A stretch of DNA of 64,000 nucleotides from Symbiotaphrina buchneri (lineage: Eukaryota; Ascomycota; Symbiotaphrinales; Symbiotaphrinaceae). Shown piece after piece: positions 1 to 64,000 of the stretch. The position numbers were made by a program, and so were the translations under genes. Under the pieces are notes generated by a model that ran no database searches, was not told where the DNA came from, and saw only the letters and a program-made list of their open reading frames with translations. Position 1 is the stretch's first letter. Each line of letters opens with the position of its first letter. The DNA lies in NCBI GenBank assembly GCA_001599915.1, contig BCIG01000012.1:558001-622000 (forward strand). The letters run 5' to 3'.

Positions 1-1050
1 CCGACCACAATGGCCACAATCCTACCAAAGATTAGACTTGACGCTCTGACCGGACTCGGGACCACCTACCAGAACACCCAACGCCAGCCTTTTGCCTCGA
101 TGATCGCGGCGCTGACCAGTGGTATAAGATTCTTGCCCCCAAGCAGCAAGAGCGTGTAGATGCCCACTCGATACGCTCGTTCATGGAGGAAGAAAATCTC
201 CGCAATGGTAGCGGAGGGCAAACACTCACAAGGAGCCACAGCAATACCCATGACTATACGAGCCACCACCAACGAAGCGAAGTTGGGCGATAATGCAGCC
301 CATACCGCACAAAGACAAAACAAGATGACCCCAACCAGATATACTGGGCGCTTGCCGTATAAGATAGCCGTGGGTGACCAGATGACCGACCCTATCCCGA
401 GACCCATCATGTACAACCCTGTAGTCAGAGCAACCCGCGGGACAGTGACATGGTAGTCGGAGGCGACCGAGTTGAAGCCCGCTGCGAGTATAGGTGTCAT
501 GCCACCTCCAACCATGCAGTAGAACCCTAGTGACAGCAATGCAGTATCTCGCCTCCATGTCGGCCAGTTCAATGGATCGTTCGGTGAATCATCCGGCTGA
601 GGATCGAGTACTATCCGTCCGTCTGATGTCTTCTTAACTTCCGGTTCCGACCTGATCGATTCAGGGCGGGATGGATGTGGATATGGTGACGGGAGTGATG
701 AGGCAGATGTGCGTGCCGGCTGGTTCCGGATACCAAGAGGTTGGTTGTAGGCAGAATGGGACATGAGCAGGACGGAGCCTGAATACTGAGGTTAGCAGAT
801 GAGCTGGAAAGAAAGCCTCTGGCCCAATGCCATGTAGGACAATGAGCCCTCAAAACCAATCAGTGGAGGACATACCTGGGACTTCCTCCGTTTCCGGATC
901 GTTAAGTATGCCTAAACTCCATTTCTCGGGTCTGGTCTTCCAGTTGCCAGCGTCTGAAGACTGTTCGGACTTCTCGCCACTTGTTACGCGCCTCCCGAAC
1001 CATCTGTTCCACCCATGTGGAACCTGCATTTCTCCGTCCTTCTCCGCCAT
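1..1050 (-). CDS. Major facilitator superfamily transporter, 3' end beyond left edge
   Basis: Membrane transporter of the DHA1 type (drug/polyamine/cation proton antiporters of fungi), with only the N-terminal part in the window. The model joins three exons: 1050-876, 778-70 and 21-<1. The introns (875-779 and 69-22) have GT...AG ends, and both junctions restore glycine or tryptophan codons in frame. The start ATG at 1050 gives a charged cytosolic tail with the motif ILNDPETEEVPGSVLL, which is common at the N-terminus of this fungal family. A second Ser/Pro-rich stretch follows, and then about five or six hydrophobic segments. The loop after the second segment reads YGKRPVYL, a variant of MFS motif A. 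Substrate cannot be predicted. Starting at the internal ATG at 764 would lose the conserved tail. The family is confident; the exact subfamily is inferred. Confidence 0.85.
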
Positions 1051-3075
1051 GTTGTCAAACCTATTCGCGAGGCGCGGTCGGATTCTTGCAGTTTTGCTTG
1101 ACGTCTTGGTGAGCAATATCCTTCTCTATCACGGGCAATGGCCAGAAATAGAGTCGCTCAGAAATCACGACTTCAAATGAGTTCGCTGATGCGGTATGCT
1201 CCAGTGCCACCGCGTTAACCTGCGCAGACGGCCTGTATCATGAGAATGTAAAGAAGCCCGGGTTCGCAGTCGAAATAAAGCGCCAACGCCAGCCTGCTGA
1301 TTGTTGCACTTCGGAAGGGTCAGCGAAGCATGACGCGATTCTGGTTTTGTGCTTGCCCCTTTGTAAGGAGGAAGCAACAACAAAGCGAGGGCGGGTGGAA
1401 GGGCAGGTTATCTATGGCGGGGATGTGGGTGAGACCGCGGGGGTTGTGCACGGTCGGAAACGAGTACCAGAAACAGAAAGAAGAAACAGTGCTGACAAGC
1501 CCAAACAGCTGAATATCACGGCGTGCTTAGGTAGTAACGTCGTGCAGATGGAATGAGTCTTTAGGGCCGGATAGAGTCGAGAGGAACATGTGGACGCTGT
1601 ACGATGACCTCGACGTGCAGCCGTTGATTGTGTTGCTTTGTACCGTAGCCTGGGCCGGTCTGTCATGCGCCAGCCAATGACAAGGGTTGCTGCACACACA
1701 CCGCCAAACCCCCAGACTTCGCTTGTCTTATCGTATCCGTTCAGATCCATTCCACCGAGGAGGATGAACAAGATGCAGGAATGTTACCAGTTGCCATCTA
1801 GGAGTCTCTAACCACTTCTTCCGCTGTGTTTATCTTGCATCTGTTTGCATTATCATTTGACTATGCCTTCACTTGGCCCTATTGTGTGTGTTGTTGCATG
1901 GCAATTCCCTGAGATAAAGCATTCCTGCGAGCCTGGATCACGATGCTATCGATATCTGCCTTGCTCGAACCAGCTAGTCTCGTGCCTCCCACAGTCTGTC
2001 ACATGTACGAAGTATCTTCCGAATTAGAGCTGCACTGCACTCTTGTCTTCGACTCGCTCTCTGCTTGGCTACACGCTCTACGCGCCTTCCTTTCGAGGTC
2101 AGCCTGATGATCGCTGGTGGGGCCAAAATAGCCATCATTTGGCGATAGTCGCAAGACGTCTAAGACATTGAACACATGCAATCGAGATGGGGCTGTTAAC
2201 CCTCGCGCGGGTCCACAGGAGATATCGGCGCATTCGTCATCTCCCTCCGTTGCCAAGTCCATCGGCCCGGACAAGCGCCAGTTTTAAATGACATGACATG
2301 CTGGATCAACCTTTTCTCTGGCGGTGCTAACTGCTCGCCTCCGCAATTCATCCAATGTCCATCGAGATAGCGTTGAAGCCGGTCCACGACTACCGCCCAA
2401 CTACCATGTCGATCTCACTTACAGGCGCAGGGCACGAGTACTCTTAGAGCAGACTTGTTTCAAAACACTGCCCGTCAGTTGCCCTTTGGGTGTGTGCAAC
2501 GGGCCTTGCTTCTGGATCAGCACCACCACCACCACCGATCGATAGCGAGAAAGCAGATACACCCAACGGCCGCCGAGGCTCCAACTCCAACTCACTGGCC
2601 CGGCTTAGACACCGGTCACATTTTCGTCGCTTTCCGCGCGTCCTGTTCATTTGACTGCCGGTTGCTAAAATCGGCCGTCATTCGCTGCGGCCCACGGCTG
2701 AAACAAAGATCTGATGGTTCACTAAGCCTCATGCAGACTGTTTTGCAGCTGCGCAGCCAGTCATAAATATCCACATTCCTGACCCCGCTTGACCGTCGTT
2801 CCTCGGATTGATGTTTTTGTTTGGCCTCTGCGATGCTGGCCTCCTCTTCCTAGTCTCCGGAAATAATATTTTATTCTCGGTCGTTTCAATCTTCGACGTC
2901 CTTTTCTGTAACACTCTCTACTGTCGGTCAACCTCATATCACAAGGAGGAAGCATAATCCCTTCAGGGATATGCCAACACAAATATCTCCAACTTTCACT
3001 TGAGCTTCGAATCTCCCGACCTCCGCCTTTTAAATATTATCATTTCTCTCTGGTCTTCACCAATACCAATTCATA
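1051..3075. other. Intergenic region, no gene supported
   Basis: About 2 kb between the transporter start and the small gene at 3076. Open frames exist on both strands but are short, have unbiased composition and show no family resemblance. Presumably it holds the transporter promoter and the 3076 gene promoter; the last 100 bases before 3076 are pyrimidine-rich, as is usual upstream of fungal starts. Confidence 0.5.
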
Positions 3076-3333
3076 ATGTCATCACCGTCTTCCGACTCCT
3101 ACATAATTGGGCAACAAAGCCACGTTCGCTGGGCGACCTACACCACAGACCGGGCTACAGACCACTACCGAGCCCCTGAGCCAGACCGAGATGAGAGAGC
3201 CTACGTCGGCACTCGAGGAAGGGCGCCGTCAAGGTCAATTCTGAAGCGGCATAGCGAGTCGTTTTCTTCGGACTGCAGCAGCTCTTCCGACACAAGTACG
3301 CGGAACAATGACAACCGAAGCTGGGAGCGGTAG
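3076..3333 (+). CDS. Small basic Ser-rich hypothetical protein
   Basis: An 85-residue protein of unknown function from ATG 3076 to TAG. It is hydrophilic, with no signal peptide or membrane segment. It has a middle section rich in Asp/Arg/Glu, the motif SRSILKRHSESFSS and a serine run near the C-terminus. RSILK-type motifs followed by Ser-rich tails occur in many short fungal proteins of unknown role. The ATG sits after a pyrimidine-rich leader (TTCTCTCTGGTC...), as in expressed fungal genes. It has no intron. It could be a chance frame, but its composition is unlike the surrounding shadow frames. Confidence 0.5.
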   Translation: MSSPSSDSYIIGQQSHVRWATYTTDRATDHYRAPEPDRDERAYVGTRGRAPSRSILKRHSESFSSDCSSSSDTSTRNNDNRSWER

Positions 3334-4039
3334 AACCAGCTACAAACGGCGAACCCCAAAGGCTGAGGCTGAGACTACTCAGTCGGCGCTTGTCGAGGCC
3401 TGCTGCTTTTATCTCAGAAAGCAGGGCCTTGTTGTTGTTCAACTATGTACCAATGGCCTTTGACTGTATCAACGGAATAATTTCGGATTTATGACTGGGA
3501 CGAAAATGATATACAAATCAGGAGTCAAGGAAAGACTTGACTAGGCAGGGCTAAACCATCCAGAGCTGGCCGAGACGATGTGATGAAAGGAGTTGCAGTG
3601 TGCGAGCCGGGGTGTCATTCATATCATAATATCGGAAGAATTATGCTGGACATAACATGTGCAAGATTATTATTTGGTCGATGTGTATAACAAAACACTC
3701 CGGTTTTATGCACCTTTCCCATGCAGCAGCAACCCATCCTGCCTATCCTTTCCTATGAAGTAGCCTTACAGCAGGCGAACGAAGGACGACCATCAGCTTT
3801 CGCCCCCATTAACAAAGACGTCGCACACCTCGACGACAACAACACCCTTCCAAGACACCTCTCATACCCCCTACCCAAAGAAAGGGAAGCGAACGTGACA
3901 AGGAACGGTGTATGTAGGTATCAGACAGACGGTCTTCTGAAACAAAATGCGCCGGCAGATGCCAGCCATGGACAAGGTGAAGGCTGATGAAAGATGCCCT
4001 CCCGCTTGGAATAGCCTGTCCAAGTTTTGATGACCGCTT
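3334..4039. other. Convergent intergenic region
   Basis: Lies between the 3' ends of the small gene and the GDT1-type gene. Apart from a short AT-rich stretch around 3600-3720, nothing recognisable is seen; a frame at 3721-3987 looks like untranslated sequence. Confidence 0.45.
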
Positions 4040-5842
4040 CTAGTCTTGTGCATCAACCAGAAAGGATGAGATCCGGACAAGCCTAGTATACATAAAAGCC
4101 TCCACCGCGTAAATCAACCCAAAGGCGAGGAATGTAATTGCGCCGCCGATGGTAACTGTTGGCGGAGAGTTAGTATCGCCGCATAATCACCCGTAATAAG
4201 TATAAGGGCAGGCACTTACCGACTCTCAAGCTGACCTTGCCAGCGATTGCTCGTCCACCGACCACAGCTGCAAGCGTACAGAGTGAATGCGCAATTACCG
4301 CACCAATGGTCACCGACCAGTAGTCAGATCCGGCCGCCATCGCAATGGTAGCAATCTGGCTTCGGTCGCCCCATTCTCCGAGAAACGTCATGACGAAAGT
4401 CTGCACCCAAGCCGGGCTGAGCAAAAGGGATAACAGATTCCTCAGGCCGTTGAGACTATTCTGCAAGACGCTTGTTCTGCTGGGGGAAGGAGAGCGAGAG
4501 ATGCCCGACATCGGACTTTCTGGAGGAGACGGGAGTCGCGAACTGGAACGCGATTTCCGCGCTGTCCGCGCTGCTGTGCGACCTGCTTCCAATACGTACG
4601 GCGATATGGATGACCGCCGCCGGCCGCTAGACGCAAGTGCTGCATGCTCTTTTTCATCGATTTCCATTTCGACTTCTTTCATCTCTTCACTGACGTTCTC
4701 GTCTGGGTGCATGCGATAGCCTTCTCGAAGCATTCGCGAACCAAATACGAAGAATAGGATAGCGGCAAGCACATTGGTGAAGCGTTTTGGAATAAGAGTT
4801 GGTACGGCATGACCAAGAACCGCGGAGAGAACGGTCATGACTATCAGAGCTGAAGCGGCAGCTGAGAACACGAGAAGGCGGTCATGCTTCATAGCCATGA
4901 GAGCGGCAATGAGGAAGGTTTTGTCTCCTATCTCGGAGAACACTATCATGGTGAATGCTAAGAAGAAGGAGTGGAATGGTTGCATCAGCCCGGTTTCTTC
5001 GGCCTCAGCGGGGACCAGTGGCTTGATATCTGCAGGTTTGGATATCTCAAGATGATCTTTCGTAGAACCAGGAGAAGCTGGAGGAGGTATGTCGTGGGGT
5101 TTTTCTGGAAGATCCGCCGGTTTCTGCAACCTTGTCAGTGTACAATGTTTCGAACCGGTGCTCGCCCTGAACCCACCTCAATACCGGCAGCACCTGCTGG
5201 CTTCTCAGACTTCTCTCCATCAGCGGTAATAATGTCTTTGGAGCCATCCTTGCTCTTCTGACTCGACTCCTTCCCCTTGGACTTCTGTAGCTTCTCCTCC
5301 TCACTGTGGGGCAATGGTGGAGCTTCTGCCGGTGATGATGGGACCTTAGCCAGTTTTTCTCCCGTTTGTCCCTCTTGAGCCTTTCTGTCCCGATCCTTCT
5401 CACTCACGCCTCCTTGCGTGCCAGTTGTCCCTTTCTCTGGTGCCACCCGGTTTGGATCATCCATGACTCCGTCATTGGTCTGTGGAATCTTCCATCCATC
5501 GAGGTAGCTTGCTTCTTTTAGGGGCTTTGGCGAAGGCTTTTTGCCGGCGGCCAGAGCATTTTCTTCCTCTTTCGCCTGCGTCTCCTTGTCCACCAATGGC
5601 TCTACGAAAGGCCCAGCGTGCGGCTTCCCGTCTTTGCCGTCGACAGGGGCATCCTTTGTTCCCACATCAGGCTTGAAGCTACCAGGCAGGGAGGAAGCAG
5701 GTGTTGAGGATCCAGGTAGCCCCGCAGAAGTCGTGGGGTCCCGTAATGCCAAAGTGTCGTCATCGAGCGAAGCCGCCAAAATTGAAGACAAAGAGGGAAT
5801 GAGAAAGAGCAGAAACACGTGCGGTCGTCGCCGGAACCTCAT
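4040..5842 (-). CDS. GDT1: GDT1/TMEM165 family Mn2+/Ca2+:H+ transporter
   Basis: Golgi-type divalent cation transporter of the UPF0016 family, expected to load Mn2+/Ca2+ into the secretory pathway for glycosylation. Exons are 5842-5177, 5123-4220 and 4155-4040, giving 561 residues; introns are 53 and 64 bp. The ATG at 5842 opens a typical signal peptide (basic MRFRRR, then a hydrophobic core). A long acidic/Lys/Pro-rich linker of about 240 residues follows. The two signature ExGD[KR][ST] motifs are present: EIGDKT near residue 286 and EWGDRS near residue 472, in two sets of three hydrophobic helices joined by a Ser-rich loop. Yeast Gdt1 is about 280 residues, so the extra length is the N-terminal linker and the central loop. 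The last exon encodes the final helix (FGLIYAVEAF). Confidence 0.93.
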
Positions 5843-6685
5843 CTTATGGTGATATAAGTTCACGGCGCGGAGAACGTAAGTTCACGTCCCGGAGGCGCGG
5901 TGACACGAACGTGGAGAGTCGGTTCGGTCCTCCTCCCAAAAAAGGGCTATGCACAGATGGCAATGGCTGTGAGCACAAGACTGCCCAGACGAGAATGACA
6001 AGAAATTGGGAAGAGGAAGGAAGGTAATATGCGTCGCTGAAGTAAGAATGAAGAAAGCAGCGGCGGCAGCAAAGGATCGTGAGGTAAGGGAGGTAAATGA
6101 GGAAGCAAGGCAAATGTGATGCCCAAGTCAGCGAGTCAGTCTGTGGCGGCCGGTACGAAGTTACTATGTGCCCTTGTAGCGTCCTGCGTGCCTGGTGAAT
6201 TGTCCCCTTCGCTTCTCGGTGTTTTGGTGCGTGACAGAAGATGGGGCCAGTCGAGCGCCCCAAGATGCGACGGAAGAATCGTGCCATGAGTCGTGGTAGC
6301 ACGGCCTCAAGCAACGCCTTAGCTCCTGACGCCACGTCTGAAACGCTCTAGCCTAGAATTTCCCCCTTCTTTTAGCGTCCCAAGTCGCGACTGCTCCCAC
6401 AGTGCACTGCTCCTGCTGCTGAGCAGCTGACCAACGGGAGAGCCGTCGAGGTGCAACCGCTTTCCTGGGCCTCGCTCGTCGCCAAAGCCACAACAAACGA
6501 ATCGCGCCCTGACCAACGTCCAGCACAATCCACAATACCACGCCCAACGTATTGATATCGTTCCCTCTGTATTGGCGCAAAGATTAGCACAATCCGGGCA
6601 AACAATTTGAGCTGCCGTCGCTTCCATCCTGAAGGGAGCGTTGGAACGCGCGCAAAACAACAATAACATACGGAGCTACATCATA
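5843..6685. promoter_or_regulatory. Divergent promoter region, GDT1-like and telobox genes
   Basis: 843 bp separates two genes transcribed away from each other, so both 5' leaders and promoters must lie here. No TATA box or known binding motif stands out, and the frames inside look non-coding. Confidence 0.45.
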
Positions 6686-9432
6686 ATGGCTCGGCTCAAC
6701 AGTGCGCAATCGTCGCCAGCTTCAACACGTGCCCGACCAAGCAGAGCCACCAGATCTGGGAGTCGCGATACCACCAATGAACAGGCACAACCACCTGCGG
6801 CCCGGAGGTCGCAGAGGGGAGCGCGGCAAACGAGCGTAGAGAGTGCTGCAAGTGCTGCGAGCCGGGATACTCGAGGTGGCCGAAGGACTAGGGGAGCCGC
6901 TAAAGCAGCAGCTGGTGAAGGTGATACCTTTCTCTGATATTGCAAAAAGTGCAGGCTGACCATTGTTCCTGCGCAGAATTACCCACTGTCCCTGAAGGGG
7001 CGTCGGTTGGGTATATCAATCTACTGGAGGACGCTGAAGCTGAGGCAGAAGATGCAGGCGGGACCGAGGAGTCAATACTTGTGATGGAGGAAATTACTGT
7101 TCAGCAACAGAGAGAGACTCATTCCCCTGGTCTGTCTACCGTGTCGGACACTACAGCTCGCACAACCCACTCCGCACAAGAGATAGCAGAGCTTGACGTC
7201 GAGACGATACTCGACGCCCTTCCAGATCTATCAGATAACGCGACAAAACTCCTGGACATTCTCGCTCCTCTAGATGCTTCACCGGAAGCCCATGCAGCTA
7301 TTAGTAGGGACCTTCAAATTCCCGATTCGCGCATAGCGAAACGTCTTCGCCGAGTGGAGCCTCTGTTCAAGTCTACAAGAGATCACTTTGGGAGCGATCA
7401 CTACATCGACTGGTCCATCATCATGCGGGCGTTGCTAGGGCGGGTTCCAGACATCAAGCGAGAAAGAGGCACGTGGAGGCCAGATGGAGTACTGCAGAAA
7501 GCCAATCTCTCCATACTGGTCTGGAGGATACTCACGACCCACCGTGATCGCCCAGAAACCACGCAGGTCTTGCACCAACTGAACGATATCTTCCCGTTGC
7601 CGTTCACCACCTCTTTCGAAGAGTCGCCTGAACGAGTCATGGCAACACCAGGTGCTAGCCAATTCTATCGCACGACTTTCGAGCTAGCACTGGAGATCCG
7701 CACTCAGCATCTGATTTCTATGCTGACGGCGCATCAAAACGATGCCAACTTTGATCCTGATAAGGTGCTCGCTTACGTTTTCTTTGATGAGAACGTCGAC
7801 ACGAACGCGGGGCTGTCGTTGCTCGAGAATGGCAACTACGAAGACTTGTTCAAAGGGTGGGACATTGCTGGGCTAGGGGGCCAAGCTTCCTCACTCCCTA
7901 AACCCTTTGTCACTGCGATTGTCGAGCGCTGCAAAGAGATTCGCAGCTTCTTCTCCGATGACTATCAGACTTCACAATCACGGCAGCCCGCAGATTTTGT
8001 GGATCTTGATGGATTGCAAGACAAGTACTCATGGACTTATTTCACTCAAGCTGTTGCAGAGTGGAGCCGGTCCAGGGTGGAGGAAGTGGAGACCCAACTG
8101 GCAGCTCAGGGTGGCGTCTCTGCAATCACGGCATCTCTCACCGCCGAGATACAGGAGCCCACAAGTCAGATATCTGCAAGAACTGAACGAGGTGCTAGTA
8201 CACGGAGGACCGCTACCGAATTTGCGAATCCCTCTCCAGATCCGGTCCCTAGCGGTACCTCAAATGTCGTACTTGGAGCAATCGAAGAGATAAGGCGAAG
8301 TAGCGGCAAAAGGTATTTGTCCTTCTCTGCCATAGCGTGTCTGGTGTTCAAGCAAGTTGCTTACCAAGTATACTGCAGCTTTAACTCCCCCAGAAACATT
8401 GCAAGACTCAAAGAACGAGAACGAGCGAGACAAACAGCGCGTCATGCTCCTGGTCAAACAGTAGCTGTGCATCAAGAAATTGCGGTACCAGATGATGAAG
8501 AGGACATAGTACAATCACCCGGGCCGCCGCAACCTAGCCAAGTGGCCCTTGATATTACAGCCAAATACAGGCAATCCCAAGCAGAGAAGGCCAAGGAAAA
8601 CCGCAACCCGCTGGAACCAGAGGGCGTAAGAGCCCCGGTAACCAAGCAACGGTCTTTTGTGGATCGCCAGCCGGATGCTAGGCGGGTCACCCCTGAAGCC
8701 GGCTTTGACGCAAGTCAACGCTCGCCCGCACCCACGCCTTCGCGAAAACGACAGCAGGCTCACGTTGACGATGCGTCTGACGACGAGGAGGAAGACTTCG
8801 AGCAAGATACCCGCCCGGTCGATGCTGCGAGTCGCAGACGGGCAGCACCAGTAGCCCCTCGTCGACAAGGACCCGCACCTACTCAGTCATCATCCAAACG
8901 TGTCCGGGTGGCAGCGCCAGTGGAGGAGGAGGATGATGTTCCATCACACCAACCAGAGCACAGCGTCGGAGGCACCCCAACTAGCCGACCCCGAGAGAGC
9001 CTCAGCCCAGAAATTACTGTACCTACCTCTCTGCAGTTGGGAACACAGCACTCGCAGTTCCAGCAGATCTCCAAAGAAGTGGCCGCTATGAGTCTCCCTC
9101 GGCCAATACAGAAACGGACGCCCTGGAGTGAAAGGGCCACGGGAAGATTGATCAAGCTGATTGGGATGTACGGTCCCGCCTGGTCCACGATCGCGAAATT
9201 AAAAGATCCTCTACTTCAGGGCCGGGATCAAGGTGCCCTGAAAGACAAAGCGAGAAACATCAAGTTTGACTATCTGAGGTTTGCATCTTCTCCGCGAGCG
9301 ATTTGAACTCTTACTGATCCTTGAAGGGCCGGACACACGAACCTTCCCCGGAATTTCGACAATGTTACTCTGAAGACTTCTCAATGGGAGCAAATTAAAG
9401 ATTTAAGAAGAAGAGCTGCAAGCCCTGTTTAG
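6686..9432 (+). CDS. Telobox Myb telomere-binding protein (TRF/Taz1-like)
   Basis: Probable double-stranded telomeric DNA-binding protein. The proposed model is 6686-6920, 6977-8312, 8379-9278 and 9327-9432 (858 residues). A basic Ser/Arg/Ala-rich N-terminus is followed by a helical region (about residues 150-440) placed like a TRF-homology dimerisation domain. A disordered acidic/basic linker comes next, then a C-terminal Myb domain from about residue 769 (RTPWSE, GPAWSTI) with the telobox signature LKDKARNIKFDYLR. Intron 1 (56 bp) is certain because the frame changes. The 66-bp intron 8313-8378 is in frame: left in, it adds a hydrophobic 22-residue stretch with a CTTAC branch motif. The 48-bp intron 9279-9326 splits the telobox; without splicing the protein ends at 9306, while with splicing it gains NLPRNFDNVT, as expected after a telobox. 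Orthology to Taz1 or mammalian TRF is inferred. Confidence 0.85.
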
Positions 9433-10060
9433 TGGGGTAGTTTATTCCGTGCTCCACTGGCGTCCCGCTTCTGTTCGGATACGTTATGCGTACAAGCGAT
9501 GGAGTGCCGTTTCATGATCCTGACTGCCTCGTATCAGGCGCGTCGTGTAATCGGAATTGATACGAGAGGGACGGAGGCTGGCGTATTGGATAGGCGTAGG
9601 CATTGTTGTATCACCTTAGCTTAGGAAGGTTCCACAAGATCTTCGTCGGTTGATAAAGTGTAAAAACCGGCGCCATTCAGGGTTGTTCTGTAATCAGAAT
9701 ACTAATTGCTCGCGACCAGGAGTCTCCCTGGATATCTCATCCCGATGTTCTCTACTCGTGATGATAATCAATATTAATGCATCGGTTTGCAGGTTTCAGT
9801 CGACCTCGGCATGAAGTTGGACTCGTCGCCTCGGGCTAACGGCGGCGGAGATCTGGGGTCTTTAAAGCGTAAAATTGCCCCGCCATTTGTATGTGCCCTG
9901 GTTGAAAAGTCTAATTTGACAGACGAGGGGGAAAATCAACCCTCGAACTAATATAAACCTGCCTCAGTCTCCTCAAAGCACACCTTCTGCTCACTGCCGT
10001 TGTCGCATGCAGTCAGGAAGTTGATTGTCGCCTTTTGTCTCTCCCATCTTGACCGCCGTC
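9433..10060. promoter_or_regulatory. Upstream region of pantothenate kinase gene with TATA box
   Basis: 628 bp with no gene. A TATAAA at 9952-9957 lies about 105 bp before the ATG at 10061, followed by a pyrimidine-rich leader, which is consistent with a core promoter. The first part is the telobox gene's 3' flank. Confidence 0.5.
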
Positions 10061-11599
10061 ATGACGGCAGGTCCCTCCGAAGCCGACGGGTTACGCAGAG
10101 TCATCTCCCAACCGGATGATGAACCATCCTCACCTACAGAGCAGGCCGCTGGCCGGTCGCTCACTCCAGGCAATTCAGCAATCGACAGCACGATCTCCCA
10201 TCCCGGGACCATTGCGATCAATGTGAAGGGTGCCTACATTGTGGACGACGAGAGCGCCCAGCAACATGGCGAGCAGCCCACCACCAACGGAGCGCATCAC
10301 GAGACCAAGGATATCCGACTTCCGTACCATACTACGGTCGTCAGCCATATTGCGGTAGATGTGAGTTATTGAACGCTTATTGTATGATTCCGGACGCAAT
10401 TGACGGATTCGTGATAGATTGGTGGTTCGTTGGCCAAGCTCGTATACTTCACCCGCGAATCAACCTCCAAGGAGCCCGGCGGCCGATTGAACTTCATAAA
10501 CTTCGAGACGGACAGGATAGACGCTTGTTTGGAGTTCATGCAACAGATCAAGCTCAAGCAGCAAAAGCTCAATGGCTCGCGACCGTCGGAACTTTGCGTC
10601 ATGGCGACGGGAGGAGGGGCATACAAATACTACGATAAGATTCGGGAAGCTCTTGGAGTGGAGGTTCTGCGGGAGGACGAGATGGAGTGCTTGATAATCG
10701 GTAAGTACAGGCCCACTTGGATGTTCCAGACGCGGCTCCCACTGATATATGTTGCTCAAGGCCTTGATTTCTTTATCACCGAGATCCCCTGCGAAGTCTT
10801 CACCTACAGTGAGACAGACCCAATGCGGTTCGCGGAAGCACGCGCTGATATCTATCCTTACCTCCTTGTCAACATTGGATCTGGAGTCTCAATGATCAAG
10901 GTCTCCGGACCAAATAACTTCCAGCGCGTGGGAGGTACATCGCTTGGCGGTGGAACTCTGTGGGGCCTGCTATCACTCCTTACTGGAGCCCGAAGTTTCG
11001 AAGAAATGCTGGGAATGGCTGAACGAGGCGATAATGCGGCAGTTGATCTGCTGGTCGGGGACATCTACGGCATGGACTATGGCAAGATTGGTCTGAAGAG
11101 CACGGCTATCGCCAGCAGTTTCGGCAAGGTGTTCAAGATGAAGCGTGAGGCTGAAAGGGATGCCGAAGATGGCGGGGGGCTGGCGAACGGTGATCAAGAG
11201 CATAGCAGCGGAAAGGAGCCAGAGAGACGAGGTCTAGGCGGCTTCAAAGCCGAGGATATGAGCAGGAGTCTGCTCTATGCCGTGAGGTGCGTTTTCAGCT
11301 CTGATTTGACTTTCGTACGCAGCAGTGCATACTCACCAGGATGTAGTAACAACATTGGCCAAATTGCCTACCTTCAATCCGAGAAGCACAATCTCGAGCA
11401 CATCTACTTTGGCGGTTCTTTCATCCGTGGCCACCGCCAGACGATGAACACACTCTCCTACGCCATCAAATTCTGGTCCAAGGGGCAGAAGAAGGCTTAC
11501 TTCCTGCGGCACGAAGGCTATCTCGGTGCAGTGGGCGCCTTCCTCAAGCGCCAACCGAGAAACTGGGGAAGGAGAAATAGTATCGATGGAGGATCATGA
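10061..11599 (+). CDS. CAB1: Type II pantothenate kinase
   Basis: Phosphorylates pantothenate with ATP, the first and usually rate-limiting step of coenzyme A synthesis, in the cytosol. Exons are 10061-10360, 10418-10700, 10761-11286 and 11347-11599 (453 residues). A variable N-terminal tail of about 95 residues precedes the eukaryotic PanK fold. The phosphate-binding VDIGGSLAKLVYF is created exactly at the first splice junction. Then come CVMATGGGAYKYY, NIGSGVSMIKV, RVGGTSLGGGTLWGLL and SNNIGQIAYL, the last again created across a junction. Introns 2 and 3 are both 60 bp and in frame, so an unspliced reading looks open but would interrupt conserved motifs. Eukaryotic-type PanK is usually 370-450 residues in fungi, so the length fits. 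Confidence 0.95.
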
Positions 11600-11850
11600 G
11601 GGTATACAGGGAGGTAGCGCGTATAATGTGGATGCTAGAGGGCGGCGCGCCTGTCATTTCAATGTGCATTTTTTGGCGTCTTGGAGGGGCTGCTGAGCAT
11701 ACCCGATATCACCAGGAAAGAAAAGACACAAGCTAGACTTCACACATAATAACTAAGGCATACCCAAGGACAGTCCTAACACACCGAACTCCTGCTGCGC
11801 CAAGTAACATCCCAACACGCCTTATCCTCTCCTGTCATGGACCCTGGAGA

Positions 11851-12820
11851 TCAAGCCTCGAGCTCCAGCATGCCTTTCAATCCCGCCTCGACTCCCCTCC
11901 ACCATCGCCCTCTCTCTTCTAGATCGTCGGCCATGCCACCACCTTCTTCTTTCCTTCTTCTCGCTTCCCTTGCAGCCGCAACCACACTCTCCTTCCGCGA
12001 CTCTAGCGGCCGTAGTTCCTTCTCCACTTTCTCCAGCTCCCGCGCTTTCCGTGGTAGTGCTGCTTCCAGCGAGGCCAGCTGAGCGCTTAACGTAGCTAGT
12101 TCGGCTTCTTTGGCTGAGAGCAGTGAAAGGGTCTGAGGGAGAGGGAGAGAGAGGGAGGGATTGGTCGTCGATGGATCGGGTTGCGCTGCGCGGAGGGAGG
12201 CGATGCTAGATTCGAGATTGGTGATCTCCGCGGGGAGCGTGCGAAGCTGGGATGATTGGAGTTGGATGTTCTTGTACCCTGCAAAGACGTTAATCCAATA
12301 TGCTAGAGTCCCATCTTACTATTGTCTTAAGGGAAGGACATACGCCGACTCAGCTCTCTTCCTCTACGTTCCAGCTCCGCCACTTGCTCGGCGACCTCGA
12401 CCTTCTTTGCCTTGAGAGTGGCTTTCACCTCTACCAGCTGGGCCTCGAGCTCTACGTTTTCTTGATGCTCGACAATGAGCGGCGGGTCGCCGACTATCGC
12501 GCGTAGGAAGCGCTCTTTGGTCACTTGCTCAAGGTAGGAGAAGCGTAGTTTGGAGAAGAGCTCCTGCGGCGCATAAGCATTGAGCGGCCACATAATCAAT
12601 AACTTGAAAGTCGGACCTTGTAGTGCGTCAAATCAGCCTCCAAACTTGCCGGCGTTGGATTCTCAAACGCATCGGCTGATACATCTGAATTGCGCTTCCC
12701 GGCATCGGCTGCGAGGGCCTCGGGAGAGATGATAGGTTCGCTGAGCTTGATGATGGAGAGTTCTTGAGATTGTTGTAGAGCATCAAGCGCTGAAATAGCT
12801 TCTTCGTATGACAGCGCCAT
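11851..12820 (-). CDS. Probable Fta4-like Sim4 complex kinetochore subunit
   Basis: Coiled-coil protein of 283 residues encoded by exons 12820-12617, 12563-12344 and 12278-11851; the introns are 53 and 65 bp, and the second carries a TTAAC branch motif. The first exon is acidic and helical. The segment across junction 1, ADLTHYKELFSKLRFSYLEQ, followed by KERFLRAIVGDPP, resembles my memory of the FTA4 (CENP-U-type) family of fungal inner-kinetochore proteins. The rest is coiled coil rich in Glu, Leu, Lys and Arg, with a Pro/Ser break near residue 180 and a C-terminal basic stretch. The third exon has no internal early ATG, so it is easily missed. The gene is convergent with pantothenate kinase (251 bp between stops). 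The family assignment is from resemblance only; another small coiled-coil complex subunit is possible. Confidence 0.65.
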
Positions 12821-13112
12821 GCTGAGTGGTCTTTTTGTTTGCTGCGCGCAAAGCTCTTATTGATCGCGAAGTCTCGCGATGGTGTTTGTTTACTTTGGGT
12901 GCAGCGGCAGTAGGAGCCGAAGGCGGTGAGCCCAACAGGCATTCGCAACCGAGCAGTTCAGACCGATGACGGTGAATGAAGGCTGAACGTTCACACTGTC
13001 CCCATAGAACAACTTCTAGACGGTCTCAAACTTGAAGGAAGTTTTTCATTTGGATATCATGGGCGTATGAACTCTCCCTGTGAGCGTCTGGCATTGGCCA
13101 TATGCAGCAGAA
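12821..13112. promoter_or_regulatory. Short shared divergent promoter
   Basis: Only 292 bp lies between the ATG of the Fta4-like gene (12820, minus) and the ATG of the Arg/Ser-rich gene (13113, plus). Both promoters must be packed here, suggesting a bidirectional promoter. No named motif is recognised. Confidence 0.55.
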
Positions 13113-14401
13113 ATGCCGGTGGAAGATCTCTCGAAAATTTACGTTGCGGAGGCGTTGAAGAAGGATGCGCGGGACAGCTCCATCAAATACTCGGCTTTGG
13201 GCCTTGAGGCCTATATGCCCAAAAGGTAACCAGCGTAATCATACCTTTGCCTGTAGCCCGACTGCTAACATGGTATGGTAGGAGACCTACAACTGCTGCG
13301 CCGAAGCCAAATACGCGGTTTCTGCGAAACCTTTTGAAGGATACGGACAATCACAACAAGGCTCTATTGGCCAGAGAGGCAGAGGAAGCAAGGGCTAGGC
13401 AGAGGCATCTGCAGAGACAGGAGCGCTCTGGGCGCAAGCCCCGTGACGGCCATGATTCTAGTCGACGGAGATACGATACCGATGAAGAGGACAGGCACAG
13501 GCACTCGAAAAGACGGAGGGTCGAAGACGCCGGAGGGGAACGCGATAGAGAAGGAAGGCGGGTGCACCGTAGTTCACGGCCTTATAGGCATAGGGATGAA
13601 GAAAGAGACGGGACTTCCGCCGACGAACGTCGCTCAAAGAGCCCTGCAAGACAGGAGCGTAGGAGACGGCGGCATCGCCATGATAGCTCCTCTGAGGACG
13701 ATCTTCTCAGTACCAGAAATACGGCGAAAAGAGACGACGATGAGCGACGCCACCGTCATCGTTCGAAGTTACCAAGCGACCACGATGGCAGGAGGGGTTC
13801 AAGAAAAGCGGAGGAGGGTCACCGCAGTCGCCGCCCTCGCTCAGACAGGAGGGGCCGATCTTCATCTCCATCGAGCCCGCCACCTCGTGAACGAAGGCCT
13901 CGGCGTGATGAAGAGGTCAGAAGTGCCGTGGCGTCGCATGAAGTTCCCCAAAGAAGGTCACCTACTCCACAATCTGCTGCCTCAGACTCAGACCCTCTGG
14001 ACGCCATCATAGGCCCAGCACCACCTCCCCCAGAGCCAAGACTGAAGTCACGCGGACGGGGTGCCTTCAAGTCAGCTTCCGCAATGGATGCACACTTCTC
14101 CTCCAGCTACGACCCTACCGTGGACGTGCGACCGAACTCGGATTCAGAGGGAGATTGGGAGCAAGCGTTGGAAGCATTTCGCGACAGGCAGAAATGGAAG
14201 CAACAGGGCGCAGATCGACTTCGAGCAGCAGGCTTCTCAGAGCAAGACATACAGAAGTGGGAGAAAGGCGGCGAGCGGACTGAAGAGGACGTTCGCTGGG
14301 CAAAGATGGGGGAGGGCCGGGAATGGGATCGTGGGAAGGTCGTTGATCCCGACGGTATTTTTGATACAAAGCCCGAATGGGGGAGCTTAAAAGGCACATG
14401 A
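13113..14401 (+). CDS. Arg/Ser-rich nuclear protein, splicing-factor-38B-like
   Basis: A 410-residue very basic protein, probably nuclear and linked to RNA processing. Exons are 13113-13225 and 13282-14401, with a 56-bp intron carrying GCTAAC as branch motif. The short first exon supplies the conserved start (MPVEDLSKIY, KYSALGLEAYMP) and the second begins with the conserved APKPNTRFLRNLLKDTDNHN. The middle is dense in RHR, RSR and SSS repeats like an RS domain. Next come IIGPAPPPPEP and a C-terminal helical part, DWEQALEAFRDRQKW, ending in an aromatic/acidic tail. Similar fungal proteins are often labelled pre-mRNA-splicing factor 38B. I recall this label rather than proven function, and the RS repeats alone could drive it. 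Confidence 0.75.
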
Positions 14402-14854
14402 GCTCAACTCTGCCTGCCTTATCAGCAGCGGTTCTTCCGTTCATTCTATCCTCATCTTAGATTAGGACGGCACGCATTATTGCGGATGCCTCTGGGAGCT
14501 ACCTCAATGCTATGAGCATCAAGCCCAGTCTTCAGATCGAATCCCACGGTATCAGAATTTTATTAAACAGTTGAAAACAATGCATTAGTCGTGGCAGTGC
14601 CAGCGACTTGAGACTCGAGACCGACGTTGGCGCCAGCTGTTCGGGAAGGTGGTCCGTGCACGGCTGGCTAGGGCTTTGCCCTATTTTGAACTCCACATTC
14701 GCTTAGCCGGTTGAGGATCCCAGAACATCAGCACCAGCAGCGACCCACGACGAACGACACGCACGACAACAGGAAAGGTATGCCCAGCTCCCATCTGTTA
14801 CCTTACGAGTCTGGATCTGACATTTGCTTCTTGTACAGTTCCTAAGCCGCCAAA
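14402..14854. promoter_or_regulatory. Promoter and 5' leader of the eL37 gene with a probable leader intron
   Basis: 453 bp upstream of the eL37 ATG. A sequence with intron form lies at 14778-14838: GTATGC donor, CTGAC branch motif, TACAG acceptor, 61 bp. It would be a 5'-untranslated intron, common in ribosomal protein genes. Nothing else is recognised. Confidence 0.5.
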
Positions 14855-15395
14855 ATGAGTACGTAGCACCGACGGCAAATGGCCGATTGAAGTCGCCGCC
14901 GAAGGAAGAGTAACTGACAATTTCTATAGCAAAGGGAACTTCGAGCTTTGGAAAGCGCCACAACAAGTCGCACACTCTGTGCAGACGTTGCGGTACGTTT
15001 CCTCTGATACCGCGCCGTTGGGACGAACGGTCGATGGAGTTTCTATGCAAGTTGGGATGCTGATAATTACGCAAACAGGACGCCGTTCCTTCCACATCCA
15101 AAAGCACACCTGCTCGTCATGCGGATACCCTGCCGCCAGCATCAGAAAATGTACGTTAGATGATACCGACGATCCCTTGCAGCGGTCGTCTGGAAGACCA
15201 TCCGTCGCTGTTGGATCTCTCGAATTTAAACTGACTTTCGATAAAACAGACAACTGGGGCGAGAAAGCTAAGAGGAGAAAGACCACCGGCACCGGCAGAA
15301 TGCGCTACCTGAAGACGGTCCCCCGGAGGGCTAGCAACGGATTCCAGAAAGGCACACCAAAGGGAGCGCGGGGACCTGCTCAGGGATCTGCTTAA
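14855..15395 (+). CDS. RPL37: 60S ribosomal protein eL37
   Basis: Zinc-binding protein of the large cytosolic ribosomal subunit, 94 residues (usual length 88-97). Four coding exons: 14855-14858, 14930-14992, 15079-15150 and 15250-15395. The first exon holds only the ATG and one more base. Splicing yields the near-invariant [20 protein letters not shown]. The four zinc cysteines are present as CRRCG and CSSCGYP, and the conserved [11 protein letters not shown] and MRYLK follow. Introns are 71, 86 and 99 bp with CTGAC or similar branch motifs. The intron-rich structure in such a short gene is usual for fungal ribosomal protein genes. Every junction restores an expected residue, so the model is essentially certain. 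Confidence 0.97.
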
Positions 15396-15758
15396 ATGAA
15401 ATGAAGTGGTGTATGCGGGGGTTGGTTTCGACTTGCATTGAGGTGTGAATGGGTCATCGGCATGCTTTGCGAGAGTTCACGGCAGATGAAACAATCAATC
15501 GGGCTCTTGCTCTCATCAAATCCATTTGTCTCAGGTCCTGGCATAATGCCTACGATGATGTGAACCACGGAGAACAGTGACCGGAACCGGGTTACAGTAC
15601 ACCGGCATACAGATTCGAGCTTTGAGCATGCCAATGTTATCGGTACGAAGTTTCGATATTGTCGAATGGACTTGGAAGCCGCCCAATCCAGGTTCTAACA
15701 TACGCTCCCGCCCCGAACGCCCAAGTTACCTTATTATGGTACACTATGATTCGCCCTC
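15396..15758. other. Convergent intergenic region
   Basis: 363 bp between the stops of eL37 and Elp6; it holds the two 3' untranslated regions and nothing else recognisable. Confidence 0.5.
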
Positions 15759-16748
15759 CTACCGATGCTGGCCCCTTTCGAATACGTTGACACCACCGTC
15801 TCCCCCAACGAAGTACAACAGCTCTCTCTCTTCTATGGTTTTCTTGTCGTCTCCCAGATGCGTCAATAGGTCCGGCCCAAGTGTCACCCGCATAACTCCA
15901 CTTATGTCTCTTGCCATACCCGTGTCCAGCAGCCGTAATGAGATTGTATAGCTCGCCTGGTGTGCCAATCCGAGCACGAACGCCGCATGGTTCGTCTCAA
16001 GAGGGGTAATATTGTTCTGAACAAGCGGATAGTCCGCAGCCGCGACCACAATCGTCGAGTGAACGGCCTGATTGTCAGTATTGGGTCAGCAGCCGCCATG
16101 AAAACAGAATTGATCGCCGTCAACATACCTCTCGTAAATCCAGCACCCAATCTGCCATTTCCGGTGCACCCACATCCTCGCCAGTGGCAGCAAGCAGTAA
16201 ATCGGGCTGGTCAAGAACAAGCAGGACTCTCTTCCCGCCTTCTGCCAATCGCTCAATCTCCGCTTTCACCTCCGCACCCGCCCCGGCCAGCTGCGGCGAT
16301 CGCAACGTCCTCTGTGCCCCAATGCGTGCTGGTGCATATTTTGAGATCTTAGCCGGACCATTTTCGTCAGCGAAGAGTCCCGTCAACCCGTCGACGAATG
16401 AAAAGCGCTTCCTCTGCGCCAGTCGTGGAAGGTCAAGCCCCTGTAGTTCCAAGAACACTGAGATCAGTACACTGCGCATTGCGGTCGGACTAGGGAGAGG
16501 GCGTGCCTCAGACTTACCACCCTCTTTGCTGTCTCTCTCCAGAACTCGAAATCCCGCATGAAGCTCACGAGCACGACGTTGTACTCTTCGCCGCCTTCGG
16601 CAGCTGCCGGTGGAGCAAGCGCATTGTATAGGAAGCGCAGGACCAGCCAGCTGGCGGAGGCGCCCAGGACGGAGGTCACGAGAACGAGATCATCACGCGC
16701 AGGAGGGCGCACGTAGGATTCAAGCAGCGGAGGGATGCGAGACGTCAT
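15759..16748 (-). CDS. ELP6: Elongator complex subunit Elp6
   Basis: Member of the Elp4-Elp5-Elp6 ring of Elongator, which modifies wobble uridines in tRNA anticodons. Exons are 16748-16518, 16440-16129 and 16067-15759, giving 283 residues; introns are 77 and 61 bp. The start MTSRIPPLLESYVRPP and the segment LVLVTSVLGASASWLVLRFL match the first strand and helix of the RecA-like fold. As in the family, the Walker A lysine is absent (GASASW). FSFVDGLTGLF corresponds to the strand after the first intron, and RVLLVLDQPDLLLAATG fills the Walker B position. The end is a beta-rich GVMRVTLG...LYFVGGDGGVNVFERG. Length agrees with other fungal Elp6 (about 270-290). It lies tandem to the RdRP gene. Confidence 0.85.
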
Positions 16749-17117
16749 TGCATTATCGCGGGGAGATGGAGCACCATAGGGCTGAGGAAAGAATATCACG
16801 GCGCTAGTGGGGCAGTTTGGTGTGTTTGTCTTGTTTGACAGCTTTGCGTACTACGGCTAGAAATCCACAAGGGCGGGGACAGAATACTTAGAAATTCGTG
16901 CCCATATCTAGTTGGTATTATTTATTCAATTCCTTGCTACCTATGTCTGAAAGTAGAAAAGTGGTTAACATGAGCCTCAGCGCATGCTTCCTCTCACCTT
17001 GTAGTAGGTATTGCTTTCCTGTCGCGGTTTTGGGCAGGACTTCTTTCAGAAGGGACCTAAGATAATCTCCTTGTGAAGGAAGATGTGGGTCAAGACGAGT
17101 CGATGTAGAGTCTATGT
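16749..17117. other. Intergenic region between two minus-strand genes
   Basis: 369 bp holding the Elp6 promoter and the RdRP 3' flank. No specific motif is recognised. Confidence 0.45.
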
Positions 17118-20100
17118 CTACCCTAGGAGCTGTTCCAACGCTTCGAAAGCGGAAGGGCCTTCTCGAATATCGAGGACAATTTCTTCCTCTATTTCCTCAT
17201 CATCCTCTGTCGTTTCATTCTTGTTCACTGGTTCTTGCGGCTTGTCTTGGTTACCGCTAACTTGAACAGGCTTTGGTCCTGTCTGAGAGGAATTGTCTGA
17301 GGGTGTGGACACCGGCGAGGAGAAAGGGCTGTTTTCCTCACTTGTCCGGGCATTTGGTGTCAGTACCCCGTTGTCGGAGCTGGGTTCACCGTCATCAAGC
17401 AGTACAGTGCGTTCCTGCATGACATGGACATGATCCACGGTCGCGTCACGGCCGTTAAGAAAGTCGTCCATGAGCGACCCGAGCTGCTGCTCTTCATGTA
17501 GTGGTTTATGCGATGGATTTGGCGCAGGCCCATGTCCTGCGTCCTCGAATAATTCTAGCAGGTCACCGCGATGCTTGATGTCTCCATCAATCTTGACAAT
17601 AAGGTCTTCTGCCGCATGATCTTTCATTTGATCTTTCTTCATTCCATGTCGCTTCGGCGCTGTCCCTGCTTCTTCGGGGATCTCAACGTCTACAGTATGG
17701 CGCAAGGTCCCGTTTGCTATCCTCCCGAGCACGCTCGGAAATAACCATGGGAAGCTGATGAGGGGCATTGACTGCACGTGCTTGAAGCGTACAGGAACCT
17801 CTTGCACCCCAGGGATCCTGATCTGCTTGCATTCTTCCAGTGCATGAGCCGTCTGCCTTTGAGTGACCGTGTACATTGCGGCCACGAATGGCGCTAAGGT
17901 CTCGCGATCCTTCGTTCCAATCTTCTCATAACATGCTTTTCTGAACCGATCCTTGAGGGAACTGGAAATCTCTCCCATCAATTCATGAAGCTTGTAGTCC
18001 CCAACCGTGGATTGCTTCAGCACGAAAGTTGACCAAACTTCATACTCGGTTTTGATCTCATGTTGCGCCATGATACGACGGATTGCTCGGTCATACTCCT
18101 CTTTAACTTGTTCAGCAGCTTCCAACGCCTCCTCGCTCAAATCGTAGGCCTTCAGGATCCTCTCATCGAATGGTGAGTCAAAGTCTGGAACGAAGTCCAC
18201 GCGCTCCACTTGGTCATAGAGCTGGCCTAGGACTTTGTCCGAGTGGTAGATCTTCTCCTGAGATAGGTGAGCCTTCTCCATCCAATGAGGCCATTTCCGA
18301 GGGTGCAGTTCTTCCTTCATTTTTGCAGGCTGTCCGGTTTTCACGTAATCAACTGCTTTGGAATGCAACTCAGCTAATTCAAGGCATCTCGCATCCATGA
18401 CGCCGTACTGTGAAAGATCCGCAAACGCCCTATGGGCAGTCGCAATGCTTCCAAGCCGGTCGTTCTTCATATATGTTACGAAGAAGGACGTGATATCATC
18501 GACTGTAACATCCCGGTCAAGCGTCAGCGCCTTTGGCGGTCTATAGTTCATCGGCTCGTGGTTCCATAGCGTGGGAATAAGGTCGCTGTCCCACATGACA
18601 AGATAATCATCTCCATCCAGATCACCACCAGAACACATACTGGCTAAATCCCTATCACCAGTTTGGGGAAGGACCACGCAGTCATAAAGGTGATGCAGGG
18701 CAGGAATATCCACCGCACGAACAACTCTAATATCGCCTGGGTGCAGAGATGGGTTACGTGCTAACAGACAGATTCCCTCGATCACTTTCTTTCTGTTTTG
18801 GTCCTCCCTGTCTGAGATCTGGATGAAGATCTCAGGCAATGCGTCAACAGGAATAGGACCCTCGGTATCCCGGGCTTCGCCAAAAGAACCCCTAAGCTTC
18901 CCAGTCTCGTCTATGCAACCCAGCACAAAAGCTCCTTGCTCAATCAATATCTTAGCTTTTTCCTTAAGATACTTGACCGACCAGGATCTCCATAGTCGCA
19001 TGATTGACAAGACGAATGGATCCTTGGAGGTCATGAATCCATCACTGAGTAATCCCGCAATTGTAATTGTCATTTTGTTTGGATCAACATATTTCTGCAA
19101 CAGTTTGATTGCCTTTTTATCGTCTGTCATTGCCTGCTCAAGCGTCGTCAACATCTCTCTTTGTTTCTCCACAAATTTGACATCTAGGACTCCGAGAGCA
19201 GAGAGCACAATGATCAACTGGCGATTCAGGGCCGCGCCTGCGTACTGTGACCATCTGATGATTTCCAGACCGTTGTGAGCAGCTGCGAACTTGTACTGGC
19301 TTGGACGGATATGGACTTCTTTCAGCTTCAGGGCTGGGTTGACTGCAAGCACGCCTTTACAACCTCCTAGGCGGAATTGGAAGACAGAAGGCACAGAAGG
19401 GAGATCCAATTCTGAAGTTATCAGTTGCGCAAGGAAAGGTGAGATCTTTCCAACACCGTCTGTAAATACGAAGCCATTGCGCTCAATATCCTCAACAGTC
19501 TTTACCTCAACATTGGAGCCATTTATTGCTCTTGTTGTTGAGAAGCATTGTCCTAGCCGAGCAGCGTGCTTTGCAACGACCCTGATATCCGAGAAGTCCC
19601 CCATCCACCGGCGTATCATGGCAGCATTGAGATGCGGTGTCGCGGCAAAGAAATATGCGCCATGCTCTCGGAATTGAGAGTTGCCAAATGCAAGGAACTC
19701 GAAATGACGATCACCAATTCTTATGCCGTTAACGAGGGTGCGCTTGATCCGCGTAAAAAGTTCATCGTCCTTTGGCTTGTCGGTAGCAAAGATGCGGTCC
19801 CTTGGCTTCTCCTCAGTGAAGCGGGGAGGACCCTTGTCAATCCATTGCCATAGCGTCTGGTATTGACCATGCTGCACCAGCGTTGTGAAACTGGGAGTAT
19901 TGACAAGTTCAAGATTGAAATCTTTGAGCGCTTTGCAGAGCTCTTCGTACCGTGGTCTGGAGACCCTTGTCGTGTCAAACGTAAAAAGGTATGTCGTCCA
20001 CCTGCCAATATCCACAAGAGGCTTAATGGATCTGTTAAGATTCAAAGCGGACTTCTTCAGCATCCTTGGATCATAGACGACGTCAGTCTGCCTATACCAT

Positions 20101-21211
20101 GTTTCCCAGTCACCCCAGAAGAGAGAGCCTTCGATGTGGGTGTTCTCTACTCTTGAAGCGTGTCTATAGAAGTTTGGCGGTGCTTCCAGAGTTATAAGAA
20201 ATCCTCTGTTGCGGTCGCCCAATTTCACCTCACAGATCCGCCGGATCTGCGGAAATGGTAGATGGAAGGAGAAAGCATCTGTACGATTGCACTCATTGAG
20301 ATCCATTGGTCTGCTGGACCTACGATCCCACTTTCGTGGATCCGTAATATTCAATTGAAAGCGGATTTCGATTCTTCGCCGAAGCAAGTCGACTTCAAAG
20401 TCAACCGGATGGTTCCCTGAACTTGTACTCTCATGCATCACCATCATCTTGTCGGTTTCATGCATGAAGCCAAACGATACAGAATCCATGCTTTGGAGCT
20501 GTAACTGTCAGTATTCTGTACATTTGGAGTTGCGGCAGCGCTCACCAGTTTCTCGGGATACTTGTGTCTAGGGTCGACTGGACTTGGAGCTATAAAATTC
20601 CGACGTTTTTCATCCAGCGTGATACGAAGAGGAAAAACGTCCCCACCGAAGGAGCAATGGCACTTTCCTCCAGATTCAAGCCAGAATGGCTTTGCGGGCG
20701 GTGGTCTAAGATACGTCAGTGCACACGCAGTATGCAATACGAAATGGGAGGCATACCGGAAACGGATACGAGCTCTGCCATTCCTCACTCCCTGGTTATT
20801 CTCAAATATCTCAATGCTCATGATACTACCTTCCCTGCTGAACCGCTTGTACAAGTCCAAGGTGGTGGCATGAGGTGGCAAGTCGGAAATGCTGACTCCT
20901 AGCTCCACCCATAATGTCCAGCTTTGATCGGTGTGGAGAAGTGGTGCTCTTGCTTGGGTCGTAGCATTTAGGGATCCTTCTGAGCGGGCTCCAGAACTGG
21001 GATGGAATTGCTGTAACATTCCTCCACGGTATGGTGAACCTCGGCCTCTAGGGTAGCTAGGGTATGTTCCCCCATTCCTGCCCCCTCGAAGAGCACCACG
21101 CTTAGAATGAGGAGGAGGTTGTTCCGGTAGGGCGTTGGCTGGTTGACTATAAGACTGTACGAGCAGGGGTCGTCCGAGAGTAAGTGGATGTGGGTTGGGC
21201 GTGGTAGACAT
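17118..21211 (-). CDS. RNA-dependent RNA polymerase (RNA-silencing type)
   Basis: Eukaryotic RdRP that turns single-stranded RNA into double-stranded RNA for Dicer in quelling, meiotic silencing or heterochromatin pathways. Exons are 21211-20546 and 20498-17118 with a 47-bp intron, for 1348 residues. The N-terminus has an Arg/Gly-rich stretch (RGGRNGG, YPRGRG, YRGG; residues about 38-64). An RRM-like fold follows at about 98-165 (WTLWVELGVSISDLP...RARIRFRY). The catalytic core carries FTDGVGKIS and the signature SGGDLDGDDY with the metal-binding DLDGD at residues 848-852. A long acidic tail ends the protein. The catalytic aspartates are intact. An RRM-like N-terminus is typical of the Rdp1/SAD-1 branch rather than QDE-1, but the branch is inferred only. 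Confidence 0.95.
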
Positions 21212-22034
21212 GCTGTACGCTGGTGATGCTCACACCAACCCAACGATGTATGAAGGTAACGGGAAGTAGCAAAGAAAAGTTGCTGGACTTTTGGAACAAT
21301 GCCGAATGTCCGAAGGTGAGACGAGGCCGGCCCGGCCCAGCCTGGCGGAACTGATTGCTGAGTGAAACACAGAGTATGTTGAAGTCGCTGCTCGAGGGGA
21401 TTGGACTACCCAACAGGACAATAAGTCGATGGCATACTTGGAGCCGTCAGCCAGGTGGGCGGGAGGCCGGATTTATATTGTGCACATGAGAAGAGATGCA
21501 GAAGGTGGAGGCCAGAGGTTTATGTTTGCTCACATGTGTTTGCCCCGCAATCTGATTGCTGTTATGAAGTGGAGACCTGTTTGCCACAGAAACGATATCG
21601 ATATTCACCGCTGCCCCTCTGCTCTTGCTGCACGCAGCGGGAATATTAATTCGGGTGCAAATGAGCTGGAGATGTGAAGTGAAAATTAACTACTTGTCGA
21701 GATAGTGAATAGAGGATGAGTGCCATAAGGCCTGGAAAGAGGAGATATTTCATGTTTGCCGAAATTTCAGGTCTTATATTACGGATCTTATGCCGCTACC
21801 CGTTCGCTGGTCTATTAGGAATTGGGAAGGTCCAAATGTCTCATGGAAGGTAGCATGCTAGGTAATTCAAAAACCGGAGCTATCGGAGGGCACGCCCGGA
21901 CAAAATCCTGAATCGTTGTTTTAAGTACATGCGTACAGATAGAAGCCGTTGTCCATCCATCCGTAATCGTGTGTGAGATCCGGCCTCCGCCCTCATGCTC
22001 TCTCTACCAAAAATCATGCCCTCAAAACACTCAT
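21212..22034. other. Intergenic region upstream of the RdRP gene
   Basis: 823 bp with the RdRP promoter and the 3' flank of the coiled-coil gene. A GC-rich patch (GGCCGGCCCGGCCC) lies at about 21326-21340. A frame at 21429-21677 has no family resemblance and is not called. Confidence 0.45.
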
Positions 22035-25000
22035 TTAATGAAAATCTACCGTCGTATCATCGTAAATGTCCCGCTCTTGATCAGTTTGCCCACGATTCTG
22101 CTGTGTGCTTGTCAACAGATGCTGCATCTCATCTGATGAGAATATGTCTGATTCACTAGCCAGTTCTGGAACTTTGTTCTCCTTGCCGTTCTCAAGGTAG
22201 CTGAACCTTTTCAGGTCATTCTTCCCTTTCGAGGAACGCTCTGATGCGCGCCTGGTATGCTGGGAGTTACTGGATGACGTGAGTCTCAGCACACTGTATT
22301 TCTCCGGACTGCTAATGTTGTTTCCAGTATGGGTTGGCTCAAGGCTCGGGTTTTCCTCGAACCGTCGCACGCGAGATGATCTTCTCAGCTTCGTTCGTTT
22401 TGGAGTACGGCCGCTCAGGGATGTACTATTGGATCGAGAAGACTTGTTCGTACTTTCCTCCTCTGAGAAATCATGCTGGTTCTCTGGAACATAAGCAGCA
22501 GCACTAGCTCGCGTAAAGTGAGCAATTCTCTTATCTTGCTTGATGACGGGTGTTCTCTGCAGGTTAGCAGGGATATTGATATCTTCCCCGTCACGAGTGC
22601 CAGAGGTAACCGATGCACTCTCGACATTCATAAAAGCCACAAGCCGACGGGTCAGACTTTGTGCCTCCGCAAACTCTCGAGCTTTCGCCTTCCTCTCTTC
22701 GAGCAGATTCCGAACCTATATAATCTTATTAGTACAACAGTCATAGAAAGACAAAGTACACTCTCTACCTGGCCTTCCAAGTCCCTGACCCGACATTCCA
22801 GTTGTTGTTGTACGATGGAATTCTCTTCATCTTGTCTTTGGAATTCAGCTTTTAGAGTCTCGATCTGCATACGGTGGGAAGTTTCCGTCCGTTCAGCCTA
22901 CAGATAGTTAATATGATTCTCTTGCACCAGGTGTAAGCATTACCTCAGCTCTTGCAATTGATGCTGCTGAATCCATCTGCTGCTTAAGGTCTCCTACTTC
23001 ATGGAGGTGTGCCTTTTCAACCTCCGCCAACTGAGTCACGGCCGCGCTCTCGGCCGCTTGTTTTTCAAGCAGCTGGAAGGGAAAAGATGTTAGCCAAATT
23101 TGATTCAATTAGATATCCGATGACACTTACTTCACATCTCAATTGGTCAATATTCTCCATGAGCATGCTTTCAGTCATTTTCATGGCCTCGGCTTCTGTA
23201 GAATACCGCTCGGATTTCAAAATCTCAGATTGATAGTGGTCTTGAGCTTCTCGCAGTCTCTTTTCAAGTTCATTAGCGCCCTGGCTAACTTTTGTATACG
23301 CCTGCTCCCTTGCACTCAATTTGTCGCTAGTTGCTTCGAGCTCGCTGCGTAAGGTGCTGTTTGCTTCCCTGAGTTCGTCAATTTCCTCGTCTCTCGCAGT
23401 AACAATGGCCAGATGCTCGAGCTCTTGTCGTTTCATAATCTCGTTGCTCTCATCCCGAACGTTTTGTAGGTCTTGTTCGTTCCGACGCAGAGCGCTTTCT
23501 AGGTCAAATACCCGCTGCCGTAATTCGTCCGCAGCCGCGTTCGCGGCTACTAGATCAGCTTCCAATGTTGATCTCTCAACCTCTAGGCCTTCCGAGAATA
23601 ACCGTGATTCATCAAGTTCGTGGGAAAGTTGTGTCATACGCTGCCCAAGACCGTGCAGCTCCTTTTGCAGCTGCTCACACCGTTCTTGCTCGACACGAAG
23701 TGGTTCTTCAACTTTGGTACAGCGATCCTCGAGGTCTCGACAGATCTGTCCAACGGTACTGATAATGGATCCATGCCGACGCACGCTTTCTTGCATAAGG
23801 TCCGCAGCCAACTTCTCCCGCCAACCATTACTCGCACCCAAGGCCGAAGGTGTTGCATTCTGCTCAGTTAGCGATAAGACATCGACCTGAAGCATCCTTG
23901 CCACAGACGTTGATGTGGGGCATGCTGGCACTGGATTGGCTAGATCCTTCTGCTTCGTCAGGAGTGACAGAGCCAAAGTGGTTTCGATGCCGACTTCCTC
24001 AGTTTGAGCGCAGAGCCCCGCCTTGAGAAACAGGGAGCAAAGAGCCCCTACAAGCTCCCCGTGGGCTCTGGTGAATGCAATTATGCAAGGACCCTGACCG
24101 CCACATGTCTTATTTCTCCCCACTGGTAACGATTGAACACTGATGAATCGTGAAAGCAAATGTTGAAGATTATTCGTAGCCAGAGCGCTCAATATGCACC
24201 TTCGAACTTCAGTGACACTTTGCACCAATTCCCCAAGCCAGTGGATGACGGAGAAAGATCGCTTCAAGTTCCAGAACGTGTGTTCATTCAGTTCCGAAGA
24301 ATCCGTCGCCGTACGGAGGGATTGTTGAAGGACATCATCGACCCATTTCTGGTCGATTGTGAGCTGCAAGGACGTAAGTATGGTTACAAGAATATCATAT
24401 GATCCTCTCACCGAAAACTTTTGCAGTGTTAGTGACGAGCATAATTCCAAAACTGGTGGACTTTGCTCGCCAACTTTGGCCTCGAGCAAGCTTTCCCTGA
24501 AGAAGTCTTGCATCTCTACAGGAAATGGTTCGCTGCTCAGTAGAGAATTTACGAAGTTGATTGCCTATATTTGTTAGCATAGAAATGAGAGCCGCTTTCA
24601 GTACCCACAGTTAGCTGAAATTCCGTAGATTTCCCGGACCTGAAAAGCTTCTCATACATCTTGCGAATCACTTTAGGTGATTCGCGTTCCCGCAAGTAGT
24701 CTTGCTTCGAGATATGCTCTGTGGCATCCATAATTCTCACGGCAAGTCTGAGGCTTTCCAGGGCATCTTCAAATTCCATCCTATCGCTGCACGCACTCAC
24801 CACCCTTAATATTACCAGGTGGACTATCTTTTGAGCTTTTATACCGGCAAAGAACTGCCTGAGGGGCTGCAGCCGTCCTTCATTAGTCGGACTCGAGACC
24901 ACATCTGATGACGTCGAATCCTGGGAGGAGCTCCTTCCAGAGGCTGATGTGCCAGCATGTGACGTCCTGGTAATGATCTCTGCGAAAATTGCCAAACAAA

Positions 25001-25770
25001 GTAAACTAATTGAATGAACGTCGCAGTCTTTTAAGATACGGATCAGACGGTCTTGTTTTTGAACAATCAAGTCCTCAAAAGCAGGGTCCAGGACATCTAC
25101 TGCACCTCCTGAGACTAGAGAATATACCGGCCTCAGTGTCTCTGCCGAGGGATGTGTGACAGCTGTCTCAAGTATTCTAGCAAAGTAGGATGAAAGCAAC
25201 GACGGAGCCACCATATCTGGTGGAAATGGGTGACGTAACAAGGATATGCAAGCTCCAATATACTGAAAAGAATTAGATGCTTTCCACAAGAGACAACTGA
25301 GGCTCGCACTTACCTCTTGATACCCATGGTCGGACGCAAGACTATTTTTCAGCAGTGCATCTAACAGCCCCGGCTTTTGTATGATGAACGCATCACGTAG
25401 GGGTCGTGCACATGCTGTATACTGTTAGAGATGTACGGAGAATTACAGCGAGACGTACAAAGTCGCATCAAGATATCCAGTGCGTAAGGCCATATCTGTA
25501 GACCCTCGAGAACGGCAGAGGCTAACGCCGGGACTTGGCGTGGATGGCAATCCGCCCAGAATTCGATCGAGCAGTCTTTGAGGCCAGCAAGAGAGCGATG
25601 CAAACCCTTCTCTAGCTGTCAGCATTCCCATTTCAACCTGGAAGGGGCCGGCTGTTTCTTTGTCGTTCGTCGACCTGTGCCGGTCACGGACTTACCGCTA
25701 GCGAGACGCTGTATGAAGCTGTCACCACTTTCTCCACTTCCCGAGAGAAAGTATCCAAAAATGGGTTCAT
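22035..25770 (-). CDS. Large helical and coiled-coil protein, unidentified
   Basis: I do not recognise the family. Eight exons (25770-25696, 25609-25459, 25414-25314, 25262-24609, 24564-23131, 23072-22944, 22897-22769, 22715-22035) give 1117 residues; the introns are 44-86 bp and every junction keeps frame. Residues 1 to about 550 look like a helical-repeat scaffold (ALDILMRLC, HPSAETLRPVYSLVSGG, AINFVNSLL). Then comes a coiled coil of about 330 residues (repeated Glu/Leu/Gln/Arg heptads, from VEEPLRVEQERCEQLQKEL). The C-terminal tail is basic and Ser-rich (RTPKRTKLRRSSRVRRF) and would fit a nuclear signal. The layout of helical scaffold plus coiled coil suggests a structural role at a spindle pole, septum or microtubule site, but nothing in the sequence proves this. 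Exons 6 and 7 are both 129 bp and phase 0. Confidence 0.8.
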
Positions 25771-26570
25771 TCTCAGTCCTACCGATCCTCTTCGATGGGT
25801 AGCGAGCTATCCTCGCGACAGTATTCGTTATCGTTGATTGGCGACAAGTTCATCCAAAGTTGTATCTGCTTTTTGGTGTTTGTTTTTACGATGTGGTTGC
25901 CCATTCAACTGGATACGTCTTCACCTCGCTTCGCCTAGCATTGGTGCAGCTGCGTCGTTCTGACAGTCACAGGTATCAACTCCTTTACTATCGATCAGAC
26001 CTGAAAGTAGCAGGAGATGTATATGCACTGCTCTTAGTGGATGGAAACCTACAGGGTGAGTCTAGGTTATTCGTGCAATAGGAGGAGGATTTCTACTGTA
26101 GAGATGACAATGCCAAGACAGGCTATATTACATGGGTAGTAGGGAACTGTTGTGGATATTATCATCATGATTAAATCTCTTTAATGAACATTATAAACAT
26201 TATCTGTTTATCTAAATACTTATTTAATTATCTATCAGTCAGTCAGTTCACAGCAAATCAACAAGATCTGTTAACCTTTACGATATCATCAAATACTATA
26301 TAGAGAGCTCACATTCTGTGTACAGATTCCGGTGAAATAAAGATGGTCCTGAAGACCTGGGGGACAATTCACAATTAGTAGGATGGCTGACATTCACTGG
26401 TTTCATCCTGCCATGATTTTAAAAGGCCAATGTTAGCCACCATCGCACCGGAGTGAATCCTGCCCCGGCAATATGAAGTTCGACCTGCCTGCTGAAATCC
26501 CACTCCTCTGCTTCCTCTGTCCTGCTTCTTTTCGTACCAGTCATCCCATCAGACAACTTTCACCGACACG
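25771..26570. promoter_or_regulatory. Divergent promoter region
   Basis: 800 bp between the starts of the coiled-coil gene and the MYND gene. A markedly AT-rich stretch lies at about 26150-26300 (AATGAACATTATAAACATTA). No gene is seen. Confidence 0.45.
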
Positions 26571-28133
26571 ATGACCAAGCACCCTTTGCTTTCATCGGTC
26601 CGGCCACAGACTCCTCCAACCAAAAGTATGTTAAGCCTCAATACAGGTGATAGTGTCTTTCCCTGGTTCCATTAAGTTGCTGAGACAAGTGCAGGCTCTC
26701 TCATCGCCGAAGAAAGACCAAAGCAGTGGCTGCCATCATCTGTTCCCATGGCTCTCGCTGTTCCTAAGCAGCCACTCTGCTGTATGTGCAAAGAACCCGG
26801 ACGTCGTCATTGCCAAGTTTGCAAGTCCAGCCGGTACTGTTCGAAGGAGTGTCAAGAGGCAGACTGGCCGATGCACAAGCTTCTTTGCAACACCTTCAAA
26901 GACTTCGACAAACCACCACATGCAGAATCTGTACGTGCCATTTTCTTCGGTGAAGGGAGCCCGGTACCTCAATTCATCTGGGTATCTTTCGAAACACACT
27001 TGGAGGGTCACTATAGATCCCAGATTCTCAACCTGGATGATATTCTCAAAAACAAGGATGCTCCTCATCATGCTTTGACAAAGGTATCGCTTGGGACCAA
27101 CTACCGTCGTGACAAGAACTTCGATCATGAGTTAGAGGTCTGGCACCGAGACGGGTATCAAACGGACGGCTCGTTTCCGACACACTCCGTAACCAAGCTC
27201 ATGCTATCCAGGGAAAACCTCCATTGGCGTGGTCCTTTGGTTGTGATCAAGACAAAGATGATCAGGGAACAGCTCGGTGACCTCAAGAATGAGTATAGGA
27301 AGCAGAAGGCTAAGGAACAAATCCAGAGAGCTCGCCTTCTGCAACAACAGCAGTTATCTGGCGATTGCAGTGCGTATGACGTTGAAGAGCTTTTGTTTCA
27401 CGAAGAGTCTGAGGATGAAGAACGCTGGTTCTCTGGGCCAAACAATAGGCGTGTCGAGAACAGGGTTCTCGACCATGTGAGCATGGCGGACTTTCGTGAT
27501 GTCGTTGACTTCTTCGTCGCCTGGAACGAATCAAAATCGGGCAATAAGGACACCGCTTCGCAGTACTTCCAGCTTATGGGCAAGACAAAAGGTGTTAAGA
27601 TAGCGTGCCCAGCGGGGCAGGCAGCAAGTGCAGCTCGGCATATTGTGTCCTGCGACATACCTAAGGAGCATCCAATCTTTTCCCAGCATCCCATCTCAGA
27701 TATCAGCAAGATGATCGGGTTTCCACTCCGTACAAAGAGGGTTGCTGAAACACCAATGTGGTCCGCGTGGGCTGTCCCCGTAGGCAGCATGCCGAATGAT
27801 ACCATCTGCTTCTGGCTCGACTTCTCTAAAGATACCGACTTGAAGTTCTTTGGGAAGCCGAAGCTGGAATTTGGAGGAATCGGAGGCAATATGCTGCTGG
27901 TGCGTGATGATAAGGAAGGACTTCGACCGGAGCAAATTGAGACCATTTGCAAATTCTATCGCGATGAGATTGCACCGCTTATGGAGCATTTGGAGGCAGC
28001 GCCAGAGCACGCAAAGGCTGCATTCAAGGCGACAGTGCTTCATAAGCTCACACCAGAGTACTTCGATATCTACCTTGGGAAGGCCACACTCGATGACTGG
28101 GTGGATGATCAGAATGTGCCCGGTCTTCTGTAG
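26571..28133 (+). CDS. MYND zinc-finger protein
   Basis: A 497-residue protein with an N-terminal MYND finger, a protein-protein interaction module. Exons are 26571-26625 and 26695-28133 with a 69-bp intron. The short first exon adds 36 residues in frame before the internal ATG at 26748. Zinc ligands follow the MYND pattern: CCMC (47-50), CQVC (58-61), YCSKEC (67-71) and HKLLC (79-83). The remaining 410 residues form a long mixed domain (FGEGSPVPQFIWV, DDWVDDQNVPGLL at the end). Composition suggests it is globular, but I cannot name a family. There is no SET domain, so this is not an Smyd-type methyltransferase. If the upstream exon is not used, translation would start at 26748 with the finger intact. 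Confidence 0.85.
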
Positions 28134-29712
28134 TCCTGGGTCATGCTGTCACAAGCAGTTCCTAACACGCTGCAGTCATGTCATATTGCAACACGCATCA
28201 CATGGATGTCGCTCACGGACATGAAATACTAAGATAGTTTTTTTGAGGCCTCCTTAGGTAGATAATCAAAAACTGTCATACACCATACACGCACCGTGAT
28301 TCACAAGGCACCCTATTGATCTGATAATGCCGAATCTCATTCTCAAGAGCGGCGTATTGCCCATATTGTTTTCTAATCAGGATCTCTTAGCCGACGGGAC
28401 AGCCTTCTTGCTGACCGATGTACTATCGCGTGGAGGCGCATCTATGTGAAGTTGATAATCACCTCGGCGAGAGCATCGTGCCGAGCCTGTTTCAGGGGCC
28501 ATTCGGGTGTTGCTTGACACTTGCGCACTTTACGCATTGGTGTGTGATGAGCTGGCTGCATCAGATGAAACATGGGCGCTCGTTAGTTTAACCTTTTTTG
28601 GAGCTTGACGCCGTTTGCTGCCCTAAATCCAGGGGTACAGCCTTGCTAAGCTTGCCTTTACCCTCCGAAGACCGTAACAGGGCGTGTTCAAGGCGAATGA
28701 TCATCTCCAGCACGGATCAATTCTCCTCCTTTCCTAACTTCTCTTCTTCTCCCCCATCGCAAGTTAACCATCACTGTCTTTTTCTACGTGAATCTTCTGC
28801 TCGACAATCCTCACGCTGTTATTCCACTTTACTGGCACTTTTGGCGTCGGTCACCTACGGCGCCTTAAAGCCGCGAGCTACTGGACCCTCGACGGCCTTG
28901 GCGAGATTCAGGGGCATTTGCAATTCAAAACGAGGTAGGCCGGTCCCACCCCTAATGCTCCGCAATGTTTTCTCTTCGGCGCTTCCCGCCCACTGTGAGG
29001 GATACAGTTTTCGAGATGGAGGAATCTAAAGAGACACAGATCTTGACCCAGGCCTCCGTTACTGCTGGGATTTTCGCTGCTGTGTGCGGTCACGGTCACA
29101 AACAGAAAGAACGTCGTTGCCAGCAGCAGATTGCGGGGTTTGGCCGTTTCGGAAACACTCAACAAGCCAATGAGCTGTCGCAACGCTCATCACCGGAGTA
29201 TTCTGCCTCGTACAAAGAGCACTTCTGTGCGAGCTCACCTTCCAGCAATATATTATCGAGTTCCCCCTTCGCAATCATCTCTCCGACCGCATTCCATCGG
29301 GAAATTTCCTACCGTCGCTGAGCTTTACATTCCTCGCTCTGCCGAGTCCCACGTTCCAAAAGGATTGCCGGGCTCGCTACCGCTAGCTGCCGACACACTG
29401 ACAATTTGGCACGAGCGAGCTGGACCCTGAAGGAACCGTGCGCGGAAAGTGCGAAGCGGACACTGCAACGCGACACGTCCATGTACGGCCTCCTTTATGA
29501 TAATTGCTGTGATGGACTACAGGCTGACGACTCGGACTCGTAATAGCTGCCGTACTTGCTCTTAGTACCTTTGATTGCCTTTGACAGTCACCGGCTACTG
29601 GACGAATCACAGCTAAACCTTGCATCAGTCACCCTTGCTAAAAGCGAAGTTGAAGGGCGGCCGGCGCTTTCCCGATTGGTCGAGTTTCACAACACCCGCC
29701 AGTGAATTCCAG
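28134..29712. other. Intergenic region, no gene supported
   Basis: About 1.6 kb. Several frames of 80-145 codons overlap each other on both strands without family resemblance or splice logic. The stretch probably holds the MYND 3' flank and the long 5' leader/promoter of the septin-like gene (pyrimidine-rich around 28720-28800). Confidence 0.45.
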
Positions 29713-31484
29713 ATGGATCATTCCACGGCCAACAGTCCTGCGACACGCTCACCTTCTTCGCTCGACCCCTCTGCATTTCCAATTCCTCCCACACCCGCTG
29801 AGCTCCAAGGTGAGCCTGGTCGTACACCGCGGAGGACAAGCTTTGGTTTCCTGAAGCGTTCCAAATCGGGCGAGCATCTCGGCGGTCGCTCCTCCTCATT
29901 CGGCTCCAGGTCAAGCAAGAAACTACACAAGGTTCCACGCCCGTCTATTCCGATTTCTCCGCCAGTGCTTCCCGACATCTCCCCTGCACCACAGATACGT
30001 GCCTTCAGCGGCAATCACGTTAAAAGGGATTCAGTAGTGTCCAAAAGGGACCGTGGTGGATATTTCTCCGGCGTCAGCTACACTGAAGGCAGAATGAGCG
30101 CGGACTCGGCCATTACACACAGGATCCCCATTCCTCCCGTACCGACCAGTACCCCGCCAAAGGTCAATGGACATACTATTGGTGCATACCCCGCTACAGA
30201 AAGCATGGCGCATCGGGGCCGTTACAGCTACGCAAGTAGTGCTATTAGCACCATTAATAGTCCTCGTCGCCTCCGGCGGAGAAAGGATCCCACCCCGTTC
30301 AAGTAAGTATGGTTTCTCAATGGGTTCATAGCAAGCTAACACAGTACAGTATCCTTGTGATCTGGGCACGAAACTCTGGTAAAACATCATTCATCAACTT
30401 TCTTCGTTCATCCCTCGCTCTGCCAGTCAAGAAAGGTCACCGTCCATCTGGTGAGACAAAGCCTAACCCAGACGTCAAGCCATACTTGGACCACATTAAC
30501 CCTGCATTCACCTCTCATTACTTCGAGACTGAAATCGAAGGAGAACGGATTGGACTTACCCTTTGGGATTCTCCTGGACTTGAGAAGAATGTGGTCGATC
30601 TACAGCTGCGCGAGGTTACCTCGTTCATCGAAAGCAAATTCGAAGAAACATTTGCGGAAGAATTGAAGCTTGTCCGCTCTCCCGGTGTGCAAGACACCCA
30701 TATCCATTGCGTTTTCCTTCTTCTCGACCCAATGCGGCTTGATTCGAATATTGGGGAATCTTCCAAGCCCAAAGCCGATAACCCTCTTTCAAATGGGAAT
30801 AAGACTAATGGAAACAAAGCGTCCGGCCCTCTCGATGAAGACCTGGATTTGCAAGTCATCCGTGGACTTCAAGGCAAGACCACAGTCATTCCGGTCATTA
30901 GCAAAGCGGACACCCTCACAACGGCTCATATGGCGCATCTGAAGAGCACAGTATTTCAAACGATGAAAGCGGCCAACCTGGACCCATTCGAAGCACTTGG
31001 GCGAGACGGCCCTGACAATCTGAAGCTTGATGAGGAGGACGAAGATGACTCTGGGGACGACACATCTTCATCCCATGCAGAGTCGCCCGGAAAGGTCACT
31101 GAGACTGACCCTGTAGAGACGACGCTCACCAAGAGGAGTTCACTTGGTGCTGCCCGCCACTCAACCACAAACGGAGATGGTGTCTCCACCGCGGAAGAGG
31201 CCTGGTACCCGCTCTCTATCATTTCGCCTGATACGTACGAGCCAGACCTTGTTGGCCGCAAGTTTCCCTGGGGCTTTGCAGACCCGTACAATGTTGAGCA
31301 CTGCGACTTCATGCGCTTGAAAGAGAGCGTGTTTGCTGAATGGAGAGGTGAACTCAGGGAGGCTAGTAGGGATATTTGGTATGAAGACTGGAGAACGAGC
31401 AGGTTGGAGCGTGGTGATGGGAAAAAGTTGGCTGGTATCAATGGGGCAAAGAAGCCAATGAAGGTTATGCCCTACAGATACTAA
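29713..31484 (+). CDS. Septin-like GTPase with altered P-loop
   Basis: A 574-residue protein. Exons are 29713-30302 and 30350-31484, with a 47-bp intron whose removal creates FNILVIWARNSGKTSF. The ATG at 29713 is the first in frame. Residues 1-195 are a Ser/Pro/Arg-rich disordered tail ending in a basic run (RRLRRRKD), placed like the septin polybasic region just before the GTPase domain. G1 at 202-209 reads WARNSGKT: the GKT end is kept but the first glycine is tryptophan. G3 is DSPG (270-273) and G4 is SKAD (381-384). A short acidic/Ser insert sits at about 415-450. The end lacks a long coiled coil. GTP hydrolysis may be impaired. It could be a divergent fungal septin or a septin-related P-loop protein acting at septa or cortex. 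Confidence 0.75.
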
Positions 31485-32684
31485 AAGGCTCGAGATTGCA
31501 GCTGTTTTGCGCTCGGAGGCTGCCGGACTGGAAGACTGAGGTGGTGAACCAGATCAGCACACACGATACCCTCGACTTTTCCTACTTGACATGATATGCA
31601 ATATCATTTGATTGTCCTTCGGATGTGCCGTATCATGTTCCTTTCCTGGGCATTTTGCGTGCCTTGATTCAATTCTCTGTCTATCTTTTGTGTTTTATCA
31701 ATACCCCATCAGCCGCAAGGGACTGGACGGGGCGTTTAGAGAATGTCAATTGAACAGTTCACATGAATAGTCTCTTGCTGCATTTGCTGATATGCGTGCA
31801 AGGCTCGGCTGGTCGTTTGATGGACAGAATTTGAGGAGTCTGTGACCAGCTGAGTCCGCCATGGGTTCTCAGGGGATGGTGTCCTTCTTCATATCTGCTA
31901 TTGCTTTTATAAAGTGAATGGATTTACGAGAGATTATCTTTGAAACCATTCGCACTGCTAGATTATCATCATTCTGCCGATGTGGTCCTTGTAGTGATTG
32001 TGAAGCCCAGCGTCTGAGGACCCCTTGCCATCACCATGAGGAATTGATCATAGCTTTGCACAAAGCTGACAGGGCTGCAAGGTGGTAAACTATCGTATCT
32101 GATTTGAGAATGAACATACACCTCATCATCAGCGAATTGGTCTGATTGGAAGGCTGTGTCTCATTTCATTGGATTTAAAGTCGACGAGCGTTAGGTCTAG
32201 ATCTCCCTGTGGGAAATGCCAAGGCGGCAGCTGCCGCCGCCTGAGCACATCCCCAATCTCTCCGCTCAAGGTTCGCTAGTTGATTGTTAAATCATGACCG
32301 CAAGGTAACAACATACCATTCCTCGGACGCCCAGCACCGGCTCTGCTCATTCAGTATTGATCATCTTCCGAGGTCCATCTTGATTGCCTCATCCAGCCGG
32401 CGCCCCTGGACTTGCAGGCCTTTGAAAAAGGGCAGAGCACGCCGAGCGCGATCGCCGCTGCCCTCCTTCACAGCCGCATGCTCAACGGATCTTGAATCTT
32501 GGAGAGCCAATTATCCCGGGTCTACTTTCTCTTGCGGTTCCGACCCAATTGAGTATCTCGGAATGAACAGGTAGCGCTGCGAGAAGCCCTCATTCTACAA
32601 GGATACAACTGTCGCATATACTGCCGATCGCAATCCCGCATGCACGATGCATTGACCATCCTCGATTAAAGTCTGCACAGCCCG
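31485..32684. other. Intergenic region, no gene supported
   Basis: 1.2 kb between the septin-like gene and GPI2. The one frame of note (32284-32574) has no family resemblance. A promoter for GPI2 is expected in the right half. Confidence 0.45.
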
Positions 32685-34545
32685 ATGAGCCCCTTCCGTG
32701 TCCAGGAGATCCCACCTACGCCCGAGGCGCGCAGTCTAGCGCAGGGTAAGCCCTGGATGGAGGGCACGGACAGCATCGAATATGGACAGGCCGGTTATAT
32801 GAATACAGAGGGCTATGCTGGACATAACATGCAGGGGCAGCGGGGCCATCATGGGGTCCAAAGCAATAGGTCTGATATGCTTCGGCAAAGCGGAAATCTA
32901 AATGGCGACATTCACGAGTCAGATAAAGTACAGCATCTGCACAGCCCACGCCCATCGTCACGAGGCAAGGGTACCAGCACATACATGAATTCAGATATTC
33001 CCGAACCGAACCTGCTCGCACCAGAAGACGCTTTCTATGCATATTCCCCGCCGAAAGGCAGCCAGCGCGGGGCGGCAGCGGAGAGTTGTGTGGATAAAGT
33101 TGCGGATGGACGGGCGCCAAGTGCTGGGAGGACGTTGCGGGCGGAAGGCATGAGCGCGGCGAGGGCAGCTAGAAGGCGGCGGGAAAAGGATCGAGGCAGG
33201 AGTGGCAGTCGGAAGGTCTGGAAGAAGCTTTTGTGGGTCAAACAGTCCTGTGAGTAACAGTTTCCTGTTCATCGGTCTGCAGGCCCCTCGTGCCATGCCA
33301 TTAACTCAAGGCCTGAGGGAAGAGGTTCATAGTACTGACGTCAATTGGGCAGATCCTGACAACTACACCGACTCTGATACCTTTCTTGACCACCTTCAGC
33401 GTAATCCTCGTCTTCAGCCCTATGACTTCTGGCCTCTTGTGGCCGACTCGACCGTCATTGTACAGCATATCTGTTCCGTCATCATCTTCGTCTGTTGCTT
33501 TGTTGTCATTTTCCAAGAACGAGTGTCACCAGTCTCCGTGGTCAGTTGGAGCACACTTGGAAGTATAATTGGATGGGCGGTGTGGGACTTTTGGGTCACT
33601 CAGGAAGAAGCAGCTGCGGCGGCGGCTTCTTTGGAGCGAGCGAATGATGAGTATGAGGGTGGTGCGGAAGATGCGTTATCCAGCATCAGTGGAAGCTCAA
33701 ATGGCAGCTCTTCTGCAGTCCCTCAGGCAAGCTCCAGCCCTCCAAGCGGTCTTGGTATCAACACATCCCCTCCCCTCAACAGACGTCCCGGCAGCTCTCA
33801 GGCAGGCAGTCGAGCAACGTCTCCCCTCTCCACTACGCCTACTTCCGGTCTACCACCATATCCGCCGCCTTCCTGGTTTTCGCCGCGGAACCAACAACGA
33901 TTGGCGACGCTTAAGTCCGCCATTCTGATCTACAGCGCCCTCCTCGGTCTCAGCCCGATCCTGAAATCCCTTACTAAGTCTACCACCAGTGACAGCATCT
34001 GGGCGATGAGTTGCTGGCTGATGTGTATAAACGTTTTCTTCTTCGACTACGGCGGCGGCTCGCCGACATACTCCCTCTCCACCTCCAGCCCTGGCATCGT
34101 GGGCACGGGTCTTGGCCGGGAAGGCGTCAAATTCCCCGCCTCCCTGAGCACCAATGCCGCGCTCATGGCCAGCACCGTCCTCGCCTCCCGGCTCCCAAGC
34201 ACCACTCACGTCTTCAGCCTCACGCTCTTCAGCATCGAGGTCTTCGGGCTCTTTCCCGTCTTCCGGCGGCACCTACGCAGCATTTCCTGGCGCGGCCATC
34301 TCATCCTCACCATCCTGCTTGTGATGGGCGCCGGCGGCGGGGTGGGCGTTACGCTGGGCGGGCCGGATCTCACCGTCGTGGATGCGGTTAAGAGGGCAGT
34401 TTCGGGGATTGTTTTGGGGAGCCTCTTGATGGCGCTGGGTATGGGCGGCTGCAGCTGGTGGCTGATTGGACTGCAGAAATATAAGAATGAGATTCATGGC
34501 CCGTGGGATCCGGCGAGGCCGGTGATACGGCGGAGATGGGATTGA
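32685..34545 (+). CDS. GPI2: GPI-GlcNAc transferase subunit GPI2/PIG-C
   Basis: Membrane subunit of the ER complex that adds GlcNAc to phosphatidylinositol, the first step of GPI-anchor synthesis. Exons are 32685-33249 and 33353-34545; the 103-bp intron is long for this window. Its removal creates the family signature WKKLLWVKQSYPDNYTD, followed by FLDHLQRNPRLQPYDFW. About eight hydrophobic helices follow, with a Ser/Pro-rich loop at about residues 260-335 and the conserved SIWAMSCWLMCINVFFFDYG. Total 585 residues, against about 280-300 in yeast and human. The excess is a polar N-terminal tail of about 185 residues (exon 1) plus the loop. The tail ends in a very basic patch (AARAARRRREKDRGR). 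The tail belongs to this gene because the signature is split by the intron. Confidence 0.93.
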
Positions 34546-35532
34546 TTTTTGACTAGTATATATATGCATATTGAAGAATTATAATATCACCTTTATTTCA
34601 GTGCATGGAACTTTGCGATAGCAATACATCCGGTGGTCTGCGCACATTAAGCAACAAGGTTAGCTTACTCGCCTTCATGTTCCGGAGGGGATCACCCAAA
34701 ATTCAAAAACTTAAGCTTGGCTGGTAGCGGGTCCAAGGCACGTCTGTGAAGCACCCAATTAACGGGAAGCTCAACACTCATGTTGGTTGAGTATGGCTGT
34801 TGCGGCAAACTTTTCCGTTGGCAACATCGAGCATGATTTTCATGATGATTGATTGGGTGGGGGGCCAGAAGTAGAGCCGATCACAGCAGCGCGGTAAGAG
34901 GCACCGCGATCGTGAATGGCGCCTTGGAGTCATCGTTAGGCGCGCGCATTGTCTGCCAGGACGCATGAAACTCACGCTTTTCTCTCTCCGACAAGGAAAG
35001 AACTTTCAAAACAAGAGGTGGCTGTTACTTGTCTGTGAATAAGGTATGGCCCGGAAAGAATTATTATAATTGTGCTGACATGGCGCCATGTAACGCGCGT
35101 GATTATTGATCCTTCGACATCCTCATCTCTGCCAAGCTCATCTGCGATGCAAGCGCTCCTCCGTATGGAGTAAGTAATCCAATCTAATCGTCGAAACACG
35201 CTAGTGGGTAGCAAACTGTCAGGTCAGCTCCCGCGTCAGCTTCAGCTTCAGCTTCGTTCAGCCTTCCGCGGCTACTGCCGTCTGTGCGCGCGGACCCTGT
35301 TGCCTGTGCGCAACCCCAACCAACCCCCGCTCAGTAATAATCTCCTCGAAGGCAGACCAGATCATCTGCCTTGTAGACGGAGGGCCGAGCATAGAGGATA
35401 GATCCTCATACTAGATACAGGCTTATCTCATTCTTTCCCTCGACCTACTCGCCCCCAATTGCGTTCTCCTTCTTCAGTCCTCTTCAAGGCAGCCAATAGA
35501 TTGCCTCAAACACCTGTCGGAGGGTCGCCGCC
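34546..35532. other. Intergenic region, no gene supported
   Basis: 987 bp between GPI2 and the annexin. It has a pyrimidine-rich leader before 35533 and short tandem CAGCTT units at about 35226-35252. No gene is seen. Confidence 0.45.
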
Positions 35533-38040
35533 ATGTCTCTCCGTCCTGATGACTCCAGATCGCGTGGCCGCAGTAAGTCTCCGTCTGGGCGGGACCGAGC
35601 TTCTTCACACTCTCGAGCCCCTTCCACTTCGAGGGCACCATCTCGCGGCCCGTCTCGCGGGCCGTCTCCTGCTCCGGTTGATCGTCGTGCCAGGTCGCCG
35701 TCAAACAGCGAGTATGGTTACAGGTATGGTGCTGGCAGCGTGCCCCAAGCGCCGGACGCTCCCGCTAGCATGCCCATGCCGGGCGACTATATCCAGGAGC
35801 GGGAGGAGGTGAGGAAGGTTTATGAGTATGATGACCGCCATCGCGAACGGGAAAGAGACAGAGATCGAGATTATGACCGCGACCGCCCGCGGGATTATGA
35901 GAGAGACCGCTCGCGGGAAAGGGACTACGGCAGAGATTATGACAGGAAGAGCACCTACCGCTATGAGAGTGACCGGAAAGTCTACGAGTACGAGCGCAAC
36001 CCTCCACCGCAGCAGGCTCCTTTACCTTATGATCGCAATCCACCGACGTCTCCACGCCCAGGCTATGCGCAACCATCTCAGTACCAGTATGCGCGCCGGG
36101 ATGAGCTGGATGATGACCACCATGCAAGGGTAAGGCCAGAACATCTTACAAGGCACCTCAGCTTGAACGTCGGCGGTAACGCAGGGTTCCATGTGGACGC
36201 TAGTGGTCATTCTCCAAGCCAGTCCTATGCCCGACCAGTGAGCCCACAACCGCAGTACTCGCAACCTGTCAGTCCACAGCCTCAATATGCGCGGCCCTTA
36301 TCTTCTGTGGGTGGATATTCGAAGCCACCAGTGTCGCCGAAGCCGCAGTATGCCCAGCCGGCTGCTCCGCAATACGCTGCTACGCCTGCAAGTCCCGGGT
36401 ATTCGCACAACCTGGACTATGGGTATGCTCAACCGCCGGCGCACATAGCAGCGACCCAGCATGACCATCAGCAGCGACCGCCAATGCACCATAGTGTCTC
36501 CAGTCCTGTGCCTGGCTACGGGCAGCCCGCACAATATCAGTATGCTACGGCCCCGTCGGCTGAGAAGATCACATATATAGCGAAGCCACAGCATCCGTCC
36601 GAGCCAGCTCCGCTTCCATACACGCAGTCCGCGCATCCACAGGTCGTTGAAGTGCTTCCCGGAGGGCATGGACAGTATCAACAAACACAGATGCCTTTAT
36701 CACCATCAGGACTGAGTTCACACATGCACCACTTATCTGTTGGCGGCTCTGCCTCTCTCACTGTTGGACATGGGGGCGGCGCTCAGCCTCCCCCATCTCC
36801 ACTTTTGGAACCTTACCATGGAACTTATCAATCCATCTCGCCCATGCCGTCTCCTATTATGGGTCCTTCAACCGCTCTTGTGCATGGACACCACACTCCC
36901 TCCCCTCCGCCACTTGACTTGGCCGGGCTTGACTATTCTTCTGATGATTCTAGTCGACCACATCACTCCAATTCAAAAAGTGGTCGTCGAGCACGAATCT
37001 ACGATCCTGATCCAGATGCCGAAAAGCTCGTCGCAGCCCTGAGTGGGCACCGCACGCCAGATGCCGATGCCCTGATCGACGTCCTCCCTACTCTTACACA
37101 CGACCAGATGCTCGCCCTCCGCACATCCTACAAAGCCCATCTTCAAATCGGTGGAAAAGGCGTCAACATCGCCAAGCACATCAAGATGCGCGTGACCGGC
37201 GCCTTTGGCAAGCTATGCTACGTCCTCGCCCTCGGCCGCTGGGAGTCCGAAGCGCACTGGGCCAACTTCTGGTACCAATCCAGCACATCCCGGCGCGAAC
37301 TCCTCATCGAGGCCCTGCTGGGCCGCAGCAACGACGAGATCCGCCGCATCAAGGACACCTTCTCGGACAAGCGCTACGGCGACGATCTCGAGAAATGCAT
37401 GAAAGCCGAGTTACGGGCCGACAAATTCCGCAGCGGAATCCTGCTCGTGCTCGAAGAAAAACGCCAGGAAGAATCCGTCGCCATCAACGCCGAGCTCGTG
37501 CGGCGCGACGTCGAGACCCTCCGCCGCGCCTTGCAGGCCGACAAGGGCGGCGAGAGCGTCATGATCCAGGTCTGCGTCCTGCGCTCTGAAACCCACCTCC
37601 GCGAAGTCCTGCGCTCGTACGAGCGCCTCTACGCCCGCAATTTCGCTAAGGACATGCTCCGCCGCAGTAATAACCTCGTCGGCGAGAGCCTGGCGCATAT
37701 TTTGAATGGCGTAATTAACCGCCCCCTGCGCGACGCGCTGCTGCTGCACCATACGATCGTGACGGAGAGCGGCATATCTCCTCCCAAAGATTCAGAAACA
37801 AGCGTGACGCTGACGTTGTCGAAGAAGGGAGAGGAGTTGAAAGTTGATAAGACGGAGCGAGGCGAGAATAGGACCGAGTTACTGATTAGTCGCCTTGTGA
37901 GATATCATTGGGAGAAAGAACACCTGAGACGCGTTAAGGATGAGTATCGTGTGAGATATGGTGTTAGGGTTGAGGAACACTTGAAGAGCTATACGAAGGG
38001 TGATTTTCAGGAGATGTTGATTGAGATGTGCCGTGTTTAG
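35533..38040 (+). CDS. Annexin with long low-complexity N-terminal tail
   Basis: Calcium/phospholipid-binding annexin core of about 340 residues behind a disordered tail of about 480 residues; single exon, 835 residues. The tail starts Arg/Ser-rich (SRGRSKSPSGR) and then has charged Asp/Arg/Glu/Tyr repeats (DRDRDYDRDRPRDYERDRSR). A Pro/Gln/Tyr-rich part follows with imperfect repeats such as SPQPQYSQP, SPQPQYARP and SPKPQYAQP. The core carries degenerate annexin repeats: DAEKLVAALSGHRTPDADAL, LLIEALLGRSNDEIRRIKDT, then SYERLYARNFAKDML and the last unit. Type-2 calcium sites (GxGT...D/E) are poorly kept, as in the fungal AnxC4 type. The GTAAGT at 35573 is not taken as a donor, because the reading continues naturally and the only fitting acceptor breaks the frame. 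Confidence 0.88.
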   Translation: MSLRPDDSRSRGRSKSPSGRDRASSHSRAPSTSRAPSRGPSRGPSPAPVDRRARSPSNSEYGYRYGAGSVPQAPDAPASMPMPGDYIQEREEVRKVYEYDDRHRERERDRDRDYDRDRPRDYERDRSRERDYGRDYDRKSTYRYESDRKVYEYERNPPPQQAPLPYDRNPPTSPRPGYAQPSQYQYARRDELDDDHHARVRPEHLTRHLSLNVGGNAGFHVDASGHSPSQSYARPVSPQPQYSQPVSPQPQYARPLSSVGGYSKPPVSPKPQYAQPAAPQYAATPASPGYSHNLDYGYAQPPAHIAATQHDHQQRPPMHHSVSSPVPGYGQPAQYQYATAPSAEKITYIAKPQHPSEPAPLPYTQSAHPQVVEVLPGGHGQYQQTQMPLSPSGLSSHMHHLSVGGSASLTVGHGGGAQPPPSPLLEPYHGTYQSISPMPSPIMGPSTALVHGHHTPSPPPLDLAGLDYSSDDSSRPHHSNSKSGRRARIYDPDPDAEKLVAALSGHRTPDADALIDVLPTLTHDQMLALRTSYKAHLQIGGKGVNIAKHIKMRVTGAFGKLCYVLALGRWESEAHWANFWYQSSTSRRELLIEALLGRSNDEIRRIKDTFSDKRYGDDLEKCMKAELRADKFRSGILLVLEEKRQEESVAINAELVRRDVETLRRALQADKGGESVMIQVCVLRSETHLREVLRSYERLYARNFAKDMLRRSNNLVGESLAHILNGVINRPLRDALLLHHTIVTESGISPPKDSETSVTLTLSKKGEELKVDKTERGENRTELLISRLVRYHWEKEHLRRVKDEYRVRYGVRVEEHLKSYTKGDFQEMLIEMCRV

Positions 38041-39010
38041 GATTTGGATTTGGATATCTACTGCTGTTGATTCCCGGATAGGATTTGGATATCTATGGCT
38101 TCCGGTGGGGGATGAGGAGAGGGTTGCGGAGGGGTGAACAGCGCCGGTGCGCTGGTTGGGAACGTGGACGGTCCTGGAGACCACTTGTCTTCGTCCCTCT
38201 ACATGACCATGGTTTGAAGTGGAGAATGGAGACCAAGGACGGAGAGACGACGAGACAAGAACCCAACGGTAGGATTTCGACGGCATTCGTCGGCCAAGGC
38301 TCATCTTCCGAAAGCTGGCGTGGTTATGTATGGTTATATAACACCAGCTCCCACTGTATCACGCGAACTCGAAGGAGACGAACGATTCAAGACAGGTGCA
38401 TCATGCATCTACAAGGCATCTACAGGCTCATATCCACCTTACCTTATCAACGGCAGTTACATTACGCACAAGCTATATATATCACGTCATCAATGTCATA
38501 TCTGACAATCTAAACCCCCATAGTGAAAGTGACCACCCTCTTTGGTTGTATTGATTGCTTTTATACTGTTTTTGTATATATTTCTCTTAGATGGATTTGC
38601 TGGTATAGGACCCAAAAAGAGAGCCAAAAAGAGCCCTCGGCTTGGAAGCCCCCAAGGCCCCTTTATCCACCACGGGTACTGATTACGCCCCAAACTTGCC
38701 GCGCCGCGGGCATGTTATATACCTGGAGTTTGAGAGACCCCAGTAACTATCGTAGTCTTGGCTTCGGGCAGTTCTTTGCTTGACTCGTTCTCCTGAGCAG
38801 CTTTTGTGGTATACAGGCGTGCATTCGGCTTGCCTAATGTATTCCTAAGAATTCTTTCAGGACACGATAGTTGTGCCCAAGGTCGACAAAATAATCGACC
38901 CCCAGTTGGGGCCCAGCACCTGCCGGGGTGTCGTGCAGGCCAGAGATGATAAGTATCCGCTCGCGAGCACGCGGAGGCCGGAGAATCCTCAGCCCATAAG
39001 CATCATGCAC
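38041..39010. other. Convergent intergenic region
   Basis: 970 bp between two 3' ends. AT-rich around 38440-38600; no gene, RNA or repeat is recognised. Confidence 0.45.
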
Positions 39011-42000
39011 TCAGCCCTCAGGATCACCATCGCGGTCCTCGCCATAATGTTCACTACCCATTCCATCCCACTGGGGCGGCGCGTCATATTGCTCACGCGA
39101 CAGCCTCTTCTTTTCACGCCTCACATCGCTCGACACCTGCTCGGGCGCCGCCTGCATATTCGGCACTAGCGGCGCATACGTCGCGGGCGGCATGAGGTCC
39201 ATCATGGGCGCATACGACGGCTCACCATAAGGCGGCGAGCTAAACGCCGTGTCCAAGGGCGCCACATACTGCGGGTGCGTATGCGGCATGAGCACGCCCT
39301 GGAACGGGAGGTGCTGGTCGTAGGCGGTATAGACGGACGAGGCGAACGGGTTGATTGATTGAGATGGGCCGGCGGGGGCGCCGTAGTAGGACATGTCCGG
39401 GAACTGCTCGAGGAACTGGTCTGGGTCGTAGGCGTCCATGTCCATGGGTTGATAGGATCCTGAGTCGGGGGATGGGGCTGAGAAGAGATCTTGCTGCACG
39501 GGGCTCCATTGCCGGGCATAAGGGACTTGAGGGTGCGGGGCCTGCTGAAACATGTCATTTTGGCCGGAACCCTGCTCGGAGGAGAGCTGCGCGAGAGAAT
39601 CCGACGCCGACTTGTGCGGACTCGGCATGGCATCTATCCGCGCCATTGATCCGGAGACTTCGTCTCCTCTTCCGACACGCGGTGCGACAATTTGGAGCAT
39701 CTGGTTACAAATTTCGTACGCCCGTGACGCTGAAAGATCTCCGTACGACATGGATTTCAACCAAGAGACCGCCTTGGTAGAGTCTTGCACCATCGCCGCT
39801 GCTTTCGCTGGGACGTGCTCGGCATGAAAAGCAAGTTCCAGAAGCAGTACTATAGTGGCTTGCATGATATAGTGGAGGACAATCCACCAGAGTGAAGGTT
39901 GATAGAGCTCAGCCGGGTCCGGTACGTCACTGAGCAGTCTGATGATATTGGTCGCAGCGGCCACGCATTTCTCTGCTGACTCTCGATTGAAATCCGCCGA
40001 TCGTCTGGACTCCTTGGGCATTTTCCTTTCCGTCCTACAGAGACACGGCCGGTAGAGCAATATCTTCGAGCTGTAAAAGAAGAAGGCGAGATTGGTCCTA
40101 TATTTGGTGAACATCTCGTCCCTGTCGCCAGCAGAGTTTGACTCGAAGTCAAAATCTTGGGGCAGCATAAACTTCCACCTATGCAGCTTCTCTTCCAGCG
40201 AATGAATGCCCCTCTGGATACCTGCCCAGGACCTGTTCCTTGTCTCTGCACGATAGAGAGATGTGATCATCTGATGAGTTAACATGGACATCTGAGTGAA
40301 GTTGACAAAGTAGGTAGCTGCATTTGGTTGCCCTTGCAATCTGAAAGTGTTCCACAGTTTGTCTTCTGATAGTACTGCGAGGTTCTCCCGATTCACTGGT
40401 GTATCGTCGGAAGCCTCTTCACCAGTGCCGGATTGAGACCTTCTTCTGCCTGCAGAAGTACGTGAACTCGATGACAGATCTGCTTGTCTCTCTTCTATCG
40501 TGTACTTATCATATATTTCGTCTGTCAAATCCTCTTCGTCAATGGGAATCGGGAGAGCAATTGTACAATCCCCATCCGAGATTGAAGACGGTCTGCCGGT
40601 CATTATGCCAAGATGGCGCTCCAGGCCGTAGATCGACCACCAAAGACGGACGCGGTGTTCCTTTTCAATTCCTGAAATGGTTCTGACGGTAGTCCGTAGA
40701 TTTAGGCCGAGGGTCAATGCAAATCGGATTGCAAGGCCACACAGGTTCCAGGCGCGGTTGATTTGCCCGATCGTTATGAGATATATAGTCATCAGCGTCG
40801 TGCATTGTATCTGTTCGAGATCGGGATGGTCGATGATAGCATCATTGTTCATCGAGAGCATTCGAGCTCTGGTAAAGAGTCTCATGTCATCCAATGGCCC
40901 ATCTTGTGGCTGACTAGCACTCAACAGTGCATGTTTGGCGCCAAGGGCCAGGATCAAATTCATGATGGCCAACCATTTCCTGCCTTTGTCGACCGGCCTT
41001 CGGTTATCTTCGCCATCCATGTAGGCCTTGTAGCCCTTCAGGAAAGTCGGTCGGAACACTATGGGAAAAGAGGGATGGACAGTTTTGAAGTAGCAAGCAA
41101 TGTACTGATCGGCCACCTGACGGACCGGCAAAGCATACGGATCCACTTTTTCCGAGATAGTTATCGCCTTATCATCAAGATGGTATCCTGAATCGCTGAT
41201 CGAGACATTGCCCGTCTGCTGGGAGCCGCCTCCACCTGCTTCGCCTTTTCTCACAGCTCTTTGATGTGACTCGGAAACACCGGAGCCACTCATCTGATGC
41301 TCGTCACTTGGACCATACCCACTTTCGCCGGGCCACGCTGACGATGCATTCGATTCCGACTCGGCCAATGCCCGCAGCCTTTGGACCCAGACAACTTCCG
41401 AATTCTTTCCCATGTAACCCGTAGCTCTTGTATCAGCGTTGAGGTTCACATCTTCCATGGCGCGGTCTAGCGAACCAGTAGATCCAGCATCGCCGGAGAC
41501 GTCTGATTCACCCCCCGAGTCATAGTTGGGCTCTCCATCTCCAGACGCCTCCCTTCTCGATCCCATCGAGTTAGTCGCAGACTTGAATGAGTCAACGTGT
41601 TGTAAGTGCTCGTGGTCATCCATACTCACCTTCGACAAGGTTTTGTGTATGGCGATCTTCCCTGCCTCATCTAGCTGAGAGGATACACTGCGTAATAGTC
41701 TCTCGTAGTCCGCCAGTCGTTTCCTCAAGGTATCCAACTCCTTCTTGACCCGGTCCCTTTTCGCATCGGCGTAGACGCATGCAATCGCATAATCTTGACA
41801 ATGTTGGCAGATTGGCCGCTCGCCGCTGCATTTCGTCTTACGTTGTCGACAAGGTTCACAGGCATGCATGACCCGCTGTTTATCCACCTTGGCCGCCTCG
41901 CTTTCCACGTCCCTTGGTATCCTGGGGATCGCAACCTTTCCAGACCTAGATCCACTTGGTTGATGCAATGGCGTCTCAGGGTTCTGGCTGAGAGTTGGTC

Positions 42001-42217
42001 TAGAAGAGGCGGATGCAGGTAACTGCAAGTTCGAGAGTGATATAGGTGGAGCTGTTGCCGGCTCTGAAGGCTGAAGAGGACGGGAAGGTTGTGGAGCAAG
42101 GTTCTGCAGCGATCGAGGAGCGCTGCGGACCTGCGACTGCCCGCCACGAGAACCAACCCGGCCAGGTCTGTCGGCTGCAGAGGAGCTGGGTCCGGTGCGT
42201 TTGCGTTTGTCAGACAT
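39011..42217 (-). CDS. Zn2Cys6 fungal transcription factor
   Basis: DNA-binding regulator of 1068 residues in one exon, starting at ATG 42217 (MSDKRKRTGP). A Pro/Ser/Arg-rich tail of 115 residues precedes the binuclear zinc cluster, whose six cysteines are C120, C123, C130, C137, C140 and C147 (CEPCRQRKTKC...). A linker and a coiled coil (VKKELDTLRKRLADYERLL) follow and suggest dimer binding to CGG half-sites. The middle homology region (fungal_trans) spans about 400-700, including the YIACYFKTVHPSFPIVFRP and RLWWSIYGLERHLGIMTGRP blocks typical of the family. The C-terminal third is Pro/Tyr/Gln-rich, as in activation domains. Target genes cannot be inferred; no metabolic cluster adjoins it. 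Confidence 0.93.
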   Translation of the reverse strand: MSDKRKRTGPSSSAADRPGRVGSRGGQSQVRSAPRSLQNLAPQPSRPLQPSEPATAPPISLSNLQLPASASSRPTLSQNPETPLHQPSGSRSGKVAIPRIPRDVESEAAKVDKQRVMHACEPCRQRKTKCSGERPICQHCQDYAIACVYADAKRDRVKKELDTLRKRLADYERLLRSVSSQLDEAGKIAIHKTLSKVSMDDHEHLQHVDSFKSATNSMGSRREASGDGEPNYDSGGESDVSGDAGSTGSLDRAMEDVNLNADTRATGYMGKNSEVVWVQRLRALAESESNASSAWPGESGYGPSDEHQMSGSGVSESHQRAVRKGEAGGGGSQQTGNVSISDSGYHLDDKAITISEKVDPYALPVRQVADQYIACYFKTVHPSFPIVFRPTFLKGYKAYMDGEDNRRPVDKGRKWLAIMNLILALGAKHALLSASQPQDGPLDDMRLFTRARMLSMNNDAIIDHPDLEQIQCTTLMTIYLITIGQINRAWNLCGLAIRFALTLGLNLRTTVRTISGIEKEHRVRLWWSIYGLERHLGIMTGRPSSISDGDCTIALPIPIDEEDLTDEIYDKYTIEERQADLSSSSRTSAGRRRSQSGTGEEASDDTPVNRENLAVLSEDKLWNTFRLQGQPNAATYFVNFTQMSMLTHQMITSLYRAETRNRSWAGIQRGIHSLEEKLHRWKFMLPQDFDFESNSAGDRDEMFTKYRTNLAFFFYSSKILLYRPCLCRTERKMPKESRRSADFNRESAEKCVAAATNIIRLLSDVPDPAELYQPSLWWIVLHYIMQATIVLLLELAFHAEHVPAKAAAMVQDSTKAVSWLKSMSYGDLSASRAYEICNQMLQIVAPRVGRGDEVSGSMARIDAMPSPHKSASDSLAQLSSEQGSGQNDMFQQAPHPQVPYARQWSPVQQDLFSAPSPDSGSYQPMDMDAYDPDQFLEQFPDMSYYGAPAGPSQSINPFASSVYTAYDQHLPFQGVLMPHTHPQYVAPLDTAFSSPPYGEPSYAPMMDLMPPATYAPLVPNMQAAPEQVSSDVRREKKRLSREQYDAPPQWDGMGSEHYGEDRDGDPEG

Positions 42218-44727
42218 GTTGAGTCTGAGAGGGCAGCGAAGGGCTGGACGATGAAAGGGCCAGAGAGCGGGGTCAGAACAGTCAATAGCTCCCTGGTATG
42301 CTCTCAATGAAGTCCATGTGTTTGGAGCATAGATAACGTTCAAAGGTGATGGGTAGAACGAGTAAAGACAGAGTAAAGCGCGAATTTAGTCTCAGTGTCC
42401 AGTTGAAGGAAGATGACCAGGCAACTGCTTTCAAGAGAAACTCGCCTGTCTTTGCAGAGAGAGTGGAAGGTGGGAAGAGTCCTGAAGACTACCGTGCATC
42501 ATATCCGGGTGGGCCTTGTGGAAGTGACCACCCAGCCGCTTACCTATTGCATGAAGCTAGAGCAAAGAGCCGGACCCTGGACGAAGATACCTGCCGTACT
42601 CGTACTCGACGGATAAAGAATGCGCTCTCGACGAGAGTACAGAGTACAGAGACTTTACATTAGTACTGTGGAATTCCCCAGCTCCAAATAGAAGAGTACG
42701 AGTAGCTACAATGGCCACCCAAATCTCACCCGAAGCCTGAGCAGGGTCCAATTGTCCGAGGTCAGATATCATTGGTATTCCAACAACATGTGGCTTCGGT
42801 TCCAGCTTGCCCTTTTCCCTGCCTTTCCTTAGGTAAGGTGGGGCGGAGCAGGACACTAACATATGACACACGCACCCCTCAGAGTCTCAGACCCAAGGAA
42901 CACACTCTTTGTCTGTCACACCCTTCGCTAAGGCAGGGTAGATCGCTTTCGGAGAGGGCTAGCCGGGACCGACGGCGTCTGGCATGGTGGAGGCGAACAG
43001 GGGAAGGTCCACAGATGCCGAAATGTTTCCACCCTTTCCGTCATACGGTAACCCCATGATCAAGCAACCTTGGAAGATATGATGAGGTCAGTTTCATACC
43101 GTAAGGTACCGAAGTACGGAGAACACCGTTAGGAATACGAGGATCTTCCTGACACGACCAGTAAATCTCCGTCTCCCAGGTACGATACACCTTACAAACT
43201 AAGATACCTCCCTCCTCCCCTATAAACGGAGCCATCTCCGCTTCATTCCAGACTTCGTCTCTATCGGGAACCAACCCCTTCAAACCAATCACCTCACAGA
43301 TACCAAAGAAGATTCCACTTCCTCCCGGGCTCCAAGATCACAGTACCATACTATAACTGACTAGACTACTAAGAATTGTACCTAGTATCCTTTGGGCCAG
43401 ACTTCAGAACTGGCGGACCCAACCTCCGTCTCCCCGGGGGCCAAACCTGCCCTCCGTCTCTCCGACAGCCGCCCATAAGGGTCCTTCAAGCAGTCGATTT
43501 AGTGGGTCTAATCGACTTCCTACCTACCTCCTGGTTCGAAACTTTCCGATGGCGATAAATAGATCCCGGCCACAGATAAACATCCATTAAGCTTTTGGAA
43601 GAGCCGATCCTCCACTGATCTAAACGGATCTGAAGAAGCAAGCTCTGTGGCAGGTTACAATCGATCTGATCTGAGCTCCGCTGATACCTTTAAAAGCTTT
43701 CCGCCGGGTGACATCGGAGTATTGACTGCGGCATTCAACGAACCTTGTGATATCGTAGTTTAACACCTCATCGTGGTGCGGGAGACTAGTAGCCTTTAGG
43801 TGACGTTGATGTTGAGCTCTCAAGAGCAAAATCATGAATATCGGGTTACACTTACAGATTTTTATCCCTCTCCTCACGCAAAGTCTCACGGGTTCCGTCC
43901 TATATAAGGAAATACCACAGTTATTCAGCTGATCCATTATTGGAGAAATGAGTGGAAGCTGTCCTGACAATTTTCAGTATAGAATTTCCGAAGACCTCGA
44001 TGTGCGATGGAGAGACTCTACATTACATATACTGCCGGTATCTCAAAATTGGCTTTTTAACAATCCCGCAACAGGTAGGTAGGAAGGGCTAGTACAGTTA
44101 ACTAAGGTACCCATCATGTGTGCCCAACTAGAGGGCAGTGCAACTCCTTTCCTGATGGTTTGAGGCTCAGGTTCATCCTTCTACTTCCGACCAACGCAAG
44201 AGCAACTATCCAGCACATAAATTTGTGATTACACCCATTGGAGCACAAGGAAGCTGTTGAGGTGTAGGAATGCTCTACGTCATATCCTCCTATTGATGAG
44301 ATTTTTTAAAGGCGAGAGAGGAGGGGAGAGTTATTTACATGCCTTTAGACTAGATATGATGGAAATAATGCGGCAAATGCTCCTTGATCATATCTAATAC
44401 CACAATCCTCATTGCAGTACCCTTGGTGCATCTCAAGGTCAAGAGAGAAGACCTTACCAGCCATAACCACAATGATGCCACGCTCATACTCAGCAATTCG
44501 TCCATGACCATCATCATAGCCTGGTGCAGCGTGTGCAGGCTGCAACCTTACTGGAAACTCCATGCCTAATCCAGTCCCGTTCTGTCGCGTGAGTCCCGCT
44601 CACGTCGACCCTGAACGGTAGCCACACAACCGGGACACGAGAAGCAGCGAAGGGTGAGGGACCGAAGCCCTCGGACCCTTCCTCATGAGCGTTATGTGCG
44701 ATAACCCGACGCATAGATCCGGCAGCT
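42218..44727. other. Long intergenic region, no gene supported
   Basis: 2.5 kb between the transcription factor start and the AIM11 end. The part at about 43600-44500 is more AT-rich than its surroundings and has only short frames. A TATATAAGG occurs near 43901 without a following gene. No terminal repeats, transposase-like frame or RNA gene is recognised. The long upstream space may serve the transcription factor promoter. Confidence 0.45.
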
Positions 44728-45288
44728 TTATTGAGGCTTCTCATTCTCAGCACTGTTGCTTTTCTTCTCCCGCTCCTCTTTCCTTCCCAGTACACTAGCA
44801 ACCCACTCCTCGATCTGCCGTTCGGAGTCCTCATCTCTCACTCCATCTGATCCAATCTCTTTTCTGATCTTAGTCCTCAGATCGTCGAGACTCTTAATAT
44901 CAAACCACCACGCCGCTCCTCCAAACGCCATCATCGCGAAGCTGACCACATTGAGTGTTGCCAGCTGCAGCGCCTGCAAGGCCTCCACCGCTCCACTAAC
45001 CTGAGGCTGCCTCTGTACGTGCGAGCTCAGTGGTTGGCGGATGTACGGATTGAGTGTCAGCGATGGCGAGTATTGATAGTAATGTGGTGTTGTGGCTAGG
45101 CGTCGCGTGGTCAGGGCTCGGCGGGTGGTGAGGATGGAGAGGACGACGAAGCCGGTGCCGGCGAAGAAGAGTTTGGCAGGTTTGAAGTTCAGGTTGACTG
45201 AGTCGGGAGAGGTGGATGGAGCTGGCGGATTGGACGAGGTGTCTGATGTAGAGGAGGACATGTTGATGGAGGTTTGTTGGAGGGCCAT
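44728..45288 (-). CDS. AIM11: AIM11 family mitochondrial membrane protein
   Basis: A 186-residue single-exon protein similar to fungal Altered Inheritance of Mitochondria protein 11, a small membrane protein of unknown biochemical role. A polar Ser/Thr/Pro-rich start precedes a first hydrophobic segment (LFFAGTGFVVLSIL) followed by the basic TTRRALTTRRL. A middle loop (HYYQYSPSLTLNPYIRQPL) leads to GAVEALQALQLATLNVVSFA, the conserved second membrane segment (MMAFGGAAWWF), and a charged C-terminal helix (LDDLRTKIRKEI). The two-segment layout and the VEALxxATLNV block are the family hallmarks. The ATG at 45288 is the first in frame; a second at 45261 is also possible. Confidence 0.82.
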   Translation of the reverse strand: MALQQTSINMSSSTSDTSSNPPAPSTSPDSVNLNFKPAKLFFAGTGFVVLSILTTRRALTTRRLATTPHYYQYSPSLTLNPYIRQPLSSHVQRQPQVSGAVEALQALQLATLNVVSFAMMAFGGAAWWFDIKSLDDLRTKIRKEIGSDGVRDEDSERQIEEWVASVLGRKEEREKKSNSAENEKPQ

Positions 45289-45628
45289 AGGACCGTCGGA
45301 GTCGGGGAGCTTTGCCTGCGGAAGAGGTGAAACACCGTCTACCGAGCTCAGACGCCACTCAATGCACCAAGTTCGAGTCCTTCTAAAGGTCTAATCGTTC
45401 ATAAGAGACCCAAGAGATTGTATTCGACCGGTCCATCCAGCTGTGAAGATGGGGCGCCTGCGAGTATGTTCTCCGCGATATTCGTGAAGCCATTTGGGGT
45501 CGGTTAGTGCCGGGTACCCTTTCATTGGCTGTTGTGGCTTATTCATCAACTCGCTTAACATAACCTTCACGCACTTTTTGCCTGCCATGTTCATAAGATC
45601 AAATAAGGACAAATTTAAATGATTACTG
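45289..45628. other. Intergenic region between AIM11 and the tRNA gene
   Basis: 340 bp with the AIM11 promoter and the tRNA 5' flank; the last 30 bases before the tRNA are AT-rich. No gene is seen. Confidence 0.45.
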
Positions 45629-45777
45629 GCCCGGCTGGCGCAATGGTAGCGCGCCAGACTTCTATTCTACCCCCTCAGAATGGCATCTGGAGGCTGCGGG
45701 TTAGTCGACCCATATTGGCAACGTCAGTGGACTATCTTACTGACAATTCCAATCAGGTTCGAGCCCCGCGTCGGGTG
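45629..45777 (+). tRNA. tRNA-Arg(UCU) with a 20-nt canonical intron and a second T-arm insert
   Basis: Acceptor strands GCCCGGC (45629-45635) and GTCGGGT (45770-45776) pair with two G-T wobbles; G45777 is the discriminator. The D arm is GCGC-AATGGTA-GCGC. The anticodon stem CCAGA (45654-45658) pairs with TCTGG (45686-45690), and anticodon TCT (45661-45663) reads AGA codons. A 20-nt intron (45665-45684) sits after position 37, the normal place, and contains AGAA, which can pair with the anticodon. The variable loop is AGGCT. The T stem GCGGG (45696-45700) is separated from its partner loop and strand TTCGAGC-CCCGC (45758-45769) by a second insert. Box A (TGGCGCAATGG) and box B (GGTTCGAGCCC) are intact for Pol III. 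A pseudogene is the main alternative. Confidence 0.85.
45700..45756 (+). other. Intron-like insert in the tRNA T arm
   Basis: 57 nt that begins GTTAGT, has CTGAC at 45740-45744 and ends AATCAG, just like the spliceosomal introns of neighbouring protein genes in length and branch-to-acceptor distance (12 nt). Because GGTT is present on both sides, the exact borders could slide by a few bases; only this choice gives GT...AG ends. A six-pair hairpin (GTCAGT 45723-45728 with ACTGAC 45739-45744) includes the branch motif. Its removal joins GCGG to GTTCGAGCCCCGC and rebuilds five perfect T-stem pairs. Confidence 0.75.
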
Positions 45778-45789
45778 TATGTTGGCTTC

Positions 45790-45797
45790 TTTTTTTT
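45790..45797 (+). terminator. Pol III terminator T8
   Basis: A run of eight T residues 13 nt after the tRNA end, the usual RNA polymerase III stop signal; it supports transcription of the tRNA gene. Confidence 0.75.
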
Positions 45798-47324
45798 CCT
45801 TTTCTCAGTTCCTTGAGGCTCTTTAGGAGGTAAGCCGAAAACATCGTTTTTTTTTAAATTCCAGGCACTACTAATGGATTGGAAACAACAGTCATCGAAG
45901 ATACCGTAGGTAAGGTGGAGTACCTTACTCTGTGCTGGGGAACGATATTTTTCGGGTTCGAACCCCCCATGTCAGGTGTGAGATTAATCATTTTATCAAA
46001 TTTCTTTTTTCTTGTTCTGCGTGTTCGTCTACCGTAATTATAAAGACCAAAAACTTCGTTTTGATGCGCCTTTACCAAGGGATCCGAGTTTCGCATCTCG
46101 ATATGACGCTGCATTGGCCTTGAGCCCCAAAGAGGGCACCGGTACTCCGTGCGACGCGGAAACCCAGTGCGTAATTTTGTACCCTGCGCCAAGTCCACGC
46201 GAAATATCAGATCTTTACGGAATATTCAAACTGTGATCTCTCAATGATTGCGTTTCCAGAGCCAGGAAAATCCAGAAGCAATGGAATACTTCCGACAAAA
46301 GTACCTAGGATACCTACCTTGTGTCCATGATAATGCGACTCTAATAATGGAGACTGACAGGCGTCGCGTATTCCCTTCGCTGGTGCGACAATTCCCGTGT
46401 TCTGTAACCGGAGTAGATGAGTCGCAGCAAACTCGTAGACATGGTGTGAGATTGATACTCTGTAGCATGGCATTCCTCAACACACCTGCAGTTTTTTGCG
46501 AAAGGATCTTGTCGATAACAATCATTAATCTTGAAATGTGAGGCGGGGCGCAAGAATGCGGGTGAAGATCCGAGAAGAAAAGTTGGCATGAGCTGTGGCT
46601 GAAGTGAGTGGAGATTCTAATTTTGGGGAAACGGTGGACGATGGTGAGTGGACAGGAAAGAGGCAGCCTAACCCCAGCTGGGCAGGCGGGCAGCCCACAA
46701 GAAACTTGGCGACGCTTGAGACGCGAAAAGGTCAAACCGAAATCATGTGGCTGATCTTCATCTCTTGCCCGACTATCGATAGCACGGCAGGGGGGTTGAC
46801 ACGCTAAGCCTGATGAACACCTGAAAGGCAGTGCGTTCGCCTGTTCCGCCAGTGACAGATCAAGCTGTTATCCCTGGCTAAACCTTTTGACTTCGCCTTT
46901 GCCTTGTCTTGCTCTGGCGGCCCATCCCTCTCGGTCTGTGGGTGCCTTTCCTGCTTTGCCTGCTTGCCTGCTCGTTGTCCGCCGAACCTCATCCCCACCC
47001 CCCTGGACTCAGCAGTACATCGGAATATCTGCACAGAGTGCTTGCAGTCTCCGGTACAATCGACCGCCAGTCCTCTCCTCCATCCCCTGCAACAATGGCG
47101 TAGAGCGTCAATGGAGGCAATATCGAGGACGTCATTCACCTAATTTACAGTCAACCAACAACAATCGGCGCTGTGCACTCATTCAACCCTTATCGGCTGC
47201 GGATCACTCTGCGCGGCGCGCTTCCCACTCTCGCTCCTGCACCGCCGATCAACGTCTCCTTGTCCAGCAGTACCATCTCCACCCTCACCTGCCATTCAAT
47301 CGCACTGGCCGGCGAATAACCACC
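45798..47324. other. Intergenic region and long palI leader
   Basis: 1.5 kb between the tRNA terminator and the palI ATG. The left part has a tRNA-like relic (listed separately) and AT-rich sequence. The right part, from about 46880, is a CT-rich leader; a frame from 46887 runs in phase into palI but lacks an ATG start and a plausible protein composition. No other gene is seen. Confidence 0.45.
45953..45979 (+). other. tRNA 3'-end-like relic
   Basis: CGGGTTCGAACCCCCC followed by ATGTCAGGTGT resembles the T loop and 3' acceptor strand of the tRNA-Arg 200 bp upstream (GTTCGAGCCCCGC then GTCGGGTGT). It has a complete box B consensus, but the T stem pairs only in three positions and no matching 5' half is convincing. 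Probably a decayed tRNA copy or a stray box B. Confidence 0.3.
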
Positions 47325-49894
47325 ATGCTACGGCCGGCGACCCCAATCTCGATCTTGCTGTTCGCCGCCTTTGCTTTACTTCTCCTCTCGACCATCTCCA
47401 CCCCCATCGTCAAAGCGATACCCCTGGCGACTTATCAAGGAGTGGATGTTGGAGTCTTCGGATATTGCAAGGGCGATACCTGTAGTGGCTTCAAGATCGG
47501 TTACAGCACCGGTAGGTGGTTATTTTATGAAGCGCGTTCCCACAATTCCATGCTGTTCTGGAGGTGTCCCGGCGATGTTGGCTTGCTCGCAGAGCACTCT
47601 ATCCGGCGATAGCCATGCTTAATCACTCGGCGCTCCTTACTCATTAGACTTTCCAGCGAACTTTCTCACTGATTGTTGTCTATAGATGGCCTCTTTTCTG
47701 GTGACAGCGATGGCGACTTCTCACTTCCATCGAGCACCCGACATTCGTTATCGGCGATTTTGATAGTCCATCCCATTGCCGCTTTCCTAACACTGGTCCT
47801 CCTTGGTTTGGCCCTGGCCGCTCACTTCCACTCTCCTTCACATTCATCACGATATCTCCTCGCTCTTTTGGTCTTTGCCTTGCCGACGTTTCTCGTATCA
47901 TTGTTGGCTTTCCTCGTCGACATCCTACTCTTCGCTCCTCATCTTCAGTGGGGAGGATGGATTGTGCTGGCTGCTACCATAATTGTGGCCGTGTCTGGCA
48001 TTCTCCTTTGTGCCGTTCGACGGACGATGGTATCACGCAAAGCGCACAAGAAACGTATTGCCGAAGAGGCCGACTCGAATAATCTCTTCAATCTAAGCCG
48101 CCAAGGGACGGCAAGAGCAGATTCTCCCCCGCCCTTGAGCATGCAGCCGAAGGCACCCATGGTGAATGGAGCGCCTGGAGCAGACAAGCTACCTTCATTC
48201 GCTACATTCGACACCAGAGCCAAGGATGACCGCTCCAGCAATGAAGAGAGAATTCCCTTGAACCCCAGAGCTCAACCCATGAAGGAGACTCCCAATGGGA
48301 GTGTGATGAATGGCGCTGACGATAACATGAGCCAGCCCATGAGAATGGACAGGCGTGCCCCTAGTGCTGCTCCAGGCGGTAGGAATTACAATGGACCGAG
48401 AGACGAATATGGCAATCCACTTCCTCCTTCAGCAGCGTTCGGACAAGCTCCTGGGATGCGGAGGGATTACTCGGATCCCGCTCTACGTAACCAATATGTT
48501 AACGGCCCAATGGGTCGGGGTGGTGCATCACTTGGGCCTCGTGGAAGAGGTGGATATCCAATGAGAGGCGGCTATGGGAGAGGGGGTGCTCCTCCGCCTG
48601 GATTCCGAGGTCCTGGAGTAAACGGAAATGGAAGGGGGATTAGTCCTGGACCGAGGGGTCCTCCACCAGGCTACGGGTACAATGGCACACCACCGCCGGG
48701 TGTCAGAGGGAATCCTGGTCCTTATGATCGTGATATTTCACCCGTCCCATATGGCGTGCCTGCACCATTTGCACGGAGGCCGTCAGATGGGCAGTCGCCT
48801 TATCGGGGACAATCGCCAGCTCCACTCTACAGAGGACCATCTCCGGGGCCGGGACCTGATGGTTACGGACGGAGGCCACCGCCAGGCCCAGGAGCATCCC
48901 AATTCAACCCAGCTTACGGAGGAAGGGACCTGATCCAACCTGGAGTGGTTGGAATGGCAGCAGACGGTCCCATTAGACGAGGTTCTCCCGCACCTATGCC
49001 AACCATGAAAGAAGACGTACCTATCGGACAAGCTGTCGAAATGGATGCGACCAGCGGGAGTCCGGCCAATACACCACGGTTCGACCAGACTGCCTTCAGA
49101 GATAGTGACGGGGAACTTGCAGGGATGGTTGGTCTCCAACAGAACAGACAAGCGGTACCCCCAAGAGGCCCACCAACTCCTAGTGTCTATTCGCAACAAG
49201 AGTATGTTACCCCTCTTATATCCTATAACTCATCCAGCGGCTTACGACGTCTTGTAGTGGCTATGTCCCGCCTCGAACCATGTGGGGTCAAGGCGGAGCA
49301 CCAAATGGGTCAGATCAACCAGCTGCAATAGTCGAGCTGCCTGCACACCAAGGGTCGCCAGCTTCCCCGACCAGATCACTTACTCACCACCGCACTGGCT
49401 CTGATAACTATTATGAGGACGTGGATCCACGATTTGCCGAGTCCGACCCATTGCCAGCGGTTGCTGAACTTCCCGCTACTCTCAGTCCCCGAACTACGCA
49501 GGACTTGCCTGTGCAACACCATCTCGGTTTGGATGGGAGTAACTCTTACGAGGATCTACAAGAAGGAGCACGTAGTCCCGCCGAAAGTGACAACTCTCAT
49601 TTCACCTCGGTGTCGCAACGCGGAATCAACCCCAACTGGAGACCGGGACCAGGTTTCGGCCCAGGAGAGGCCCCTGGGCCAGGGAATTTTGGGCCACGGC
49701 GCAGTCCTGGACCGAACCAAATGATGCAGACGCAGATGCAGAGGGATCTCCTAAGCGCGAATCCGGATTTCGAATTGCCCAACCATCGACCTCTGGCTAA
49801 TCGTGGGGCTGGGCCGAGGGCGCCGGGGCTGATACCGGGGATGCAGCCAGCAGGCGCAGTACCTCCTTCAAGGTATCCTGGAGGCCAGTTCTAA
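47325..49894 (+). CDS. palI: pH-response regulator PalI/Rim9
   Basis: SUR7/PalI-family plasma membrane protein that supports PalH/Rim21 in alkaline pH sensing upstream of PacC/Rim101. Exons are 47325-47511, 47686-49201 and 49258-49894 (779 residues); the first intron is 174 bp, the second 56 bp. The four membrane segments are residues 8-29 (a signal-anchor), 84-110, 119-146 and 154-173. The external loop carries the family motif GVFGYCKGDTCSGFKIGY with its two cysteines, and STDGLF is created at the first junction. The cytosolic tail of about 600 residues is Pro/Gly/Arg-rich with repeats such as RGGYPMRGGYGRGG and GPRGPPPGYG, typical of filamentous fungal PalI and absent from short yeast Rim9. 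Confidence 0.92.
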
Positions 49895-50692
49895 TGTAGT
49901 GGAGTGGCATCTGGTGAAGGTACTATGAGCAAAAGAAGAAATCGTCTTGGAAAGTTGAAATATTGCATTCTCGAGCATGAATTGAATACTGGCTGGATTA
50001 TCTTCCGCCTGGTTTGGCTGGGCATGCAATAAGTGTAAATACGTTCTTTCCTACATTGTCATATCTGGAGATTGTTGCGATCAGGTTTGCGCCGGCTATG
50101 TTTGATTGGAGCTCCTCATTCCTTGTCTTGTATTCCAGCTATTACGCGTCTGACATCTGTGTCACAGCTGTCTAACCGGCGCGCGAAGTTTTCACTGAAA
50201 GGTCGGCAATGCCATGGGGGAAAACACCGGAGCAGAGTCTCCAGAGCGAGTATGCTTGGAGCTACGAACGTCCTCTCTTCTTCACTGTGCAACATTTCTT
50301 CTGCTGGGGTCTTTGGCGTGCGCATACCTGCTTTTTGCACCGGCAGAGCAACGATGCTCTTGGGGATGGAAGCCGGGTTGGTGGGTCGATATTGGAAGGA
50401 CATTGATGCGCAGATATAGATGAATGGGCAGCAATTGATCTGTAATACTTGAATCCTTTATAGTGACTGGGTCTAGATCTGTGAAGTTGGATTGACTGTT
50501 TCGGTTTGAGCTGTACTATTCGGAAATCAACGAGCCATAGTCCGACTCTATCGGGCCTGGAGTGACCGCGGAGGGTCTGTGCGTATAAGGCTGCTGCAAT
50601 CATCGTCATGGATGTGAGGGCGCCCTAAACATATTTTCACAGATAGACATCCTGGCTGCTCAGCACCACAGCAGCAGGCGGGTAGAGGTCGC
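49895..50692. other. Intergenic region, no gene supported
   Basis: 798 bp between palI and the ABC1-type gene. Overlapping frames around 50070-50430 on both strands look like chance. Nothing else is seen. Confidence 0.45.
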
Positions 50693-52737
50693 ATGAATAT
50701 GTTTACCATCGGCCTCCCCGTATGTAGGCGATGCTCAGCTGGTCTGTCAACACGCCACAAGCCGCATATTCCACCGCCTCTTCAACAGCGCGCACAACTT
50801 CGCTCCATTCAAACCGAGCGCTTCTCCCCATTCGTGCCTCCATCACCCGCGTCCCTAGGCAAAGCGACTCCAGCGAAAACATACCGGCGACTGCGCAAAT
50901 GGACGCGGCGACTGGTCTACCTCTCGCTCAGCACGGGCGTGCTATACGTGCTCGACACGCGCTACAATGCAGCGGCCTTCACGCGCACCTTCCGAACCTT
51001 CACCGTGGGGCTGATCGCCGCCACGGACTACAAGATCAACTTCCGCCCGAATCCCCCGCTGGCAGACTCGATACCCGCGCTGCACGCGCGCAATGCGCGC
51101 CGTCTGTATGATCTGCTGACGGCGAATGGGGGCTTGTATCTGAAGATCGGCCAGGCCATCGCGATGCAGTCGGTCATTCTGCCGCCGGAGTTTCAGAAGA
51201 TGTTTGCGAAGATGTTCGATGATGCGCCGCAGAATGAGTGGAAGGAGGTGGAGAGGGTCGTAAGGGAGGACTTTGGGAAGAGTGTGGAAGAGGTCTTTGG
51301 AGTGGGGTTTGGGCCGGAGACAGAGGAGGGGAAGGGGCTTATGGAGAGGACGGCGAGGGCGAGTGCTAGTGTGGCTCAGGTACATTGGGCGAGGCTGCCG
51401 GATGGCCGAGAGGTCGCTGTGAAAGTCCAGAAGAGCGAGATTAGGAAGCAGGTTGGATGGGATCTTTGGGCGTTCAAGTAAGTTCTGGGACGACGGGCTT
51501 GGTAGACATCTGCTGACGCCGAGACAGAGTTTTGATGTACCTCTATACCACCCTCTTCGACATCCCTATGTATAGCGTGGTCGCTTATATCACCGAAAGA
51601 CTGCAACTAGAGACGGACTTCGAGGTCGAGGCAGACAACGCCGAAAACATGGCGAGGTTGATCGCCAACGAACCGCGTCTCCGAGATCGGGTCTACATCC
51701 CAAAGGTCTACCGGGAGCTGAGCTCAAAGCGTATCATGACAGCTGAGTGGATCGAGGGAGTGCGGTTATGGGATAAAGAGGCAATGACGCGGCCATGGCG
51801 AGGTGGCCGCCGGCAAGGCAGTCCAGGCGCTCGCGGTGCTCCTCTTCCTCCGGACCCCATAAGGTCTTCTTCTCAGAACCTCAAACCAGGCCAATTAAAG
51901 CCTGACCGGGAGTACTTCTGGCGTGGACCGCGCAATGATGGAGGCTTGGGACTCTCCCTCGCGGCCGTCATGACTACCATGGTCGATTGCTTCAGTGCAC
52001 AAATCTTCTTATTCGGCACTGTCCACTGCGATCCGCACCCGGGCAACATCTTCGTCCGTCGCCTTCCCTCAGGGAAACCCGAGCTGGTCCTCATCGACCA
52101 CGGCCTCTACATCCACCTCTCGCCCGACTTCTGCCTCAACTACGCGCGCTTCTGGAAAGCGCTGCTCACCTTAGACAACAAGACGCTGGCCGACATCAGC
52201 CGGCAATGGGGCGTCGGCAACCCCGACGTGTTCGCCTCCGCCACGCTCCTGCGGCCGTACAAAGGCGGCGACCGGTCCAGCGAGGAGGTCTTGTTCGGCG
52301 CACCCGGCACGGCAGGCAGCGGCAGTGACCGCTCGTTCGAGATGCAGCAGCGGATGCGCAACGCTTTACGAGCACTCCTCGCAGACGAAAAACTCTGGCC
52401 GCGCGAGCTGCTCTTCCTCGGGCGCAACCTGCGCATCGTGCAGGGCAACAACCAGTACCTCGGCTCGCCGGTCAACCGGATCAAGATCACGGGCCTGTGG
52501 GCGTCGCGGGCGCTGGTCGAGAGCCCGGATTTGCCCTGGCGCGATAGGCTGGGCAATTGGACCCGCCATGTCCTGTTCCGTGTGGTGCTGGCGGGCAGTG
52601 ATGTTGTTTGGTGGGTGGCGAGGGTGAGGCAGTGGCTTGGTGTTGGGGGTGGCATGGAGGATGAGATTGAGGAGCGCATGAGAGGGATGGCAAGAGAGTG
52701 GGGCGTCGAGCTGCAGCATAGTGTTTTTGAGGGGTAG
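50693..52737 (+). CDS. ABC1/ADCK-family mitochondrial atypical kinase (Mcp2/ADCK1-like)
   Basis: UbiB-family protein of 664 residues. Exons are 50693-51477 and 51528-52737 with a 50-bp intron. The N-terminus is Arg-rich and lacks acidic residues (RRCSAGLSTRHKPHI), as for mitochondrial import, and is followed by a hydrophobic segment (LVYLSLSTGVLYVL). Family motifs are present: KIGQ in GGLYLKIGQAIAMQ; the Ala/Ser loop ASASVAQVHWARL replacing a normal Gly-rich loop; the VAIK-type lysine in VAVKVQ; QLETDFEVEADNAENM; the catalytic HCDPHPGNIFV; and the metal-binding LIDHGL. The single membrane helix and layout fit the yeast Mcp2/Cqd2 and human ADCK1 branch, linked to mitochondrial lipid and coenzyme Q distribution, rather than Coq8. 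A loop at about residues 362-395 is Arg/Pro/Gly-rich. Confidence 0.93.
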
Positions 52738-54822
52738 ATTGTGAGATATAGATGGCTGCATGCATGCATGTCTGGGCATTTGTGTGCGTGCTGGTTGGAT
52801 ACCCACCGCTCTTAGAGAATGTAAATGCCATGATTCAATCTAATCCTCAAACCTTGTGGGCGGCACGCTGTAGACCCCTGAGTTTCTCACCGCCGCTGGT
52901 TGTGCAGTTGCCGATTGTCTGGCAGCGGTGTGATCCTCTTAACCAATCACAAGGCGTCTAAACCCCCCCTTTCCCCCTTTTTCCGGAACTGCATCTTCAT
53001 GCAGTGTCACATACTTAACATCTCCACCTAGCCACCGTGAGGTTCCGTGAAGTTTCATCTCGTTTGTCTCTGAATCGAATGCACCGCTTGAGGGAGCCGG
53101 CATGCCGCTGAGGTGAGGTGAGCTATCTATGCATGCTCGATTGGTTTAGGCTTTTTATGGGCCGGGTTGTGGAGTATGTTGTTTGTTCTTGCTCCCTCCC
53201 TGCGGGCTGGCGCGCAGTCTTGCGGTCATAAGCGGTTTGCTGCTGTAGGTCAGATAGAGCCCCGGAGGAAGCAGGGATGTCTGGATCGTTTGTGCTGTTT
53301 TGTGGAATACGTTGTTGCGCAATCTTCGCCTTTTGGCGGGTGGATACCTCTTGGGTAATTCTTGACGAAATTCCGAGGGCAACGGTATCTTGGAGGGACC
53401 GACTACGGACAGTGACTGTCAATTTTGGAGTTTGCTCTCCATATCTCCCATCAGTCCATTGCGTTACGGTTCTTTTTTTCTGTCCTTTGCATTACTGAAA
53501 GAAGAAAAGAAGAAGATGAGCCTTCTTCGTTTTTGAACGCACTTTTGTCAATATCTTGATATTCTTACTGCGTTTGTGCACGCTCAGGAGCCTCCTTCTC
53601 GGGTCTGCCCGTTTCCGCGATGCATGATATTTCAAAGCGCGCAACTTGTAGCCAGCCGAATCCTTCTACACGGACACGCTCTGTTTGCTTTTTGCTTTCC
53701 GTCTTTCCTCGTTCCCGCTCTCACACGGATGCTCTCCCTAGCAAACTGCCATATTCAGTCTCCCATCCACCCAGTCGTTAAGTCAGATGGCCCTGGAGTC
53801 ATACCATAGCTTCGGGAGAGACGGGTAGAAGAAGCAGGGAGACGCTCGTGTCATGTCCTGTGCGGAGAGGAGCATACAGCCTCTCTAGGGCTCGCGCAGG
53901 CCGATGGGATTTTAGAGAGGGGGCAGGGAGGTATAAGAAAGAGATCTATCCTCGCTCCTTTCTTCGAGAGCCAATCTTGTCTTTTACTTTCCTTCTATTC
54001 ATGGTCATGAGCCCTTTCTCTCTCTATATATACTATATTATAGATCTAACTCTGCCTTCCGATCCCTCTGCTATGTCATACTAGCCATCTGCTCTTCCTT
54101 CACGGCATATTGCATCAAAAAGGACCACACGGTTCAGACCCTCAAGCAGGCCCTCAATGTGTCGCAGCCAGGCGATATTGCCCACTCATACCTGCCTGCT
54201 TGCTGCACCACCGCCGCTCCCGCCAACCGTTGGCCCTGGCTCATAAGGTAGCTTGGGCGCGTGTACCTTTGCAAGAGAAGAACCGAGAACGTCTCAGCGA
54301 CAGGGAGTTCCGACTCACGTACCTCTACAAGAGAAGAACCAAGGTTTCTTTTAGACGACGGAACACTCCTGCTCATTGTTTGCTGGAGTTATAGCTATTG
54401 GTGCAACGACAACTTGATACAGTCCGTCAAAGCCCTGCTATCATGCTTGACCTCTTCTTCGTTGATACTCGGGCCCTACGTCAAGGCTACTACAAGAATC
54501 TTGGAAAGAAGCATAACATTGATTGTTATGACTCTCTCTAAGATCTTCGTTGCCACTGCACCGATATTCAAAGTTACATGTATGTCCCCATGTTCTGTCA
54601 GCGTCTCCCCAACCCTCTTCCTCTTGAAGAGTGCAGTTTGGCTAACTGCTGAAGTAGCACCACAGCCTGCGTTGGCCAGGCCCAAGGACGCCGTCAGAAG
54701 AAGCGTTGCATGACTCGAAGGGTCCCCGGCCGGCATCATACACCAAGAGCAAGGGCCAGCTCTCGACTGAAGGCCTCCAAGAATGCAGAGTGGCCCGACC
54801 AGCTGTTGATCTATTGGTGCGT
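52738..54822. other. Gene-poor region, no gene supported
   Basis: About 2.1 kb. The stretch at 53930-54050 has promoter-like composition (pyrimidine-rich, CTATATATACTATATTA), but no coding frame follows convincingly. A 151-codon frame (54261-54713) and its opposite-strand counterpart both lack family resemblance. One imperfect direct repeat is listed separately. Confidence 0.4.
54263..54343 (+). repeat. Short imperfect direct repeat
   Basis: Two 25-bp copies at 54263-54287 and 54319-54343 share CAAGAGAAGAACC and differ at three sites, all transitions (T/C, G/A, G/A). Spacing is 56 bp from start to start. Confidence 0.6.
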
Positions 54823-55953
54823 ATGCCTCATACTACAACTCCCCGAGCTGATTCCCAGCAGTCTGGACAAGCCTCGGCGACAGACAGTCATAGGCCTCTG
54901 GAGCTGCATGAACGGGACAGTGCGTTCCTCCAGGGAAATGCGCGGGCACGGGACAAGGCGGCTACATTACAACATACACCGCACGCGAACTCTGTGTGGG
55001 TCTTAGATATAGCCAACGTTTCCGAGGACGTTTTCTATGGGTTATATGCCTGGTACAAGCTGCTCGATGGAGACACCATTCCGGATACCATGGGGGCTTG
55101 GAGGAGAGCGAGGAGTGGCAGTTTCACGAGAGCTGTCTCCGCCATTGCAAGCTTGTTCGATCGATTCACAACACTGGGTGAACCAGCGACAGGCGGACCC
55201 CACCGCATATCAAGCCTATGAGACAGGCGAGCGAGCATCTTCCTGCGGGTAGTCAAGTCAGAAGGCACACATGGTCGATACTCCCTGCGGCGGCCTGGAA
55301 GAGACGCGGCAAAAAGCCGCCGTTGCGGCAGCCGACGACGCCCAGGAGGCCTGGCGAGTGGCAATGCGCCGCTTGGTGGAGCTCCACTCCCGCGAGAGCG
55401 CCTATATCCGCGGACACTTGACGGCATGGGCGAGCGCCGGATGCAGCCCCCGTTGTTGCTCGTTCATCTCCAAAGGCACCAAACTGTCGCCAGATGCCCC
55501 AGGATCCTCCATCCCTTACATTATCAGCCGCGTCCTCCGTTCTCTCTTCCCCAACACATACCGGCTGCAACCGTCACCAGACACCAACTACGGTGCGCAG
55601 ACTCAGTCGCTCACGCAGGACATCAATGACGCATAGAAGGCCCTGCTCGAGACGGAGAAGGAGACGGAGACGGAGACGGAGAAGTTGTGGTTGGATGCGC
55701 GGCGCCGCTGCAGTGGTTTGGGGGAGGAGATGCGCGAGGCGACTGTGGTCTATCTTGAATGACTCGAGATGAGTGTGAAGGATGATGGATCGTGGGCCTT
55801 TTGAATGAGCGGATCATATCAGTCCTCGATTGTTGGATTCTGGGATCGGTGCGTTTCGAGGTCGTGGACCGCGAGTACAAGGAGCATCTGAAGGTGTATG
55901 GAGAGTTGGTGAGGGCGCAGGCGTTGGAGGCGCTGGAGGAAGGGCAGGAGTGA
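54823..55953 (+). pseudogene. Possible decaying helical-protein gene
   Basis: Three adjacent stretches look protein-coding in composition but do not make one frame. The first (54823-55221) includes ELHERDSAFLQGNARARDKA and DVFYGLYAWYKLLDGDTIP. The second (from ATG 55271) includes AQEAWRVAMRRLVELHSRES and closes at 55636. The same frame then continues with helix-like KALLETEKETETETEKLWLD to about 55762. The third, in another frame (about 55795-55953), reads VRFEVVDREYKEHLKVYGEL and ends at 55953. The first two share an ELHxRxSAxxxG motif, suggesting an internal repeat. I see no simple splice pattern linking them, so a degraded host gene of unknown family is the best description; an unusual multi-exon gene is possible. 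Confidence 0.35.
55650..55684 (+). repeat. GAGACG/GAGAAG hexamer tract
   Basis: About six imperfect hexamer units (GAGACG and GAGAAG). In the frame of the second putative segment they read as an alternating Glu-Thr/Glu-Lys run. Confidence 0.7.
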
Positions 55954-58900
55954 GTAGGGATGGGTTAGGGTTAGAGGTTTAGTATCAAGGCGCTGGAAAC
56001 TTCCAGTGTCTCTGGTGTTGTGCTTTGTAAAGGCCAAAGAGACCTGCAGCCAAGCGGTTTACCTGCACGAAGGAGTCATAAGTATGGCGACTACCTGCAG
56101 GCTTGTTTGATAAAGGGCTCTGGTTATATAACCAACCCATTTCCTAGATAGTTAGATTCTGAGCTTTCGTGATCCTCATGTTTCGACTTCAAGCCTCAAT
56201 GTTGCAAATACCGACATCTTTCTTGCCTTTTCTGTGGTTCTAACCGTTCAAGCGCAATGTGCGTGTCGGCCATCGGCATATATGCCTGCGGGCATCAGGA
56301 TTTCCTTGCTTGGAGGAATCTGAAGGAGTGCGAGGGCCCATTCCGGGGCCGCATCATTTAACAGAGGGAAAAAGTATGCGAGGATGCGGGCGCAATATCC
56401 ATGGAGAAGAGCCTCAGGCCAACGGGGGAGCCGGAGGTTCCCTATATTGTTGTGACATGCCATTGTGGTCGCGTCCGAACGAGGTTTCCAATGAGCAGGG
56501 GTCTGGATCTCGCGGAATGATATGATCTGACGAGCCTCTTTTGGCGTCTCAGAGTCATTGTGATTTAGAGAAAAGCGTATGTGAGGCAAGGAAATTAAAA
56601 AGGAATGGGGAAAGAAAAGAATTGTGAATCAACGTAAAATGTGACTGTAAAATGACCCCTTGCTCGGTGCCGCCTTCGCTGCTGAGCAACCCCTCTAAGG
56701 GGATGCAATAGCCCCTGGATTCATCATATTCTTCGCCTTGGCGCTCACCCCCCTAAACAACATCAGTCTGCTCCTGAGTCATTGTGCCTGGAGCCTGTCT
56801 CCTCATTAGCCTGAGATGCTTCTGCAGAGATCCAGGCCCAGCATGGGTCGCATACCGCTCCCCTATGTCGTATGATACGGGCCATGCATGAAACTCTCAG
56901 CTCGGTTCCACCCGATCTGTTCAGCACATCCTCCAAGAGGACGCTCTCACGTGCCCAGTGGGAGATTTGGTTCCTTGACGCCAGCAGACTCGCGAGAGGA
57001 TCATGTGGTCTGTTGCTTAGAGGATAGTGGTTAAGCTTGGACCGGTCTGAAGCAATTGTGCGAGAATAGGCCGATAGACAGGAGGAAGAGCGCGCTCGTA
57101 GAAAAGAAAAGAGCCAATGATGAACGAGACAATAATGGTATCATTTCGCAGGATAGGCCGGCCGAGGCTCAGCTTGCCCCTCATTAGATTAGGAAAGACT
57201 GGTGAAAAACGAAAACATCGAACCTCTAGCTCAGGTAGATAGCATCTCAGAAATGAATTAGAAGAGAGAGAGTAAGATGATAGAAGTAGAGCTTGGCCGA
57301 GTTCTTTGCGAATACGAGGTGTTGAAGATCTTCAATGTTCTGAAATGTAGAAATATATGCCGAGATGCATGGACCATCTCGCCGCTACTCCCCACTTCGG
57401 CAGAGCGGGCTCCAGTTAAGCATTGCCGACCTAGCCACATTTTCTTATTCGTCTAGGTCTGGAGCCGAAATCCAATTAGATGGAGCCCGTATGCCCTTAT
57501 CAGTCTCCTGCAACAGCAAGTAAAGCAATGCGTGCCGACGTCGAAGAAATAGAAGATCCGAAGAATCGTATCAGATCTCGCGATCCAACTTTAACAGTGG
57601 CCCCCTCGGTTATGGTAACCCAACGTTCAAGGGCTATGATCTCGAAATAGAAGGCCTAGACTCGATGGCATCAGTGCGTTTCAAGGCACCAGGCCAGAAT
57701 AGGTTCGACGACGGAGATTTCGTGACCCCACATACCCGGTTACCTAACTCAAAAAGGCCCCATCCAAAAGGCACCGTACTTTAGCCTGAATTGAGAACCT
57801 TGCAAAAGTCAACAACGACGCTTCGCATATGGAGAATAACGATGGCAAGCAGGCGGCGCACAAAACCTGAAACACGGGAAGGAAAGCCCAACCACGCGCG
57901 TGACCCTGTTTTTCTGTCACGCTCAGACCGCCTGGCGGTCTCGACTTTGTTGACTTTTCGAGGTTCCCAGCAATCGGGCCGAGGCATGGCAGATGGCATC
58001 TATTCGTAGACCGTAGACCCTGTCGAGCTGTCTTGTCAACGCTCGGCAACTGGACGCCCCGCGCCGGCACTGGCACTTCGACTGCCATGACTCGCGCGAT
58101 CCGCACTGCCCCTGACTCCCATCGCTCTTCTGCGCTCTCAATCGGGGCGGACTTCCTTCCTATCGGCAGCATCGGCCAGGCCACCATCCCTAAACAGTCC
58201 GCCCCCACTAACCTGTCACCTTGCTGGCTCTGGCTCTAGTTCCCTTTTTGAACGTTCCCTCACTGAGGATGGCAAGCGCCGGAGAAACGACACCCTCATC
58301 TCCAGCGCTTAGCTCCCGTTTCTTAGCACGCACGCTTCAGAGCCGCCGTCTGCCACCACGTCGAAGCCGCGCCACCCATAGTCTCTAATCAGATTTTGAC
58401 CTTAGATTATCTCGGATTCGGATTCGGCAAATGAAGGTGACTGAGGTAAGGGAGGTTGAAGTTGTGGGGTCGATGGCGCTCTGGGGCGCCTGATGTCGGC
58501 AAACGAGCTGGTGATGGATGGCCCTCTGTTCGCTTTGAGCCATGGCAGGCACCATCTCGGTTCCATGCGTATGCGGAGCCGACGCAACCGAGATCGAGTC
58601 AGGGGAGGTGTAACACAGGGTCCTGTATCTGGGTGTGGCGGTTGTTGTGAGTTCTCGAATGAGGGAGCTGGATGCGACAAGCGGCGCCGGTTGTGGTGAG
58701 TGCAGGTGGGTGGAACGGATAGACTTGTTTGCTACCCTACCTTTAACCTTACCCACCGGCGTCGACTAAGCATGGCACGCCTTGGACTTTTCGACAGATG
58801 TCATTCCTTCACACTCCACCTCCTCATCCCTTGGTTTTCTGTCCAAGAATATGATTATACCCTTCCTGGTTTTGTTAGTTTCTTAGTTTCATCCAGTCCC

Positions 58901-59470
58901 GGCGCCGCTCATCGTATAGCGGTGGGTGTGTCTGCGGGTCGATTTGCTATGTGTTTATATATATCTACCTGCCATACTCTCGGCCCCGTTGTGAGCCTCA
59001 TTCACCGCCATGATCACGAGCAAAGTCTAATGGATTGCATATGACCTTTGCTTTGGCCATTCGCATCTCTTGTCAGCAGCTTTACCTTGGTTGATAAAGC
59101 ATTCATTGCAGACCTTGTCTCTCTCTTGTGTCTGTCTCTTCCTCTCGTCCCACCCGACTCAACCATCATCATCACAGCGTGCTTCAAAAACCTTCATTCT
59201 GTCGCTGTTCTGCAGACCTCATAAACCTCTGGAGATACTGATACCAACGTCACGATCGTCACGACCACTGCACGTTCTACCACGTTCCTCACCTCTCTTC
59301 GACGACTCATCGACACTCACAAAACGCAGCGCATCTGCATCCAGACCTCATCCACCACCCTCGGCAGCACAACCTCATCTCCCGCACCCCTCCTTGCCCC
59401 AGGCCAGGCGCACAAACCTTCAAACCTCCAAATCTCCAAACCTCCGCCCCCTCTAGACCCTCTCACAAAG
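55954..59470. other. Long gene-poor region, no gene supported
   Basis: 3.5 kb. Frames of 60-154 codons occur on both strands (for example 56248-56589 and 57744-58208 on the minus strand) but lack family resemblance, good starts or splice logic. The end (58750-59470) is pyrimidine-rich and likely a long promoter/leader for the small gene at 59471. No transposon ends or RNA genes are recognised. Confidence 0.4.
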
Positions 59471-59710
59471 ATGCGGCTCCCCTCCAGCACGCACCTCCCG
59501 CTATCAGCGTCCCCACCGAACTTGCACAAGCGACAGATCACGTACTCGTGCGGGCACGTGGGCGTGCACCCGCCGCCGGCGCTGGGCATCGGCGCAGCGC
59601 TGGACCCGAATGGTTTGAGGATCTGCTGGTGCGAGGTCGATACCCTCGTTATTACCTGGGCGTACCCCTGTGGGCAGTGTCGGGTTAGGCAGGGGCTGAG
59701 TCTTTGGTGA
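59471..59710 (+). CDS. Small Cys/His-rich hypothetical protein
   Basis: A 79-residue single-exon protein from ATG 59471 (context CACAAAGATGC, good for fungal initiation). It has no signal peptide. It carries CGHVGVH in the first half and CWCEV...YPCGQCRVRQG at the end; spaced Cys/His pairs of this kind could bind a metal. Small fungal proteins with a CGH motif and a terminal CxxC are common and uncharacterised. It stands behind a long pyrimidine-rich leader (about 700 bp), which supports a transcribed gene. No function is proposed. Confidence 0.5.
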   Translation: MRLPSSTHLPLSASPPNLHKRQITYSCGHVGVHPPPALGIGAALDPNGLRICWCEVDTLVITWAYPCGQCRVRQGLSLW

Positions 59711-60359
59711 GCTGGACTATGAGGGCAGGATGAAGAAGGGGAGGGAGGAAAGGGGAGGGGAGGAGAGGAGGGAAGGAGGAGGATGGGGGGAAGTGAGGGG
59801 GATGAGTGCAATGCTTTAGATTCTGGCGATGAGGCGTTTGATGTGTGGCTTGAGAGGAGTGGTTTATACCCAATACGCATACTCAACTGCAGAGAGATAC
59901 CATACATACCCTGCGCAGGCAGTTTCGCTTCAGAAAGACACAGCAGCAGACCAAGATATCCCTAGTGCTTATGCAATGCAAGATGAACATCCAGGCAATG
60001 GATTAATGTGCCTAGAATCGGCCGCCGGTAATAGTACAGAGGATCTATGGAGTGTGTATTGACATCCGCAGAAGGAATAGACAGACGTACGTCACAAAGC
60101 GCCCTGCTTTAACGCCCAGAACGTATGCGCAAAGGAAAGAAGACAGACGTTAAGTGACGAAATGGCCACGCCATGCACGACAGGGCGGGCGGAAGAGGAC
60201 ATCTGTCTGTCTAATGAAGCCAGGCAGAAACCTAGATGTCGCAATCCAGAAAGCAACCCAGTCCCCAGAGAAGAACGCCCGCCGGAAATCAAGATACAGT
60301 TCCGGCACAAGCCGATAAACAAAGAAGACGACACCACGGCTCCGATCCCAGAGTCGGCG
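59711..60359. other. Convergent intergenic region
   Basis: 649 bp between the small gene and the Sed5 stop. A purine-rich patch (GGGGAGGGAGGAAAGGGGAG) lies at about 59739-59800. No gene is seen. Confidence 0.45.
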
Positions 60360-61584
60360 CTATCCAGCAACAAGCACCCAGATCAAGAAGAAAATCATGA
60401 GCACACCAAACATCTTCGCGACCAACCAGCGATTGCCCTGGACGCGGCTCCAGTACTTCATGAGCTCGCGCTGGGCGCCCTGGACATTATCGACCACGTC
60501 CTCGGTGTTGGCGTCGATGCGCTGGATCATCTCGCTCTGCTCGCTGACCATCTGCGCTAGCTGCCCGAAGATGCCGCCCAGCTCTGAGATTGTCCGCTCG
60601 ATCGCCTCGATGGCTTCCCCCCGCGCGCTGATGTACGAGTTGTCTACCTGCCCGCCTTCCTCCATTAGCAGCAGTTGCTGGTCGGAGGCTGGCCCGGTGC
60701 GCGCTAGTGCGGACGAGGAGCTGGATGCAGAGGGGTCGAGGGTCAGGAGGTCGGGGTTTTGGTTCTTGCCGCTTGGCTGGAGAGGGCTGCGCGGCCGCGT
60801 GCTGGTGGTGGTGTAGAGGGGTGAACCGCGGCCGCTTTCGGGTGTGAGAGCGTTTTGTGAGTGCGTGGAGACGGAGGATACGAAGTTTTCGGTGCGCGAG
60901 CGCGAGGCTTGGATGTTCTTGGTGCGCGTCTCTAGGACTTCTTTGAAGTTGACGGAGACGTCCGCGAGTTTGCCTTGGAGGAGGACGACCACCTATGGGG
61001 TGTTAGATTGAGCGCGGAAGAAGGTCCAAGAGGGGTATTGGGGATCATACATTCTTATTATGCTCGCCCTCTTGATCGCCGGTTCGTAGAGATTGTGGGT
61101 GTTGTGAGCGGGAGAGGGATTGTAGTGCGGATATTTGCGAATTGAGAGAGGAGAGATCTTGCTTGATGATGTAGGTTAACTCGGCGATCTCGACTGGTCG
61201 GTCATCGAAGAGCGTCTTCCGTTTGGCCACTATAGGATCCAGAGCGTTAGCAATTGCTCAGGCGGTATCTCCAATTATATCCATCAAGACTGCCCAAAGC
61301 CGGCATCACCAGCAGTTGGCCTCGGGTTGTCACGTACATTGCGCCAGCCTTTCCAACTTGCCCATAGTCGCCGATATGCCCCTTCCTATCTCAGCAGCCT
61401 TTCGTGCAAACTCCGACCGTCTCTGTTTTCTTTCCGCCGGTGATCCATTTGCTTCTTTCCTTTGCGCGTCCGATAGCAGAGACTGTCGTTGCTGGCTGAC
61501 CTTCGATGGACCTTGCCGGCGCTGGATCTGAGACAGGACGGATCTGAACTCATTTGTGCGATCTTGTATCGACGAGGTCGTCAT
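60360..61584 (-). CDS. SED5: Syntaxin-5 Qa-SNARE Sed5
   Basis: Target SNARE of the cis-Golgi that drives fusion of ER-to-Golgi and intra-Golgi vesicles. Exons are 61584-61338, 61229-61051 and 60992-60360 (352 residues); introns are 108 and 58 bp. The start MTTSSIQDRTNEFRSVLSQI matches the Sed5 N-peptide that binds the Sly1 regulator. A three-helix Habc region follows (LTYIIKQDLSSLNSQISALQ), then a Ser/Pro-rich linker. The SNARE helix (about 262-325) has the zero-layer glutamine in MVSEQSEMIQRIDANTEDV, and the C-terminal anchor is VAKMFGVLMIFFLIWVLV. Length fits fungal Sed5 (340-350). An upstream ATG at 61884 belongs to the leader, not the protein. Confidence 0.95.
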
Positions 61585-62567
61585 TGTGAGAAGTGTATGA
61601 GAGGATGTAGGGCAAGGCGATCCTCGAGATGTGGGCAAGGGTCGGCGCGTTGGACAAAGGAAGGTCGTCGTTGTCCTTTCAAAGGAGGATAAGCAGCCGC
61701 AGCTGAACTGTAGTACCGAAGTTCCAACACCAAGGCAGTCAATGAGAAGATGATATGATACAACCAAGGAAAGAGTAGAAATCAAACCACCATGGATGTC
61801 GAGATGGTCGAGTCTGATACAGATTTGTCGTGGAGTATCTCCAGACTTACGATCAGGAGGCGCGGGACTTGGAGATGCCGACATTTGGCTTCATCGCTTA
61901 ATATTCTCCTTCTTGCCTAGTTTACAGGCGCGTCAAAAGTGATAGCAATCCGCGGCAGATGGTCACTGAATGTAATGATAGACGAGTATTCACTACGGGC
62001 AACATATCCCCAAGACTCATCAGAAATTCTTTGGCTGAATAGATGATAATAAATACCGCTCAGCCGTGAATTGATGAAGCCCAAGTTGATTGCCTTCTAC
62101 GCCAGTAATGTGGCGGCTCATGCTTCCGGCGGGATTTATGGACGCCGGCCAGGGAGAATATCTCTGCCGTTAGATTTGTAAGGCTGCTGAACCCTGAAAC
62201 GTAGCGTGGCAGCGTACGCCTCCTCGTAATGAAGTTCACCTGCGGACCTGCACACTCGACCTCCGCTCTGTTGTTACATATTCCAGGCTTAATCTCAAAC
62301 GCCGCCAATCTCTTTCTTTCTTCACTATCTCTAGACCGATCGGTAGTTGCTGCATTTAGGCCAGCACCATAAGATCGTGGCGTACGCGAGACTATGCTGG
62401 CGTTCACTCCCTGCTCTGTCACTTAAAACCCGGTTTCAGCCTGCATTCCCCAAAGGCTGGGGTTCCTTGTCCGCAGTGAAGAGCCGCGACGTCACCGCCA
62501 CGACAACTTCTGCTTCGCGACAGATCGCTCCTCTACGCGCCGTTGAGAGAGGCAAAGTATCGCAGTC
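61585..62567. promoter_or_regulatory. Divergent promoter region of SED5 and the right-edge gene
   Basis: 983 bp. On the minus strand, an ATG at 61884 is followed by a strong donor (GTAAGT from 61850) and an acceptor (TACAG ending 61708), so the SED5 leader may contain a 143-bp intron and a short upstream ORF that ends before the SED5 ATG. No other gene is seen. Confidence 0.45.
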
Positions 62568-64000
62568 ATGGCCGGCCAATATCCGCCCGCGCTGAATCTG
62601 AATACCCATCAGTCTCCTTTGTAAGGGGTGCCTGTCCATAGTGTGATAGTGCCATGGCTGATCCTCCTACAGAAATCGACCAAACCCGAATAATGCCTTC
62701 AGCCCCGCCTCCGGAACGCCAACCTCCTACAAGACGAACGTTAATAGACAGAAGACGAAGAAATGGGTTGAGGCAAAGTCGGTTTCATATGACGGAGACG
62801 ACTGGGCAGATGAAGACGATGAATATGATGAGGGATACGAAGAGCCGCCAGCTATGCCAGAGCCACCGAGAGGCTTGAGACAGAAGGGGCAAACCCTCAA
62901 TACTGCTGCGAACCGGGCGCCGGTGGAAGCGCGGAAGGGATATGGCGACCTGGAACAGGGAGGTGGTGCCCAACAATACGGACAGAGGGCGGCAACGAAT
63001 CCTATGCCCGGCCCAGGTCTTGGAAGCAAAGGGCGGACAAACTCATTCGACGAAGGAGATGAGAGGCGGGCATTTTCCGCAGGTGCACCTCAACAGACAC
63101 AAGTTCCACTGGACTCTTTCCCGAACCCGCCGGGGCGACCGCAACCGCCGTCGAATAACTTCCAGAACTCCCCTGCTAGCGAAAGCCCAAAGATGTCCGC
63201 AACCCTCTTTCCTTCGAGAGAAAAGCCGTTGCCGGTACCTGCTTCCCGCAACTCTCCGCAGCCTCAGGCTGGCCCATATGGTTTCGGACCGCAGCCACAA
63301 ACTCAACCAGCCGATTCAAGAAGCGTCTCATATTCACAACCTCGCGGCCGGACAAGCACGGATCGAACACGCTCGATCGATAGCAATTCCCCAATAGACT
63401 TTCGGAGACGGAATGACTATTCTCCATCCGCTGTCCCGCAAGGACTTCATAGTAGGGCAGCCAGCGCCGCCAGCGGCCAGTCAGTTGCTACTGATTCCGG
63501 TGCATTCCCACCAAGAAGAAGTAGCCTGAACCAGAAAGAATCGCCTCTTGGACCACGCAACGGTTCCCCTGCCGAGACCTCATCAACCTATACCAACACT
63601 GTGAAACGGCCGGAGAATGCAAGCAATAGTCCAGTCGCAAAACCCCTGCCCTTTATTAGACCGGCTGATATATATAAGCGAATGGAGGAGGAGAGGGAGA
63701 GGGAACGAAAGTCTATGGAAAGCGGGAGACCCAGCATGGATTCAATATTGGGTAGATCACAGGGCAGTGGTGATGGCCTGGGGCCTGGGGTACATACAGA
63801 TCGACGGAGCACGGAGAGTCCATCAAGGCACTTGCGAAACAGACCTTCGTGGGACAATGGAGACGATACCGACTCTTCCGGTAGCCGGAGGCTAAAACCA
63901 ATGCTCGATCCTGTGATCGAACGAAAGAGCGAGTATGGATTCGAGGGTCACAACCTTGCCGATGTGATTCCCAATAGTGGACCATCTATGCAAGTGGAGT
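62568..64000 (+). CDS. Conserved low-complexity fungal protein, 3' end beyond right edge
   Basis: Exon 1 is 62568-62620 (MAGQYPPALNLNTHQSP), intron 62621-62672 (52 bp), exon 2 62673 to beyond 64000; at least 460 residues are visible. The join gives LNRPNPNNAFSPASGTPTSY and then the acidic/aromatic block KKWVEAKSVSYDGDDWADED, which I have seen in uncharacterised filamentous-fungal proteins that look like adaptors. The rest is disordered, rich in Pro, Ser, Gln, Asn and Arg, with Pro-rich sites that could bind SH3 domains (REKPLPVPASR, KPLPFIRPADIYKRMEEERE). No catalytic or membrane domain is seen in the visible part. A role at the actin cortex or in signalling is only a guess. A different ATG at 62654 gives a short frame that stops at 62878 and is rejected. 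Confidence 0.8.

Follow-up and report, generated by a model that had tools for sequence, protein, structure and literature searches.

A tRNA-Arg(UCU) gene on the forward strand of the window, the whole 64-kb stretch of DNA analysed here, is interrupted twice, once by a canonical intron and once by a GT-AG insert in the T arm (Table 1). The sequence and ARAGORN bear out the original prediction for the extent of the gene, its UCU anticodon, the 20-nt intron after position 37 and the 57-nt insert. Joining 45629-45664, 45685-45699 and 45757-45777 yields a 72-nt molecule that ARAGORN identifies as tRNA-Arg(TCT), with 21/21 stem pairs: acceptor 7/7 (two of them G-U), D 4/4, anticodon 5/5 and T 5/5. 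The canonical intron (45665-45684) sits one base after the anticodon, and its removal brings together all five pairs of the anticodon stem; removal of 45700-45756 likewise gives all five pairs of the T stem, as had been claimed. Among sites on either strand with a TTCNR loop start, the 3' half at 45758 is the sole one that pairs at 11 or more of 12 positions with the T and acceptor strands of the 5' half.

By eye, all of the loop bases that we take to be typical of elongator tRNAs are present (T8, A14, G18 G19, A21, T33, a purine at 37, T54 T55 C56 and A58), and the G1-U72 pair and G73 are presumably shared with the UCU arginine tRNA of budding yeast. Decoding of AGA requires a UCU tRNA, and in a count over 14 ORFs AGA accounts for 95 of 580 arginine codons; the organism therefore needs a UCU tRNA.

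Table 1. Features of the tRNA-Arg(UCU) locus, in window coordinates
Feature	Position	Strand	Description	Basis
tRNA-Arg(UCU) gene	45629-45777	+	two interruptions, at 37/38 and in the T arm	
Exon 1	45629-45664	+	tRNA positions 1-37: acceptor 5' strand, D arm, anticodon UCU (45661-45663)	ARAGORN, Rfam alignment
A-box-like internal Pol III promoter	45636-45646	+	TGGCGCAATGG	sequence, by eye
Canonical intron	45665-45684	+	20 nt, at 37/38	ARAGORN fold of joined exons
Exon 2	45685-45699	+	positions 38-52	ARAGORN
T-arm insert, candidate spliceosomal intron	45700-45756	+	57 nt, GT-AG; position 52/53 (equivalent register 53/54)	
5' splice site	45700-45705	+	GTTAGT	
Branch-site motif	45740-45744	+	CTGAC, context TACTGACA	
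3' splice site	45754-45756	+	CAG	
B box	45756-45766	+	GGTTCGAGCCC; intact in the unspliced gene	exact match
Exon 3	45757-45777	+	positions 53-73	ARAGORN; pairing scan for the 3' half
T8 run, Pol III terminator-like	45790-45797	+	12 nt after the gene	
Possible decayed second copy	45953-45980	+	relic resembling a tRNA 3' end, GGTTCGAACCC...GTCAGGTGT	

Both internal promoter elements are in place in the interrupted gene. The upstream element is presumably an A box, by a consensus that we assume, and the insert does not disrupt the B box, since its terminal G takes over as position 52 in place of G52. Neither the gene nor the insert contains a T4 run, and the T8 run downstream is one of only two runs of at least 8 T in the window, both on the + strand. 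With the B box intact, no T4 run within and T8 behind, Pol III could therefore transcribe the interrupted gene.

Rfam at gathering thresholds returns one match in the 64 kb, a tRNA at 45629-45776 (+) that scores 29.1 bits unspliced against a cut-off of 29. At the same settings Infernal places 61 nt where the tRNA model has 4; this alignment is blind to splicing and therefore locates the same 57-nt excess independently, in the T loop. The original prediction had proposed scoring the gene with and without the insert; the Infernal result just given is the one with the insert present, and ARAGORN, used for the form without it, finds a fully paired 72-nt tRNA. A laxer Rfam search of 1,500 bases produced a shorter and weaker alignment (45636-45713, 20.5 bits), in which the T stem is paired within the start of the insert. 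At 45485 Rfam also reported a mammalian lncRNA; with 19 bits, where the cut-off is 40, this was attributed to chance. The default ARAGORN scan of the window missed the gene at 45629-45777, and when long introns were allowed, the sole fold that the program proposed for the unspliced sequence was an incorrect tRNA-Cys.

The window is fungal nuclear DNA. It contains 57 stop-to-stop ORFs of at least 150 aa; 20 were scanned against Pfam and 14 of these matched at E 0.001 or better, the matches including a Zn(2)-Cys(6) transcription factor with a fungal trans domain, an RNA-dependent RNA polymerase, GPI2, a Fumble-family (pantothenate kinase) protein, a septin, an ABC1 kinase, a SUR7/PalI protein and a syntaxin-5-like SNARE. 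The RNA-dependent RNA polymerase (17118-20545, -) is of the cellular type (PF05183, E 7.7e-192) and has a predicted 47-nt intron at 20499-20545; used as a query for related contigs in the viral collection, the protein gave six pattern matches, none of which was confirmed. At 30261-31484 (+) lies a septin-like GTPase with an acidic, serine-containing insert, matched by Pfam in three stretches.

Boundaries and splice signals of the T-arm insert

Five excision registers, from 45699-45755 to 45703-45759, all leave the identical tRNA because the 4-nt direct repeat GGTT stands at both ends of the insert (45699-45702 and 45756-45759), and the boundary is ambiguous to this extent. Only one of the five, 45700-45756, has GT-AG ends. 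The GGTT repeat resembles what a target-site duplication or an intron-gain scar might leave. A comparison for introners found no second copy of the insert within the 64-kb window, the longest other exact match being 12 nt.

In the GT-AG register the insert starts with GTTAGT, contains CTGAC and ends with CAG, just as had been read from the sequence. The published consensus for fungal introns is GTRWGT, RCTRAY and YAG, with the branch site 6-36 nt from the acceptor (PMC5832005). The branch A of ACTGAC, at 45743, lies 13 nt before the end of the insert and fits RCTRAY at 6-36 nt before YAG. The donor is close to GTRWGT, with one mismatch, the T at position 3; nearly all of the non-consensus donors of U3 introns are likewise described with one mismatch (PMC5832005).

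How often such a combination arises was counted in the window itself. We defined a signature of GTNNGT, CTRAC 8-20 nt before the end and a terminal YAG, in any of the five registers, and scanned both strands for it at a length of 57 nt; it occurs at 5 of 127,840 start positions, and all five are the insert itself. When 57-mers from the rest of the window were placed at the insertion point and only tRNA-restoring registers were considered, the full signature appeared once in 127,372 placements and plain GT-AG ends appeared in 1,445, by criteria that were chosen after the insert had been seen, though they follow the published fungal consensus. The spliceosome-like character ascribed to the insert is thus supported well above chance by both counts. 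Read on the - strand, 45687-45744 fits the strict intron pattern too (GTCAGT...CTAAC...CAG, 58 nt), and the window has 18 such matches of 40-79 nt in all; this one arises because GTTAG and ACTGAC reverse to CTAAC and GTCAGT.

The insert was also compared with introns of the protein genes around it. Candidate introns linking one ORF to another were sought with generic fungal motifs; of the 30 best (11 on the + and 19 on the - strand), nine were picked by hand for the comparison as short, with a CTRAC branch motif and mostly between large ORFs. These nine are 44-61 nt long, so that the 57-nt insert has, as proposed, the length of nearby protein-gene introns, and its branch distance fits theirs. 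CTRAC and YAG occur in 9/9, which is built in, as the introns were hand-picked from motif-based candidates. The extra A of CTRACA, which is not built in, occurs in 8/9, and the insert has CTGACA; the 8-nt branch context of the insert is identical in two of the nine, 20499-20545 and 16068-16128. T at donor position 3 is found in 0/9, though the weighting of the intron finder disfavoured T at this place. The insert is more structured than these introns, with a minimum free energy of -13.6 and z of -2.2 against z values of -0.6 to 1.3. Judged by sequence, identification of the insert as a spliceosome-type intron is strongly supported.

Fold of the unspliced precursor

According to the original prediction the T stem could not form unless the insert was removed. 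This is wrong: the minimum-energy fold of the unspliced precursor contains all five T-stem pairs, with probability 0.79-0.82, and the insert extends the loop. Of the first interpretation, the spliceosome-like insert therefore stands, whereas the argument from a T stem that requires removal does not. Beyond the T stem, TCGA of the insert (45705-45708) pairs with TCGA of the T loop (45759-45762) in a 4-bp helix that adjoins an unpaired TTAG, and helices of 2, 5 and 8 bp follow.

Dinucleotide shuffling of the insert separates the common from the uncommon in this fold. Pairing of the T loop with the insert is common, at least four T-loop bases being paired in 646 of 1,000 shuffled inserts, and the T stem is kept in 331 of 1,000 shuffled-insert precursors. 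The overall stability of the precursor is uncommon, with only 5 of 1,000 as stable (z -3.2). A stable hairpin encloses the branch motif, and the fold covers both the branch site and the T loop. Such a fold may hinder splicing, and it counts against a spliceosomal intron unless the RNA is remodelled.

Processing and status of the interrupted gene

The anatomy of the gene, its fold, the splice signals at the boundary that the fold dictates and the promoter- and terminator-like motifs are directly supported by the data. The locus is probably a nuclear, Pol III-transcribed tRNA-Arg(UCU) gene that carries a spliceosomal intron beside its conventional intron at 37/38, and we favour splicing of the insert from a Pol III pre-tRNA into a functional tRNA as the likeliest account. 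Points against it are the T at donor position 3, the marked structure of the insert, the pairing of the T stem within the insert in the laxer Rfam search and the intron-like match on the - strand. From these observations we infer transcription, spliceosomal removal, the order of the two splicing steps and use as a tRNA. Pol III would transcribe the gene from the A box and the B box, both of which the insert spares. The spliceosome would then excise 45700-45756 in the nucleus by way of GTTAGT, the branch A at 45743 and CAG; the T loop, once free, would make the tRNA elbow, and the anticodon intron would afterwards be removed by the tRNA endonuclease and ligase. Canonical introns in eukaryotes are described as needing, for their removal, the mature tRNA domain and the D-T elbow within it (PMC6379350). 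With this elbow needed and the T loop paired in the precursor, the T-arm insert is therefore predicted to leave first and the anticodon intron second. We propose, tentatively, a more specific scheme in which a single essential tRNA needs the spliceosome and then the tRNA endonuclease in a fixed order; by hiding the elbow, the insert would gate canonical splicing and couple the decoding of AGA to spliceosome activity.

Alternatively, the gene may be an inactive copy: a spliceosomal intron, whole or partial, would have inserted, for instance by reverse splicing, into one member of a set of tRNA-Arg(UCU) genes, and the uninterrupted members would supply the cell. Fungal genomes often contain several copies of a tRNA gene, which counts for this explanation, as does the tRNA 3'-end relic about 175 nt downstream. 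We consider it unlikely: all 21 exon stem pairs, the canonical intron, the B box and the T8 run are undecayed and the insert retains its 5' site, branch site and 3' site, although a very recent insertion would look equally undecayed. In eukaryotic tRNA genes, short insertions in the D or T arm are described as occurring mostly in one of many synonymous genes, the interrupted copies being supposed pseudogenes (PMC4090602), a further point in favour of an inactive copy.

The relic, which is preceded by a T5 run, contains an exact B box (45955). Under all three scorings used, 1,000 dinucleotide shuffles yielded no alignment to exon 3 as good as that of the relic. A search for repeats of at least 12 nt in 45401-46200 found none, so the relic is recognised solely by gapped alignment. 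A complete second tRNA at 45955 was rejected: no D arm could be seen by eye and just a single 7-mer in 45780-45949 matches 6 or more of the 7 acceptor positions by pairing, so that 45953-45980 is a relic at most. The stretch before it resembles the insert weakly (67, 9 and 37 of 1,000 dinucleotide shuffles as good under the three scorings), and the 5' part before the relic is not similar (513, 593 and 475 of 1,000). An upstream control stretch gave 30, 709 and 302 of 1,000 shuffles, which indicates that one scoring is lenient. If real, the insert-like stretch would mean that the insert predates the duplication and would favour function in the surviving copy; the similarity is too thin to use.

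An ectopic intron of the tRNA endonuclease, as in the red alga Cyanidioschyzon and in archaea, with TSEN cutting a bulge-helix-bulge (BHB) in the T arm, appears improbable. The 4-bp helix between insert and T loop beside the unpaired TTAG would suit such an intron, as would the stability of the precursor relative to shuffled inserts, but T-loop pairing of this extent is also common with shuffled inserts, and the GT-branch-AG arrangement would be left unexplained. Moreover, the polarity is presumably opposite, by a geometry that is partly our assumption: here the 5' part of the insert pairs with the 3' exon, whereas a BHB pairs the 5' exon. In the BHB introns described, the 5' exon (anticodon) pairs with the intron (PMC4090602), in a 4-bp helix with 3-nt bulges at the cuts (PMC4090602, PMC6379350), and the register 53/54, one of the five open to the insert, is a position known in archaea (PMC4090602). 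The strict central helix was sought in all five registers and reached 3, 0, 2, 2 and 2 of the 4 pairs; at least three pairs were present in 1,293 of 5,000 random + strand inserts, and the strict BHB reading was rejected as showing nothing above these. The endonuclease, which had been named as the alternative to the spliceosome, therefore gains no support from this test. The canonical intron of the same gene has 2/4 central BHB pairs, which fits eukaryotic canonical introns, whose removal relies on the mature tRNA domain (PMC6379350).

It is highly improbable that the insert is kept, giving a mature RNA whose T arm is much lengthened or an RNA that resembles a tRNA but has a different role: the unspliced RNA does form all four cloverleaf stems with the insert as an extended arm, but its T loop is buried in pairing, so that the D-T elbow could not form, and the splice signals would have no explanation. 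A random insert that happens to resemble an intron is the least probable of all, given the one match in 127,372 placements and no window position besides the insert at 57 nt, even for a single case judged by criteria set post hoc.

Relation to known introns in small RNAs

A spliceosomal intron in the tRNA-Arg(UCU) gene, the reading that we prefer, has a close parallel in U6. The U6 RNA of fission yeast and other fungi is, like the candidate described here, a small Pol III RNA with a spliceosomal intron inside it (PMC10484740, PMC5832005); that of fission yeast is described as an mRNA-type intron, and the U6 intron is thought to derive from reverse splicing near the catalytic bases (PMC10484740). 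However, U6 is a component of the spliceosome and a tRNA is not, and the tRNA-Arg(UCU) transcript also carries an endonuclease-type intron. Fungal U3 snoRNA, a structured small RNA, has GT-AG introns with RCTRAC branch sites as the insert does; they are reported to be distributed broadly in Basidiomycota, and the first stem-loop holds 133 of 138 of them in its 5' half, at an average length of 92 nt for U3 introns (PMC5832005). U3 differs from the tRNA as another RNA with another maturation pathway. In the same account, from 2017, U3 and U6 are singled out as the sole small structured RNAs for which frequent interruption by an intron is known (PMC5832005).

Ectopic tRNA introns of Cyanidioschyzon, nucleomorphs and archaea resemble the insert in that the T arm contains an extra intron, in some cases together with a canonical one (PMC4090602). 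In archaea and Cyanidioschyzon they are associated with BHB motifs and the tRNA endonuclease, and the route by which nucleomorph introns are removed was not known to that review (PMC4090602). The fungal U6 intron and the ectopic tRNA introns of algae and archaea, which the original prediction had invoked as precedents, are both documented in these sources (PMC10484740, PMC4090602). The available part of PMC4090602 describes no ectopic tRNA intron as GT-AG with a branch site, and the strings 'spliceosom' and 'GT-AG' are absent from it. We recognised no report of a spliceosomal intron in a tRNA gene among the matches listed in the open-licence literature, as far as their text was available, and the accessible portions of PMC12730881, PMC11782384 and PMC2888827 contain nothing on one. 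A pattern search for tRNA-Arg(UCU) returned 15 loci from the viral collection and two from MAGs, with the T arm uninterrupted in 17/17; these loci come from viral and prokaryotic collections and are therefore not informative for fungi.

The extra-intron step of tRNAscan-SE 2.0 is described for archaeal candidates (PMC8450103). With such a step described for archaeal candidates, and with the gene missed by ARAGORN, more fungal genes of this kind may hide among missed loci or 'pseudogene' calls. Nuclear tRNA introns and spliceosomal introns are usually treated as two separate systems. If the proposed splicing of the tRNA-Arg(UCU) transcript is true, it would raise the question of how such introns arise, be it by reverse splicing or by introner insertion; it would also add a Pol III pre-tRNA to the substrates of the spliceosome, as a further kind of Pol III host besides U6.
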